This document shows, piece after piece, positions 1 to 64,000 of a DNA stretch of 64,000 nucleotides. The position numbers were made by a program, and so were the translations under genes. Where the stretch lies: positions 86,503 to 150,502 of the forward strand of contig NZ_CAMAYF010000003.1 of NCBI RefSeq assembly GCF_945862485.1. Direction: 5' to 3'. The stretch comes from Sphingorhabdus sp. EL138. GTDB taxonomy: Bacteria; Pseudomonadota; Alphaproteobacteria; Sphingomonadales; Sphingomonadaceae. The notes under the pieces are model-generated. The model was not told the DNA's origin and made no database searches. It worked only from the letters and a program-made list of their open reading frames with translations. How positions within the stretch are numbered: position 1 is the stretch's first letter; the number at the start of each line of letters is the position of its first letter.

Positions 1-268
1 CCATTTGATCGATTGGCTGCATGAAGCGCAGGCCGTTGGCGCAAAGGCGGTATTACTCAACGCCGCAGGATACACCCACACATCCATCGCGATCTTGGAC
101 GCGATCAAGGCGATTAATGTTCCGGTATTTGAAGTGCATTTATCCGACCCGCATCAACGGGAAGATTTCCGGCATTTGAGCTATGTTAGCATGGCCGCGA
201 AAGCGGTGTTTGCGGGGCATGGCGCAAAGTCTTACGAACTGGCGCTGGACGTAGCGTTACAACTTTGA
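1..268 (+). CDS. aroQ: 3-dehydroquinate dehydratase type II, C-terminal part (5' truncated by window)
   Basis: Translation LLNAAGYTHTSIAILDAI...VPVFEVHLSDPHQREDFRHLSYVS matches the type II DHQase C-terminal half; located directly upstream of accB. Confidence 0.93.
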   Translation, partial: HLIDWLHEAQAVGAKAVLLNAAGYTHTSIAILDAIKAINVPVFEVHLSDPHQREDFRHLSYVSMAAKAVFAGHGAKSYELALDVALQL

Positions 269-310
269 CATTAGGCGCTCCAAAGTAATTCAGGGGCCAA
301 GGAGTTTTAC

Positions 311-790
311 ATGGCGGCAAAGACAGGAACCACTGGCAGCATGCAGGTCGACACAGACCTCGTCCGCGAACTGGCGGCGATGCTGAATGACACAGGTCTT
401 AGCGAAATTGAGGTTGAGGACGGCGAACGCAAAATCCGCGTATCCCGCAATATGACCGCTGTGGCCACACCGATGATGGCCGCGCCCGCCGCGGCGCCAG
501 CTGCCGCTCCCGTAGCCGCCGCAACAGCTGCCGCGCCAAGCGCCCCTGCCGTTTCCGCCAACGCGATGAAGTCACCGATGGTCGGCACTGCCTATCTGAC
601 GCCTGAGCCTGATGCAGCGCCCTTTGTCAGCGTCGGCCAACAAGTGAAGGCGGGCGACACTGTTTTGATTATCGAAGCGATGAAGGTCATGAACCCAATT
701 GTCGCCGCCACGTCTGGTACCGTCACCGAAATCTTGGTCGAAAGCGGCCAGCCGGTTGAATTTGACCAACCCCTGATGGTGATTGCGTAA
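311..790 (+). CDS. accB: biotin carboxyl carrier protein of acetyl-CoA carboxylase
   Basis: C-terminal biotinyl domain with EAMKVMN motif; Ala/Pro-rich linker; followed by accC. Confidence 0.97.
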
Positions 791-792
791 AC

Positions 793-2142
793 ATGGCCAT
801 TGAAAAAATCCTTATCGCCAACCGTGGCGAAATTGCGCTGCGTATTCACCGTGCGGCGCATGAAATGGGGATCAAGACGGTCGCGGTCCATTCCACCGCA
901 GACGCCGACGCCATGCATGTGCGGTTGGCGGATGAGGCCATTTGCATCGGGCCGCCTTCTGCGACCGACAGCTATTTGAACATTCCGGCGATTATTTCCG
1001 CCGCCGAAATTAGCCATGCCGACGCGATTCACCCCGGCTATGGTTTCTTGTCGGAAAACGCGCAATTTGCCGAGATCGTCGAAAGCCATGACATCACATG
1101 GATTGGCCCCAAGCCCGAACATATCCGCACCATGGGCGACAAGGTCGAGGCGAAGCGGACCGCAGGCGCACTGGGCTTGCCGCTTGTCCCGGGTTCCGAC
1201 GGCGCAATTGAGGATGTCAATGAAGCCAAAGCCATAGCGCGCGAAATTGGCTATCCGGTGATTATCAAGGCCGCCTCTGGCGGCGGCGGGCGCGGCATGA
1301 AGGTCGTGAACAGCGAAGAAGAGCTAGAGACCCAGATGCAGCAAGCAGGGTCCGAAGCAAAAGCCGCCTTTGGTGACGCGACGGTGTATCTTGAAAAATA
1401 TCTCGGCAACCCGCGCCATATCGAATTTCAGATTTTCGGTGATGGTAATGGCAATGCCGTGCATTTGGGCGAGCGCGACTGTTCCTTGCAACGACGGCAC
1501 CAGAAAGTGTTGGAAGAAGCGCCCTCGCCTGTGCTGGCAACGGCCGAGCGGGATCGCATGGGCAATATCTGCGCCAAGGCAATGGCCGATATGGGCTATC
1601 GCGGCGCAGGCACCATCGAATTTTTGTGGGAAAATGGTGAATTCTATTTCATCGAAATGAACACACGGTTGCAGGTCGAACATCCCGTCACCGAAATGAT
1701 TACGGGCATTGACCTGGTGCGCGAACAAATCCGCGTGGCCGAGGGTAAACCGCTTTCGTTTAAGCAAGAGGATGTGACCTTCACGGGCCATGCGGTGGAA
1801 TGCCGGATCAACGCCGAAGACCCCCGCACCTTCATGCCGTCACCGGGCACCGTAAGCTGGTATCACCCGCCCGGCGGGCTATATGTCCGCGTCGATAGCG
1901 GCCTCTATCATGGCTATAAAGTCCCGCCTTATTATGACAGCATGATTGCCAAGCTGATTGTCTATGGCCAGACGCGCGAAGGGTGCCTGATGCGCTTGCG
2001 CCGTGCGCTGGGCGAATTTGTGATTGAAGGCATGAAGACCACCATTCCGTTGCATCAACGGCTTTTGGAAGAGCCTGATTTCCAGAACGGCAATTACACT
2101 ATCAAATGGCTTGAAGAATGGCTGGCGAAGGACGCGGAATAA
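793..2142 (+). CDS. accC: acetyl-CoA carboxylase biotin carboxylase subunit
   Basis: [16 protein letters not shown]..., ATP-grasp [24 protein letters not shown]. Confidence 0.98.
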
Positions 2143-2831
2143 GTCTTTCCCGCCGTGAGGCGGCCTTAGGGCTGGCGGCCCTGCCGCTCGTCGGCTGTGC
2201 GCCTGTCGGCCCCGACCGGGATGTGTTGTTTATTCCCGCCGACAAGGCCGCCGCGCTCACGCCCGATGATCCGAAGCGGCTGTTAGAGCTGATAAAGCTC
2301 GATCCCGCGATCTGGCTCGACATGCGCTATGCGACCGCCAACAATTTTACCGGCCGTATTTTATATGACGAAGCCCGCGCCTTTTTGGCGGCCCCAGCGG
2401 CTTTGGCCGTCGCGCGTGCCAGCAAAATGGCACAGGCAGATGGCTTTGGCCTGACCATTTACGATGCCTATCGTCCTTGGCGCATTACCAAAAAGCTGTG
2501 GGATGCAACGCCGGTTGGCCCGAAAAAGGAATATGTCGCCAACCCCAAACGCGGGTCCAAACATAATCGTGGCTGCGCCGTCGACCTGACCTTGCATGAT
2601 CTGCAAACCGGACAGCTTGTCGAAATGCCGACCGAGTTTGATGATTTTTCGGAAAAAGCGCACCGCAATTATATGGGGGCGTCTGCGGCGGCCATTGCCA
2701 ACCGGGCGCGGCTGGCAGGCTATCTGGAAGCCGAAGGTTTTGTCGGCCTGTCCAACGAATGGTGGCATTTTGATTTTACAGGGTGGGAGCAGTTCCCCGT
2801 CATGGATATTCCGTTTAACAAAATCCGTTAA
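2118..2831 (+). CDS. VanX/DdpX-like D-alanyl-D-alanine dipeptidase (M15D), putative Tat lipoprotein
   Basis: [29 protein letters not shown] and NEWWHFDF motifs of M15D peptidases; N-terminal [17 protein letters not shown]; overlaps accC 3' end. Confidence 0.88.
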
Positions 2832-2955
2832 CATATTCGTTCATCAAAACGCTTCCTTTCATGAACGTGAACACATAGTTCAGCTTCGCTTCAGCAGAAT
2901 CGATGCAGACAGGGTCCAACGCAGACGCATGGTGCCTCTGCCATGGAGACCTGCC

Positions 2956-3813
2956 ATGAAAAAATATATTCTCATGACTTTGGTGACCGCGACGGCGCTT
3001 TCGCCCATTGCGGCGCATGCTACCCCGTCCGCACCCGTTCGCGCCGACGTGATGGTGGAAGACTTTGCGGATTTTCAGCGCGAAGACCGGCGTGCCGAAC
3101 GGCAAGAGGCGCGCGCAAACCAGCCCCCAGAGCAACGCGCGGAACGCCCTGCAGAGCGGCAACAAAACCAGCGGCAGCGCGGGCAGTCATTGCAAGAACC
3201 CACACCAGCAGAAGTCATAAATCGCGCCGAGCCGCAGCGTGATGGCATCCGCGCGGAACGTCAGCGGGATATTACGCGCACAGAACGCCGCGAAGCCCGC
3301 CAGGACGGCCGATATTATGATCGGAACCGTGATGGTGACCTTGACCGCCGCTGGGACCGCAATCGCGATGGTAATCTGGACCGGAATTGGGATCGGAACC
3401 GTGATGGACGGCTGGACCGCCGCTTTGACCGCAATGACGATGAACGCATTGACCGTCGTTACGACCGGAACCGCGACGGCCGGCTAGACCGCAATCAAAT
3501 GGGACGCTGGAACGACAATTGGCGCAATGACAACCGCTATAATTGGCGCAAATATCGCGAGCAGAACAGAAATTATTACCGACCCGGCCGGTATTACGCC
3601 CCCTATCGTGACCGTAAATACAGCCGCATCTCCATAGGGTTTTCGCTCGGTTCGGCTTTTTTTGGTCCGCGCTTTTGGATCAATGATCCTTGGCAGTATC
3701 GCTTGCCCGCGGCGTATGGCAGCTACCGTTGGGTGCGTTATTATGACGATGTCCTTTTGGTCGATGTGCGCAACGGCCGTGTGGTTGACGTCATTCGCGA
3801 CTTTTTCTGGTAA
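2956..3813 (+). CDS. RcnB-like secreted protein with DRNRDGxLDRxx tandem repeats
   Basis: Signal peptide MKKYILMTLVTATALSPIAAHA; RcnB-like C-terminus (WRYYDDVLLVDVRNGRVVDVIRDFFW type); internal 12-aa repeats. Confidence 0.75.
   Translation: MKKYILMTLVTATALSPIAAHATPSAPVRADVMVEDFADFQREDRRAERQEARANQPPEQRAERPAERQQNQRQRGQSLQEPTPAEVINRAEPQRDGIRAERQRDITRTERREARQDGRYYDRNRDGDLDRRWDRNRDGNLDRNWDRNRDGRLDRRFDRNDDERIDRRYDRNRDGRLDRNQMGRWNDNWRNDNRYNWRKYREQNRNYYRPGRYYAPYRDRKYSRISIGFSLGSAFFGPRFWINDPWQYRLPAAYGSYRWVRYYDDVLLVDVRNGRVVDVIRDFFW
3319..3498 (+). repeat. Five tandem 36-bp / 12-aa repeats (DRNRDGxLDRxx)
   Basis: DRNRDGDLDRRW|DRNRDGNLDRNW|DRNRDGRLDRRF|DRNDDERIDRRY|DRNRDGRLDRNQ read from the in-frame sequence. 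Confidence 0.9.
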
Positions 3814-3831
3814 GCACGGAAAAACGAAATG

Positions 3832-3860
3832 GCCCGGACCCCATCTTCCGGGCTTTTTTG
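3832..3860 (+). terminator. Rho-independent terminator after RcnB-like gene
   Basis: GCCCGGA-N8-TCCGGGC followed by TTTTTT. Confidence 0.8.
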
Positions 3861-3919
3861 CTTGTAACCTTGCCCCAAGCTGACCAAACACTCGCCCATT
3901 AATAAGGGGAGAGTTATTG

Positions 3920-5188
3920 ATGTTACGTTGTCTATTACTTGCAAGCGCCGCTTTGTCATTGGCCGCGCCAGCGTCCGCCACGACGCAAGCCATCATCGTT
4001 GGCAATCTCATCCCCGATGCCGCAACTGGCCCCACTGGACCGGCGGTCATTTTGGACGAAGATGGACGGATTAAAGACATCGCCAAAGGCATCAACAACC
4101 CATTTAAAGCGGACAGCGTCGTGGACCTCTCGACCAAGACCTTGGTCCCCGGCCTCATTGACCTCCATGTCCATTTAACGGGCGACCCCGGCGATGATTA
4201 TCGCGATGAGGCGGTGAACCCCGATGAATGGGGCGTGGTCATGGGCGTGAAGAACGCGGCGTTGACCCTCAAGGCTGGCTTTACGACAGTGCGTGAGGCG
4301 GGCTCTGCGCAAAATACCGCCTTTGTGCTGCGCCGTGGCACCGCCGAAGGCCGCATCATTGGCCCGCGCATCATCGCGGCCGGCCCGGCTTTATCCATCG
4401 TCGGCGGCCATGCCGATGTGTCCGGCTTCCGCAATGACGTCATTGCCACGTTGGAATCGGGCTACACCTGCACAGGCCCCGTGGAATGCGCCGAGAAAGT
4501 GCGTAAATCGTCGCGCGCGGGTGCAGATGTCATCAAAATCACGGCAACCGGCGGCGTCTTGTCGCAACAGGGCCGCGGGCTAGAGGCACATTTCACCAGC
4601 GAGGAAATGGTTTCGATCACCAACACCGCCCATTCGCTTGGCCTAAAGGTCATGGCGCATGCCCATGGTGCGCGCGGCATTGAGGCGGCATCCGCGGCGG
4701 GTATTGATTCCATCGAACATGGCACATTTGCCGATGAAGCGGCGTTAAAGGTTATGAAGGCCAAGGGCACGGCCTTGGTTCCAACATTGATGGCGCTGGA
4801 GGGCGTGCGCGCCCGTTTGGGCAAGGGCATTTACACCCCCACCGTTGAGATCAAGGCCAAGCAAGCGGTTGAGGCCGCGGGCCGTCAGGTTCGGCGCGCC
4901 AAGGCCATGGGCGTCACCGTCGCCTTTGGTACCGACGCAGGCGTATTTGAACATGGCCGCAATGGCAGCGAATATGCCTTATTGGTCAACGCAGGCATGA
5001 CCCCGACCGAGGCATTGGCCAGCGCCACCACGGTCGCCGCCAAAACGCTTGGGATGGAAAATGATATTGGCCGCATTGCCATTGGCTATTCCGCGGATCT
5101 GGTTGCGGTGAATGAAAATCCGCTCAATAATATTCGCACCCTCGAAAAGGCAGAATGGGTCATGGTAAGAGGACGCATCATTCCGTGA
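3920..5188 (+). CDS. Exported metal-dependent amidohydrolase (imidazolonepropionase-like/prolidase family)
   Basis: Signal peptide; LVPGLIDLHVHLTGD; VMAHAHGARGIEAASAAGIDSIEHGTF; FGTDAGVFEHG. Confidence 0.9.
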   Translation: MLRCLLLASAALSLAAPASATTQAIIVGNLIPDAATGPTGPAVILDEDGRIKDIAKGINNPFKADSVVDLSTKTLVPGLIDLHVHLTGDPGDDYRDEAVNPDEWGVVMGVKNAALTLKAGFTTVREAGSAQNTAFVLRRGTAEGRIIGPRIIAAGPALSIVGGHADVSGFRNDVIATLESGYTCTGPVECAEKVRKSSRAGADVIKITATGGVLSQQGRGLEAHFTSEEMVSITNTAHSLGLKVMAHAHGARGIEAASAAGIDSIEHGTFADEAALKVMKAKGTALVPTLMALEGVRARLGKGIYTPTVEIKAKQAVEAAGRQVRRAKAMGVTVAFGTDAGVFEHGRNGSEYALLVNAGMTPTEALASATTVAAKTLGMENDIGRIAIGYSADLVAVNENPLNNIRTLEKAEWVMVRGRIIP

Positions 5189-5200
5189 TTCGGTGATCTT

Positions 5201-5911
5201 ATGCAGACAGATACGCCCGCCAAAGAATTTGATCCCAATAATGATCCCGCCAAGCTGGCGCGGATCGGCGCGCATGTGACCAAAAGGTTGAACGCCAATC
5301 TGCTGGTGCAACAGGTCGAACATGAAGACGCGCAATTATACATCTATCAAGGCTTTTTAAGCGCCAAAGACTGCAAGACATTGATTGCGAAAATTGATGC
5401 CGATGCTGTGCCCTCCACCTTGTACAAAGGCACCGAGCAAGAGGGCTTTCGCACCAGTTATAGCTGCCATCTCAACCGGTGGGACGCATTCATCGCCAAG
5501 GTTGAGGCCCGGATGAGCGATGTTTTGGGCATCGACAATAATTATGCCGAAACCATGCAGGGGCAGCGCTATCAAGTCGGACAAGAGTTTAAAGCGCATC
5601 ACGATTTTTTCCACCCAAGCCAAAGCTATTGGGCGCAGGAAGGCCCGGGGGGTGGGCAACGCAGTTGGACCGCAATGATCTTCTTAAACGAACCCAAAGA
5701 GGGCGGCGCGACCGAATTTCCGCATCTTGGGCTTGGCATTCGTCCGCAGGCCGGAATGATGCTGATGTGGAACAATGCGAAACCCGACGGGACGCTCAAC
5801 TATAAAACATTGCATACCGGCACGCCGGTCACGCGTGGGGTGAAGCATATCATCACCAAATGGTACCGGCAAAATGACTGGCTGGAGATTACGACTGCAC
5901 AAATGTCGTAA
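5201..5911 (+). CDS. 2OG-Fe(II) oxygenase, prolyl 4-hydroxylase-like
   Basis: GQEFKAHHDFF (HxD) ... SWTAMIFLNEPKEGGATEFP ... GVKHIITKWYRQ typical of P4Hc domain. Confidence 0.88.
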   Translation: MQTDTPAKEFDPNNDPAKLARIGAHVTKRLNANLLVQQVEHEDAQLYIYQGFLSAKDCKTLIAKIDADAVPSTLYKGTEQEGFRTSYSCHLNRWDAFIAKVEARMSDVLGIDNNYAETMQGQRYQVGQEFKAHHDFFHPSQSYWAQEGPGGGQRSWTAMIFLNEPKEGGATEFPHLGLGIRPQAGMMLMWNNAKPDGTLNYKTLHTGTPVTRGVKHIITKWYRQNDWLEITTAQMS

Positions 5912-6053
5912 AGGGCATCGCAGTTCGCTTGCCCCACGCTTATTGTCGTCTGTCGAAACCATATTGCGCTTGGCCGTCAGGACGCCAACAGTCCATCCCA
6001 TACTCATAGCGCACCCCCATAAGTGCATCGGAAATATTGTCGGAGAATATCGC

Positions 6054-7859
6054 ATGAAAATGAAGCACCATATCCTTCTTCTCGCCAGCGCTGCCTTGCT
6101 ATCGCCTATCGCGGCGCAGGCGCAGACCGCCGCGACCGAGACCGTCTCCACCGAAAGCCAGAAGCTCTCGGCATTATTTGCCGCCGATGATGAGGCGAGC
6201 CTGCAGCGTAACCCGTTGAACGCGATGTTCCGGGGCGACATGCGCTATGCTGACCGTTTTGGTGATTTTATCAGCGATGCCTATTTCGCCAATGAACGCA
6301 AAGCCGCCGAAGCCAATTTGGAGGCGCTGCAAAGCATTGACCGCACGAAGCTAAACGCGACCGACAAGATCGCTTATGACGTGTTCAAGCAAAACCAGAC
6401 CGACGCACTCAAGGGCTTGTCCAAAGAGATTATGGACCTGACCGTTGTCCGTCCGCTCAATCACTTTTTCGGTTTTCACACTTTCTATCCGACCTTTGCC
6501 AGCGGACAGGGTGCTGCGCCGTTCAAGACGATGCAGGATTATGACAATAACCTGAAACGCCATAAGGAGTTTATCGTGCTCATGGACCGGTCGATTGACC
6601 GCTTCCGTCAGGGCATGGCAACGGGCGTGTTCGAAACGAAGATGACAATCACAAACGTCGTCGATCAATTGAATACGCAGCTCGCCCAAAAAACCGAAGA
6701 ATCGCCTTATTATGGTCCAGTCCTGAAATTCCCCGAAGGTTTCAGCGATGCCGACAAGGCGCGGCTCACGTCCGAATATCGCGACATTATCGAAAACGGC
6801 CTCTACCCCGCCAATGCCAGCCTACGCGATTTTCTGCGCGACAGCTATTTGCCACTGGCGCGTGAGCAAGTTGGCCTATCGGCGATGAAGGGCGGCGAAG
6901 GCCTGTATCAATATATGATCGAGCAGACGACGACCTTGCCGTTGAAGGCCGACGAAATCCACAATCTCGGATTGTCCGAAGTCGCGCGGATCACATCGGG
7001 CATGGAAGCGATCCGCAAGGAAGTTGGCTTCAAAGGCACTTTGCCGGAATTTTTCGAACATTTGCGCTCGGATCCAAAGTTCAAACTCGCCAGCCGTGAT
7101 GCCTTGACTCAAGGCTATTATGACATCGGCAAGATTGTTGATGGAAAGATTTCAACGCAGTTCAAATATCTTCCCAAGGCGCCGCTTGAGATCAAACCTT
7201 ACGAAGAATTCCGCGAGAAATATGAAGCTGGCGGCAGCTATCAGTCCGGCACGCCCGACGGTTCGCGCCCCGGCACATTTTATTTCAACGCATATGATCT
7301 GCCAAGCCGCACGACCCCTGGCATGACCACGCTCTATCTGCACGAAGGTGCGCCAGGGCACCATTTCCAGATCAGCATCGCACAAGAAAATGAAAAATTG
7401 CCTGCCTTCATGCGCTTTGGCGGTAACACCGCTTATGTCGAAGGCTGGGCGCTCTATTCGGAAACCTTGGGCTATGACATGGGCCTTTTCAAAGACCCGT
7501 ATCAACGCTTCGGCACATTGTCGGACGAAATGCTCCGTGCCATGCGTCTTGTCGTTGACACTGGCCTGCACAGCAAGGGTTGGACGCGCGAACAAGCGAT
7601 CGGCTATATGCTCGCCAATAGCGACATGGGCAAAACCGACGCAACCGCAGAGGTGGAGCGCTATATCGCCATTCCGACACAAGCCTTAGCGTATAAAATC
7701 GGTGCGCTGACAATCATGCGTCTAAAAGACAAGGCCAAGACGCAATTGGGCAAAAAATTCGACGTACGCGAATTCCACAATCAGGTTTTGAACACTGGCG
7801 CGTTGCCGCTGACTGTTCTCGAAAAGAAAATCGACGATTGGATATCAACGTCGAAGTAA
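6054..7859 (+). CDS. DUF885 family exported protein (putative metallohydrolase)
   Basis: Signal peptide; TTLYLHEGAPGHHFQIS and YVEGWALYSETLGYDMG motifs of DUF885. Confidence 0.9.
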   Translation: MKMKHHILLLASAALLSPIAAQAQTAATETVSTESQKLSALFAADDEASLQRNPLNAMFRGDMRYADRFGDFISDAYFANERKAAEANLEALQSIDRTKLNATDKIAYDVFKQNQTDALKGLSKEIMDLTVVRPLNHFFGFHTFYPTFASGQGAAPFKTMQDYDNNLKRHKEFIVLMDRSIDRFRQGMATGVFETKMTITNVVDQLNTQLAQKTEESPYYGPVLKFPEGFSDADKARLTSEYRDIIENGLYPANASLRDFLRDSYLPLAREQVGLSAMKGGEGLYQYMIEQTTTLPLKADEIHNLGLSEVARITSGMEAIRKEVGFKGTLPEFFEHLRSDPKFKLASRDALTQGYYDIGKIVDGKISTQFKYLPKAPLEIKPYEEFREKYEAGGSYQSGTPDGSRPGTFYFNAYDLPSRTTPGMTTLYLHEGAPGHHFQISIAQENEKLPAFMRFGGNTAYVEGWALYSETLGYDMGLFKDPYQRFGTLSDEMLRAMRLVVDTGLHSKGWTREQAIGYMLANSDMGKTDATAEVERYIAIPTQALAYKIGALTIMRLKDKAKTQLGKKFDVREFHNQVLNTGALPLTVLEKKIDDWISTSK

Positions 7860-7955
7860 AGGCATGCGCTTCCCGGCAAGAATATTTGCCGGGAGGCGAA
7901 GCACTTGATTGGTGTGGCGGGTTGATATAGCTCCCTTGTCAGGGGAGAGTGAATT

Positions 7956-8843
7956 ATGCCAAGTTTTGCCGCCAGCCTTGCTGGATTTGTGCTGCGCACC
8001 ACAGGCTATTATCGCCGAATGTTCAGCGGCGGGCCGCAATTTGAAAAAAATATTGCAAAGATCCGTTCTGGCCCCTTGCCATCGCCCAAAGCACATCCAG
8101 AGGTAGACATTCGGCACAGTGAATTTCAGGGCCGTCCTGTTTGGCACCTTGCGCCCAAGGGCCGCACACCATCGGCACATATCCTGTTCTGGCATGGCGG
8201 CGGCTATGTCTATCCGGCAACCGACATCCATTGGAAATTTCTATCGCGGATGGCGGCGCAACATGGCTGGTCCGTCACTGCGCCGCTCTATCCGCTCGCA
8301 CCAGAAAATACGGCCGCGCATATCACCAATTGGGCGATGGATTATTATACAGCCTATCTGGCGGAGATGGGTGAAAAAACATTTGTCATGGGCGGCGACT
8401 CTGCAGGTGGCGGCTTGACCGCCGCATTGGCGCACATGGCGCGCGATGCGGGGCATAATTTGCCTGCTAGCCTGTTGCTCATCTGCCCCTGGTTGAACCT
8501 TGACCCCGCGCATCCCGACCAGTTGAAGACGGAACCACGCGACGGCATCCTGACCATCAGCGGGATTTCCGCAGGCGGCCTGCTATATGCGGGCGACCTG
8601 CCACGCGATGACCCAAGATGCAGCCCGATTTTCGGCAATTGGGACGGATTACCGCCGATCCTCGCCTTTGCCGGTGGCGACGACATTTTGGTCACGGACT
8701 CACGGGCACTGAAGGCCAAGCTGCCTTCGGTGGAGCTTATCGAGCATGCCGGCATGCTGCATGATTGGCCCATTTTCAGCTTTGCTGAATCGCGCAAGGC
8801 GCAGGCCAAAATGGCCAATTTTGTCGCACCAGCCGTCACCTGA
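7956..8843 (+). CDS. alpha/beta hydrolase (HSL/esterase family IV-like)
   Basis: FWHGGGYVYP oxyanion motif, GGDSAGGGL nucleophile elbow. Confidence 0.9.
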   Translation: MPSFAASLAGFVLRTTGYYRRMFSGGPQFEKNIAKIRSGPLPSPKAHPEVDIRHSEFQGRPVWHLAPKGRTPSAHILFWHGGGYVYPATDIHWKFLSRMAAQHGWSVTAPLYPLAPENTAAHITNWAMDYYTAYLAEMGEKTFVMGGDSAGGGLTAALAHMARDAGHNLPASLLLICPWLNLDPAHPDQLKTEPRDGILTISGISAGGLLYAGDLPRDDPRCSPIFGNWDGLPPILAFAGGDDILVTDSRALKAKLPSVELIEHAGMLHDWPIFSFAESRKAQAKMANFVAPAVT

Positions 8844-8900
8844 CGCATTTGCGTGCCGGCCATCTAGGCTTTATGCTGTTTGCATGAATAAGGACGCATC

Positions 8901-9824
8901 ATGCCAGCGGTAAAGGCCGCCAACCCGCGCGATGTTTTCGCCGCAGAGGACTGGCGCGCGATCACCACCTTGTCACGTTGGCGTGGCATTTGGCTTGTTC
9001 TGCATGCTTGGATATTTGTCGCACTCGCGGCCTTTGGCGGCGCGGCGGCATGGGACTATCATTGGCTTGCAGGGCTGTTGGTGACGCCATTGGCGCTGGC
9101 GATATTGGGCGGGCGGCAATTGGGGCTTTCGATCCTGATGCATGATGGCGCGCATGGTTTGCTGCACCCTGACCGCAGTACCAACAACTGGCTGGGCCAA
9201 TGGCCGACGGGCGCAGCGACGGGTAGCGATTTGTTCGCCTATCGCACCTATCATTTGACGCATCATAAATATACGCAGCAGCCCGAAGACCCCGATTTGT
9301 CCTTGTCCGCGCCCTTCCCCACCGGCCGCGATAGCCTGCGCCGCAAGTGCATCCGCGACCTGACGGGGCAAACATTTTACAAGCAACGCCGCGCACAATT
9401 TGCGGTTGCTCTGCGCGGGACCAGCACCACCGCGCGCACCGTAGGTCGGTTCTTGGTCTTGCAAGCTATATTGCTGACGATATCTTTGCTCGTCTGGGGC
9501 TGGACGCCATTCCTGCTGTGGCTCGCGGCACTTGCCACAAGTTTTCAATTATTCCTGCGCATCCGCAACATCGCCGAACATGCCTGCACACCCACGGGCA
9601 GCGGTGATCCGTTCACACATGCGCGGACGACTTATGCGGGCCTTATCGCGCGCGCGACGGTCGCGCCTTATTGGGTCAATTATCATAGCGAGCATCATCT
9701 GTTCATGGGCGTGCCTTGCTATCATCTGGCAAAAACCCATCGCTTGCTTGGAGCTGGCGGCCATCATCCAAAGATGACTTTATCGCCCCATTATCGCGAC
9801 GTTTTGGCGCAGGTGGTCACTTAA
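8901..9824 (+). CDS. fatty acid desaturase family protein
   Basis: His-box motifs HDGAHG, HLTHHKYT, HSEHHLF with transmembrane segments. Confidence 0.9.
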   Translation: MPAVKAANPRDVFAAEDWRAITTLSRWRGIWLVLHAWIFVALAAFGGAAAWDYHWLAGLLVTPLALAILGGRQLGLSILMHDGAHGLLHPDRSTNNWLGQWPTGAATGSDLFAYRTYHLTHHKYTQQPEDPDLSLSAPFPTGRDSLRRKCIRDLTGQTFYKQRRAQFAVALRGTSTTARTVGRFLVLQAILLTISLLVWGWTPFLLWLAALATSFQLFLRIRNIAEHACTPTGSGDPFTHARTTYAGLIARATVAPYWVNYHSEHHLFMGVPCYHLAKTHRLLGAGGHHPKMTLSPHYRDVLAQVVT

Positions 9825-10338
9825 CGGAGGATGCGCCGGCATTTTCGCGCTTGATGATTTCCAGAAGCGCATCGATTTTTGCATGCAAGCGCATGATTTC
9901 CAGTTCGGCCCGCAAATTCACTTCATAATCATGCGCGGCGGCAATACGATCTTTGGCCGACTGGCGATTTTGGCTCATCATGATGATGGGCGCCTGAATC
10001 GCGGCAACGGTTGACAGCATAAGGTTCAGAAAAATGAACGGATAAGGGTCAAAGGCTTTGCCCAATTTGCCCAATATCTCTGTGTTCAAAAGCATCCAGC
10101 CAAGCAACACAGCGGCAAAGACCATGATGAATTTCCATGATCCACCTACCGCCGCAACCTTGTCCGACAGGCGCTCACCAAAGGTCGCCTGTTCATCGAC
10201 AATATCGCCGACATCACGGCTGGTAAGCTGCACATGGTGAATATGGTGCAGTATCTTGGCCTCTTCGACCTCCAACTGGTCCAGCGACTTTCCCAGGAGA
10301 TCAATCGCCAGCTTCTCGACGGACGGCAGTTCTTTCAT
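9817..10338 (-). CDS. DUF1003 family membrane protein
   Basis: DKVAAVGGSWKFIMVFAAVLLGWMLLNT...FDPYPFIFLNLMLSTVAAIQAPIIMMSQNRQ signature. Confidence 0.9.
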   Translation of the reverse strand: MKELPSVEKLAIDLLGKSLDQLEVEEAKILHHIHHVQLTSRDVGDIVDEQATFGERLSDKVAAVGGSWKFIMVFAAVLLGWMLLNTEILGKLGKAFDPYPFIFLNLMLSTVAAIQAPIIMMSQNRQSAKDRIAAAHDYEVNLRAELEIMRLHAKIDALLEIIKRENAGASSVK

Positions 10339-10382
10339 GATAACACTCCTGCAATGTTCCAACCGGACGGCCCTCGCCTTGG

Positions 10383-11948
10383 CTATGCAAGCGCCTCCGC
10401 AATCAGCTGGCGGCTGTTGGCCAAGCCATATAACGCGATGAAGCTGCCCATGCGTGGCCCGGCGCTTGAACCCAAAAGCGTCTCGTACAAGGCCTTGAAC
10501 CAGTCGCGCAGATTTTCAAATCCGCCCTCTTTGCCGATTTCGTAAACGATGTTCTGAATATCCTCAGCGCTGGCATCAGCAGGCAATCCCGCCAACCGCG
10601 CATCCAGCGTTTGCAAGGCGGCAATTTCAACACCTTCAGGCTTACGCTTTTGCAAGGTCGGTGCGACAAAATCGCGGTTATAGGCCAAGGCAATCGGGAT
10701 AAGCTCAGCCAGCTCCGGCGCGTTTTCGGGCGAGACATTATCGGCATAATTACCAAGATAAGCCCAAACCTGCGCCTCTGTCGCGCCTGCCCCCATCACG
10801 CCAACAAGGTTCAGCAACAGGCCGAAGGTCACGGGCGGCTGCCCGCTGGGCACTTGGCCATTGTGGACATGGTGTACAGGGTTGCCCAGCCGCTTTTCAA
10901 TCGGCTGGTCATGCCATTGCGCGCGGAACTGAAAATATTCGTCCACGGCCTTTGGCACCACGCCCAAATGCAGTTGCTTGGCGCTTTTGGGTTCGCGGAA
11001 GGCGTAAAAAGCTACGCTATTTTCGGTGCCATATTTCAACCAATCCTCCAGCGCGAGGCCGTTGCCCTTGGACTTGGAAATCTTCTCGCCTTTTTCGTCG
11101 AGGAACATTTCGTAAATCAGGCTTTCAGGCGGACGTCCGCCGAGCACGCGCGCGATTTTGCCCGATTGCACGCCGCTGTCGGTCAAATCCTTGCCATACA
11201 TTTCATAATCAACGCCCAACGCGACCCAGCGCATTGCCCAGTCGACCTTCCATTGCAGCTTTGACTTGCCGCCCAAGACCGATTGCGTGACCATGTCGCC
11301 ATCGTCCTCGAACCGGACAAGCCCCGCCTCGGCATCGACAACTTCAACGGGCACTTGCAGCACGACACCGCTCTTTTCGCTGATCGGCAATATCGGCGAA
11401 TAGGTCGCGGCGCGCTCCTTGCGCAACGTCGGCAGCATGATGTCCAATATGCCCTGATAATATCGCAGCACATTTTTCAACGCATCGTCAAACGCGCCGC
11501 TTTCATATTGCGACGCGGATGAGATGAATTCATATTCAAAGCCGAACTGATCCAGAAAATCGCGCAGCATCGCATTGTTATGCGCGGCAAAGCTGTCGAA
11601 CTTTTCAAACGGATCAGGGATGCGCGACAAAGGCTTGCCCAAATGTTCGGCGAGCATCTTTTGGTTCGGCACATTGTCCGGCACCTTGCGCAGGCCATCC
11701 ATATCGTCCGAAAATTCGATGAGCCGCGACGGCGCGTCGGACAATGTCCGGAAGGCATTACGCACCATAGTTGTGCGCAGCACTTCGTTAAAGGTGCCGA
11801 TATGCGGCAAGCCCGATGGGCCATAGCCACATTCAAAGATAATCGCCTGACCATCGGCCTTGCCATTGGGATAGCGTTTCAGCAAACGCCGCGCCTCTTC
11901 ATAAGGCCAGGCTTTTGATGCCAATGCTATGTCGCGAAGGTCAGTCAC
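10383..11948 (-). CDS. lysS: class I lysyl-tRNA synthetase
   Basis: ECGYGPSGLPHIGTFNEV (HIGH) and KISKSKGN (KMSKS) motifs of class I LysRS; GTG start at 11948. Confidence 0.93.
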   Translation of the reverse strand: MTDLRDIALASKAWPYEEARRLLKRYPNGKADGQAIIFECGYGPSGLPHIGTFNEVLRTTMVRNAFRTLSDAPSRLIEFSDDMDGLRKVPDNVPNQKMLAEHLGKPLSRIPDPFEKFDSFAAHNNAMLRDFLDQFGFEYEFISSASQYESGAFDDALKNVLRYYQGILDIMLPTLRKERAATYSPILPISEKSGVVLQVPVEVVDAEAGLVRFEDDGDMVTQSVLGGKSKLQWKVDWAMRWVALGVDYEMYGKDLTDSGVQSGKIARVLGGRPPESLIYEMFLDEKGEKISKSKGNGLALEDWLKYGTENSVAFYAFREPKSAKQLHLGVVPKAVDEYFQFRAQWHDQPIEKRLGNPVHHVHNGQVPSGQPPVTFGLLLNLVGVMGAGATEAQVWAYLGNYADNVSPENAPELAELIPIALAYNRDFVAPTLQKRKPEGVEIAALQTLDARLAGLPADASAEDIQNIVYEIGKEGGFENLRDWFKALYETLLGSSAGPRMGSFIALYGLANSRQLIAEALA

Positions 11949-11950
11949 GT

Positions 11951-11965
11951 GTTGCTCTTTCGTTC
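11951..11965 (+). promoter_or_regulatory. Near-consensus alphaproteobacterial SOS box (GTTG-N7-GTTC) between lysS and DinG-like helicase
   Basis: GTTGCTCTTTCGTTC, one mismatch to GTTC-N7-GTTC. Confidence 0.25.
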
Positions 11966-12039
11966 CAAATAGCCCAACTGGGCTGATGGAAACTCCACTA
12001 GCCTTTCCTGCGCTCCATGCAAGCCATGCCGGTATTTGG

Positions 12040-14721
12040 ATGAGCAACAGCGACGGACAGGTGCAAACTATAAGCAAGGGCGAAGCGGCAGGCCGCGCGG
12101 CAGAAACGCCTATGGTCATGCTCAATGCGCCTTTGGTCGCACAAAGGCTTGGCTATCCTGATTTGTCGGGGCTGGACCTTCTGGAACTATATGCCTTTGT
12201 CTACCCCGCGCGCTTTGCCGTGCCGACGCCCAAGGGATTGGCAAAGACGCTGGGCCTGCCTGCGCCAGTCACCGATCAAGAGGTTCCGCTGTTCTTACTG
12301 CGCGCCGCGCATTATTTGCTGTCGGTGCTGCGCGCCGCGGATTGGGCCGAACGTGAGGGCGCTTGGGATTCGGCACAAGCGTTGATGCGGCTGCGTTGGC
12401 CATGGGCCAATCTGGTGTTGGCTGCACTCAAAAAGCCCGAGCGGCCCGAACGCTGGTTGTTCAGCCGCCTGCCCGAATGGGAGGAAGCCCCACCGCGCAC
12501 CCCGCCCCGCGTCGTGACATTGCAGGCCGATGCCGTGCAAGACCGCTTGGCATCTCTCGTCGGCGGCTCTGCAGAAACGCGGCAGGGTCAGCGCGATTTT
12601 GCCCAAGCGGCGGCCAATATTTTCGCGCCACGCAAAGGCAAGGGCGAACCGCATATGGTGTTGGCCGAAGCGGGCACGGGTATTGGCAAGACGCTGGGCT
12701 ATTTGGCTCCGGCCAGCCTGTGGGCCACCGCCGCCGATGGCACCGTGTGGATTTCCACCTTTACCAAGGCGCTGCAACGGCAATTGGTGCGCGAGGCAAA
12801 GCGCTTGTATCCCGACCATGAAACCTTCAAGTCCAAGGTTGTGGTGCGCAAGGGGCGCGAAAATTATCTGTGCTTGCTCAATTTGGAAGATGCCTTGCAA
12901 GGCGGATTTGCCGGACGCGCAGCGATCCTTGCGCATCTGGTCGCACGCTGGGCGGCTTATTCGCATGATGGCGATATGATCGGCGGCGACTTGCCCGGTT
13001 GGTTGCCGACCTTGTTCCGCCGCAATGGCTCCAATGCTTTAACCGACCGGCGCGGCGAATGCATTTATGCCGGATGCCCGCATTATAAAAAATGCTTCAT
13101 TGAACGCGCCGCACGTTCATCGGTGCAGGCCGAAATCGTCATCGCCAATCACGCGTTGATGATGGTCAATGCTGCGCGCGGGCGGGACGAACAAAATCGG
13201 CCAAGCCGTATCATTTTTGACGAAGGCCATCATCTGTTTGATGCCGCAGATTCGATGTTTGCCGCCGCGCTGACGGGCCAAGAAACGATTGAGCTGCGCC
13301 GCTGGGTCATTGGCCCCGAAGGCAAGGCGCGTGGGCGGCGGCGCGGGCTTTCGGCGCGACTTGCTGATGTTGCCTCTTATGACGAAGAGGGCGGCCTTGC
13401 TATTGAAATGGCGCGCGTCGCCGCCGAAGCTTTGCCCGGCGACGGGTGGCTTGCGCGCTTGGCCGAAGGCACGCCATCGGGACCAATCGAGCATTTGCTC
13501 GCCGCGATCCGAGCGATGGTATTTGCGCGCGACGAAACCAACGCGACCGAAAGCGGCTATGGTCTGGAGACCGAGCTTGCCGATCCTGACCCGCAAGTCA
13601 TTGACGCCGCCGCCGACGCCGCAACCGCGCTGGAGGCGCTGGCAAGGCCGCTGACGATATTGGGGCAACGGTTGGAGGCGATGATAGCCGACCCGCCCGA
13701 TTGGCTCGATGGCAGCGCCCGTGCGCGCGTTGAGGGCGCAACCGCAAGCTTGAGCTGGCGCATCGACACATTACGCGCATGGATATCGATGTTGGCGCGC
13801 GCCGTCGGCCCCATTGACCCTGAATATGTTGATTGGTTGGCGATTGAGCGGTTTGAAGGCCGCGAAATGGACATTGGCATGCACCGCCGCTGGCTCGACC
13901 CGATGAAGCCCGTGGCAGAAATCGTGCTGAAACCCAGCCATGGCGTGCTCGCCACCTCGGCCACTTTGCGCAGCGGTGGCGACTGGCAAAATGCCGAAGC
14001 GCGGACAGGGGCCAGCCATCTGGATAAGCCCGCGACGCATTTTTCGGCAAGCAGCCCGTTTGATTATAGCACGCAGGCCGAAGTGTTGATCGTTACGGAT
14101 ATTAAAAAGGGCGATGCTGCCGCCTTGGCGGGCGCTTATGCCGCGTTGATTACCGCATCGGGCGGCGGCGTGCTGGGCCTGTTCACCGCGATACGGCGGT
14201 TGCGATCGACATATGCGCGCATCGCCGACCGCTTGGCGCGCGATGGCCTGCCTTTATATGCGCAACATGTGGACCCCATTGATACCGGAACATTGGTCGA
14301 CATCTTCCGCGATGACCCGCATGCAAGCTTGCTGGGTACCGACGCATTGCGTGACGGGGTGGATGTGCCGGGCCATTCGTTGCGGCTGGTTGTCATGGAG
14401 CAAATTCCGTGGCCCCGCCCTGACATATTGCACCGCGCGCGGCGTTTGAAACAGGGCGGCATGGACTATGATGATCGCATCATCCGCGCCAAAATGGCAC
14501 AGGCCTTTGGCCGCCTGATCCGGAGCGCCGGCGACAAGGGCCATTTTGTGCTCTTGTCATCGGCGGTGCCCAGCCGGCTCTTGTCGGCATTTCCGCCCGG
14601 CACCCCCATTCGCCGCGTGACGCTGGAGGAGGCCGTGCATTCCATAAAATCAGGTCTTTCGTCTGACACAAATTTGCGGCAGGACACGTCAGACACGTTG
14701 GAAGAGAGCAACCCGATTTGA
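12040..14721 (+). CDS. DinG/XPD-family ATP-dependent DNA helicase
   Basis: Walker A AEAGTGIGKT, Fe-S type cysteines (ENYLC..ECIYAGCPHYKKC), IIFDEGHHLFD, C-terminal DALRDGVDVPG / QAFGRLIRS. Confidence 0.9.
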   Translation: MSNSDGQVQTISKGEAAGRAAETPMVMLNAPLVAQRLGYPDLSGLDLLELYAFVYPARFAVPTPKGLAKTLGLPAPVTDQEVPLFLLRAAHYLLSVLRAADWAEREGAWDSAQALMRLRWPWANLVLAALKKPERPERWLFSRLPEWEEAPPRTPPRVVTLQADAVQDRLASLVGGSAETRQGQRDFAQAAANIFAPRKGKGEPHMVLAEAGTGIGKTLGYLAPASLWATAADGTVWISTFTKALQRQLVREAKRLYPDHETFKSKVVVRKGRENYLCLLNLEDALQGGFAGRAAILAHLVARWAAYSHDGDMIGGDLPGWLPTLFRRNGSNALTDRRGECIYAGCPHYKKCFIERAARSSVQAEIVIANHALMMVNAARGRDEQNRPSRIIFDEGHHLFDAADSMFAAALTGQETIELRRWVIGPEGKARGRRRGLSARLADVASYDEEGGLAIEMARVAAEALPGDGWLARLAEGTPSGPIEHLLAAIRAMVFARDETNATESGYGLETELADPDPQVIDAAADAATALEALARPLTILGQRLEAMIADPPDWLDGSARARVEGATASLSWRIDTLRAWISMLARAVGPIDPEYVDWLAIERFEGREMDIGMHRRWLDPMKPVAEIVLKPSHGVLATSATLRSGGDWQNAEARTGASHLDKPATHFSASSPFDYSTQAEVLIVTDIKKGDAAALAGAYAALITASGGGVLGLFTAIRRLRSTYARIADRLARDGLPLYAQHVDPIDTGTLVDIFRDDPHASLLGTDALRDGVDVPGHSLRLVVMEQIPWPRPDILHRARRLKQGGMDYDDRIIRAKMAQAFGRLIRSAGDKGHFVLLSSAVPSRLLSAFPPGTPIRRVTLEEAVHSIKSGLSSDTNLRQDTSDTLEESNPI

Positions 14722-15263
14722 CCTTTACCCTTACCTTGTTCCGCCATGCCAAATCGAGCTGGGATGACACGGTCCCGCGCGACTTTGACCGTCCGCTCAA
14801 TAAACGCGGTGAAAAGGCAGCGGTTACCATGGGCGTCTGGGTCAAACGCAACGGATTGGCCTTTGACCATGTGGTCGCGAGCCCCGCCGTGCGCGTGATC
14901 GAAACCATCGACCAATTTGTGAAGGGCACAGGCGGACGCATGGACCCCAATTGGGACCGCCGGATTTACCTGGCGTCGTCTGCGACGTTGATGGATGTGC
15001 TGCGCGATCAGGCGGATGAGCATAAAAATCTGTTGATGGTCGGGCATAATCCGGGGCTAGAAGATCTGGTATTCGACATCTGCCCAGACGATGGCAGTTC
15101 GCCCTTACGCGATTTGGTGTGGGAGAAATATCCCACAGCCGGCATTGCGCGGATGGAGCTGAACATCACGCGCTGGGCCGAACTGGATCGCAAATGTGGG
15201 CAACTCACCCACTTCATACGGCCCCGCGATCTCGACCCCGAACTCGGGCCCGAAGACGAATGA
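14718..15263 (+). CDS. SixA-like histidine phosphatase
   Basis: LFRHAKSSWDD...DFDRPLNKRG and MVGHNPGLEDL; start overlaps previous stop. Confidence 0.9.
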   Translation: MTFTLTLFRHAKSSWDDTVPRDFDRPLNKRGEKAAVTMGVWVKRNGLAFDHVVASPAVRVIETIDQFVKGTGGRMDPNWDRRIYLASSATLMDVLRDQADEHKNLLMVGHNPGLEDLVFDICPDDGSSPLRDLVWEKYPTAGIARMELNITRWAELDRKCGQLTHFIRPRDLDPELGPEDE

Positions 15264-15781
15264 CCCCTATTATCTGGCGCTCCGCCAATGCGGATGATGC
15301 CGAAGCGCTTGCTTATCTGGGTGCGGCCACTTTCATGGCAACCTTCGCCTTTGACCATCCCGGCAAGCCATTGATTGCGCATCTAGGGCAAGAACATAGC
15401 GCCGAATATTACGCCGCGGCGCTCCGCGATCCGGCTACCGATATCTTGATTGGTGAAACACCGCTGGGCGCGCCTGTCGGCTATGCCATGATCACGCCGC
15501 CATCACATCCTACGTTGCAGCAAGAGGGCGACATCGAACTGAAACGCATCTATTTGCTGGGGCCATGGCAGGGCGTTGGTAACGGCAAAGACCTGTTAAA
15601 TTTGGTGTTCGCAGTGGTCGATCAGCGCAGGGCAAAACGCTTGCTTCTGTCCGTCTACGAAAAAAATGTGCGCGCCTTGGGTTTTTACGAACGGGCCGGC
15701 TTTGCGGCCATTGGCGAAGCGGTCTTCATGGTCGGCCCAGTGCCATTTCGCGATTTGGTCTACGCCTCGAATATAGGTTAG
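15260..15781 (+). CDS. GNAT family N-acetyltransferase
   Basis: RSANADDAEALAYLGAATFMATF...LKRIYLLGPWQGVGNGKDLLN...LLLSVYEKNVRALGFYERAGF. Confidence 0.9.
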   Translation: MTPIIWRSANADDAEALAYLGAATFMATFAFDHPGKPLIAHLGQEHSAEYYAAALRDPATDILIGETPLGAPVGYAMITPPSHPTLQQEGDIELKRIYLLGPWQGVGNGKDLLNLVFAVVDQRRAKRLLLSVYEKNVRALGFYERAGFAAIGEAVFMVGPVPFRDLVYASNIG

Positions 15782-15793
15782 ACCGTTAACTGA

Positions 15794-16183
15794 TCAGGCG
15801 GCGGCCAAAGCGGTCGCGAGCCGGTCACGCACCGCCTGCAAAGCCCCAAAGTCGAACGTAGCAAAGGATGATTGGATCGGCGCAGGCGCTGGTGCTGGTG
15901 CTAGTGCTGGCGCAGCCGCCTTCTGCTGCACATCCTGTGCCCCGCCTTCCGTCAGGAAACGCCGCGCGCCCTTCACGGTATAGCCTTCTGTATATAATAA
16001 GCGATGGATAGTGTGCAGCAGGGCAACATCATCGGGTCGATACAAACGCCGACCACCCGCACGCGTCAGCGGCCGCAACATGGGGAACTGTTCTTCCCAA
16101 TAACGCAATATGTGCGTCCGAACGCCCAACGCCTCCGCCATTTCACCAATATTACGGAAAGCGTCAGCCGATTTTTCGCGCAT
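15794..16183 (-). CDS. MerR family transcriptional regulator
   Basis: [48 protein letters not shown]. Confidence 0.93.
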
Positions 16184-16188
16184 AGAAG

Positions 16189-16479
16189 TTATTTTACCTT
16201 TTGACGCATGCCTTGGCTTGCACGGAATGTAAGAACCCGGCGTGGCGTAATCGGCACTTCAACGCCCGTTTTCGGGTTGCGCCCAATACGCTCCGCTTTG
16301 TCCCGAAGTACGAAGGTGCCAAAACCGGAAATTTTAACATTGTCGCCATTCAGTAAAGCACTGGTCATATGACCAAGGATCGATTCAACCATCGCCGCAG
16401 CGTCTGCGCGCGACAAACCGATTTGACGGTTAAGCATCTCGGCCAAATCGGCGCGCGTTAATGTTCCTGCTTCTGCCAT
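16189..16479 (-). CDS. ihfA: integration host factor subunit alpha
   Basis: [29 protein letters not shown]...[34 protein letters not shown]. Confidence 0.95.
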
Positions 16480-16565
16480 ATTCGTCTCCGGGTCTTAACT
16501 TATATTGTCAGAATAATGTCATACAATAGAATTTCAAATTGTAAAATAGTGATTTTATCTGAAAC

Positions 16566-17534
16566 CTACATCCGTATGATGGATGCGCCCCAAGTAAATC
16601 CGCCACCCATTGCCTCCAAAACGACAATGTCCCCTGCTCTGATCCGGCCATCGCGCACTGCGACATCTAAGGCCAAAGGAACCGACGCTGCCGATGTATT
16701 GGCGTGCTGGTCAACGGTGAGGACAACTTTGCTCGGATCAAGCCCCAGCTTCTTCGCTGTCGCCTCGATTATCCGGGCATTTGCCTGATGCGGAACAACC
16801 CAGTCGACGTCGGCTGGCGTCAATTCTGTCGCGGCAAGCACCTCATGCAATACGCTGGTCAAATTGGTCACGGCATGGCGGAATACTTCGCGCCCCTTCA
16901 TCCGCAATTTGCCGACAGTCCCGGTCGTGGATGGGCCACCATCAACATATAATAATTCATTATGTTGGCCATCGGCATGCAATTTCGTCGCGAGCGCACC
17001 GCACGTTCCAACTTCGCCCGACAGGACAATCGCGCCAGCGCCGTCACCAAACAACACGCATGTCGTGCGATCTTCCCAGTCCAATATGCGGCTAAATGTT
17101 TCGGCCCCGATGACTAATGCATTATAGGCGGACCCGGCCCGGATCATGCTTTCCGCAACGGAAAAGGCATAGAGGAAGCCCGAGCAAACCGCCGCCACAT
17201 CAAAGGCAACACCGCCATTGCAGCCAAGCGCATGTTGCACGATGGTAGCCGAAGCAGGGAATGTCTGGTCGGGCGTTGCGGTCGCCAAAATGATGAGATC
17301 AATGTCACGCGCCGACATGCCAGCCGCGTCGAGCGCCTTGCGCGATGCTTCGATCGCCAGGCTGGATGTTGTTTCATCGGGCTCGGCAATATGGCGGAAC
17401 TTAATACCCGTCCGCTCGGTAATCCATTCGTCGGTCGTATCGACTTTGCTAGCCAGTTCCGCGTTCGACACGCGGCTGCGTGGAAGCGCCGACCCAGTGC
17501 CCTTGATAACGGCGCGAAGAGCGACTTGCGTCAT
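16566..17534 (-). CDS. fabH: beta-ketoacyl-ACP synthase III
   Basis: [35 protein letters not shown]; adjacent to plsX. Confidence 0.97.
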
Positions 17535-18556
17535 TCGGCCTGTATCCGCGCCAAATCTTGGGTGATGCGCGCTGTAATGTCTTCTTCGACCAATCGCGCC
17601 GCAACCTCGACCGCATTGGCCACGCCCTTGATATTGGCGCTGCCGTGGCTTTTGACGACCACGCCATTCAGTCCCATGAACACCGCGCCATTATGGTTAT
17701 TGGGATCAAGATGGTGCCGCAGCAATTCGGTCGCGGGACGCGATACCAGAAAACCGAATTTCGAACGGATGGAGCTGGTGAAGGCCCGGCGCAAAAGGTC
17801 GGTTACGAAACGGGCCGTGCCTTCAATAGATTTCAAAGCGATGTTGCCGGTAAAGCCATCGCAGACCACGACATCACATTCGCCACGGTTGATCTTGTCA
17901 GCTTCCACAAAGCCCTGAAAATCCATATGCAGGCCGGTGGCATCGCGCAAATGCTGCGCCGCGTCGCGCAGTTGCTCCGTGCCTTTCATTTCCTCGGTAC
18001 CGATATTCAACAAGCGGACACGCGGGCGGTCAAAGCCGAAAATGATACGCGAATAGGCCGCACCCATGACGGCAAACTGGACAAGGTTCTTCGCCTCACA
18101 CTCGGTGTTGGCACCGAGATCAAGCATCACCACATCGGTGTCTTCTAATGTCGGCAGCAAAGCAGACAAAGCTGGCCGGTCAATGCCGGGCATCGTGCGT
18201 AAGGCAAGTTTGGCAGTAGCCATTAATGCGCCGGTGTTTCCTGCGCTGACGGCGGCGCTGGCATGGCCAGACTTTAAGGCGTTAATAGCCATGCCCATCG
18301 AACTGGTCTTGGCCTTGCGTAACGCTGCGCTGACCTTGTCATCCGCGGTGACGACAACGTCGCTATGCAGGATTTCGGATGCTGCGCGCAAATTGGGGTG
18401 TTTATCGAGCGCAGATTTAATCTGCGGTTCGTCACCTACCAATAGAAATTGGAAGCTTTCATGCCGGTGCCGTGCCAAAGCCGCGCCTGCGATCATCACA
18501 GGGACGCCTTCGTCACCGCCCATCGCGTCAATGGCGATACGCGGTTTCATCGACAC
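17531..18556 (-). CDS. plsX: phosphate acyltransferase
   Basis: [19 protein letters not shown]..., [10 protein letters not shown]; plsX-fabH synteny. Confidence 0.97.
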
Positions 18557-18578
18557 CAGCTATTCTCCTTGTACAGGA

Positions 18579-18755
18579 TTAGGCGACTGCCACCACTTCG
18601 CGACCATTATAATGGCCACAGGCATCGCACAAATGATGTGGACGCTTCAGTTCGCCACAATTAGCGCATTCTTGGTACGCAGCAACCTTAAGCGAATCAT
18701 GGCTGCGACGCATGCCGCGCTTCGAAGGGGATGTTTTTCTTTTGGGGACAGCCAT
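18579..18755 (-). CDS. rpmF: 50S ribosomal protein L32 (absent from ORF track, 58 aa)
   Basis: [58 protein letters not shown] read from the minus strand. Confidence 0.97.
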
Positions 18756-18921
18756 CTCGGCACCTGTTCCATTTCAAAATCAATAAGGTCTAAGGCATGT
18801 TTAGGCGAAAGAGATGGTCGTGGCAAGCAATCGCCAGAATCAGCCGCATTCGTCCGCACATGTCTGTGTGAGCGGCGCGCTATACTTGTTTTTCGGTGCT
18901 TTGCAAGCCGAGAGATAGCCG

Positions 18922-18937
18922 TTAGGGTCAGGACCAC
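18922..18937. repeat. Isolated 16-bp copy of the MITE-like element terminus (TTAGGGTCAGGACCAC)
   Basis: Identical to 24486-24501 at the left end of the palindromic element. Confidence 0.6.
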
Positions 18938-18954
18938 AAACTGGGAGAGAATAT

Positions 18955-19353
18955 ATGTTGAGTTTACCCGTCACGCTTACAATAGCCGCAGGTGCGGCGT
19001 TGGTGAATATTTGGCTCATGGTCCGTTGTGGTCAGGCGCGCACCAAGGAAAGCGTCTCGATTGGCGATGGCGGCAATGAATTTGTCATCCGCCGGATGCG
19101 CGCGCACGCGAACTTCGTGGAAAGCGCACCGTTCATCTTGATACTCATCGCCGCGCTTGAGGCGACAAGCGGAACCAACCAATGGCTTTGGGGGCTTGGC
19201 CTCGTTTACATCATCGGTCGTTTCGCCCATGGCCTCGGCATGGATGGCGGGTCATTGGGCAAAGGCCGTATGGTCGGCACGCTGACCACGATGATTAGTT
19301 TGCTCGCCCTTGCTGGCTGGGCCTTGTGGAACGTCTACGCAGCGATCCTTTAA
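18955..19353 (+). CDS. MAPEG family membrane protein
   Basis: RMRAHANFVESAPFILILIAALE...YIIGRFAHGLGM. Confidence 0.9.
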   Translation: MLSLPVTLTIAAGAALVNIWLMVRCGQARTKESVSIGDGGNEFVIRRMRAHANFVESAPFILILIAALEATSGTNQWLWGLGLVYIIGRFAHGLGMDGGSLGKGRMVGTLTTMISLLALAGWALWNVYAAIL

Positions 19354-19364
19354 CTTCGCCCAAC

Positions 19365-20051
19365 CTATCGCGCAGCAAGCACATCGTCCGCCACAAAGGC
19401 ATTGTGCTTGCGCTCATAGCCAAATTGGCTGGTCGGACCGTGGCCGGGGATGAAGGTCACATCATCCCCCAATGGCCACAACTTCGTCGTGATCGCGTTG
19501 ATAAGGTCGGCATGGTTGCCGCGCGGGAAATCGGTGCGGCCGATGGACCCTTGAAACAAAACATCCCCGACAATCGCCAGACGGCTGGGTTGATGATGGA
19601 AAATGACATGTCCAGGCGTATGGCCGGGGCAGTGGATGACATCGAGCGTCAGATTACCCACGGTCACGGTGTCGCCGTCGACCAGCCAGCGGTCAGGCTC
19701 AAAACTATGCGCTTCCATGCCATAGCGCGCGCCGTCACCGTCGAGCTTCTCGATCCAGAAACGATCGTCCTCATGCGGGCCTTCAATCTTCAAGCCCAAT
19801 TCTTGGGCTAGCATCCCTGCTTGTCCGCAATGGTCAAGGTGACCGTGCGTCACCAATAATTTTTCAAGCTCAACGCCCGTTTGCGCGACAGCGGCTTTCA
19901 ACTTGTCGAGATCACCGCCGGGGTCAACCAAAGCGCCCTTGTTCGTTTCGGTGCACCAAAACAGCGTGCAATTCTGCTGCAACGGGGTGACAGGAATGAT
20001 CGCAGCCTTTAGCGGCGGCGTCTGTGTGGGCGTAGATGTGACGTTAGACAT
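19365..20051 (-). CDS. MBL-fold metallo-hydrolase (glyoxalase II-like)
   Basis: LLVTHGHLDHCGQA; VIHCPGHTPGHVIF; GDVLFQGSIGRTDFP; FIPGHGP. Confidence 0.93.
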   Translation of the reverse strand: MSNVTSTPTQTPPLKAAIIPVTPLQQNCTLFWCTETNKGALVDPGGDLDKLKAAVAQTGVELEKLLVTHGHLDHCGQAGMLAQELGLKIEGPHEDDRFWIEKLDGDGARYGMEAHSFEPDRWLVDGDTVTVGNLTLDVIHCPGHTPGHVIFHHQPSRLAIVGDVLFQGSIGRTDFPRGNHADLINAITTKLWPLGDDVTFIPGHGPTSQFGYERKHNAFVADDVLAAR

Positions 20052-20091
20052 AGATATTCATGTGCCGCACGGAAGCGGCCGAAGCAAGCCT

Positions 20092-20727
20092 TCAAAGCCG
20101 CCGCCCTGCCCATACCACCCTGCCGATGATGGCAACGGTTGCGCCGTCCACATCGGGCCAAGCGGGATAGGCCGGATTATCCGACAAAACCGACAAACGC
20201 CCGCTGGGGCCGCCGGCCAGCCGTTTGACCATCAAGACATCATCCAGCCGAATGACATGAATGCCGTCGCGCAACGGGCCCGCCGCCGCGCGGTTGTCGA
20301 CCATGATGTCATCGCCATGGTTCAATGTGGGCGCCATCGAATCGCCATCCACCTGAATCAAGGAGAGCTTGGCCGGATCCAGCCCCTGCTTGCGCAACCA
20401 TTTTTCGTCAAAGCCGATTTTGCCGGCCAGCGTTTCGCGCCCCGGAATGGCACCGGGCCCCGCCGACGCGTCAACCGCAAGCTTTGGAATAAGCCGCATC
20501 CCCGTTCTGGCCGCGCCCGCATCTGGCCCGCCGAGCACGCTTTCGTCCACACCAAAATAGCGCGACAATATCCCGCGTTCCGTCTCTGGCAGTTTTTTGG
20601 GTGATCCGCGCTTAATAAATTGTTGAATATAGGTGGGATTACGGCCGACCAGTTTCGACAGGCCCGCAAAATCTTCTGCATTTTCCGCAATCAAGCGCTC
20701 CAAAGCAGCCCTTGGGTCTTCCCCCAT
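20092..20727 (-). CDS. LexA-like HTH/S24 peptidase-type repressor
   Basis: N-terminal HTH region; VDGDSMAPTLNHGDDIMVD and VLMVKRL Ser/Lys dyad of S24. Confidence 0.88.
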   Translation of the reverse strand: MGEDPRAALERLIAENAEDFAGLSKLVGRNPTYIQQFIKRGSPKKLPETERGILSRYFGVDESVLGGPDAGAARTGMRLIPKLAVDASAGPGAIPGRETLAGKIGFDEKWLRKQGLDPAKLSLIQVDGDSMAPTLNHGDDIMVDNRAAAGPLRDGIHVIRLDDVLMVKRLAGGPSGRLSVLSDNPAYPAWPDVDGATVAIIGRVVWAGRRL

Positions 20728-20765
20728 TTTGTTCCCTCCGGTTCGGTTGGAAATTTCCTAGACTT

Positions 20766-20781
20766 GTAGGATTTATCCTAC
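20766..20781. promoter_or_regulatory. Perfect inverted repeat GTAGGAT-TT-ATCCTAC, operator candidate
   Basis: 7-bp arms with 2-nt spacer in the divergent intergenic region of the S24 repressor. Confidence 0.55.
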
Positions 20782-20788
20782 CATTTTT

Positions 20789-20803
20789 GTTCTATATTTG
20801 TTC
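20789..20803 (+). promoter_or_regulatory. Candidate LexA SOS box GTTC-N7-GTTC
   Basis: GTTCTATATTTGTTC, matching the alphaproteobacterial LexA consensus, in the intergenic region. Confidence 0.5.
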
Positions 20804-20850
20804 TTACTGATTCGGGCAAGCCAATCCGGGTCGATCGTGGAGGAGACAAC

Positions 20851-21057
20851 ATGCACATCACGCGCCTTATTGAACGGTTTCTTCGGGAACAAGACCTACC
20901 ACCGACCAAATTCGGGCGCTTGGCGGCGGGGGATCCGCGGCTTGTGCTGGACATACGCATGGGCCGAGAAATTAGACCCGAAATGGAGTTAAAACTGCGG
21001 CAGTTCATGTCAAATTATGGCCAACAGGCCTCTATCCTCGGTAGGAAGGGAATATGA
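20851..21057 (+). CDS. small conserved-looking hypothetical protein (68 aa), divergent from S24 repressor
   Basis: ORF MHITRLIERFLREQDLPPTKFGRLAAGDPRLVLDIRMGREIRPEMELKLRQFM...; GGAG-like RBS; overlaps next ORF by 4 nt. Confidence 0.65.
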   Translation: MHITRLIERFLREQDLPPTKFGRLAAGDPRLVLDIRMGREIRPEMELKLRQFMSNYGQQASILGRKGI

Positions 21058-21359
21058 GCAGGCGGACACAAGCAGGCGCCCTCATAAACGCATTACGCGC
21101 AATCATCCCCGTTGCCGACATCCGCATATTGCACGAACGGCCATGGCACAGACTCACCTTTTCGGGGATGCAAATATGCCTGTCGGTGCAATTGCAAGAT
21201 GGAACATGGCACGGCGACGCGGAGGCGCTATCGCAGATGTTAGCCGAACATGAATTTGATTTGCCCCGCCACATCGTCGCCGACATTGCGATATCGCGGG
21301 CCGTTGTAGCCCAAGGCGTGCAATGTCTGATCATCGATGCTTTATTGCTTGAGGGCTAA
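21054..21359 (+). CDS. hypothetical protein (101 aa)
   Basis: Start overlaps stop of upstream ORF (translational coupling); no family recognised. Confidence 0.55.
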   Translation: MSRRTQAGALINALRAIIPVADIRILHERPWHRLTFSGMQICLSVQLQDGTWHGDAEALSQMLAEHEFDLPRHIVADIAISRAVVAQGVQCLIIDALLLEG

Positions 21360-21407
21360 CACATCGCAAAACTTGTGTGCCGCCGCCATCGACCGTAAAC
21401 AGGGTGC

Positions 21408-22580
21408 ATGACCACACAAACCGCACCGACCTTACCGCGCATCGCTCCAGAAGCCATTGGCCTACATCTCCAAAGCTATTGGGACGCCCTGACCATCTGG
21501 GTGCAGACCAATTATGTCGAACTGGGCATTGCCATTGTCGCGGCGATAATGGTTTTCGTTGCGCTGAGCTGGCTGCAAAGAATCGCCGCAAATATCGCCC
21601 GCGCCAGTGAGCACCGCGCGCATCTAAAATCCATCATTGCCCGCACCTTGGCACGGACAAGCAGATTTTTCCGCGTCATGGTGTCGATTGAATTGGTCAA
21701 CCAGATTGCCAATGCGCCAGCGGCACTGACCCAGACCGTCGACATATTGTTCACCATCGCGATTGTTATTCAGGTTGCGATCTGGTTGCGTGAAATCATC
21801 CTGGGCTTGATTGAACGGCGCGCGGGCGAAGGCATTCATGAACATGATACGTTGCAAAGCGCGATGGTGCTCATTCGCCTGCTCGTCAGCTTCGTCTTAT
21901 TTGCGGTGGCCGCCATTGTCGTGCTCGACAATCTGGGCGTCAATGTCACGGGTCTTGTCGCCGGACTTGGTGTGGGCGGCATTGCCATCGGCCTGGCCGC
22001 GCAAGGCATATTCTCCGACCTGTTTGCGGCCATATCCATCATTTTCGACAAGCCGTTCCGGCGCGGCGACACGGTGTCTTATGACAATACGGTTGCGCGG
22101 GTTGAAGTCATCGGCATGAAAAGCACGCGACTGCGCGCGCTGACGGGGGAAGAGAAGATTATTTCCAACAGCAAATTGCTGGAAAAGGAAATCACCAACA
22201 ACACGATGACCTTGTATCGGCGCGTCACCTTCGTGCTGACCCTTGTCTATCAAACACCCCCTGCCCTTGCCCGCCGTGTGCCGGACATTCTACGCCAAGC
22301 GGTGGAAGCGAATAATGCGCAATTCATTCGCGCGGGTTTCAACAATTTTGCCGCAAGCTCGCTCGATTTCCATGTAGTGTTCGACATTGAAAGCGATGAT
22401 GTCGAAGAGATGTTTCAGGCGCGCCACAATATTGGCATTGCGATCATCGATAGCTTCGCGCGTGAAGGGATTTCTTTTGCCTATCCGACGCAGACGACTT
22501 TCACCGCCGCGCCAGACGGCACAATGGTGATGCCCTATGCCGCGCCGCCCAAAACAGCCAAGGCGCGTTCAAAAAGCTGA
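21408..22580 (+). CDS. MscS family mechanosensitive ion channel
   Basis: GLVAGLGVGGIAIGLAAQGIFSDLFAAISIIFDKPFRRGD MscS core signature. Confidence 0.94.
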   Translation: MTTQTAPTLPRIAPEAIGLHLQSYWDALTIWVQTNYVELGIAIVAAIMVFVALSWLQRIAANIARASEHRAHLKSIIARTLARTSRFFRVMVSIELVNQIANAPAALTQTVDILFTIAIVIQVAIWLREIILGLIERRAGEGIHEHDTLQSAMVLIRLLVSFVLFAVAAIVVLDNLGVNVTGLVAGLGVGGIAIGLAAQGIFSDLFAAISIIFDKPFRRGDTVSYDNTVARVEVIGMKSTRLRALTGEEKIISNSKLLEKEITNNTMTLYRRVTFVLTLVYQTPPALARRVPDILRQAVEANNAQFIRAGFNNFAASSLDFHVVFDIESDDVEEMFQARHNIGIAIIDSFAREGISFAYPTQTTFTAAPDGTMVMPYAAPPKTAKARSKS

Positions 22581-22696
22581 TTCGCCGTTTACAAGTCAGA
22601 GCGCCGCTAGCATGCCGTAACGGCAAACAAGCGGGGCTTGTATTGCGCGTTTGAAACCGCCACGATAGGCCGAAATTAGAAAGCAGGAGACTCCGT

Positions 22697-23155
22697 ATGA
22701 CCGCAATTACCCCCGCTGAATTCGCAACCAAAGTCGGCGAGAATATTGGCGTATCAGAATGGATTTTGGTGGATCAGGACATGATCAACAAATTTGCCGA
22801 TGCCACGGGCGACCATCAATTCATTCATATCAACGAAGAAATGGCGAAGCAGACACCGTTCGGTGGCACGATTGCCCATGGCTTTCTAACCTTATCTTTG
22901 TTCCCGGTGATGAGCGCCAAGTCCGATTGCCCCAAGGTTGCGGGCGTCAAAATGGGCGTAAATTATGGCGGTAACAAAACCCGTTTTCTCGCCCCTGTCC
23001 GTTCGGGCAAGCGCGTACGCGGCCATTTCAAACTGCTTGAGCTTACCGAAAAGCGCCCCGGCCAATGGCAACAGACGCTTGAATTCACTGTCGAGATTGA
23101 GGGCGAGGAAAAGCCAGCCCTTCAGGCGGAATGGATCAGCCAGTTTTTCGTATAA
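22697..23155 (+). CDS. MaoC family (R)-hydratase/dehydratase
   Basis: FADATGDHQFIHINEEMAKQTPFGGTIAHGFLTLSL hot-dog hydratase motif. Confidence 0.93.
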   Translation: MTAITPAEFATKVGENIGVSEWILVDQDMINKFADATGDHQFIHINEEMAKQTPFGGTIAHGFLTLSLFPVMSAKSDCPKVAGVKMGVNYGGNKTRFLAPVRSGKRVRGHFKLLELTEKRPGQWQQTLEFTVEIEGEEKPALQAEWISQFFV

Positions 23156-23179
23156 TTTTCACTTTAAGGAATTTCTCAC

Positions 23180-24358
23180 ATGCGTGACGCAGTAATCGTA
23201 TCCACCGCCCGTACCGCCATTGGCAAAGCCTATCGCGGCGGGTTCAACGCAACATCGGGCGCAACACTCGGCAGCTATTCGTTGAAGGCCGCTGTTGCGC
23301 GCGCTGGCATCGAAGGCGGCGAAATCGACGACGTTCTTTGGGGCTCCGCGCTGCAGCAGGGCACACAAGGCGGCAATCTTGCGCGCCAAGTTGCGCTGCG
23401 CGCTGGCCTGCCCGTGTCCGTATCGGGCATGACGATGGATCGACAATGTTCGTCGGGCCTGATGTCGATTGCGACCGCGGCCAAGCAGATCATCGTCGAC
23501 AATATCGATGTTATGGCGGCTGGCGGACAAGAATCGATTTCACTGGTGCAAACCAAGGAAATGCGCGTTCAGCCTGATCATGCGTTAGTCGAAATGCACA
23601 ATTCGATCTACATGCCGATGCTGCAGACCGCTGAAGTCGTCGCCAAGCGGTACAATGTCAGCCGCGATGCGATGGACGAATATGCCCTGCAATCGCAGCA
23701 ACGCACCGCCGCTGCTCAAGCCGCCGGTTATTTCGATGCTGAAATCGCTCCCGTAACCACGATGATGAACGTCGTGAACAAGGAAACCGGCGAAGTCAGC
23801 CAAAAGGAAGTGACCATAGCCAAGGATGAAGGCAATCGCGCCGATACGCAGTTGGCCGGTCTACAGGCGCTTCAGCCCGTGCTTGGCCCTGACATGACGA
23901 TCACAGCCGGTAACGCAAGCCAGCTGTCCGACGGTTCGTCGGCCTCCATCCTGATGGAAGCAAAATTGGCCGAGAAAAAGGGCCTCAACCCGCTTGGCCG
24001 TTATGTCGGCATGGCGGTTGCAGGCACGGAACCAGACGAAATGGGCATTGGTCCCGTATTCGCCATCCCCAAATTGCTGCAGCGTTTCGGTCTGAAGATG
24101 GACGATATCGGCATCTGGGAATTGAACGAAGCCTTTGCCGTGCAAGTCCTGTACTGCCGCGACAAATTGGGTATTCCAAACGAGTTGCTGAACGTCAATG
24201 GCGGGTCAATTTCGATTGGCCATCCTTATGGCATGACGGGCGCACGCTGCACGGGCCACGCCTTGATCGAAGGCAAGCGTCGCGGTGCGAAATATGGTGT
24301 CGTCACCATGTGCGTCGGCGGTGGCATGGGCGCCGCTGGCCTCTTCGAAATCTTTTAA
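23180..24358 (+). CDS. acetyl-CoA acetyltransferase / thiolase
   Basis: [11 protein letters not shown] active site, [34 protein letters not shown]. Confidence 0.95.
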
Positions 24359-24387
24359 TCGCACATAAGAAAACAAGGAACAGCCTC

Positions 24388-24843
24388 ATGTCCGCCATTG
24401 GTGTAATCGCAACATTAACCGTTGCCGAAGGCAAGAACGCAGATTTTGAGGCTGTTTTTGCAGAATTGTCTGCAGCGGTTCGGGCTTAGGGTCAGGACCA
24501 CTTAAATCCACCTTCGCGGCGTTAAAATGGCTTCGATCTCAAAGCGAAATGACTTTGCAGGCAAAACGACTGCCTGACAGCGGCCATTTCACTTCGATAT
24601 CTTTGCCATTTTAACGCCGCGAAGGTGGATTTAAGTGGTCCTGACCCTCGTGAACCGGGGAACCTATTTTATACGCTCACCCGGTCACGGTCCAACCCGC
24701 AAGTGTACAAAGTGCTTGAACAATATGTCGATCAAGACGCGCTCACCGCACATGGCGCCAGCGCCTATTTCAAGGCCGCTGGCCCCAAGCTTGGCCCCTG
24801 CCTCGCCGGCGCACCCGAGATTGAGTATCTTGACGCGCTATAA
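24388..24843 (+). pseudogene. YgiN/ABM-family (putative quinol) monooxygenase interrupted by a MITE-like element
   Basis: 5' part MSAIGVIATLTVAEGKNADFEAVFAELSAAVRA then TAG; 3' part REPGNLFYTLTRSRSNPQVYKVLEQYVDQDALTAHGASAYFKAAG in the same frame after the palindromic insertion. Confidence 0.85.
24487..24648. mobile_element. MITE/REP-like near-palindromic insertion, 44-bp perfect terminal inverted repeats
   Basis: AGGGTCAGGACCACTTAAATCCACCTTCGCGGCGTTAAAATGGC (24488-24531) is the exact reverse complement of 24605-24648; interior arms also partly complementary; no transposase ORF. Confidence 0.85.
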
Positions 24844-24858
24844 GGATTAAAATCTGCA

Positions 24859-25842
24859 TTAGGCCGGGGACAGGCGTCCGTCTGCAAAGCGAAATCCGCC
24901 CGGCCGATCCTTTTGCAACAAGGCTGGTCCATCAAGGTCAACCCAAGACGCCGTCTGCGCCACCAGAAACGCCGCCTGAATGGCAAGGCTGGTCGACAGC
25001 ATACAACCAACCATAATATCCATCTTTGCGTTCTCCGCGGCCTTAGAGAGCGCCAGAGCCGCGGTCAGGCCACCGGCTTTATCCAGCTTGATATTCACGC
25101 CCTGATATAATCCGGCAAGGCGCGGGACGTCCGCCGCAACATGGCAGCTTTCATCGGCAAAAATGGGCAGGGGCGATGATAGGTTGGCAAGCGCTGCGTC
25201 TTGGCCTGCGGGCAAGGGTTGCTCAATCATGGCAACGCCCAGCATCTTCAGGACTTCTGCCTCAGCCGCAATATCCAATGCGCCCCAGCTTTCATTGGCG
25301 TCCACAATGATACGCGCTTTGGGTGCGCCCGCGCGCACCGCAGCGACACGGTCACGGTCGGCATCGCCATTCAGTTTGAGCTTCAGCAGGCCATAGCCAC
25401 TTTCGGCCGCAGTCCGCGCATCGGCATGCATCGCATCGGGCGTTCCCAGCGATATGGTGAAGGCAGTCTCCAGCGGCGTGGGCGGTGATATCATGCCGGT
25501 CAATGCCCAAAGGGGTTGTCCGGTCTGCTTGGCCTCCAAATCCCACAGCGCACAATCCAACGCATTACGCGCCGCGCCGGGTGGCAGCTCGGATTGCAAA
25601 AGCGCGCGTGTCATCGGAACATCCTGCGCGGCGATGGTGTCGGTGACGCGCGCGATCTGGCGCAGACATTCTTCGGCGGTCTCCCCGCGATAATAAATCG
25701 CCGTGCCCTCACCCTGTCCGATATGTGTGCCATCGCTGACCGCAACTACGATCAGATCGACACATTTCTTTGCCCCGCGTGCGATGGTAAAATGGCCATT
25801 GACCGGCCAGCGTTCGACTGTGGCGTTAATATGCAGGGTCAT
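24859..25842 (-). CDS. dipeptide epimerase / L-Ala-D/L-Glu epimerase-like enolase-superfamily enzyme
   Basis: LLKLKLNGDAD, IIVDANESW, MIEQPLP, FADESCH, VNIKLDKAGGLT enolase-superfamily motifs. Confidence 0.88.
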   Translation of the reverse strand: MTLHINATVERWPVNGHFTIARGAKKCVDLIVVAVSDGTHIGQGEGTAIYYRGETAEECLRQIARVTDTIAAQDVPMTRALLQSELPPGAARNALDCALWDLEAKQTGQPLWALTGMISPPTPLETAFTISLGTPDAMHADARTAAESGYGLLKLKLNGDADRDRVAAVRAGAPKARIIVDANESWGALDIAAEAEVLKMLGVAMIEQPLPAGQDAALANLSSPLPIFADESCHVAADVPRLAGLYQGVNIKLDKAGGLTAALALSKAAENAKMDIMVGCMLSTSLAIQAAFLVAQTASWVDLDGPALLQKDRPGGFRFADGRLSPA

Positions 25843-25918
25843 CGCTGAAAACCCGCAGAAATCCTTGCTACGCAAAATGCTATTAAGCAGGTCCAAATAA
25901 CGGGGAACATATCGTCGT

Positions 25919-27151
25919 TCAATTGTGGCTAGATATCCATTCTTCCACAACGGGCGCAATTTTTTCGCGCCATTTGCTGCCGTTGAAAATACCGTAATGG
26001 CCAACTTCTGGCGCCATATGATATTTCTTCAACGCCGCGGGCAAGCCGGTTGCAATAGTCAACGCGGCCTGTGTCTGGCCCAAACCGCTAATGTCATCGC
26101 GTTCGCCCTCAATCGCCAGCAAGCCAATATCGGTGATGGCCGCAGGATCCACCAAATGGCCGCGATAGTTGAATTCACCCTTGGGCAGCAAATGGCGCTG
26201 GAACACTGTATCCACGGTTTGCAGGTAGAATTCCGCCGTCATATCGCAGACCGCCCGATATTCGTCGTAAAATTCCTTATGCCGATCCGCACTCTCGCCA
26301 TCGCCTTTGACGAGGTCAGAGAACATCGACCAATGGCTCATCATATGATTGCCAAGGTTCATCGACATGAAGCCCGAAAGCTGCAGAAAACCCGGATATA
26401 CGCGGCGGCCAGCGCCCTTGTAATAAGGCGGGACAGTCGCGATCACATTTTGCACAAACCATTCATGCGGACGCTGGGTCGCGTGGTTGTTCACCACCGT
26501 TGGCGCTTCGCGTGTATCGATCGGCCCGCCCATCATCGTCAACGTGCGTGGACGCAGCGGATGGTCCTTTGCGCTCATTACTGCGGCCGCGGCATAAGCC
26601 GGAACCGACGGCTGGCACACGGCCAACATATGCGCGCCGCGTCCACCTGCATCGGGGCCAAGGAATTCGAGCCACTCGATCAGATAATCAATATAGGTTT
26701 CAAGATCGAAACCGCCGCCCGTCAGCGGCACATCGCGCGCGTCTTTCCAGTCGGTGATATACACATCATGCGTGACCATCATGCGCTCGACTGTCCTGCG
26801 CAAGAGCGTCGCAAAATGCCCGGACATAGGCGCGCAGATGAGAAGCCGTGGCTTTTCGCTGCTGCCTTCATAGACGAAACGCTTCAATTGACCGAAGGGC
26901 TTGCGCGCGAGATTTTCTTCCTGAACCGCGAAACTTTTGTCACCGATGACAACTTCATTTAATCCAAACGCAGGTTTTCCGCGCGGCAGAACCGAATGTG
27001 CAAAAACCTCAAGCGCAGAAGCCGCAACTGGCGCCATGCCGCCGTAATTGAACGGCGAAGGCAGCGCGCTGAGCCATTCTGCCTGTTTTTGCGCAACCCA
27101 GCCTGCGCCAGCAAGCCAGCCGCGTTGAAGGTCATATCCGGTGTAAAGCAT
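25919..27151 (-). CDS. phaZ: intracellular polyhydroxyalkanoate depolymerase
   Basis: MLYTGYDLQRGWLAGAGWVA..., VYITDWKDARDVPL, HMLAVCQPSVPAYAAAA characteristic of PHB_depo family. Confidence 0.9.
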   Translation of the reverse strand: MLYTGYDLQRGWLAGAGWVAQKQAEWLSALPSPFNYGGMAPVAASALEVFAHSVLPRGKPAFGLNEVVIGDKSFAVQEENLARKPFGQLKRFVYEGSSEKPRLLICAPMSGHFATLLRRTVERMMVTHDVYITDWKDARDVPLTGGGFDLETYIDYLIEWLEFLGPDAGGRGAHMLAVCQPSVPAYAAAAVMSAKDHPLRPRTLTMMGGPIDTREAPTVVNNHATQRPHEWFVQNVIATVPPYYKGAGRRVYPGFLQLSGFMSMNLGNHMMSHWSMFSDLVKGDGESADRHKEFYDEYRAVCDMTAEFYLQTVDTVFQRHLLPKGEFNYRGHLVDPAAITDIGLLAIEGERDDISGLGQTQAALTIATGLPAALKKYHMAPEVGHYGIFNGSKWREKIAPVVEEWISSHN

Positions 27152-27297
27152 ATTGAGGCCTTTAATATTCGCGGCGGGAATATTCTGCCGCAATGGCATA
27201 CGGCTTTACGCATTTATTGTGCATTGCACCATAGGAAAAGCGTTTACATTTTCCGTGGCGGATTGTTACCCGTCCGGCGCACTGCTAGGCGGGCGTA

Positions 27298-29097
27298 ATG
27301 ACAAACGATAATTCCGATACGCCAACCATAGCGACATCCGAAGAAGCGGCTCCCCCCAAGCCTAAGCTTAACTTTGGCAGTTTGCGGATGATCGGGCATT
27401 TTACCATACGGTATCCCCGCCAGATTACTTATGCCCTACTCGCGTTGATTGCAGCAGCGGCGTCTACGCTTGCCATCCCTTATGGCTTGCGCCTGATCAT
27501 CGATGAAGGCTTTGTCAAAAATGGCGGCGATCCTGCGCCATATTTCTATTTGTTGCTCGGCATAGTGGTTATCATCGGCGTTTCGACGGCGTTTCGTTTT
27601 TACTTTGTCAGTTGGCTCGGTGAACGTGTGGTGGGCGATATTCGTGTTGCAGTGCAGCAAAATCTATTGCGCTTGGCCCCGCGCTTTTTCGAAGATAATC
27701 GTCCCGGGGAAATCGCCAGCAGGATGACTGCCGATACAGCGATTATCGAACAGATTGTCGGCACTACGGTATCCGTTGCACTGCGCAATATCTTTATCGG
27801 CATAGGCGGCGTGACCCTGCTCTTCGGACTCGCTCCAAGCCTGACCATTTGGTTGCTCGCGGGCATTCCAGTCGTCGTTTTACCAATTGTGTTTCTGGGA
27901 CGACGGCTGGAGAAGGCTTCGCGCAAAAGCCAAGACAATGTCGCCAGCGTCGGCACGATCATTTCAGAAGCGCTTGGCGCCATAAAGATTGTTCAGGCCT
28001 TTGGGCAGGAAAGCCGTGAAGGAGTAAGATTTGCCGATGCTGTCGAAGGCACCTTCAATGCCGCGAAGAAGCGCATCAGATTGCGGGCGTTTCTGACCGC
28101 ACTCGTCATGGCGTTGATCTTTGGCGGCATCACGATGCTCGTTTGGGAAGGCACGGATCAAGTTAAGGAAGGCGTCATAACCTCCGGAACCTTGTTCGCG
28201 GTCGTCTTGTACGGGGCATTGGTCGCAGGGTCATTTGGCGCGCTGACCGAAGTCTATGGCGACCTTGTGCGCGCCTCGGGCGCGGCTTCGCGGCTCGCCG
28301 AATTGCTGAACGAAGTACCTGAGATAGCACCGCCTACTAACCCGGTTGTTATGCCGCCAGCGCGCGGGCAATTGGAATTCCAACATGTTCGCTTCCGCTA
28401 CCCCACCCGCCCTGAGGTCGCGGCGCTTGACGATTTCAGCCTGAAAGTATCACCGGGCGAAACCGTTGCTGTTGTGGGGCCGTCAGGCGCGGGCAAATCA
28501 ACTTTGTTCCAGCTGGCGGAACGTTTTTACGACCCCGAAATTGGAACCATCCGCATTGACGGTGTCGCGCTGACCAGCGCGGATCCTGCTGAATTCCGGC
28601 GCCGTATATCGTTAGTGCCACAAGACACGGTGTTGTTTGCAGCCTCCGCGCGCGACAATCTGCGTTACGGCCAATGGGATGCAAGCGACGATGCGATCTG
28701 GGCGGCAGCTGAAAAAGCAAACGCAGCTGGTTTCCTAAGTGCATTGCCGGAAGGTCTTAATACCTATTTGGGTGAAGGCGGCGCGCGGCTTTCCGGCGGG
28801 CAGCGGCAACGGCTTGCCATTGCCCGCGCCTTGTTGCGCGATTCGCCGATCTTGTTGCTCGATGAGGCCACGAGCGCCTTGGACGCCGAAAGTGAGAGGC
28901 TGGTGCAAGACGCGCTGGAGCGGCTGATGGTTGGACGCACCACAATCGTAATTGCACACCGTCTCGCAACCGTGCGTTCTGCTGACCGTATCATCGTGAT
29001 GGACCAAGGCAAAATTGTTGAAGAGGGCGATCATGCAGCCCTGAGCGTCGCGGGCGGATTATATGCCCGCCTCGCCAGCCTGCAATTTGATGCTTAA
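27298..29097 (+). CDS. ABC transporter, fused permease/ATP-binding (MsbA-like exporter)
   Basis: VVGPSGAGKSTLFQL, LSGGQRQRLAIARALLRDSPILLLDEATSALD. Confidence 0.95.
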   Translation: MTNDNSDTPTIATSEEAAPPKPKLNFGSLRMIGHFTIRYPRQITYALLALIAAAASTLAIPYGLRLIIDEGFVKNGGDPAPYFYLLLGIVVIIGVSTAFRFYFVSWLGERVVGDIRVAVQQNLLRLAPRFFEDNRPGEIASRMTADTAIIEQIVGTTVSVALRNIFIGIGGVTLLFGLAPSLTIWLLAGIPVVVLPIVFLGRRLEKASRKSQDNVASVGTIISEALGAIKIVQAFGQESREGVRFADAVEGTFNAAKKRIRLRAFLTALVMALIFGGITMLVWEGTDQVKEGVITSGTLFAVVLYGALVAGSFGALTEVYGDLVRASGAASRLAELLNEVPEIAPPTNPVVMPPARGQLEFQHVRFRYPTRPEVAALDDFSLKVSPGETVAVVGPSGAGKSTLFQLAERFYDPEIGTIRIDGVALTSADPAEFRRRISLVPQDTVLFAASARDNLRYGQWDASDDAIWAAAEKANAAGFLSALPEGLNTYLGEGGARLSGGQRQRLAIARALLRDSPILLLDEATSALDAESERLVQDALERLMVGRTTIVIAHRLATVRSADRIIVMDQGKIVEEGDHAALSVAGGLYARLASLQFDA

Positions 29098-29121
29098 AAA
29101 GTCGAAACTAGCCGTTCACAA

Positions 29122-29319
29122 CTAAGCGATAATGTCTGGGACCAATTGGTCTTCCAGACGCATGATCTGGTCCTTCAAGATAAGCTTTTTCTTCTTCAGT
29201 CGCGCGATCTGGAGTTGGTCAACTAACGTCTGCGCGGTGAGCGCCTGAATGGCATCATCAAGATCGCGATGCTCAATCTTAAGCTGTGCAAGCTGCTGCT
29301 GATACCCATCGTCGTTCAT
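29122..29319 (-). CDS. YdcH/DUF465 family small protein
   Basis: LKIEHRDLDDAIQAL...LQIARLKKKKLILKDQIMRLE. Confidence 0.85.
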   Translation of the reverse strand: MNDDGYQQQLAQLKIEHRDLDDAIQALTAQTLVDQLQIARLKKKKLILKDQIMRLEDQLVPDIIA

Positions 29320-29490
29320 GAAACTATTCTACACAGACTGTGGTCAACAAGTCATCGTTAAAAAAACGGCGTTTGGCCCGAATCTGGTTTTTAGGCGCGC
29401 TGGACCGATAAATATCCTCAAGACTCTCGCAAAAATTCGTGATTTACTGCTTGGTTCAGAAAGCCGAGTCTCAGACTGAAGGAGAATGAT

Positions 29491-29661
29491 GTGCATAATA
29501 ATCATCTGTCCGCGCTTCGTAACAAGCATGCCGAACTCGAACAAAAGCTAGAGCGCGAAGAAAACAGACCGCTCCCCGATAGCAAAACCATTCTCGATCT
29601 GAAAAAACAAAAGTTACATCTTAAAGAGGCTATACTGCATGAAACGGCTTCAACAGGTTAA
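29491..29661 (+). CDS. YdcH/DUF465 family small protein (56 aa, GTG start, absent from ORF track)
   Basis: HNNHLSALRNKHAELEQKLEREENRPLPDSKTILDLKKQKLHLKEAILHETASTG; RBS GGAG upstream. Confidence 0.8.
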   Translation: MHNNHLSALRNKHAELEQKLEREENRPLPDSKTILDLKKQKLHLKEAILHETASTG

Positions 29662-29720
29662 CTTCGAAAAATTTAATAGTTTCTATCGCTTGCCCGTTCG
29701 GTCTCTGCTAGGTGTAGCTG

Positions 29721-31985
29721 ATGGAAAGCGCTACACGTTCTGCCCGTAATATCCTGACTGGCCTGCATGAGGTGATGGCCTCGAAAAATCATGCGCAGGG
29801 TAAGTTGAACCATGTGGTCAACATCATCGGCGAAGCGCTCTCGAGTGAAGTGTGTTCGATTTACTTGTTACGCGAGGGCGCACTTGAATTATTTGCCACG
29901 CGCGGGTTGAACCAAGCTGCGGTGCACATTACCCGGCTGGGTCTGGGCGAAGGTCTCGTTGGAACAATTGCTGAAAATGTCGAAACGCTGAACCTAGATC
30001 AGGCGGCAGCACATCCAAATTTCCGTTATGTCCCAGAAACTGGTGAAGAACGCTTTCACAGTTTTGCCGGCGTGCCAATTGTCCGGTCCGAACGAGCCGT
30101 CGGCGTGCTCGCGGTTCAGCATGTCGAACCGCGTAAATATGAAGAGGTCGAGATTGAGGCGCTTCAAACCGTCGCCATGGTGTTGTCGGAACTCATTGCC
30201 AACGCCGACCTAATTGACGAACCAACTGCCCGGGGTGGCAATGAGACTGGCACGATTAGTCTCACAGGATTACCGCTGGTTAAAGGTGCAGCCGCTGGCG
30301 TCGCTATTTTTCACCAGCCCAATGTGCGCATCGAGCACACCGTTGCCGAGGATATCGAAGCTGAGCGCCAGCGTGTCTATTCCGCCTTCGATAAAATGCG
30401 TGAACAAATCGACCGCATGACGAGCCAGATAGATTTTGGCACGGGCGGAGAACATGAAGAGGTCATCGCGACTTACAAAATGTTCGCTTATGATGAGGGC
30501 TGGAGCCGCCGGATCAATGAGGCCATTGACAGCGGCCTAACCGCCGAAGCCGCGATTGAACGTGTGCAGCAACGCACGCGCATGCGCATGCGGCAGATTG
30601 ACGACGCATTGCTTGCCGATCGCATGCACGATCTGGAGGACCTGTCGAACCGTTTGCTACGCATCGTTTCCGGGCAAATGAGTACCGCGGCGCAACTGGG
30701 GCTGAAGAAGGATTCCATCCTGATCGCACGCAATTTGGGTCCAGCAGAATTGCTGGAATATGACAAAAGGCGTCTGCGCGGTGTGGTCCTAGAGGAAGGC
30801 TCGCTTACCGCACATGTGGTGATCGTGGCACGTGCCATGGGCATTCCGGTTCTTGGTCGGGTGCGCGGCATTCGCCACAAGGTACGCGACGGTGACATGC
30901 TGTTGTTGAACGCGGATGACAAAAGCGTCATCGTGCGCCCTTCCTCTGCGGCAGAAGAAATATTTCAACATGATCTTGTGGATCGGCAGAAGAAAAAAGC
31001 GCGTTATGCCGCGATGCGCGATGAAGCATCCGTTACCAAAGACGGCGTGCCGGTTACACTCATGATTAACGCTGGCTTGCGTGATGATATGTCGGCTTTG
31101 GCGACAACCGGCGCGGAAGGCGTTGGCCTTTTTCGGACCGAGTTCCAGTTTTTGATTTCGGCGACCTTGCCCCAACGCGAGCGGCAGCAACGCTTCTACC
31201 GCGACGTTTTGGATGCGGCTGGCGACAAGCCAGTCATTTTCCGCACGCTGGATGTCGGCGGAGACAAGGCCCTACCCTATTTGAAGGACGAAACGAGCGA
31301 AGAGGAAAATCCCGCGTTGGGCTGGCGTGCACTGCGGCTGTCGCTTGATCACGCCGGGTTGATGAAGGCGCAAGCGCGCGCGCTGATTGAGGCAGCGGCC
31401 GGTCGCACGCTGAACGTCATGTTCCCGATGGTCTCTGAGCCATGGGAGTTTGATGCGGCTAAGGCCATTTTCGACGGCCAGATTGAATTTCTGGGGCGGC
31501 AGAAAAAGATACTACCTAACAAAATCCGTTACGGTGCGATGCTTGAGGTCCCGGCTCTAGCAGAGACGCTCGACATCCTGCTGCCGAAGATTGATTTTCT
31601 GTCCATTGGTACCAACGATCTAACCCAGTTCCTTTTTGCTGCGGACCGAGCTGATCCCCGTTTGGCAGAGCGCTATGACTGGCTGAGCTCGGCTATCCTG
31701 CGGTTCATACGGCGGGTCGTAAAGGCCACCGAGGGCCACGAGGTCGACGTCGCGGTGTGCGGCGAAATGGGTGGACGAACGCTTGAGGCGCTTGCCCTCA
31801 TGGGCATTGGCATTCGTCGATTGTCGATCACACCAGCCGCGGTTGGGCCTATCAAGGCCATGATCCGTTCAACCCGCCATTCTGATATCCGCGCAAAAAT
31901 GGAAGAGTTGCTTGACAATCCTACGGAGAATTTGCGCGAAGAATTGACAAGTTGGGCAATTGGTCAAGGCATTGAAATCGGGTAA
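29721..31985 (+). CDS. ptsP: phosphoenolpyruvate-protein phosphotransferase, nitrogen PTS EI (GAF-EI)
   Basis: N-terminal GAF domain; GSLTAHVVIVARAMGIPVLG; GVGLFRTEFQFL; SIGTNDLTQFLFAADR. Confidence 0.96.
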   Translation: MESATRSARNILTGLHEVMASKNHAQGKLNHVVNIIGEALSSEVCSIYLLREGALELFATRGLNQAAVHITRLGLGEGLVGTIAENVETLNLDQAAAHPNFRYVPETGEERFHSFAGVPIVRSERAVGVLAVQHVEPRKYEEVEIEALQTVAMVLSELIANADLIDEPTARGGNETGTISLTGLPLVKGAAAGVAIFHQPNVRIEHTVAEDIEAERQRVYSAFDKMREQIDRMTSQIDFGTGGEHEEVIATYKMFAYDEGWSRRINEAIDSGLTAEAAIERVQQRTRMRMRQIDDALLADRMHDLEDLSNRLLRIVSGQMSTAAQLGLKKDSILIARNLGPAELLEYDKRRLRGVVLEEGSLTAHVVIVARAMGIPVLGRVRGIRHKVRDGDMLLLNADDKSVIVRPSSAAEEIFQHDLVDRQKKKARYAAMRDEASVTKDGVPVTLMINAGLRDDMSALATTGAEGVGLFRTEFQFLISATLPQRERQQRFYRDVLDAAGDKPVIFRTLDVGGDKALPYLKDETSEEENPALGWRALRLSLDHAGLMKAQARALIEAAAGRTLNVMFPMVSEPWEFDAAKAIFDGQIEFLGRQKKILPNKIRYGAMLEVPALAETLDILLPKIDFLSIGTNDLTQFLFAADRADPRLAERYDWLSSAILRFIRRVVKATEGHEVDVAVCGEMGGRTLEALALMGIGIRRLSITPAAVGPIKAMIRSTRHSDIRAKMEELLDNPTENLREELTSWAIGQGIEIG

Positions 31986-32107
31986 ATAATTGCGGCTTAA
32001 TTATTTGATTATCTGCAATAAACATTGACATTATTCATTTGGTGCCCATTATCCGCGCCACTGCACGCAGATGTGGGGAGCGGGTCGTGGAGATTGCAGT
32101 GGACGAA

Positions 32108-32680
32108 ATGCCTCGTGTGGAAACGGAGCCTATGACTGTAGGTGAAGAACTCAAGGCCGCGCGCGCGCGGATGGGTATGAGTCTGTCTGACCTCGCCGCC
32201 GAGACACGTGTGCCGATGCGACATTTGGAATCCATTGAGCGATCCGAATTCAGCGCGTTGCCAGGACAAACGTATACCGTTGGTTTTGTTCGGTCTTACG
32301 CCCGCGCGGTTGCACTAGACGATATTGCGATAGTGAATGCACTACGCGCCGAATTATCTAGCGGCGGGCATGAAAGATATGAGGCCCCGCTCCAAAATTA
32401 CCAACCAGCGGACCCTGCGCGTGTTCCTTCGAAAAGCTTGGCATGGACCGCTGCAGCAGTTGCGGTGTTGGTTCTGGCCGCTTATTTAATTTTTAGAAGC
32501 TACGCATTACAGCCAACTCCAGCGCAGCAAATGCCAACGTCAGCGCCCATAACAGTGCCAACGACAATCGTGCCCAAGCCTGCCGCGACCGTGGATGGTG
32601 ATACAGCCGTTACGAGCGGCAGCATGGACGAAAAAGCGGCTCTGCCCGGCACATCTTTGGTAGCCACCCCAAATCAGTAA
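32108..32680 (+). CDS. RodZ-like HTH domain protein with C-terminal TM segment
   Basis: TVGEELKAARARMGMSLSDLAAETRVPMRHLESIERSEFSALPGQTYTVGFVRSYARAV; TM near C-terminus. Confidence 0.85.
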   Translation: MPRVETEPMTVGEELKAARARMGMSLSDLAAETRVPMRHLESIERSEFSALPGQTYTVGFVRSYARAVALDDIAIVNALRAELSSGGHERYEAPLQNYQPADPARVPSKSLAWTAAAVAVLVLAAYLIFRSYALQPTPAQQMPTSAPITVPTTIVPKPAATVDGDTAVTSGSMDEKAALPGTSLVATPNQ

Positions 32681-32807
32681 GCCCCATCATTAAAGCCCGT
32701 AATTCGATAAACTGCAATTTTTTTTGCCGAAATGCAGCGCGGGCCTTTATCGCGGGATTGCACTAAGCTATACCCGCTATTCGAGCTTAGTAAAGGGAAG
32801 TAACTCA

Positions 32808-33710
32808 ATGTATTTTCGGCGCGTTATCCTTGGCAGCGCAGCTTTAGCGATTAGCGTACCAGCAATGGCGCAGGACGCGAACATTGACACGCGCGTGGGC
32901 AAACTCGAGAAGGAGATGCGGGCTGTTCAGCGCCAGGTATTCCCCAATGGTGCCGGCAGATTTGTCGAACCGGATATCCAGTCACCGACAGCGCCAAGCA
33001 CGACGAGCAGTTCAACAACTGTAACGGTCGATCTTACAGCGCGTGTGGATGCATTAGAGGCGCAGCTTGCGACTCTGACTGGGCAGGTCGAATTGCAAGG
33101 CAACAATATGCGCGGACTCGAGGGCCGGTTGAAGGCGCTGGAGATACAAATGGCTGCTCAGGCAGCATCGCCTGTCGAAAAAGTTGAACCAACGGTAACG
33201 CCCACAGCAGCAGCACCGAAAACTAAAGCAGGCGTAGTTCCAACAAAGCCTGCAACCTCCGCTAAGCCAAACCCGGCCCGTATCGCTGCAGTTGCGGCGA
33301 TCGAACGCCCGGCCAGTGGCGATGCGTTCGATGATGGTTACAATTATGGCTACCGTCTATGGGAAGCTAAATTCTATCCGGAATCGCAAGCAATACTTGA
33401 AGAAATCTTGACAAAATTTCCGAAACATAAACGTGCAAGCTATGCACGAAATTTGCTTGGCCGAGCATGGTTGGATGACAAAAAACCCGCAACTGCGGTG
33501 AAGGTTTTTTACGAAAACTATAAGGCTGACCCACGTGGTGACCGCGCGCCCGATAGTTTGCTGTTCTTGGGATCGGCTTTGACAGACCTTGGAAAAGCGG
33601 CTGAGGCATGTGAAGCTTTTGGCGAATTGGCAAAAGCATATCCCGATGCGGCGACTGGCCGCTTGTCCGAACGCCTCACATCCGGCAAAACAAGGGCGAA
33701 GTGCAAGTAA
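32808..33710 (+). CDS. tol-pal system protein YbgF/CpoB-like
   Basis: Signal peptide, coiled coil, TPR-like C-terminus (YNYGYRLWEAKFYPESQAILEEILTKFPKHKRASYARNLLGRAWLDD); next to tilS-ftsH. Confidence 0.85.
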   Translation: MYFRRVILGSAALAISVPAMAQDANIDTRVGKLEKEMRAVQRQVFPNGAGRFVEPDIQSPTAPSTTSSSTTVTVDLTARVDALEAQLATLTGQVELQGNNMRGLEGRLKALEIQMAAQAASPVEKVEPTVTPTAAAPKTKAGVVPTKPATSAKPNPARIAAVAAIERPASGDAFDDGYNYGYRLWEAKFYPESQAILEEILTKFPKHKRASYARNLLGRAWLDDKKPATAVKVFYENYKADPRGDRAPDSLLFLGSALTDLGKAAEACEAFGELAKAYPDAATGRLSERLTSGKTRAKCK

Positions 33711-34645
33711 CGCTAGAACCGGACGTTCTCGACCGCTTCAGGGCAGCACTTTGCAGGCTGGACTGTGCCGATGATCGCTTGTTATGCGCGGTGTCGGGCG
33801 GCCCCGATAGCCTTGCCCTTTTACTGTTGGCGCAGCAAGTTTTGCCCGGTAAATTGGTCGCCGCAACAGTAGACCATCAATTGCGGGCCGAGTCCGCTGA
33901 TGAGGCGCAGATTGTTGCCGAAATTTGCCGCAATCTTGGCGTTCCGCATATCATTTTAACACCTGACGAAAAAATCTCAGGCAATCTCCAGTCATCCGCG
34001 CGCGCGGCCCGTTACGCGTTGTTGGAACGTACGGCCGATACGCAAAATTGTCGGCACATTGCGACGGCACATCATGCCGATGACCAATTGGAAACTTTGC
34101 TCATGCGACTGGGGCGGGGCAGCGGCGTCGATGGCTTGTCCGGCATTCGCACCCGCAATGGGCGGGTAATGCGGCCACTTTTGGAATTCACAAAAGCGGA
34201 GCTTATCGACATCTGCTCCAGTGCTGGCATTCAATCGGTCAACGACCCCAGCAACGCAAACATCGATTTTGACCGGGTTGCGATGCGGAAATGGTTAGCC
34301 AACACGCAGCATCCATTCTCTGCACCCCGCGCGCTGCGCACGGCCAGCGCCTTGGCAGACGCATCCGATGCTCTGCTCTGGATAACCGACACGCTGGCAG
34401 AGCAGCGGATAAGTCAAGAAAATGACGTTATCACCTGCAAGGCCAGCGGCCTGCCTCGTGAATTGAAACGACGGTTGTTAATCCGCTGCCTTAAGACCTT
34501 GGACGTCAATCTTGCTCCCCGTGGTGACGCAATCAACCGCTTGTTAACCGACCTCGATAATGCGCGGACTGCTATGATTGGCAATATCAAATGCCTAGGC
34601 GGATCTGATTGGCAGTTTTCCAAAGCACCGCCCCGACGTAGTTAA
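33701..34645 (+). CDS. tilS: tRNA(Ile)-lysidine synthase
   Basis: VSGGPDSLALLLLA PP-loop; HHADDQLETLLMRLGRGSGVDGLSGI. Confidence 0.95.
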   Translation: MQVTLEPDVLDRFRAALCRLDCADDRLLCAVSGGPDSLALLLLAQQVLPGKLVAATVDHQLRAESADEAQIVAEICRNLGVPHIILTPDEKISGNLQSSARAARYALLERTADTQNCRHIATAHHADDQLETLLMRLGRGSGVDGLSGIRTRNGRVMRPLLEFTKAELIDICSSAGIQSVNDPSNANIDFDRVAMRKWLANTQHPFSAPRALRTASALADASDALLWITDTLAEQRISQENDVITCKASGLPRELKRRLLIRCLKTLDVNLAPRGDAINRLLTDLDNARTAMIGNIKCLGGSDWQFSKAPPRRS

Positions 34646-34751
34646 GAAAAACAGCCCGTAAGTTTTGCCAATCGCTATATTGTCATTCACGCATTCGCCC
34701 CTACATTAGCTGCGTATCTCCACGTATATAGCGCGGGCACAGAACAAGGCA

Positions 34752-36704
34752 GTGATGATGAACGACGAACAAGAACCTAAAAGCAACCCGATGCTCCGCA
34801 ATTTGGCCATTTGGTCCGGGATCATTGTAGCGCTTTTGCTTGTCGCCTCGATATTCAACGGTTCGTCAGAAACGGCTAAGGGCATCAGCTATTCGTCGTT
34901 CCGCGACAAAGTTGAGGCGGGTGAAGTCAAATCCGTCGCGATTGCGCCGGAGCGTATTAGCGGCAAACTGCAGAATGACGAAACCTTCGTCACCGTTCCA
35001 ATTCCAGGCGACAATAGCCTCTATCCTTTGCTTGATGAAAAGGGCGTGGATGTTCAAGGTAAGGCCGAAGAACAGCCCAGCCTCATTCTAATCCTGTTAT
35101 ATCAAGCGCTGCCGTTCCTTGTTATCCTTGGCATCGCATTTTTCGTTTTGCGGCAAATGCAAAAGGGCGGCGGTGCAGGTGGAGCCATGGGTTTTGGCAA
35201 GTCGAAGGCGAAATTGCTGACTGAAAAGCATGGCAAGGTAACCTTTGATGACGTCGCCGGCATTGATGAGGCCCGTGAGGAGCTTCAGGAAATCGTCGAA
35301 TTTTTAAAAGACCCGCAAAAATTCAGCCGCCTTGGTGGGAAAATCCCCAAGGGCGCTTTACTCGTTGGATCGCCAGGTACCGGCAAGACATTGCTTGCCC
35401 GCGCAATTGCTGGTGAGGCTGGCGTTCCATTCTTTTCCATCTCTGGTTCTGACTTTGTCGAAATGTTTGTGGGCGTAGGTGCAAGCCGCGTACGTGACAT
35501 GTTTGAGCAGGCGAAGAAAAACGCACCCTGCATCGTCTTCATTGACGAAATCGACGCCGTCGGCCGCAGCCGTGGCGCTGGCCTAGGAAACCAGAATGAC
35601 GAGCGCGAGCAGACTTTGAACCAGTTACTGGTCGAAATGGACGGCTTCGAAGCCAATGAAGGCATCATCATTGTTGCCGCCACCAACCGCCCTGATGTCC
35701 TTGATCCCGCTTTGCTGCGTCCTGGCCGTTTCGACCGTCAGGTTGTCGTGCCACGTCCGGACATTGATGGCCGAGTAAAGATCCTCGCAGTACACATGAA
35801 AAAAGTGCCATTGGCACCTGACGTTGATGGCCGAGTGATTGCGCGCGGTACGCCCGGTTTCTCAGGGGCCGACCTTGCCAACCTTGTGAACGAAGCGGCC
35901 TTGCTTGCCGCACGTCGTGGCAAGCGGTTGGTCGCGATGCAAGAATTTGAGGATGCCAAAGACAAGGTCATGATGGGCACCGAACGCAAGTCGATGGTCA
36001 TGACCGAAGATGAAAAGAAAATGACTGCTTATCATGAGGCGGGCCATGCCATTGTATCGATCCATGAGGCAGCGTCCGATCCCATCCACAAGGCAACGAT
36101 CATTCCCCGTGGTCGTGCCTTGGGTATGGTCATGCGCCTGCCCGAGCGCGATAATTATAGCTATCACCGCGACAAAATGCACGCCAACCTTGCAGTGTCC
36201 ATGGGTGGCCGCGTGGCAGAGGAATTGATCTTTGGCTATGACAAGGTCAGTTCAGGCGCGTCCAGCGACATCCAATATGCAACCAGCCTTGCGCGCGACA
36301 TGGTCACGCAATGGGGGATGTCGGATACTATGGGTCCGCTCCAATATGAAGAGCGTCAAGAGGGCTATCTTGGTTATGGCATGTCGCAAAGGTCGGCTAT
36401 GTCGGACGAAACAGCCCGCAAGATCGATGCCGAAATACGCAAGCTGGTTGAAGGCGGGCATAAACGGGCAACCGAGTTGCTGACCACGCATAACGAACAA
36501 TTGCACTTGCTGGCCAACGCCCTTCTGGAATTTGAAACGCTGTCTGGCGACGAAATCAACCAGCTTTTGGAAACGGGCAAATTCGAACGCGACGATGGTA
36601 AGGTCGTTAAGCCCTCGTCCATTCCAACGGTGGGTACAGCCATACCAAAGGCGGGACGCGGCAAATCTGCGCCGGTCGGAGACGCGACGCCGCAAGGTGC
36701 TTAG
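34752..36704 (+). CDS. ftsH: ATP-dependent zinc metalloprotease FtsH
   Basis: [54 protein letters not shown] zinc motif. Confidence 0.98.
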
Positions 36705-36768
36705 TTTTCAGCTTTTATTCGCGACATCAACGCACTATCCCCAATCGGGAGAGAGTTGAGGTCACAAA

Positions 36769-37128
36769 ATGAAATATGCTGTGCTTGTGGTCGTGGGCGC
36801 CCTATTGTGCGCTCTTCCTGCACACGCCATGGACGCTGAAACTTTTTTTGTAAAAGCCGTGGCTTTGCAAAAAAGGGGCATGGGCGCAGTCTTTGCAAAA
36901 GACCTAAAGCCGATGATCCGCGTTTTTGAAGAAGCGGCGAAGTCCGTCAAAGCCGAGAATGAGGCTGCGCGCACCGCAGGGTCCCCTTTATATTGCGCGC
37001 CCAAGAAATACCGGTTGAACGCAGAGCAGTTCATTGCCGAATTCAGCCGAATTCCCAAAGAACGTAGACAAGTTCAGTCCGTTCGCGATGCGTGGCGCGA
37101 AATAGTCATCCGCCGTTTTCCCTGCTAA
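36769..37128 (+). CDS. small exported protein with Rap1a/Tai-like C-terminal signature
   Basis: Signal peptide ending AHA; YCAPKKYRLNAEQFIAEFSRIPKERRQVQSVRDAWREIVIRRFPC. Confidence 0.6.
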   Translation: MKYAVLVVVGALLCALPAHAMDAETFFVKAVALQKRGMGAVFAKDLKPMIRVFEEAAKSVKAENEAARTAGSPLYCAPKKYRLNAEQFIAEFSRIPKERRQVQSVRDAWREIVIRRFPC

Positions 37129-37249
37129 ATACGCGCTACAGATGAGCACCGAGAAGCATGCCCTCGCCATGGTCGGACGGCGTCGAACGTCGCGCGATGT
37201 TTGGATGGTGCAAAATCTCTCAAGCGATCCTAAGCGGAACTACATCCGC

Positions 37250-37277
37250 AAAAGAAAAGGCCCGGACGTGCCGGGCC
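37250..37277 (-). terminator. Rho-independent terminator downstream of rpoZ
   Basis: GGCCCGGCACGTCCGGGCC followed by TTTTCTTTT on the minus strand. Confidence 0.85.
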
Positions 37278-37303
37278 TGATTCATTCAATAATGATTGGG
37301 ATA

Positions 37304-37648
37304 TTACCGGTCGTAATCGCGCTGCATGCCCGCGCCGCGTGCTGGCGCAGCGGCGGTCAAACGCAGGGCTTCGGCAGACAGGCTGATCGAGCCAACTTCA
37401 TCCGCTTCTTCATCCTCATCAACCTGAACCTTCTGAAGCGACTGCACGAGGCCTTCTTTCAATTGGTCAGGACGCACGGTTTCCTCAGCTATTTCGCGCA
37501 AGGCAACGACTGGATTTTTGTCACGATCGCGATCAATGGTAAGTTCAGCGCCACCCGAGATTTCACGCGCACGCTCGGCGGCGAGTAATACAAGGTCAAA
37601 CCGGTTGGTGATCTTGTCGATGCAATCTTCAACAGTAACGCGTGCCAT
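37304..37648 (-). CDS. rpoZ: DNA-directed RNA polymerase subunit omega
   Basis: [57 protein letters not shown]. Confidence 0.97.
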
Positions 37649-37770
37649 CTTGGCTCCTGATTCTTCGTATTTTTCGGAAAGTTTGCCGCAACTAGAGATA
37701 ATGGGCCAAAATGTCAATGAAAAGGGCAGGTCGCTTGCCGTGCACTGCGCAAAGCGGTATCGCTAGCAAC

Positions 37771-38952
37771 ATGGCAGTGCAATCAGGCAAGCCCGGGTTC
37801 CCCGGAACGCACTTTCAGGTCGCGGGCCATGACTTGCACTTGGTTCATCAGCCGCAGGATCGGCTCAACGCTCTTTTGCAGCTCATCGCAATGGCGCAAA
37901 AATCGATACACATGTTTTTCTACATGTTTTGTTCCGACGAAACCGGTCGACAAGTGCGCGACGCGCTCGTTTCAGCGGCAACACGCGGTGTGCGCGTACA
38001 ATTGATTATAGACAGCTTTGGATCAACGCAGTTGAGTAATCGATTCTTCGACGCTTTGCTTGACGCGGGCGGTGGCTATCACAGTTTCAGTACACGCAAG
38101 GGCCTTGGATACATTATCCGCAATCACCAGAAGATGCTGATCATCGATGGTACATACGCGCTTGTAGGTGGTTTCAATATCGCGGACCCCTATTTCGGGC
38201 GTGCAGGCGACGATAGCTGGGAAGATCTCGGCATAATCGTGTCTGGCCCGCAGGCGCAACGGCTGAACGATTATTTCGGGGATATGGCGCAAGCGTCGAA
38301 TGGCGGCAACGTCAGCTTCCGGCAGATCCGCAATATCATTCGACAATGGCGACCGGGCATTGGTCAAGTGCAATGGTTGCTGGGCGGGCCAACTAACCGC
38401 ATTTCGCCATGGGCACTCACGTTCAAGCGATCATTGGATACGGGCAAGAGATTTGACATTGTTTCCGCCTATTTTTCGCCGTCCCAAACCATATTGCGAC
38501 GCCTTGCCAAGACCGCAAAACGCAACAAAGGATCGCGCCTCATCATGGCCGGCAAGACCGATAATGGGGCAACGATTGCCGCGGCGCGCCTGCTTTATCG
38601 CTATCTGATGCGCCGCAAGACTAGGATTTTTGAATATCAACCGCGTCCACTTCATATGAAGCTGATGGTCATTGATGACACAGTCTATATCGGCTCAGCC
38701 AATCTGGATGTCCGCAGCATGTTTATCAATTTGGAGATCATGTTGCGCATCAAGGACGCTGGCCTTGCGTTGCATATGCGCACGTTGATTGACGGACTTG
38801 TCTCCCAATCGGAAGAACAGACACGGATTTTGTTAAAGAGTCGGGACACTATTTGGAGCCGGCTTAAGGCGGGCCTTGCCTATTTCTTGGTCAATTCAGT
38901 CGATTATACCATTGGCCGGCGGATAAAATTCCGCCTGATCCGCAACAGTTAG
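37771..38952 (+). CDS. phospholipase D / cardiolipin synthase-like protein
   Basis: Two HKD motifs: NHQKMLIIDGTYALVGGFNI and HMKLMVIDDTVYIGSANLD. Confidence 0.92.
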   Translation: MAVQSGKPGFPGTHFQVAGHDLHLVHQPQDRLNALLQLIAMAQKSIHMFFYMFCSDETGRQVRDALVSAATRGVRVQLIIDSFGSTQLSNRFFDALLDAGGGYHSFSTRKGLGYIIRNHQKMLIIDGTYALVGGFNIADPYFGRAGDDSWEDLGIIVSGPQAQRLNDYFGDMAQASNGGNVSFRQIRNIIRQWRPGIGQVQWLLGGPTNRISPWALTFKRSLDTGKRFDIVSAYFSPSQTILRRLAKTAKRNKGSRLIMAGKTDNGATIAAARLLYRYLMRRKTRIFEYQPRPLHMKLMVIDDTVYIGSANLDVRSMFINLEIMLRIKDAGLALHMRTLIDGLVSQSEEQTRILLKSRDTIWSRLKAGLAYFLVNSVDYTIGRRIKFRLIRNS

Positions 38953-39028
38953 GGTACGAACCTATGTTCCCCAACAATCTGTTCCTCACGGCTTGCAATA
39001 TATTGTCTATCGGCCCTATGCGGCTGAC

Positions 39029-39352
39029 ATGGCAAAGCTAAGCAGCGGCACTATTTCAGTTATTTTTGTGGCACAGCGCACGGAGCTGGACGCCGATGGT
39101 TACGCAAGGGCCGCCGCGATGATGGATGAACTGGCCGCGCAACAAGACGGCTATATGGGGATAGATTCGGTGCGTGGTGCTGATGGACTTGGCATCACCG
39201 TCAGCTATTGGAAAAACGAAGCAAGCGCAAAAGCGTGGCGCGATCATCCCGATCACGCCGCAATGCGCGATGCTGGCCGAGACCGATGGTATTCGGATTA
39301 CAGCCTGCATGTGTCGCAAGTGACGCGCAGTTATGATTGGAAAAAGGCATGA
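39029..39352 (+). CDS. antibiotic biosynthesis monooxygenase (ABM)-like protein
   Basis: ISVIFVAQRTELDADGYARAAAMMDELAAQQDGYMGIDSVRG...VSYWKNEASAKAWRDHPDH. Confidence 0.85.
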   Translation: MAKLSSGTISVIFVAQRTELDADGYARAAAMMDELAAQQDGYMGIDSVRGADGLGITVSYWKNEASAKAWRDHPDHAAMRDAGRDRWYSDYSLHVSQVTRSYDWKKA

Positions 39353-40653
39353 GCGCGGTTCAAGCTATCCCCAATAGCCGGGTTGTCGTGTTGTTCCTTG
39401 TGATGCTCGTTGCCGCTGCCGGCAATACCGCGATGCAGTCGGCTCTTCCCGCGATCGCCAGCGAATTGGATATGCCCGATGTGTGGGTCAGTCTGGCCTT
39501 TAGCTGGTCTGCGTTATTATGGGTCATCACTGCACCCAAATGGGCCCGCCTGTCAGATCGCCGGGGCCGTAAACAACTGATGAGCGTTGGCGTGATCGGC
39601 TTTTCTGTGTCGATGGGCATGTGTGGTTTGGTACTTTGGCTTGGACTGGCTGGCGTGATAGGCCCTATCGTAACGTTCATCCTGTTTGCATTATTCCGGA
39701 GCCTTTACGGAGGTTTTGGTTCAGCTGCCCCACCCGCCGTTCAGGCCTATGTCGCCGCCAGAACCGAACGCGCAGAACGCACCAAGGCGCTATCGATGCT
39801 TGCATCGTCTTTTGGCGTTGGCACCGTGATTGGCCCTGCAACCGCGCACTATTTTCTTTTCCCACCTTTCGGTCTGGCCGGACCGCTCATCATGTTTGCC
39901 GCCTTTGGTGTGGCGGTATTGATAGCGTTGCATGTTCAATTGCCCAATGACACCCCGCGCTTTGAAGCACGCGGCGCCGTTGCGGCTTACCCGAATTCAG
40001 CATTCATGAGTTCACCTAATGATGAAGACGTCGATGGTGATGCTTTGGGGTCAGTGTTGCCCGCCCGCGAAATCCGCCTACCATGGCGCGATGACCGCAT
40101 GGCATCATGGCTGATTGCAGGTTTGATCGGTGGCCATGCACAGGCAATCATTTTGGGCGTGGTGGGTTTTCTCGTGCGTGATCGGCTTGGATTGCATGAT
40201 CGTCCGTGGGAGGCGGTGCAAGCCAGTGGCTCGGTTATGCTCATTGGCGCAATGGCGACCCTTTTGGCACAATGGGGCCTCATTCCTATGCTTTCACTTG
40301 CGGCAAGAAGTTCCGTGCTCTTGGGCGCAATCCTCGCGCTAGTGGGCACGATCTTGACGGGCATCAGCCACGATTTTTATGGGATTAGTACAGGCTTTGC
40401 TATTGCCTCGCTTGGTTTTGGGCTGTTCCGACCAGGCTTTACCGCGGGTGCATCCCTAGCGGTTCAAAGGCATGAACAAGGCGACGTTGCGGGCAAAATC
40501 GCCTCGATCAACGGTGCGGCCTATATTGTCGCGCCTGCACTGGGCGTTGCGTTGTTCAATTATTGGGAGCCCGCCACATTCATCTTGATCTCGGCGTCTT
40601 TGCTGTTCCTGATCATTTGGGGACGGCGCGCATTGCTGGTTCCGGAAATCTAG
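39349..40653 (+). CDS. MFS transporter
   Basis: Multiple TM segments; WARLSDRRGRKQLMSVGVIGF MFS loop motif; 4-nt overlap with upstream ORF. Confidence 0.9.
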   Translation: MSAVQAIPNSRVVVLFLVMLVAAAGNTAMQSALPAIASELDMPDVWVSLAFSWSALLWVITAPKWARLSDRRGRKQLMSVGVIGFSVSMGMCGLVLWLGLAGVIGPIVTFILFALFRSLYGGFGSAAPPAVQAYVAARTERAERTKALSMLASSFGVGTVIGPATAHYFLFPPFGLAGPLIMFAAFGVAVLIALHVQLPNDTPRFEARGAVAAYPNSAFMSSPNDEDVDGDALGSVLPAREIRLPWRDDRMASWLIAGLIGGHAQAIILGVVGFLVRDRLGLHDRPWEAVQASGSVMLIGAMATLLAQWGLIPMLSLAARSSVLLGAILALVGTILTGISHDFYGISTGFAIASLGFGLFRPGFTAGASLAVQRHEQGDVAGKIASINGAAYIVAPALGVALFNYWEPATFILISASLLFLIIWGRRALLVPEI

Positions 40654-40733
40654 GGCCAGGTGTCGCCGATGGCCTTCATCATTCTGGGTAAGATAACTCC
40701 GGAACTGAATTTGGCAAAATACCGAATTTGAAT

Positions 40734-40760
40734 AAAAAAAGGGCCGACCGAGGTCGACCC
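40734..40760 (-). terminator. Strong intrinsic terminator on minus strand in + strand intergenic region
   Basis: GGGTCGACCTCGGTCGGCCC then TTTTTTT on minus strand. Confidence 0.75.
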
Positions 40761-40800
40761 TGAAAAGTCTTTAGGAGAGGATGCCTAAAAGGCCTTACTT
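40734..40800 (-). ncRNA. Candidate sRNA 3' part: hairpin with anti-SD-like loop plus intrinsic terminator (5' end undetermined)
   Basis: Minus strand TTTAGG-CATCCTCT-CCTAAA hairpin followed by terminator; no minus-strand CDS upstream. Confidence 0.4.
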
Positions 40801-40958
40801 TAATGGACAAATTTCATTTTTTGTGCAAGTGCGAACAGTGCAATAGCTGTTGCAAATGATGCAACTGCTATTTATAAGTTTAACCTGAATTTCGGGGCAT
40901 TTGTACGATTACGAAAACAAAAAACTTTTGTTGCGGTGCAACAAAATTAGGAGATGAT

Positions 40959-41834
40959 ATGCGCAGATTGCCCCCCTTACGCTCACTTGAAGCCTTTTTG
41001 CGCGTCGCTAAGCTTGGTTCGGCAAAAGCTGCCGCGAGTGAACTCGCATTATCTCCGCCTGCGCTGAGCCGTCGTATCAAGGCGCTGGAAGACTTCATCG
41101 GCAAGTCCCTTTTTGACCGCCGCGCGCAAGCGATGGTCATTAATGCGGATGGCGAGGCACTTCTGGCGGCCGTTGAACCAGCGATGGACGCAATGGCTGA
41201 AGCGGTTGACGAACTGGCCGGCCGTGGCGGGGAATACCGCCTGCGCTTGGGGCTCTTACCGCTTTTTGGCTTACAAAGGCTGATTCCCCGCCTGCCTGAA
41301 CTACGTAAGGCGTTTCCGAAGCTTCATATCGATGTGGACACGTCGGGCCATGCCGAAAACCTGCTGGGTGATGTAGTCGACGCAGCCATTATCATCGCGG
41401 CAGACGTCGACCCCAAGCTTTACAGTGTCCGCTTAGACCGCAATCTTGTTTACGCCATCGCATCTGAAAAATGGGCGAAGGAGTATAATGTCGAAAAGCC
41501 TGAGGACCTCGCAAAGCATACGGTCATGGTTCATAGTGACATGCCGATGATATTTGACGCATGGCGGCAGGCCATGGGGGTCCCCCGCTTGAAACCAGCT
41601 GCGATCGACAGTCTTGATAGTGGCGCATTGATGCTGGAGGCGGCCGCAAACGGTCTTGGCGTTGCTATCATGCACGGAAGCCACTTCTCTGATGCGCGCG
41701 ACCCGCGTCTGACACGGCTTTTCGATACAGAAGTCGAAAGCCCCTACAGCTATTACTTTGTGTGCCGCCCCCGCGCGCTGAGGCAGAGAGCGGTAAAAAT
41801 ATTTCACGACTGGTTGTTGAAGGCAGGCGTGTAA
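40959..41834 (+). CDS. LysR family transcriptional regulator (GcvA-like)
   Basis: RRLPPLRSLEAFLRVAKLGSAKAAASELALSPPALSRRIKALEDFIGKSLFDR. Confidence 0.94.
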   Translation: MRRLPPLRSLEAFLRVAKLGSAKAAASELALSPPALSRRIKALEDFIGKSLFDRRAQAMVINADGEALLAAVEPAMDAMAEAVDELAGRGGEYRLRLGLLPLFGLQRLIPRLPELRKAFPKLHIDVDTSGHAENLLGDVVDAAIIIAADVDPKLYSVRLDRNLVYAIASEKWAKEYNVEKPEDLAKHTVMVHSDMPMIFDAWRQAMGVPRLKPAAIDSLDSGALMLEAAANGLGVAIMHGSHFSDARDPRLTRLFDTEVESPYSYYFVCRPRALRQRAVKIFHDWLLKAGV

Positions 41835-42003
41835 ATGCGAGCGTTCACTTAATTCCTTTTCGTCACCTTAAGCGCGTTTTGGTTCTGCCTGCCCCATCCA
41901 CGCTATTCTGATTTGCACTTCTGCACTGGCAACCTTCGTCATCAACTGATGGCGATAGAGCGAAGCACTTGACCCAGTCGGCGGCGGACGTCATTGCAGT
42001 TAT

Positions 42004-42243
42004 ATGACTCAAGACGTAGCCGACATGAATTTCGAGCAGGCGCTGCGTGCGCTTGAAGACATCGTCCATAAATTGGAAAGCGGTGAGGCTCCGCTCGATG
42101 AATCCATAGCCTTGTACGAACGCGGCAATGCTTTGCGGGCCTTGTGCCAACAACGGCTTGATGCGGCGAAGGCGCGTATTGAGGCCATTGTGCAAGGGCC
42201 GGACGGATCGCCGACGGGTACAACAGCATTCGATGCCGGATAA
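42004..42243 (+). CDS. xseB: exodeoxyribonuclease VII small subunit
   Basis: NFEQALRALEDIVHKLESGEAPLDESIALYERGNALRALCQQRLDAAKARIE. Confidence 0.95.
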   Translation: MTQDVADMNFEQALRALEDIVHKLESGEAPLDESIALYERGNALRALCQQRLDAAKARIEAIVQGPDGSPTGTTAFDAG

Positions 42244-42248
42244 ACATT

Positions 42249-43148
42249 ATGGCTGCCCAACCATCATTGTTACAGGACTCACTCGCGCAAATTGCGGCGG
42301 ACATTGATCATGAATTTGACGCGCTTCTGACGCTACCCGGCGATACGCGGGACCGCCTATATGCGGCCATGCGCTATGCGGCGATTGGCGGCGGCAAGCG
42401 CCTTCGACCGTTGCTCGTGACCGCGACCGCGGCACTGTTCCATGTAGACCGTGCCGTTGCTTTACGCGTTGGCACGGCTGTCGAAGCTATTCATGTTTAC
42501 TCTTTGGTGCATGACGACTTACCCTGCATGGATGACGACGACATGCGGCGAGGCAAGCCAACGGTACACCGCGCGTTCGATGACGCAACGGCGGTTCTGG
42601 CGGGCGATTCTCTCCATGCGTTAGCATTTGAGATACTCGCGAGCCCGCAAACACATGGCGACCCGTTCGTGCGCGGCGAACTGGTATCAACACTGGCTTT
42701 AGCAAGCGGCCCCGAAGGCATGGCTGGTGGGCAGATGATGGATATCGAGGCCGAGAAATCCACATTCGACATCCAAACCGTCATGCGCCTGCAGGCGCTA
42801 AAGACAGGTGCTCTAATCGCCGCCAGCGTTGAAATGGGCGCGATATTAGGACATATCCCGGCGGAAGGCCGAACGCATTTGCGCGGATATGCCAGGGACA
42901 TTGGCCTCGCCTTTCAGATTGCCGATGACATCATGGATGTTGAAGGTGATCCCCAACTGGCAGGCAAAGCGCTCCAAAAAGACGCGGCAGCCAATAAAGG
43001 CACATTTGTATCTCTCATGGGCCTCGAACGCGCCAAGCAGCAAGCGGACATGCTTGTACAGCAGGCCAATGACCATCTGTCGAGTTATAGCGCCGAGGCC
43101 GATCTTTTGCGCGCCATCGCAAATTATATCACCGAAAGGGATCGCTAA
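42249..43148 (+). CDS. ispA: polyprenyl (farnesyl/geranylgeranyl) diphosphate synthase
   Basis: GGGKRLRPLLV; DDLPCMDDDDMRRGKPT; FQIADDIMD motifs; xseB-ispA synteny. Confidence 0.93.
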   Translation: MAAQPSLLQDSLAQIAADIDHEFDALLTLPGDTRDRLYAAMRYAAIGGGKRLRPLLVTATAALFHVDRAVALRVGTAVEAIHVYSLVHDDLPCMDDDDMRRGKPTVHRAFDDATAVLAGDSLHALAFEILASPQTHGDPFVRGELVSTLALASGPEGMAGGQMMDIEAEKSTFDIQTVMRLQALKTGALIAASVEMGAILGHIPAEGRTHLRGYARDIGLAFQIADDIMDVEGDPQLAGKALQKDAAANKGTFVSLMGLERAKQQADMLVQQANDHLSSYSAEADLLRAIANYITERDR

Positions 43149-43658
43149 ATGACACACCGGATTGGCGTATATCCTGGCACATTTGACCCCATCACCTTGG
43201 GTCATATGGACATCATCCGACGCGGCGCAAAACTGGTGGATGAGCTGATCATTGGCGTAACCACGAACGCAGCCAAATCCCCGATGTTTTCCGATGATGA
43301 ACGGATTGCCATGGTCGAGCGCGAAGTTGCCAGCATCGGTTCCGCGCATATTCGCGTTGTCGGGTTCAACTCGCTGCTTATGGATTTTGCCGAAGCCCAA
43401 GGCGCAAGCACGGTCATTCGTGGCATTCGCGGCGTCACGGATTTCGAATATGAATATCAGCTCACGGGCATGAACCGCCAGTTGAACGACCGCGTCGAAA
43501 CACTGTTTTTAATGGCAGACGTGTCACTTCAACCCATTGCTTCGCGGCTGGTTAAGGAAATTGCGATTTACGGCGGCGAAATCGGGAAGTTTGTGACACC
43601 CAATATTCGCGACGAAGTCGTTGCGCGCGTGCAAAAGTTGGGCATAAAAAACGGTTAA
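43149..43658 (+). CDS. coaD: phosphopantetheine adenylyltransferase
   Basis: RIGVYPGTFDPITLGHMDIIRRGAKLVDELIIGV; STVIRGIRGVTDFEYEYQLTGMNRQL. Confidence 0.98.
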   Translation: MTHRIGVYPGTFDPITLGHMDIIRRGAKLVDELIIGVTTNAAKSPMFSDDERIAMVEREVASIGSAHIRVVGFNSLLMDFAEAQGASTVIRGIRGVTDFEYEYQLTGMNRQLNDRVETLFLMADVSLQPIASRLVKEIAIYGGEIGKFVTPNIRDEVVARVQKLGIKNG

Positions 43659-43661
43659 GCA

Positions 43662-43820
43662 CTAAATCGGTTTGCGTCGCTTGCGTTTCGCAGGTTTTGG
43701 AAGGGGCGGTAGTTCCAGATATTCCTCCGGCACATAAATGGCATACGTCGCCAGCCGGCCAGTCAAAACATTGAGCAGGCTTCCCGCCGCGGCAAGGTCT
43801 GGACCCAATTCACTGTCCAT
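43662..43820 (-). CDS. small hypothetical protein (52 aa), overlapping the acyl-CoA ligase stop
   Basis: MDSELGPDLAAAGSLLNVLTGRLATYAIYVPEEYLELPPLPKPAKRKRRKPI; start lies inside the upstream gene end. Confidence 0.5.
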   Translation of the reverse strand: MDSELGPDLAAAGSLLNVLTGRLATYAIYVPEEYLELPPLPKPAKRKRRKPI

Positions 43821-45381
43821 TTTTTTGCTTCTCTGCCGCCAAAGCACGCAAGTCGGTCTTTAGCAATTTGCCAATATGGCTGCGCGGCATTTCGTCGATG
43901 GTGTAGAGCACCGAAATCCGCTGCGTCTTGCCAAGCTGCCCGTTCACACGCGCAAGAATGGATTCAGGGGAAGCTGCCTCGTCCCTCAACCGCACAAAGC
44001 CAACGGGCGTTTCGCCCCACGCATCGGAAGGCATGCCAACCACCGCAGCTTCGGCCACTTCGGGCTGCGCCTCCAACAATTCCTCGAGGTCTTTCGGGTA
44101 AATGTTGAACCCGCCAGAAATGATCATGTCCTTGGCGCGCCCCACAATCGAGACGAAGCCATCTTCGTCAACAATGCCAATATCTCCAGTCTTCAGCCAA
44201 ACATTGCCCTCTTCGTCGCGCCACTCCATCTCACGTGTTTTTTCTGGTTGGTTTTTGTAACCGGACATCATGGTCGGCGAACGGCCAGTCAGCACGCCTT
44301 TTGAACCGGCAGGGAGTCGATTGTCGTCCTCGTCTAATACGATCAGTTCATGGCCCGTGACGGGCTGCCCTACCGTATGCAATTTGTTGGGATGATGATG
44401 GGCCTGCAACATGCAAACAACACCCCCTTCAGTCATGCCGTAAATTTCGACAAGACCGCCCGGCCAACGCTGGAGCACATCCGCCTTCAACTCCGCTGCA
44501 AAGGGCGCACTGGTACAGAATTTCACGATGAAGCTACTGAGATCATAACTATTAAACTGCGGATGCGCCATGAGCCGTTGATATTGCACCGGCACGAGCA
44601 TGGTATGCGTAGTCTGATCGGTTAGCGCGTTATCAAGATAGGCCCGAGCATCAAATTTTTCCATAATCCGCGCAAAACCGCCATGACAAACCGTTGGCAG
44701 GAATACCGCCAATGTCGTGTTCGAATATAAAGGCGTTGAGACCAACGATCGTGTGTCGCGACTGTAGATTGATTTGAATCCGCCCGCCATCTGGTGCCAG
44801 CGCATGCCGTGCGAATGGATAATGCCCTTGGGCGTTCCCGTGGTGCCACTCGAATAAATGATGTTGAACGGATCCGACGCAGCGGGCGGCGGCGCGTGAA
44901 ATTTAGCGCCTTCCTCTGCCATCCAGTCGGTCAGTGCCGGATGGTCGCCAACGGCATTGTCGAGCATGATGATTGTGACATCGCCCAGCGCGACCCCTTC
45001 AAGATCAGCCAGTTTCGCAGCATCGACAAACAAATGCATTGCGCCGGAATCCTTGAACATCGCGGCCAGTTGCGCGGGCGTTGCCGATGTGGTCAATGGT
45101 GCAGCGCAACCCCCTGCGCGCACAACGGCAAGATACACCAACGCATATGGAATATTGCTAGTCCCCAATATGGCAACTGCCTGACCCCGCTTTAGACCGT
45201 CGCGCTGAAGCTGTGCGGCTATACGCGCTGTTGCTTGTGCAACTTCGCGCCAGGAAAGTTCGGAACTGCTATCGGCAAGCGCGCGCGCATCAGGCTTTTC
45301 AACGCCCCAAGCGCCAATAAGCGCGCCGAAATCACCAAATGATTTTTCCAGTTCGGTATCGATAAACATGTAAATTCCCAT
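43810..45381 (-). CDS. AMP-binding acyl-CoA synthetase/ligase
   Basis: IIYSSGTTGTPKGIIHSHG; YGMTEGGVV; LKTGDIGIVDEDGFVSIVGRAKDMIISGGFNIYPKDLEE. Confidence 0.94.
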   Translation of the reverse strand: MGIYMFIDTELEKSFGDFGALIGAWGVEKPDARALADSSSELSWREVAQATARIAAQLQRDGLKRGQAVAILGTSNIPYALVYLAVVRAGGCAAPLTTSATPAQLAAMFKDSGAMHLFVDAAKLADLEGVALGDVTIIMLDNAVGDHPALTDWMAEEGAKFHAPPPAASDPFNIIYSSGTTGTPKGIIHSHGMRWHQMAGGFKSIYSRDTRSLVSTPLYSNTTLAVFLPTVCHGGFARIMEKFDARAYLDNALTDQTTHTMLVPVQYQRLMAHPQFNSYDLSSFIVKFCTSAPFAAELKADVLQRWPGGLVEIYGMTEGGVVCMLQAHHHPNKLHTVGQPVTGHELIVLDEDDNRLPAGSKGVLTGRSPTMMSGYKNQPEKTREMEWRDEEGNVWLKTGDIGIVDEDGFVSIVGRAKDMIISGGFNIYPKDLEELLEAQPEVAEAAVVGMPSDAWGETPVGFVRLRDEAASPESILARVNGQLGKTQRISVLYTIDEMPRSHIGKLLKTDLRALAAEKQKNGQ

Positions 45382-45547
45382 CTCCCGTTCGCTGGTTGGT
45401 CTGCAGACTTAGCGCGATATGAAAAAGTTTCATTGCCTAATTATCGACAGCAATTCTGGAGTTAATATTTCCGTTATCGGCAGCCACAAAAGACTGTGGA
45501 AAAACCGCACCTTTAGCGCGCTTTTCCTTGGGTTTGTTCGGCTTTAG

Positions 45548-48139
<2,592 letters not shown>

Positions 48140-48255
48140 ACGGCAGGCATTTCGGCCTTAAATTTTCGGATAATCGCAGCTTTTGGTCAACATATCGCTC
48201 GGTCGTTGGCGTGATGAAAAGCTTTGTATACGCTTTCCCTTATCGGGGAGGCATT

Positions 48256-48621
48256 ATGCACAGACACGGGTTTTTCATGATGGCATGTCTGGCATTGCCC
48301 GTCTTGGCGCAAGCCGGCGACAGTCGTGTCGAAATCGGTACTGGCATTGCAAGCTATTATGGCGCCGAACTGGGTGGAAGCCGCACAGCGAGCGGCGAAC
48401 GCTTTGACCCTAGCGCCATGACGGCTGCCCACCGCACCTTGGCGTTCGGCAGCCGCGTTGCCGTTATAAACTTGGCGAATGGTCAGGAAGTCGTTGTTCG
48501 TATCAACGACCGCGGCCCTTGGGGCAAATCACGCATTGTGGATGTGTCTTATGCCGCAGCGAAGCAACTTGGCATGCACCGCACCGGCACGGCTAAAGTG
48601 AAGCTCGAATTACTGCATTAA
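48256..48621 (+). CDS. RlpA-like septal ring lytic transglycosylase/DPBB protein
   Basis: GIASYYGAELGGSRTASGERFDPSAMTAAHRTLAFGSRVAVINLANGQEVVVRINDRGPW. Confidence 0.93.
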   Translation: MHRHGFFMMACLALPVLAQAGDSRVEIGTGIASYYGAELGGSRTASGERFDPSAMTAAHRTLAFGSRVAVINLANGQEVVVRINDRGPWGKSRIVDVSYAAAKQLGMHRTGTAKVKLELLH

Positions 48622-49340
48622 GTGATAGCAGCTCGCTGCCATTCCGGCAGTTTCAGCATCGTCATGTCTTCCACACGGCGCAATTCTGCTGACAGACCAA
48701 GTTCCGGATAGGCGCAGCGTTGACGGCTGAGATCGGCCTGTTCCAATGGCACGACTACCAGCCGCCGGTTCACTTTCTGCCGCCAGTTCATACGCGCGGT
48801 GTTTTCCTGCCCGACATAACATCCCTTGTTAAATGATACGCCGTTCAACTCCACGGCGTTTACCTCAAGCCATAAGGTTTGCTCGCTTCCAAGTTCCGCC
48901 ACACCTTCAGTGATACCCAAAGCCAAACGATGTGCGCGATATTCCGCACTGACGTCCACATCATCATCTGCAGACGCTCCGAGCCACCGCTCACCCATAT
49001 CGGGATGACGCGGGTCGCTACTGCCGTCTGCATTCCAAAAGACCGCGCAGGAAGGATCCATTGCAATCGTAATCTTGCGCCGCAACCGGTAGATTGACAG
49101 CCGCCGAACAAGGGCCTCTGCCTGCACGCGTTCGCAATCGATCAACACATCGTCGCCATCAGCCCACAAAAAGAAATCAAACAAAGCTTTGCCTTGCGGG
49201 CTCAAAAGCCCCGCCCATAAGGGCATCTCAGCTGCAGTATCCTGCGTCACCAACCCCTGCAGGAATTGGCGCACATCTTCTCCTGTTTCGGTGGGAGACA
49301 AACGGATGATGTGTCGGTCATATAGACGGGTGTTTCGCAT
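48618..49340 (-). CDS. ygfZ: YgfZ-type folate-binding protein (Fe-S assembly)
   Basis: FLQGLVTQDTAAEMPLWAGLLSPQGKALFDFFL; LNGVSFNKGCYVGQENTARMNWRQKVNRRLV (KGCYxGQE). Confidence 0.92.
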   Translation of the reverse strand: MRNTRLYDRHIIRLSPTETGEDVRQFLQGLVTQDTAAEMPLWAGLLSPQGKALFDFFLWADGDDVLIDCERVQAEALVRRLSIYRLRRKITIAMDPSCAVFWNADGSSDPRHPDMGERWLGASADDDVDVSAEYRAHRLALGITEGVAELGSEQTLWLEVNAVELNGVSFNKGCYVGQENTARMNWRQKVNRRLVVVPLEQADLSRQRCAYPELGLSAELRRVEDMTMLKLPEWQRAAIT

Positions 49341-49378
49341 AGGTGACAGATAGGGGTTCGGATGCTTAAAGGAAAGAC

Positions 49379-50422
49379 ATGACCGACCAGACGATTCTCT
49401 CCATCCGCCGTCCCGATGACTGGCATGTCCATTTGCGCGATAATGGAGTGATGCGCAGCGTTGTGCCATATACCGCGGCGCAATTCGCGCGGGCTATTGT
49501 CATGCCCAACCTGTCGCCGCCAGTGACAACAGTGGAAGCAGGCGCGGCCTATCGCGAACGGATATTGGCGGCAGTCCCCCAAGGGATCAACTTTACGCCT
49601 TTGATAACGGCCTATCTGACCGACGCGTCGGATGGCGAAGAGCTGGCGCGTGGTTTTGCCGAAGGCGTGTTTACCGCAGCAAAATTATACCCCGCCCATG
49701 CAACAACCGGAAGCGCGCATGGCGTTACCAATGTGGCAAACATCATGCCCGCGCTTGAACATATGGCGCGCATTGGCATGCCATTACTCATCCATGGCGA
49801 AGTCACCGATTCACATGTCGACATATTCGACCGGGAGGCCGTGTTTATTGAACGAACACTATCAAAGCTCGTGCGCGACTTGCCTGAGCTGCGCGTCGTT
49901 TTTGAACATATCACCACGGCAGATGCGGTTGCCTTTGTCGATGATGCAAGCGATAACATCGCCGCCACAATTACGCCGCAGCATTTGCACATAAATCGCA
50001 ACGCCATGTTCGAAGGTGGCATCCGCCCACATGCCTATTGCCTGCCCGTGGCGAAGCGCGAAGTACACCGGCTTGCCCTGCGCAAGGCCGCGACGTCAGG
50101 CAGCGCCAAATATTTCCTTGGCACCGACAGCGCGCCGCATGACAAATCCGCCAAGGAAAGCGCATGCGGCTGTGCCGGGATCTTCAACGCGCCCTTTGCC
50201 ATGGAAAGCTATGCGGCGGTTTTTGAAGAAGAAGGCGCGTTAGATAAGCTTGAAGCCTTCGCGTCAGAAAACGGCCCCCGCTTTTATCGCCTGCCTCTGA
50301 ATGAGGACCGCGTGACGTTGGAGCGTGTGGATACGCCAGTGCCAGAACTGCTTGAATTGGAAGGCGTATCTGTTGTGCCTTTTCACGCCGGCGAAACTTT
50401 GCGCTGGCGGTATAGGGCCTAG
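49379..50422 (+). CDS. pyrC: dihydroorotase
   Basis: [35 protein letters not shown]-type motif ([26 protein letters not shown]). Confidence 0.97.
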
Positions 50423-50428
50423 ACCCCG

Positions 50429-51325
50429 CTAAGCTTTAGCCCCCCGATAGGTCTTGATCGCATCGGCGCAAAATATCGCAATGCTGAGCCAGATGAGGAT
50501 GAAACACGCCAGCTTAGTTGTACTCAACGGCTCGCCATAGACATAGACGCCAAGCAAGAACGCAATTGATGGCGCGATATACTGGACGAAACCGAGGCTG
50601 GCATAGCTCATCCGCCGCGCTGCTGTTGCAAACATCAACAGCGGGATAGCTGTCACCGCACCCGCAAGAATTAGCAGCCCAGATGTAGTAAAATCATCGC
50701 CGAACCCGCCAGTTCCCGCCTGTGCATACCAGAGCACGGCGCCAAGCGATAAGGGGGCAAGCAACGTCGTTTCAATGGCGAGGCCCGGCACAGAACCAAC
50801 GGGCGTTATCTTGCGGATGAGACCGTATAAGCCAAAGCTCAAGGCCAAGGATATCGATACCCATAAGGTGTCAAGCGCATCGCCGATAAGGATAGCAACA
50901 CCAATCGCGGCGACCGCGACAGCCATCATTTGTAGCGGTCGAAGCCGCTCACCCAAAAACAGGCGGCCCAAAAGCACGTTCACCAAAGGATTAAGATAAT
51001 AACCCAGGCTGGCGGCCAATATAAGGTCGGTCGACACAGCCCAGATGTAAATAAGCCAATTAATCGCAATCAGCGTTGCGGAGGCGAGCAAGTTGCGTAA
51101 GTGCGCCTTGTGCCGGAAAATGGCTGTATATTCTCCCAACTGTTTGCGGAACGCCATGATGATCAGCAGCAAGGGGATGGACCATAGGATCCGCTGCGCC
51201 ACTATGGCGATTGGCGGCACATGGCTCAAGAGCTTAAAATATACAGGCACTACGCCCCAGATCAGATATGCTGATATCGCATAAGGCAGGCCGCTGGGCT
51301 GCGCGGTTTTTTCATCATCTGCCAT
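50429..51325 (-). CDS. rarD: EamA family transporter RarD
   Basis: YLIWGVVPVYFKLL..., LGYYLNPLVNVLLGRLFLGERL..., GFVQYIAPSIAFLLGVYVYGEPL. Confidence 0.92.
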   Translation of the reverse strand: MADDEKTAQPSGLPYAISAYLIWGVVPVYFKLLSHVPPIAIVAQRILWSIPLLLIIMAFRKQLGEYTAIFRHKAHLRNLLASATLIAINWLIYIWAVSTDLILAASLGYYLNPLVNVLLGRLFLGERLRPLQMMAVAVAAIGVAILIGDALDTLWVSISLALSFGLYGLIRKITPVGSVPGLAIETTLLAPLSLGAVLWYAQAGTGGFGDDFTTSGLLILAGAVTAIPLLMFATAARRMSYASLGFVQYIAPSIAFLLGVYVYGEPLSTTKLACFILIWLSIAIFCADAIKTYRGAKA

Positions 51326-51354
51326 GTTTTGAAGCCCCCGCCCTCAATTGAGGG

Positions 51355-51576
51355 TCAGATAATCCCGCCGCCCATCCAAAGGCGAAGGGCGCAAATGGCC
51401 ATGACCACGAGGCAGAAGTTACGGCCCGCATTCTTTTCCGAGAGAAACCCAAATGCCGCGCCTAAGCCTGCGATCAAGATGATCAGCCAGTTCAGCCACC
51501 CCAGCAGCGGAATGAACCCGATAAAGGCCATAACAAGGGCAATAAGGCCCAGAAGAAGCGCGATGATATTTGCCAT
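51355..51576 (-). CDS. small hydrophobic membrane protein
   Basis: MANIIALLLGLIALVMAFIGFIPLLGWLNWLIILIAGLGAAFGFLSEKNAGRNFCLVVMAICALRLWMGGGII. Confidence 0.75.
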   Translation of the reverse strand: MANIIALLLGLIALVMAFIGFIPLLGWLNWLIILIAGLGAAFGFLSEKNAGRNFCLVVMAICALRLWMGGGII

Positions 51577-51673
51577 GCGCAGACTGTGCCGAGTTTTAGG
51601 TGGTCTGGCAAGTAAAGGTAAGCCGCATACGCAATCGAGGTAACCAAATATAAAGCCGCAATCGAATATGGCT

Positions 51674-51710
51674 TGATCGGACACTGCACTGACTTGTCAG
51701 CATCCGATCA
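51674..51710. repeat. Nested inverted repeat (cruciform-like) TGATCGGA...CTGAC-TT-GTCAG...TCCGATCA
   Basis: 8-bp outer and 5-bp inner complementary arms, intergenic. Confidence 0.7.
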
Positions 51711-51735
51711 TCTAAACAGGGATTTTTATGATCAT

Positions 51736-53892
51736 TTATTCAGTAAGGGTGAGACCCGTCCACTTTGCCAGAAATGCGTAAATATCAGAATATTCATCGA
51801 TTACCTTGTCCGTTGGTTTACCCGACCCGTGGCCTGCACGGCTTTCAATGCGAATGATTTTCGGTTTTTTTCCAGTTTCTGCAGATTGAAGGGCGGCGAT
51901 ATATTTGAAGCTATGGCCTGGGACCACGCGATCGTCGGTATCAGCTGTTGATACGATGACCGCCGGATATTCAACACCTGACTTGATGTTGTGATAGGGC
52001 GAATAGGTCATCTGCATTTTGAAATCGGCTTCCTTATTTGGATAACCATAATCATCGACCCAATAGCGGCCTGCGGTAAACCGGTCAAAGCGGACCATGT
52101 CCATAACGCCCACAGCGGCATGTCCGGCCGCAAATAGGTCAGGTCGCTGGTTCAAAGAAGCACCCACCAACAAGCCACCATTGGAACGGCCTTCGATCGC
52201 AATCTTGCCCTTGGCCGAAATGCCGCTGGCTATCAGATATTCCGCTGCTGCTGCAAAATCGTCAAAGACGTTTTGCTTGTTCATCAAGCGACCTGCATCA
52301 TGCCATGGCTTGCCATATTCCCCGCCACCACGGATGTTCGCCAGCGCAAATACACCGCCAGACTGAAGCCAAGCCATTCGCGTTGCCGAATATGTTGGCG
52401 TCTGCGAAATGTTGAACCCGCCATAAGAATATAACAATGTCGGCGCGCCTTGGGACAGATCAACGTCCTTCTTATGCACGATGAACATCGGAATCTTCGT
52501 GCCATCCTTTGACGGGTAAAATACTTGGCTAATGGTGAAGTCTTGCGGGTTGAAGCTCAACTTCGGCTCCGCAAATGGCGTCGATGTCCCGCTGTTGCTG
52601 TCAAATCGGTAGACGGCGCCCGGCTGATTAAAGCTGGAGAATCCATAAAATGTCTCGGGGTCGCCCGGCGTGCCCGAAAAGCCGCTGGCAGTGCCAATCG
52701 CGTTGAGTTGGATTTCCTGCACAGGCTGCCCTGCAAGGTTCGTCATCAATGCCATCGATTTGGCGTCCTTGATGTACGACAGGATCATGCGATTGCCGAC
52801 GATTTGCGCCCGTGACAGTGTTTCTGCACGCTCAGGGATAACATCGGTGAATATCGGCGCTTTCGCCCCAAGGTCGACGCGCACAACTTTTAGCTTCGGT
52901 GCATCCTTGTTCGTGGTGAACCACAATGTGTTACCCATGCCTTCGATAAGACCCCAGTCATGCTCTAATCCCTTGACCAAAGGCTGCGCCTTCCAAGTCG
53001 GATTTTTGATTAGCGGCATGATGTGCAGTTCATATTTTTCATCGGTGCCGGACGATGTGGTGATCACCGCCCATTTGCCGTCATGCGTCACCTGCGCGCT
53101 ATGCCCATATTCGGGCTTACCAGGCGTGGCGTAAATCGCTTTGTCTTCCGACTGTGGCGTGCCGATTTTGTGATAAAATACGGTCTGGTTATAATTCAGC
53201 TGCTGAAAGGCTGCGCCTTCTTTTGGTGCGGCAAAACGGGAATAGAGAAACCCTTCATTACCCACCCAGCTGATGTTGGTGAATTTCGCCCATTTGATTT
53301 CGTCGGCCAAAACTTTACCCGTCGCGGTATCCAACACCTTGATTGTGCGCCAGTCGGAACCACCGTCCTGAATGGCATAAGCGAGTAGCTTGCCGTTTTG
53401 CGACGGCACCCAGCTATCGAGTGCGGTCGCGCCATCCTTTGCCCAGTCATTCGGGTTAAGTAACATACGATCGGCGCCATCTAGGCCCTTACGAACATAT
53501 AGAACCGACTGATTTTGCAGCCCGTCATTCTTGTTGAAGAAATAATAGCCGCCCGCTTTTTCAGGCAAGCCAAAGCGTTCATAGTCGAACAGCTTCTTCA
53601 TCCGGTCGGCAAGGATTTTCTTGCCCGGCAAAGTTTCCAGATAAGCGTCGGTGACGGTATTTTGTGATTTTACCCAATCCGCGACTTCGGCGTTCACGCG
53701 GACATCATCCTCAAGCCAGCGATAGGGGTCAGCAACCTTCACGCCGAATTGTTCGTCAACGACATTTACGGTCTTGGTTTTCGGATATTGCAGTTCAACC
53801 GCAACGTCGGCATTCGCCACATCTTCGGCGACGGCCATTGACGACATGGACATCATCATGATCGCCGCCCCAAGCAAAAGTGCACTTCGCAT
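51736..53892 (-). CDS. prolyl oligopeptidase family S9 serine peptidase
   Basis: YPKTKTVNVVDEQFGVKVADPYRWLED; IAIEGRSNGGLLVGASLNQRPDLFAAGHAAVGVMDMVRF; DDRVVPGHSFKYIAALQ. Confidence 0.96.
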   Translation of the reverse strand: MRSALLLGAAIMMMSMSSMAVAEDVANADVAVELQYPKTKTVNVVDEQFGVKVADPYRWLEDDVRVNAEVADWVKSQNTVTDAYLETLPGKKILADRMKKLFDYERFGLPEKAGGYYFFNKNDGLQNQSVLYVRKGLDGADRMLLNPNDWAKDGATALDSWVPSQNGKLLAYAIQDGGSDWRTIKVLDTATGKVLADEIKWAKFTNISWVGNEGFLYSRFAAPKEGAAFQQLNYNQTVFYHKIGTPQSEDKAIYATPGKPEYGHSAQVTHDGKWAVITTSSGTDEKYELHIMPLIKNPTWKAQPLVKGLEHDWGLIEGMGNTLWFTTNKDAPKLKVVRVDLGAKAPIFTDVIPERAETLSRAQIVGNRMILSYIKDAKSMALMTNLAGQPVQEIQLNAIGTASGFSGTPGDPETFYGFSSFNQPGAVYRFDSNSGTSTPFAEPKLSFNPQDFTISQVFYPSKDGTKIPMFIVHKKDVDLSQGAPTLLYSYGGFNISQTPTYSATRMAWLQSGGVFALANIRGGGEYGKPWHDAGRLMNKQNVFDDFAAAAEYLIASGISAKGKIAIEGRSNGGLLVGASLNQRPDLFAAGHAAVGVMDMVRFDRFTAGRYWVDDYGYPNKEADFKMQMTYSPYHNIKSGVEYPAVIVSTADTDDRVVPGHSFKYIAALQSAETGKKPKIIRIESRAGHGSGKPTDKVIDEYSDIYAFLAKWTGLTLTE

Positions 53893-54084
53893 AATTTCAT
53901 TTCCCCAACTCTCAATTCTTTACCGTAGGCGTAAACCGTCAGCCAGATAACGCCAACCATATTGCGCGCTATCCGGACGTTAAAATCGCTATTTCGTCGA
54001 ATTCCTCGGTCAGCTATCGCGCATAGCCGAATTTCTAAAAAAGGCGGATGTCACAGTCGCAACCCTGAAGCCTGACGCAAATGC

Positions 54085-54117
54085 AAAGGGCGGCACCCTT
54101 TCGGATACCGCCCTTTT
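54085..54117. terminator. Terminator downstream of rplQ (stem with flanking T/A tracts, possibly bidirectional)
   Basis: GGGCGGCA-N10-TACCGCCC with TTTT on + side and CTTTGCATTT on - side. Confidence 0.65.
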
Positions 54118-54139
54118 GAATTTCAAAGGTGCGACGCGT

Positions 54140-54553
54140 TTACTCGCTGTCGTCCAGCACTTCCACTGGACCGCTGTCTTGACCCTTGGCATTGACATTG
54201 CGATCTACAAGCTCAATAACGCCCATTGGCGCTGCGTCCGAACCACGGAAGCCAGCCTTGATCACGCGGCTGTAACCACCGCTACGGTCGGCATAACGTG
54301 TTGCCAACTCATCAAACAATTTGACCAGTTGCGTGTCGTCCATCAAACGGCTCATCGCGAGGCGACGGTTGGACAGGCCACCCTTTTTCGCAAGCGTGAT
54401 CAGCTTTTCAATATAGGGGCGCAGTTCCTTTGCCTTTGGCAAAGTCGTCTTGATTTGTTCGTGCTTGATCAGCGACGCTGCCATGTTGCGAAGCATCGCA
54501 GTACGGTGCGACGTGGTACGCTGTAGCTTACGGTGGCCAACTTTATGGCGCAT
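54140..54553 (-). CDS. rplQ: 50S ribosomal protein L17
   Basis: [58 protein letters not shown]. Confidence 0.99.
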
Positions 54554-54665
54554 GTCTTTTTCCTTCGTTCGTAAGGGGGCCGTTTCAGGTACCCCGATCC
54601 TGGCCGTTCAAGGGCGGCCATTTCCCTGTATGTTGGGCCAAAGCACTGCTTCGGCCCAAATATTC

Positions 54666-55727
54666 TTAACCGAGCAGTTCTTGCTCGAGCTTCTTGGCCA
54701 TTTCTTCGATATTCTCTGGCGGCCATCCGGGGATGTCCATGCCAAGGCGCAGGCCCATCGATGACAATACTTCCTTAATTTCGTTCAGCGACTTGCGACC
54801 GAAGTTAGGCGTACGCAACATCTCGGCTTCGCTCTTTTGAACAAGGTCGCCAATGTAGATGATGTTGTCATTCTTGAGGCAGTTTGCACTGCGGACCGAC
54901 AGTTCCAACTCATCGACCTTCTTGAGAAGATAACGGTTAAGCTGGTTTGCATCCGATTCTTCGGAAGAAGCCGACGGCGCGGACATGCCCACCATTGGTG
55001 AGGATGCTGCCATCGAATCTTCGAAGTGGACGAACACTTGCAACTGGTCCTGAAGGATACGAGCGGCATAGGCCACGGCATCCTCAGGCGTTACGGTGCC
55101 GTCAGTTTCGATGGTCAGCGACAGCTTGTCATAGTCCAATTCTTGACCGATGCGGGCGTTGTCGACCTTGTATGCAACCTGACGCACAGGCGAATACAGG
55201 CTGTCGACTGGGATCAGGCCAATTGGCGCATCTGCCGGACGATTGGCGACGGCAGGTACGTAACCCTTGCCACTGTCAGCAGTGATTTCCATGTTCAACG
55301 TCGCACCATCGTCAAGATGGCAGATGACGAGGTCAGGGTTCATCACTTGGATGTCGCCCGAAACGGCAATATCGCCAGCGGTTACAGCGCCAGGGCCAGT
55401 GGCCGAAAGCTGAAGACGCTTGGGGCCTTCGCCTTCCATCTTCAACGCGACCTGTTTGATATTTAAAACGATGTCCGTGACATCTTCGCGCACGCCAGCA
55501 AGCGACGAGAATTCGTGCAACACATTCTCGATCTTGATCGACGTGATCGCTGCGCCCTGCAAAGATGAAAGCAAGACGCGACGCAGCGCGTTGCCGAGCG
55601 TCAAGCCGAAACCACGCTCAAGCGGCTCGGCAACAAATACAGCCTTACGCTTCGCATCGCTACCTGACTTGAGTTCAAGTGCGTTGGGCTTTTTCAGTTC
55701 CTGCCAGTTCTTGATATTGACGGACAT
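54666..55727 (-). CDS. rpoA: DNA-directed RNA polymerase subunit alpha
   Basis: [45 protein letters not shown]; alpha-[46 protein letters not shown]. Confidence 0.99.
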
Positions 55728-55827
55728 GGATTTCCCCTTGGGTTTTGCAAAACCGGCAATTTGGTGCACCGTGCCGGATCGCGGGTAAAAGAAGGAACGA
55801 CTGAACAGCCGCCCCTGAAACGAATGC

Positions 55828-56217
55828 TTAGACGCGCCGACGCTTGGAAGGACGCACGCCGTTATGCGGGATCGAGGTCACATCGCGGATCGAGGTAATG
55901 GTGAAACCCACCGCCTGCAAAGCGCGAAGCGCCGATTCGCGACCCGAACCCGGGCCCTTAACTTCGACTTCCAATGTGCGAACGCCATGTTCAGCAGCTT
56001 TCTTGCCGGCGTCTTCTGCGGCAACCTGCGCTGCGTAAGGGGTCGATTTGCGGCTACCCTTAAAACCCATAGTTCCTGCAGAAGACCAACTGATCGCGTT
56101 GCCTTGGGCATCGGTGATCGTGATCATGGTGTTGTTGAAGCTGGCATTGACGTGCGCGACGCCTGCCGAGATATTTTTGCGTTCCCGCTTTTTAATGCGC
56201 TGTGGTTCGCGTGCCAT
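55828..56217 (-). CDS. rpsK: 30S ribosomal protein S11
   Basis: [63 protein letters not shown]. Confidence 0.99.
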
Positions 56218-56274
56218 ATAATGTGTATCCTATTCGAAAATGCGAAGAAAAAATAATTCGGCCAAGGCCAGTAA

Positions 56275-56643
56275 TTATTTCTTCTTGCCCGCGATTGCCT
56301 TGGACTTGCCCTTACGGGTGCGCGCATTGGTATGCGTACGCTGACCACGGACGGGAAGGCCCTTACGATGGCGAAGGCCACGGTAGCAGGCGAGATCCAT
56401 CAAACGCTTGATGTTCATCGATGTGTTGCGGCGAAGATCGCCTTCTACAGTGTAGCCCGCATCGATTGTTTCGCGGATTTGCAGAACTTCGGCATCCGAA
56501 AGGTCCTGCACACGACGGCTATGATCAATTCCCAACTTAGTCGCGATTTCGACGGCTTTAGTGCGGCCGATACCGTGAATGTAGGTAAGCGCAATGATCA
56601 CGCGCTTGTTGGTTGGAATGTTAACTCCGGCAATACGTGCCAA
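56275..56643 (-). CDS. rpsM: 30S ribosomal protein S13
   Basis: [40 protein letters not shown]...[18 protein letters not shown]. Confidence 0.99.
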
Positions 56644-56819
56644 TTTATCTACTCCTGCTCCACAGGTGCCCCCGAAAGAGCAAACCCTATCTCAACGCTG
56701 ATGATATCCCGAAACGCAGAAAACCAGCGGACGCATAAACGCGCTGCTGGCTGCACCAGATATTCGGAATTAGCCGCGCCTTACGGTGAGTCGCGCGTGC
56801 TGTCAAGGCCGGAGGCGCG

Positions 56820-57725
56820 CTATCCTTTGCCTTTGGTCTTGGTTTTGCCATCGCTGGCATTTTCTTCGATGAACTCGATGATCTTGCCTGCAATGTCCTT
56901 ACCGCTGGCTTTTTCAATACCCTCGAGCCCGGGCGAGCTGTTCACTTCCATGATAACCGGACCATGATTGGACCGCAGCATGTCAACACCAGCGACATTC
57001 AACCCCATTGCACGTGCGGCACGGACAGCTGTTGACCGTTCCTCGGGCGTAATCTTGATTGATGACGCCGTACCACCGCGATGCAGGTTTGACCGGAAAT
57101 CGCCCTCGGCGCCCTGACGCTGCATCGACGCAACAACCTTGTTACCAATAACTAAACAGCGGATATCGGTAGCATTGGCCTCCTTGATGAATTCCTGAAC
57201 TAGGATGTTGACGTTAGCACCACGAAACGCCTCAATAACCGAACGCGCCGATTTCTCGGTCTCGCCTAAGACAACGCCGATCCCTTGCGTGCCTTCAAGC
57301 AATTTAATGACGACGGGCGCACCGCCCACCATCTGGATCACTTCATCGGTCTGGCGCGGGTCATGGGCGAAGGCAGTCACGGGCAGGCCAAGTCCCTTGC
57401 GTGCCAAAATTTGCAAAGACCGCAATTTGTCGCGCGAACGGCCGATAGCGACACTTTCATTCAGCGACCACACATTCATCATTTCAAACTGGCGCAAAAC
57501 GGCAAGACCATAAAAGGTAATAGACGCACCGATACGTGGAATAACCGCGTCATATTTACCAAGTTTTGCCCCCTGATAAAAAGCTTCGGGACGATGTGAG
57601 GTGATGTTCATCGTTACACGCAAGGTGTTCAAGATATCGATCTCATGGCCGCGTACTTGCGCCGCCTCAACAAGACGTTGATGGGAATATAGGTTGGCGT
57701 TCCTTGCCAACATCGCTATTTTCAT
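56820..57725 (-). CDS. rimK: RimK family alpha-L-glutamate ligase (ATP-grasp)
   Basis: [36 protein letters not shown]...[15 protein letters not shown]...[26 protein letters not shown]. Confidence 0.93.
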
Positions 57726-57739
57726 GTTCCTATGCTTTC

Positions 57740-58198
57740 TTAATTGGCGGGTTTTCCCAACACCCACCGCCGCCCGCTATTCACGAGAAAGCCACGCCTT
57801 AACGCCCGCCGACCAATTAGCAGGGGAAAGGCCATTGATCGCCGGTTCGCCAAGGTGAGCTGACCGTTCCAACACAGCTTACCAAAACAAAATTGCGCGG
57901 AGATGACATAACGGTCTTGTTGTTCACCGTTGGACGACCGGACCATCCGTCGGTCGATAACGGGCGCCTCATAACGCTTGGGCTTTTCACCTGCATTTAA
58001 CCGGAACCAGAATTCGACATAAGGTTTACCGTCGCGCGAAATCGGCTTAATCCGCGTTGCGTGGATGGAGGATGTCGCCGCACCCGTATCCATTTTGGCA
58101 TGCACTTGTGATAGGCCAAGACTTGGCACATCAACCATCTCGCACCAGCCTATTTCAACTTTATTGCTCGAACGCTGTGTTTTGTTCACCACAGCCAA
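57740..58198 (-). CDS. RimB-like ATP-dependent zinc protease (retropepsin-like, COG4067-type)
   Basis: [27 protein letters not shown]...VLIGRR-type ([27 protein letters not shown]) signature; adjacent to rimK. Confidence 0.88.
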
Positions 58199-58897
58199 TT
58201 ATCGCGGCTCCGACGGAGGCAGTTCGCTAATGACGATATCGCTACCTTGTTTTGCCGCACTGGTCTCAGGCGTCTCTTTGGAAGCTGCGTCCTCAATCGT
58301 TTCAATGTCGAGCTGAAAGCTATCTACCTTTGGTATTTCGGCTTCGGCTGCGGTAAAAGGGAATAGCATATTTTTGAACTGCTCTCCTAGCATCTTGTCT
58401 ACCGCTGGTGCGATTTCAGCTACTTTGTAGCGCATGTAGCCGCCGACGACATAAGAGAAGCTGACCCGCGTGCCCGCATTGTCCTTGGCAGGCTCCATAG
58501 CAACGGTGAGGGTACCAATCACCGCCTCCGACTGAAGCGGACCGAGCGCGCCTTGCATGCGCAATACTTTGCCCGGATATGCAAATAGGACGCGCATATG
58601 TTCAACGCTGCCGACGGTCTTTAACGCACCATCGGCATCCGTTTCCTGAATCAGTTCACAAAAACAACCATTGGCCTGCGCATCAATGTAAAATCCGGCG
58701 GTCGAACCCGACCAACTATGCGCCTTGTTCCAATAATCCTTCGGCATCACAAGACGCTTCCAGATTTCCTCGGGTGTCGCTTTTACAGTCGCAATGTGAA
58801 TAGAGTTAAAGCCCGCATCTGATGCAGCCTTGACCTCAGCGAAGGCTGGTGTCGAGACGGCCATTAAGGGCGTGAACAATAATGCAAATGTCTTCAT
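58199..58897 (-). CDS. exported SRPBCC-fold protein
   Basis: Signal peptide; FNSIHIATVKATPEEIWKRLVMPKDYWNKAHSWSGSTAGFYIDAQANGCFCELI. Confidence 0.75.
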   Translation of the reverse strand: MKTFALLFTPLMAVSTPAFAEVKAASDAGFNSIHIATVKATPEEIWKRLVMPKDYWNKAHSWSGSTAGFYIDAQANGCFCELIQETDADGALKTVGSVEHMRVLFAYPGKVLRMQGALGPLQSEAVIGTLTVAMEPAKDNAGTRVSFSYVVGGYMRYKVAEIAPAVDKMLGEQFKNMLFPFTAAEAEIPKVDSFQLDIETIEDAASKETPETSAAKQGSDIVISELPPSEPR

Positions 58898-58966
58898 GCA
58901 ACTGGTCTAACGACGCTTTGCGTTTCCGTCACCATGAACTTGCGTCCGGATGTGTGCCCAACATGT

Positions 58967-59611
58967 TTAGGCAATAATTGCGTCAATCGCGCCAGTCACA
59001 TCCTCAATGGCCGCCATGCCATCAACGCGACTGACAAGGCCCCGCGCGTCATATAATGGCAAGATTGGTTCCGTTTTTGCGCGATATTCGGCCATGCGCG
59101 TACGCACCGTTTCTTCATTGTCGTCTGGACGGCGCTTGAATTCTTGCGATCCACATTTGTCGCAAGTGCCAGCCACAACAGGTTGTTTGAATATGTCATG
59201 ATAACCGTCGCCACAATTTGCGCAGGTGTAGCGGCCAACCACGCGCGCAACCAATGCGTCTTCATCGACAACCAGCTCAATAACATGATCCAGCGTCCGG
59301 TTGCGCGCCGAAAGCAAACCATCTAACAACGCCACTTGCGGCGCAGTGCGCGGATATCCGTCAAAGATGAGACCCTTGTCGGCGGGAATGGCGTCCATAT
59401 GTTCGCCGAGGATTTCCGCCATCAATTCATCCGGGAATAGCTTTCCGGCCTTCATGATCTCATCGGCCATCTTGCCAACCTCGGTCCCCGCCTTAACGGC
59501 GGCACGAAGGATATCACCAGTCGACAATTGGACCATGCCATATTTCTCAACAAGAAAGGCTGCCTGTGTGCCCTTGCCTGCGCCCGGAGGCCCCAAAAGG
59601 ATGATATTCAT
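58967..59611 (-). CDS. adk: adenylate kinase (with zinc-type LID)
   Basis: MNIILLGPPGAGKGTQAAFLVEKYGMVQLSTGDILRAAV; CANCGDGYHDIFKQPVVAGTCDKCGSQEFKRRPDDNEETVRTRM. Confidence 0.98.
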   Translation of the reverse strand: MNIILLGPPGAGKGTQAAFLVEKYGMVQLSTGDILRAAVKAGTEVGKMADEIMKAGKLFPDELMAEILGEHMDAIPADKGLIFDGYPRTAPQVALLDGLLSARNRTLDHVIELVVDEDALVARVVGRYTCANCGDGYHDIFKQPVVAGTCDKCGSQEFKRRPDDNEETVRTRMAEYRAKTEPILPLYDARGLVSRVDGMAAIEDVTGAIDAIIA

Positions 59612-59647
59612 GAAACGTTTCCCCGATTCGTTTCGATGTCGCACCGT

Positions 59648-61024
59648 TTAGCGGGCGCGTCCACCCTTCAGCTTCGCCTTTTTCAGCAGGTCACCATATT
59701 GGTGCGCGAGCAAATGACTCTGTATCTGCGAGATCGTGTCGATGGTGACATTCACCAGAATAAGCAGGCTGGTTCCGCCAATGGCAAAGAATTGCTGCTG
59801 CCCCGTCTGTGCCATCACATAATCTGGCAGCAAACACACCAATGTCAGATAGGCTGCGCCAAGCACCGTGATACGCGTGAGCACATAATCCAGATAAGAT
59901 TCGGTGTTTTTACCAGGGCGGATGCCTGGGATGAAGCCACCGGCCTTTTTAAGGTTCTCCGACGTCTCTTCAGGATTGAACACCACCGCCGTGTAGAAAA
60001 AGCAGAAGAAGATAATGCCAAGGCCGTAGAGTGCCAAATAAACCGGCTGCCCATGGGCAAGATATTGGTTCAGCGAGATCACGAAGTCACCCATGGCACT
60101 CTCGCCTGCCACATTGTTACCGCCCAATTGCGTGATTGTGATCGGCAAGAGCAGCAATGACGAAGCGAAGATGGGCGGGATAACGCCTGCTGTATTGATT
60201 TTCAAAGGAAGGTGGCTGCGGTCCGCCTGCATCATCCCGCGCTGCGTTGCGCGCTTGGGATATTGAATAAGCACCCGGCGCTGGCCGCGCTCCATAAAAC
60301 AGATCAGCAGCGTGAGGCTGATGAACATCGCGATGAAACCTACAATGACGAACCCGCTTATCGATCCTGTGCGGCCGCCTTCCAGCAATTGCGCGAACAA
60401 ACGCGGCATTTGCGCGACGATACCCGCCATGATGATGAGCGAAATACCGTTCCCGATACCCCGCGACGTGATTTGCTCACCCAGCCACATGAGGAACATA
60501 GTGCCGCCGATAAGGCTGATGGTTGCGACAATGCGGAACATCAGGCCCGGTTCGACTACAGCGCCAATACCATTGGCCGCCGCAAGGCTTTCAAGACCAG
60601 CGGCAAGGAAATAGCCCTGCACCGCGGTCAGGAACACTGTGCCATAACGCGTATATTGGTTCAGCTTCTTGCGCCCGCTCTCACCCTCTTTCTTGATCGC
60701 GGCCAGCGTTGGTGACAGGGATGCCGCAAGCTGCACCACAATCGAGGCGGTAATATAAGGCATGACGCCAAGCGCAATGAGACTCATCCGCTCAAGGCTG
60801 CCGCCAGAGAAGGTGTTAAAGATGTCGAGAACGCCGCCAGCGGCATTGTTGGCATATAAAGCCGCCTGGGCGACAGGATCGACGCCAGGCAATGGCACGA
60901 AGCTTAATAAACGGAATATGATGAGCGCGCCTATGGTAAACCAAATGCGGTTCTTCAGCTCCGTTGCCTGCCCGAACTTCGATAGATTGAGGTTCGAGGC
61001 CATTTGGTCGACCCTAGATGCCAT
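59648..61024 (-). CDS. secY: preprotein translocase subunit SecY
   Basis: NLSKFGQATELKNRIWFTIGALIIFRLLSFVPLPGVDP; GGFIPGIRPGKNTESYLDYVLTRIT. Confidence 0.99.
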   Translation of the reverse strand: MASRVDQMASNLNLSKFGQATELKNRIWFTIGALIIFRLLSFVPLPGVDPVAQAALYANNAAGGVLDIFNTFSGGSLERMSLIALGVMPYITASIVVQLAASLSPTLAAIKKEGESGRKKLNQYTRYGTVFLTAVQGYFLAAGLESLAAANGIGAVVEPGLMFRIVATISLIGGTMFLMWLGEQITSRGIGNGISLIIMAGIVAQMPRLFAQLLEGGRTGSISGFVIVGFIAMFISLTLLICFMERGQRRVLIQYPKRATQRGMMQADRSHLPLKINTAGVIPPIFASSLLLLPITITQLGGNNVAGESAMGDFVISLNQYLAHGQPVYLALYGLGIIFFCFFYTAVVFNPEETSENLKKAGGFIPGIRPGKNTESYLDYVLTRITVLGAAYLTLVCLLPDYVMAQTGQQQFFAIGGTSLLILVNVTIDTISQIQSHLLAHQYGDLLKKAKLKGGRAR

Positions 61025-61196
61025 GATATTCGTTCCTTGGTTCCGGATTGACGCCGACCGCAATTTGCGTGCGCATCAGCTTAATCCCAAAAATTACGCC
61101 TGACTGTATCCGGACGGCCCCCAGAAATGTCAAACCCCGCCAGCCCATATCGGGAAGCGGGGCTGGCATGACAAGAGCGAAGTCGTCGCCTTAGTC

Positions 61197-61733
61197 TTAT
61201 TTCTTAGCCGCAGCTTCTTTAGCCGCGTTCTTGACAGAAGATTTCTTTGCAGCCGCCTTTTCCGAAGCCGAAACCTTGGTCAGAACATCAACCTTGCCCC
61301 CTGCCTTTTCAACAGCTTCGATCGCTGCTTTTGAAGCGCCAGCTACCGAGAAGTTTACCTTCGCGGTCAGTTCACCCTTTGCCAGCAGACGAACACCGTC
61401 CTTGCCGCCACGCGCGAGGCCAGCAGCCTTCAATGCAGCATGGTCAACAACGGCCTTGATGTCGATTTTCTTGGCGTCGATGAACTTCTGAATCATACCA
61501 AGATTTACTTCGGCATGGTCCTTGGCAAAGATATTGTTAAAGCCGCGCTTTGGAATACGCATGTGAAGAGGCATCTGGCCGCCTTCAAAACCGTTGATCG
61601 AAACACCTGAACGGCTGGTCTGGCCCTTTTGACCGCGGCCTGAGGTTTTACCCTTGCCTGAACCGATACCACGGCCGACGCGCATACGACGATGGCGTGC
61701 GCCTTCGTTATCTTTAATGTCATTCAATTTCAT
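61197..61733 (-). CDS. rplO: 50S ribosomal protein L15
   Basis: [65 protein letters not shown]. Confidence 0.98.
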
Positions 61734-61772
61734 GTCATGCACTCGCTTTCGCTTTACTTCGCGCTAATGTGA

Positions 61773-61949
61773 TTAGTCCTGAATTTGGACCATGTGACGA
61801 ACTGTGCGGATCATTCCGCGCACTTCGGCAGTATCTTCGATTTCGACAACGCGGTTCATCTTGTCAAGGCCAAGGCCCTTCAAAGTTGCGCGTTGCGAAG
61901 CCGGACGGCGGATCGGCGAACCGGTCTGCTTGATTTTAATCTTCGCCAT
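61773..61949 (-). CDS. rpmD: 50S ribosomal protein L30 (58 aa, absent from ORF track)
   Basis: [58 protein letters not shown] read from the minus strand. Confidence 0.98.
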
Positions 61950-61954
61950 ATCGA

Positions 61955-62656
61955 TTACTCCGCAATAGCTTCTGCATCGGCTTCAGCAGTTTTGCTGCCA
62001 CCGCGACCAAGAAGGTCGGCGATTTTCTTGCCGCGACGCTGCGCTACCGACTTGGGGCTCGTCTGTTCAGACAAGGCCGCAAAAGTAGCACGGATCATGT
62101 TATATGGGTTCGACGTACCGACCGACTTGGTCACAACGTCCGCAACGCCAAGGCTTTCGAAGACGGCACGCATTGGACCGCCTGCGATAATACCGGTACC
62201 GGCAGGAGCAGAACGCAATGTTACCTTGCCAGCGCCGAAATGGCCCTTGCCGTCATGGTGCAATGTGCGGCCATCTTTCAATGCCACGCGGATCATGGAC
62301 TTCTTTGCAGCAGCAGTTGCCTTGTTAATGGCTTCTGGCACTTCGCGCGCCTTGCCATGTCCAAAACCAACGCGGCCTTGACCGTCACCAACAACGACGA
62401 GTGCGGCAAAACCAAAGCGCTTACCGCCTTTAACTGTTTTAGAAACGCGGTTGATGTGAACCAGCTTCTCTATCGTGCCATCATCTTCTTCCTGGGCAGG
62501 ACGACGATCATTGTTACGACCACGGCCACCGCCGCTGTTGCCGCCACGATTGTCACCGCCGCCACGGCCGCCGCGTCCACGACGCTGGCCTTCGGCTGCT
62601 TCAGGGGCTGCGCCGTCAGTCACAGGTGCAGTGCTTTCAGTGTGTTCAGCCATCAT
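61955..62656 (-). CDS. rpsE: 30S ribosomal protein S5 with Gly/Arg-rich N-terminal extension
   Basis: [50 protein letters not shown]-term [27 protein letters not shown]. Confidence 0.98.
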
Positions 62657-63009
62657 TAAAACTCCAATCCGCCTTCGCGCGCTGCATCCGCAAGCGCTTT
62701 GACGCGACCGTGAAACAGGAACCCGCCACGATCAAATACCACGCTGGAAATACCAGCCTTCTTGGCGGCTTCTGCAACCCGCTTGCCAACATCGGCCGCA
62801 GCTTCGGTTGTCGAACCGTTCTTCGCCTTCACGTCCTTGTCGAGCGTTGAAGCAGACGCAATGGTCGCACCCTTCGAATCGTCAATGACTTGCGCGTAGA
62901 TGTGACGGCCTGTGCGGTGCACGGAAAGACGCGGACGTCCAGCTACCTGCGCCCGCAACTTGGAGCGAACGCGCTGGCGGCGGCGTGCAAAGAGAGACAA
63001 TTTTGCCAT
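62656..63009 (-). CDS. rplR: 50S ribosomal protein L18
   Basis: [49 protein letters not shown]. Confidence 0.98.
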
Positions 63010-63542
63010 TATTTCTTCTTCCCTTCCTTGCGGAAGATATATTCGCCGCGGTACTTGATGCCCTTGCCCTTATATGGCTCTGGCTTTCTCCAGCGACGGA
63101 TTTCGGCAGCAACCTGCCCAACCTTCTGCTTGTCGATACCCGAAATTTCCACCGTAGTGTTATCAGGTGTCTTGATTTCGATGCCCTCAGGGATCGCGAA
63201 GTCAACATCATGGCTGTAGCCAAGTTGCAATTTCAACATTTTGCCCTGGCTGTTGGCACGATAACCAACGCCGGTGATTTCAAGCACCTTGGTAAAGCCC
63301 TCAGTCACCCCGGTGACCAAATTCTGCACCAATGTCCGCTGCATGCCCCAAAAGGCGCGCGCCGCTTTGCTGCCGTTCGCAGGCTTCACCAAGAGACCGT
63401 CGTCCTGCATCTCGTAGGAGATCAGGTCACTCATCGGCATTTTCAATTCGCCCTTCGGTCCTTTAACCGAAAGCGTGCCCGCTTCCATGCTGGCAGTAAC
63501 GCCCGCAGGAATAGGAACAGGTTTCTTACCAATGCGGCTCAT
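63009..63542 (-). CDS. rplF: 50S ribosomal protein L6
   Basis: [35 protein letters not shown]...[24 protein letters not shown]. Confidence 0.99.
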
Positions 63543-63937
63543 TAGAATACCTCCGCCAGGATTTCGCCGCCGACATTCTGTGCACGCGCTTCGGCGTCCG
63601 ACAGAACGCCCTTTGGCGTCGAAACGATCGTGATACCAAGGCCGTTACGGATAACCGGAAGCTCATGGCTTCCTGAATATACGCGGCGACCTGGCTTTGA
63701 AACACGGGCGACATGCTGGATAGCAGGCGCACCTTCGAAATATTTCAGCTCAATGCGAATACCCTTGTGCGCACCCAAAGCTTCTTCGCTGTAACCACGA
63801 ATATAGCCTTCACGCTGCAACACATCGAGAACGCGGGTCCGCAGGTTGGAGGCTGGCGAGACTACAGAGTCTTTCTTCGCCCGCTGGCCGTTGCGGATAC
63901 GGGTGAGCATATCACCCAAAGGATCGGTCATTGCCAT
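63542..63937 (-). CDS. rpsH: 30S ribosomal protein S8
   Basis: [30 protein letters not shown]...[36 protein letters not shown]. Confidence 0.99.
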
Positions 63938-63948
63938 CTATCTTATCC

Positions 63949-64000
63949 TTACCAGCTCGACTTCGTAACGCCCGGGATCATGCCCTTATTGGCAAGATTA
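63949..64000 (-). CDS. rpsN: 30S ribosomal protein S14, C-terminal end (truncated by window)
   Basis: Minus-strand ...NLANKGMIPGVTKSSW* directly upstream of rpsH. Confidence 0.9.
   Translation of the reverse strand, partial: NLANKGMIPGVTKSSW

Follow-up and report, generated by a model that had tools for sequence, protein, structure and literature searches.

An ABM (YgiN-like) monooxygenase gene of Sphingorhabdus sp. EL138 (genome G000) is interrupted by a genuine MITE insertion that was shortened in place. The best joint explanation, to which we give a probability of about 0.85, is that the insert derives by shortening from a non-autonomous MITE that targets TA and has IS5-family ends. The disrupted gene is the ordinary part of this case, and the architecture of the element, which is kept across several orders of Alphaproteobacteria, is the unusual part. 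An IS5-family transposase with the same ends would have mobilised the element in trans. The element would then have landed in the ABM gene, placing a stop after codon 33, and a folded arm may later have been skipped during replication, leaving an uninterrupted hairpin.

The insert and its junctions

The gene lies within the window, which is the whole 64,000-nt stretch of DNA that was analysed. The features of the site are listed below.

24388-24486, plus strand: 5' part of the ABM (YgiN-like) monooxygenase gene, 33 codons, ending in GCT before the insert
24487-24489, plus strand: left junction TAG, an in-frame stop; TA at 24487-24488 corresponds to the dinucleotide that flanks members of the family on the left
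24489-24647, no strand assigned: MITE core, GGGTC...GACCC, 159 nt, shortened form of the 263-266-nt element
24489-24507, no strand assigned: left terminal repeat, GGGTCAGGACCACTTAAAT, compared with IS5-family ends
24489-24519, no strand assigned: outer stem, left strand, 31 nt
24519-24520, no strand assigned: deletion junction, where 105 nt (the other arm and the mini-hairpin) are absent relative to the same site in the congeners G009 and G026
24520-24616, no strand assigned: arm B, 97 nt, the sole hairpin arm left in the window copy
24617-24647, no strand assigned: outer stem, right strand, 31 nt
24629-24647, no strand assigned: right terminal repeat, reverse complement of the left repeat
24649-24843, plus strand: 3' part of the ABM gene, codon 34 onward, stop included

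The original prediction described a palindrome that splits an ABM gene in frame, and the sequence agrees with this description. Positions 24605-24648 are the exact reverse complement of 24488-24531, giving a 44-nt inverted repeat. The inner arms are partly complementary, as claimed, and a single long hairpin is predicted: the wider arms (24488-24551 and 24585-24648) span 64 nt with 91% complementarity and a 33-nt spacer. The single-stranded DNA fold of the insert reaches -68.3 kcal/mol against -21.4 +/- 3.0 for shuffled sequences (z = -15.5), and none of 200 shuffles equalled it. Deletion of 24487-24648 (162 nt) rejoins CGG GCT to CGT GAA and restores the frame, also as proposed. The immediate in-frame stop ascribed to the insert is the TAG directly after GCT, and two further in-frame stops follow within the window insert. 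Both gene halves match Pfam ABM (PF03992), the 3' half with E = 8e-11 and the 5' half with E = 7e-4 (20.2 bits, slightly below the family cut-off of 23.1), in keeping with a split YgiN/ABM gene.

The left TA is kept at the window site. The right junction reads TC (24648-24649) in place of TA, with one extra base, so that a clean target duplication is not visible there. CT had been offered as a possible duplicated flank; this did not hold, since members of the family are as a rule bordered by TA at each end (70 of 90 distinct copies).

The element family

Further copies, which the mobile-element reading called for, were found in the same genome and in relatives. A 161-nt query matched G000 in six or more places and, in addition, at separate ends; it gave matches in 24 of 61 genomes, namely G000 and 23 of 36 congeners. 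No match came from the 24 genomes that belong to other families in the order. Genome-by-genome counts of this search are matches rather than copies, as both strands of one palindrome are listed. The usual copy is 263-266 nt long, and exactly 263 nt in 48 of the 90 distinct copies; shorter classes of 30-40, 80, 158-159, 166-178, 192 and 203-204 nt also occur. The 162-nt insert, first taken for the element as such, is a shortened derivative of a native form of about 263 nt. The distinct copies give the flank consensus YTA-GGG...CCC-TAR, with a pyrimidine before the left TA and a purine after the right TA.

The reading as a MITE-like, non-autonomous element is well supported by these copies. Elements read whole are 159-271 nt long and carry terminal inverted repeats. 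No transposase was found in their reading frames, as the original prediction had stated, and this sets them apart from autonomous IS5 elements. The family shows a TA target site duplication, of which the window site retains the left TA only. Many copies occupy differing sites, relatives have empty sites, and the ends match those of autonomous IS5-family elements (L157, L194 and L092; 19/19 end positions).

Strict end patterns, which fix the gap between the ends at 210-240 nt, were found in 2 of 385 genomes across the class, in 4 of 199 genomes of the G320 family and in one stretch among viral contigs. On these counts, the element family is patchy. The open-access literature searched gave no description of the element.

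IS5-family ends and the proposed helper transposase

The element end TAGGGTCAGGACC(A/T).. is also found outside the genus, among other places at the ends of IS elements of about 850 bp. In Sphingobium sp. Ant17 (L157), such an IS reads GGGTCAGGACCTATTAAAT...GAGTCCTGACCC with TA on both sides, and its 19-bp end GGGTCAGGACCTATTAAAT is identical to that of the element. The TATTAAAT variant of the left terminal repeat likewise matches the end of complete IS5-family elements exactly. In Sphingomonas panni (L194), the right end is GAGTCCTGAGCC; the right ends of L194 and L096 carry one change. In Rhizobium hainanense (L092), an element-type end stands directly before a transposase gene. Thus, 19 of 19 terminal bases are common to the element and full IS5-family elements of sphingomonads and rhizobia, and similar IS ends occur in the congeners G002, G063, G012 and G022. 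Both ends of the element resemble the left end of the IS. The transposase, scanned as the first of two ORFs, matches NF033580 (transpos_IS5_3) with E 5e-30 and 105 bits, slightly below the cut-off of 110, as well as PF13340 and PF01609. From their TA target and two-ORF layout, we take these IS elements to be IS427-like. They contain a transposase and no cloverleaf, and the element shares their ends alone.

A candidate for the parent transposase that the original prediction expected was thus found, as part of full IS elements with the same ends, in other genomes; in G000 itself (about 97% complete), no close relative was matched. The same search gave no match in the MITE-rich G019 (near-complete, 8 contigs). 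Among 37 genomes of the genus, the helper IS is present in 2 of 24 MITE carriers and in 7 of 13 non-carriers (Fisher p = 0.004, with kinship ignored). Helpers may be gained and lost over time, or a different enzyme may be at work. Two candidates for the helper were rejected. Two inward-facing ends 2.5 kb apart in G019 enclose only ordinary genes. A many-copy IS of G026, found near two MITE copies, has different ends (GGCCACAGACTCATT) and is inserted at an adjoining TA. This other IS5-like element, GGCCACAGACTCATT...GAGTATGTGACC, has eight near-identical copies in G026, and in two of these eight places (L241 and L245) it occupies the TA immediately next to a MITE.

A palindromic repeat in many copies would also be expected of a REP/BIME-type palindrome mobilised by a Y1 (RAYT) transposase. 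The TA flanks and IS5-type ends of the element argue against this origin, and with no match to PF01797 in G000 it was rejected as highly improbable.

A conserved predicted cloverleaf

The native element of about 263 nt is predicted to fold into a cloverleaf, in which a 31-bp outer stem carries two long arms that flank a 9-nt mini-hairpin. The fold was compared in an alignment of full-length Sphingorhabdus members (L002, L183 and L015) with elements of G320, G638, G590 and G505, four genomes of one family that appears to resemble Rhodobacteraceae. The alignment also included an IMG/VR contig (L240) and elements of Stappia (L158), Hongsoonwoonella (L098), Ensifer (L120), S. fredii (L105), UBA6174 (L177) and Micavibrio (L156). 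The outer stem measures 31 nt on the left (32 in L240) and 31 nt on the right (33 in Micavibrio). Arm A is 94-100 nt and arm B 94-99 nt long, and the mini-hairpin is 9-10 nt, or 13 nt in Micavibrio. The same geometry is therefore found across several orders of Alphaproteobacteria, while the sequences have almost wholly changed. Changes on both sides of a pair are seen in 66 of 87 consensus pairs. Paired cells make up 90.5% of the alignment, against 67.7% after shuffling and 31-46% when the structure is slid, a control that leans toward the structure because the structure was derived from the same alignment. Relatedness among the interiors is distant (pairwise z-scores from 1.5 to 15.9), so that descent from a common ancestor, with much turnover of the sequence, is more probable than independent origins.

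The 66 compensated pairs could also be expected of a structured RNA gene that is incidentally mobile and whose fold is selected in the transcript. Selection on RNA would favour G.U on one strand. In 58 Sphingorhabdus copies placed in one orientation, a structure drawn without G.T gave 39 pairs with any G.T and 42 with any A.C. This balance shows no preference for G.U on the fixed strand and points to the conserved cloverleaf as a feature of the DNA rather than of an RNA. An earlier count of mismatches on the RNAalifold structure had leaned to G.T, suggesting selection on RNA; it was set aside, since a structure that permits G.T favours G.T by construction. Identity with a known RNA family was also rejected, as a search of Rfam returned nothing across the element, either in the window or at the loci of six relatives. 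We consider the RNA gene very improbable.

For the DNA fold itself, we infer that the cloverleaf may be kept for one of two reasons: self-folding could pair both ends into one transposase-binding duplex, or template switching could mend palindromes. If template switching during replication homogenises palindromes and common descent preserves the arm lengths, the cloverleaf could be functionless. Such an origin is compatible with the MITE reading and opposes only selection on the shape. The Watson-Crick pairing with balanced G.T and A.C mismatches, the detectable common descent of the interiors and the frequency of arm-loss copies are all consistent with it, and we regard it as possible but less likely than not. 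However, template switching accounts for the pairing and not for the near-constant segments (31/94-100/9-13/94-99/31-33), and the mini-hairpin stays in position even in elements with barely alignable interiors. We tentatively propose, as a rather doubtful reading, that these elements form a MITE superfamily spanning the Alphaproteobacteria, and that what is selected in it is the DNA cloverleaf itself, with its near-fixed dimensions. If it is true, a folded strand or an extruded cruciform would offer the paired 31-bp end duplex as a transposase substrate, and shape would be conserved while sequence drifts.

Shortening and decay in place

The shortened MITE at the ABM site can be compared with longer forms at the same position. 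The congeners G009 and G026, which like G000 are draft assemblies, carry a 264-nt form of the element there, and a single position in 266 separates their inserts. Compared with the G009 insert, the window copy shows changes at 2 of 161 positions and one exact gap of 105 nt, to which it has lost one arm, the mini-hairpin and no other part. The missing stretch reads TTTGAGG...CTTCGGA in G009. At a second site, L013 (G026, 159 nt), L015 (G033, 264 nt) and L144 (192 nt) share flanks, and L013 lacks, relative to L015, exactly the same 105 nt in the opposite orientation. The identical loss at the two sites indicates at least two separate deletions in place. Arm loss is frequent among the copies.

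Decay proceeds to much smaller remnants. In G000, eight solitary ends were found, and six of them have the form TA-GGGTCAGGACC(C)-TA. These six TA-bracketed remnants of 11-12 nt are L042, L047, L049, L050, L051 and L056; in L056, the second TA could be part of the element. The scar L051 is absent in nine of the relatives shown and present in G034. At the position of L047, relatives have GGGTCAGGACCC, GGGTCCCGACCC, GGTCCCGACCC, GGTCCTGACC or nothing. Some of these scars would result from deletions between copies of a short direct repeat, GACC or GGTC, within the ends, and transposase footprints are an alternative source. The 80-nt class (L201, L107 and L164) has kept nothing but the outer stem and the bases of the arms. 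The junction ATGGC of L201 matches a direct repeat at the bases of both arms, suggesting slippage as the origin of this form. The series from 263 nt down to 11-nt scars, with an exact 105-nt deletion at two sites, is useful for the study of palindrome deletion.

History of the insertion in the ABM gene

The search for empty sites, which the original prediction had proposed, returned intact ABM orthologs that lack the insert and read CGG GC[C/T] AAT GAA CCG, the empty sites being CGGGC[C/T]AATGAACCGGGG. The expectation that orthologs would not share the insert thus stands in part: empty orthologs exist, but the full-size element in G009 and G026 means that the window insertion is not private. 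The genes flanking the insert in these two congeners are 81-98% identical, window by window, whereas the inserts are nearly identical, and the inserts therefore look younger than the species split. Since the inserts are far more similar than the genes surrounding them, the insert allele may have spread among several species by recombination. In the ABM tree, in which the G014 sequence is misoriented and its long branch false, the intact G019 gene stands beside that of G009 (support 96/91), and the three insertion carriers do not form a clade. The history is thus not one of simple descent.

It is conceivable that the ABM protein is still produced across the insert by re-initiation, bypass or RNA removal. 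The net insert lengths of 162 and 267 nt are multiples of three in all three carriers. The codon differences between the broken genes of the window (24388-24843) and G026 (L082) are mostly silent (17 silent, 5 non-silent), and the halves contain no additional stops. However, a multiple of three is expected once in three by chance and the 105-nt loss keeps it, and translation of the window insert meets the three in-frame stops. The inserts, with 1-3 differences, are much younger than the divergence of the genes, so that the silent excess probably predates the insertion for the most part. Continued production is accordingly a slim prospect.

Comparison with known elements

Bacterial MITEs are usually viewed as worn-down IS elements whose inner sequence is unimportant. 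RUP, Correia, NEMIS and ERIC are TA-targeting bacterial MITEs that are small, lack a transposase, have terminal repeats and fold into hairpins. By this general description, the present element shares their size, lack of transposase, terminal repeats, TA target and hairpins; it differs in its four-part, near-fixed cloverleaf, which several orders have in common although their sequences differ. The architecture of the interior stays constant from order to order, and covariation at the DNA level is strong, so that selection on the shape of a MITE becomes directly testable. MITEPye1 of Paracoccus yeei has a strong predicted fold, is described as folding into long stem-loops, has ends matching the IS1182 family and is proposed to be mobilised in trans (PMC11578231). 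It resembles the present element as an alphaproteobacterial MITE with a strong predicted fold, and differs in its long stem-loops and in its IS1182 ends, those of the element being IS5-type.

Two other places in the window are of note. On the minus strand, 40726-40800 matches the Rfam family suhB/mmgR sRNA with 43 bits (cut-off 41). At 18923-18937, a solitary end, TAGGGTCAGGACCAC, lies just upstream of a possible gene start (ATG 18955) and is probably the remnant of another copy of the element.
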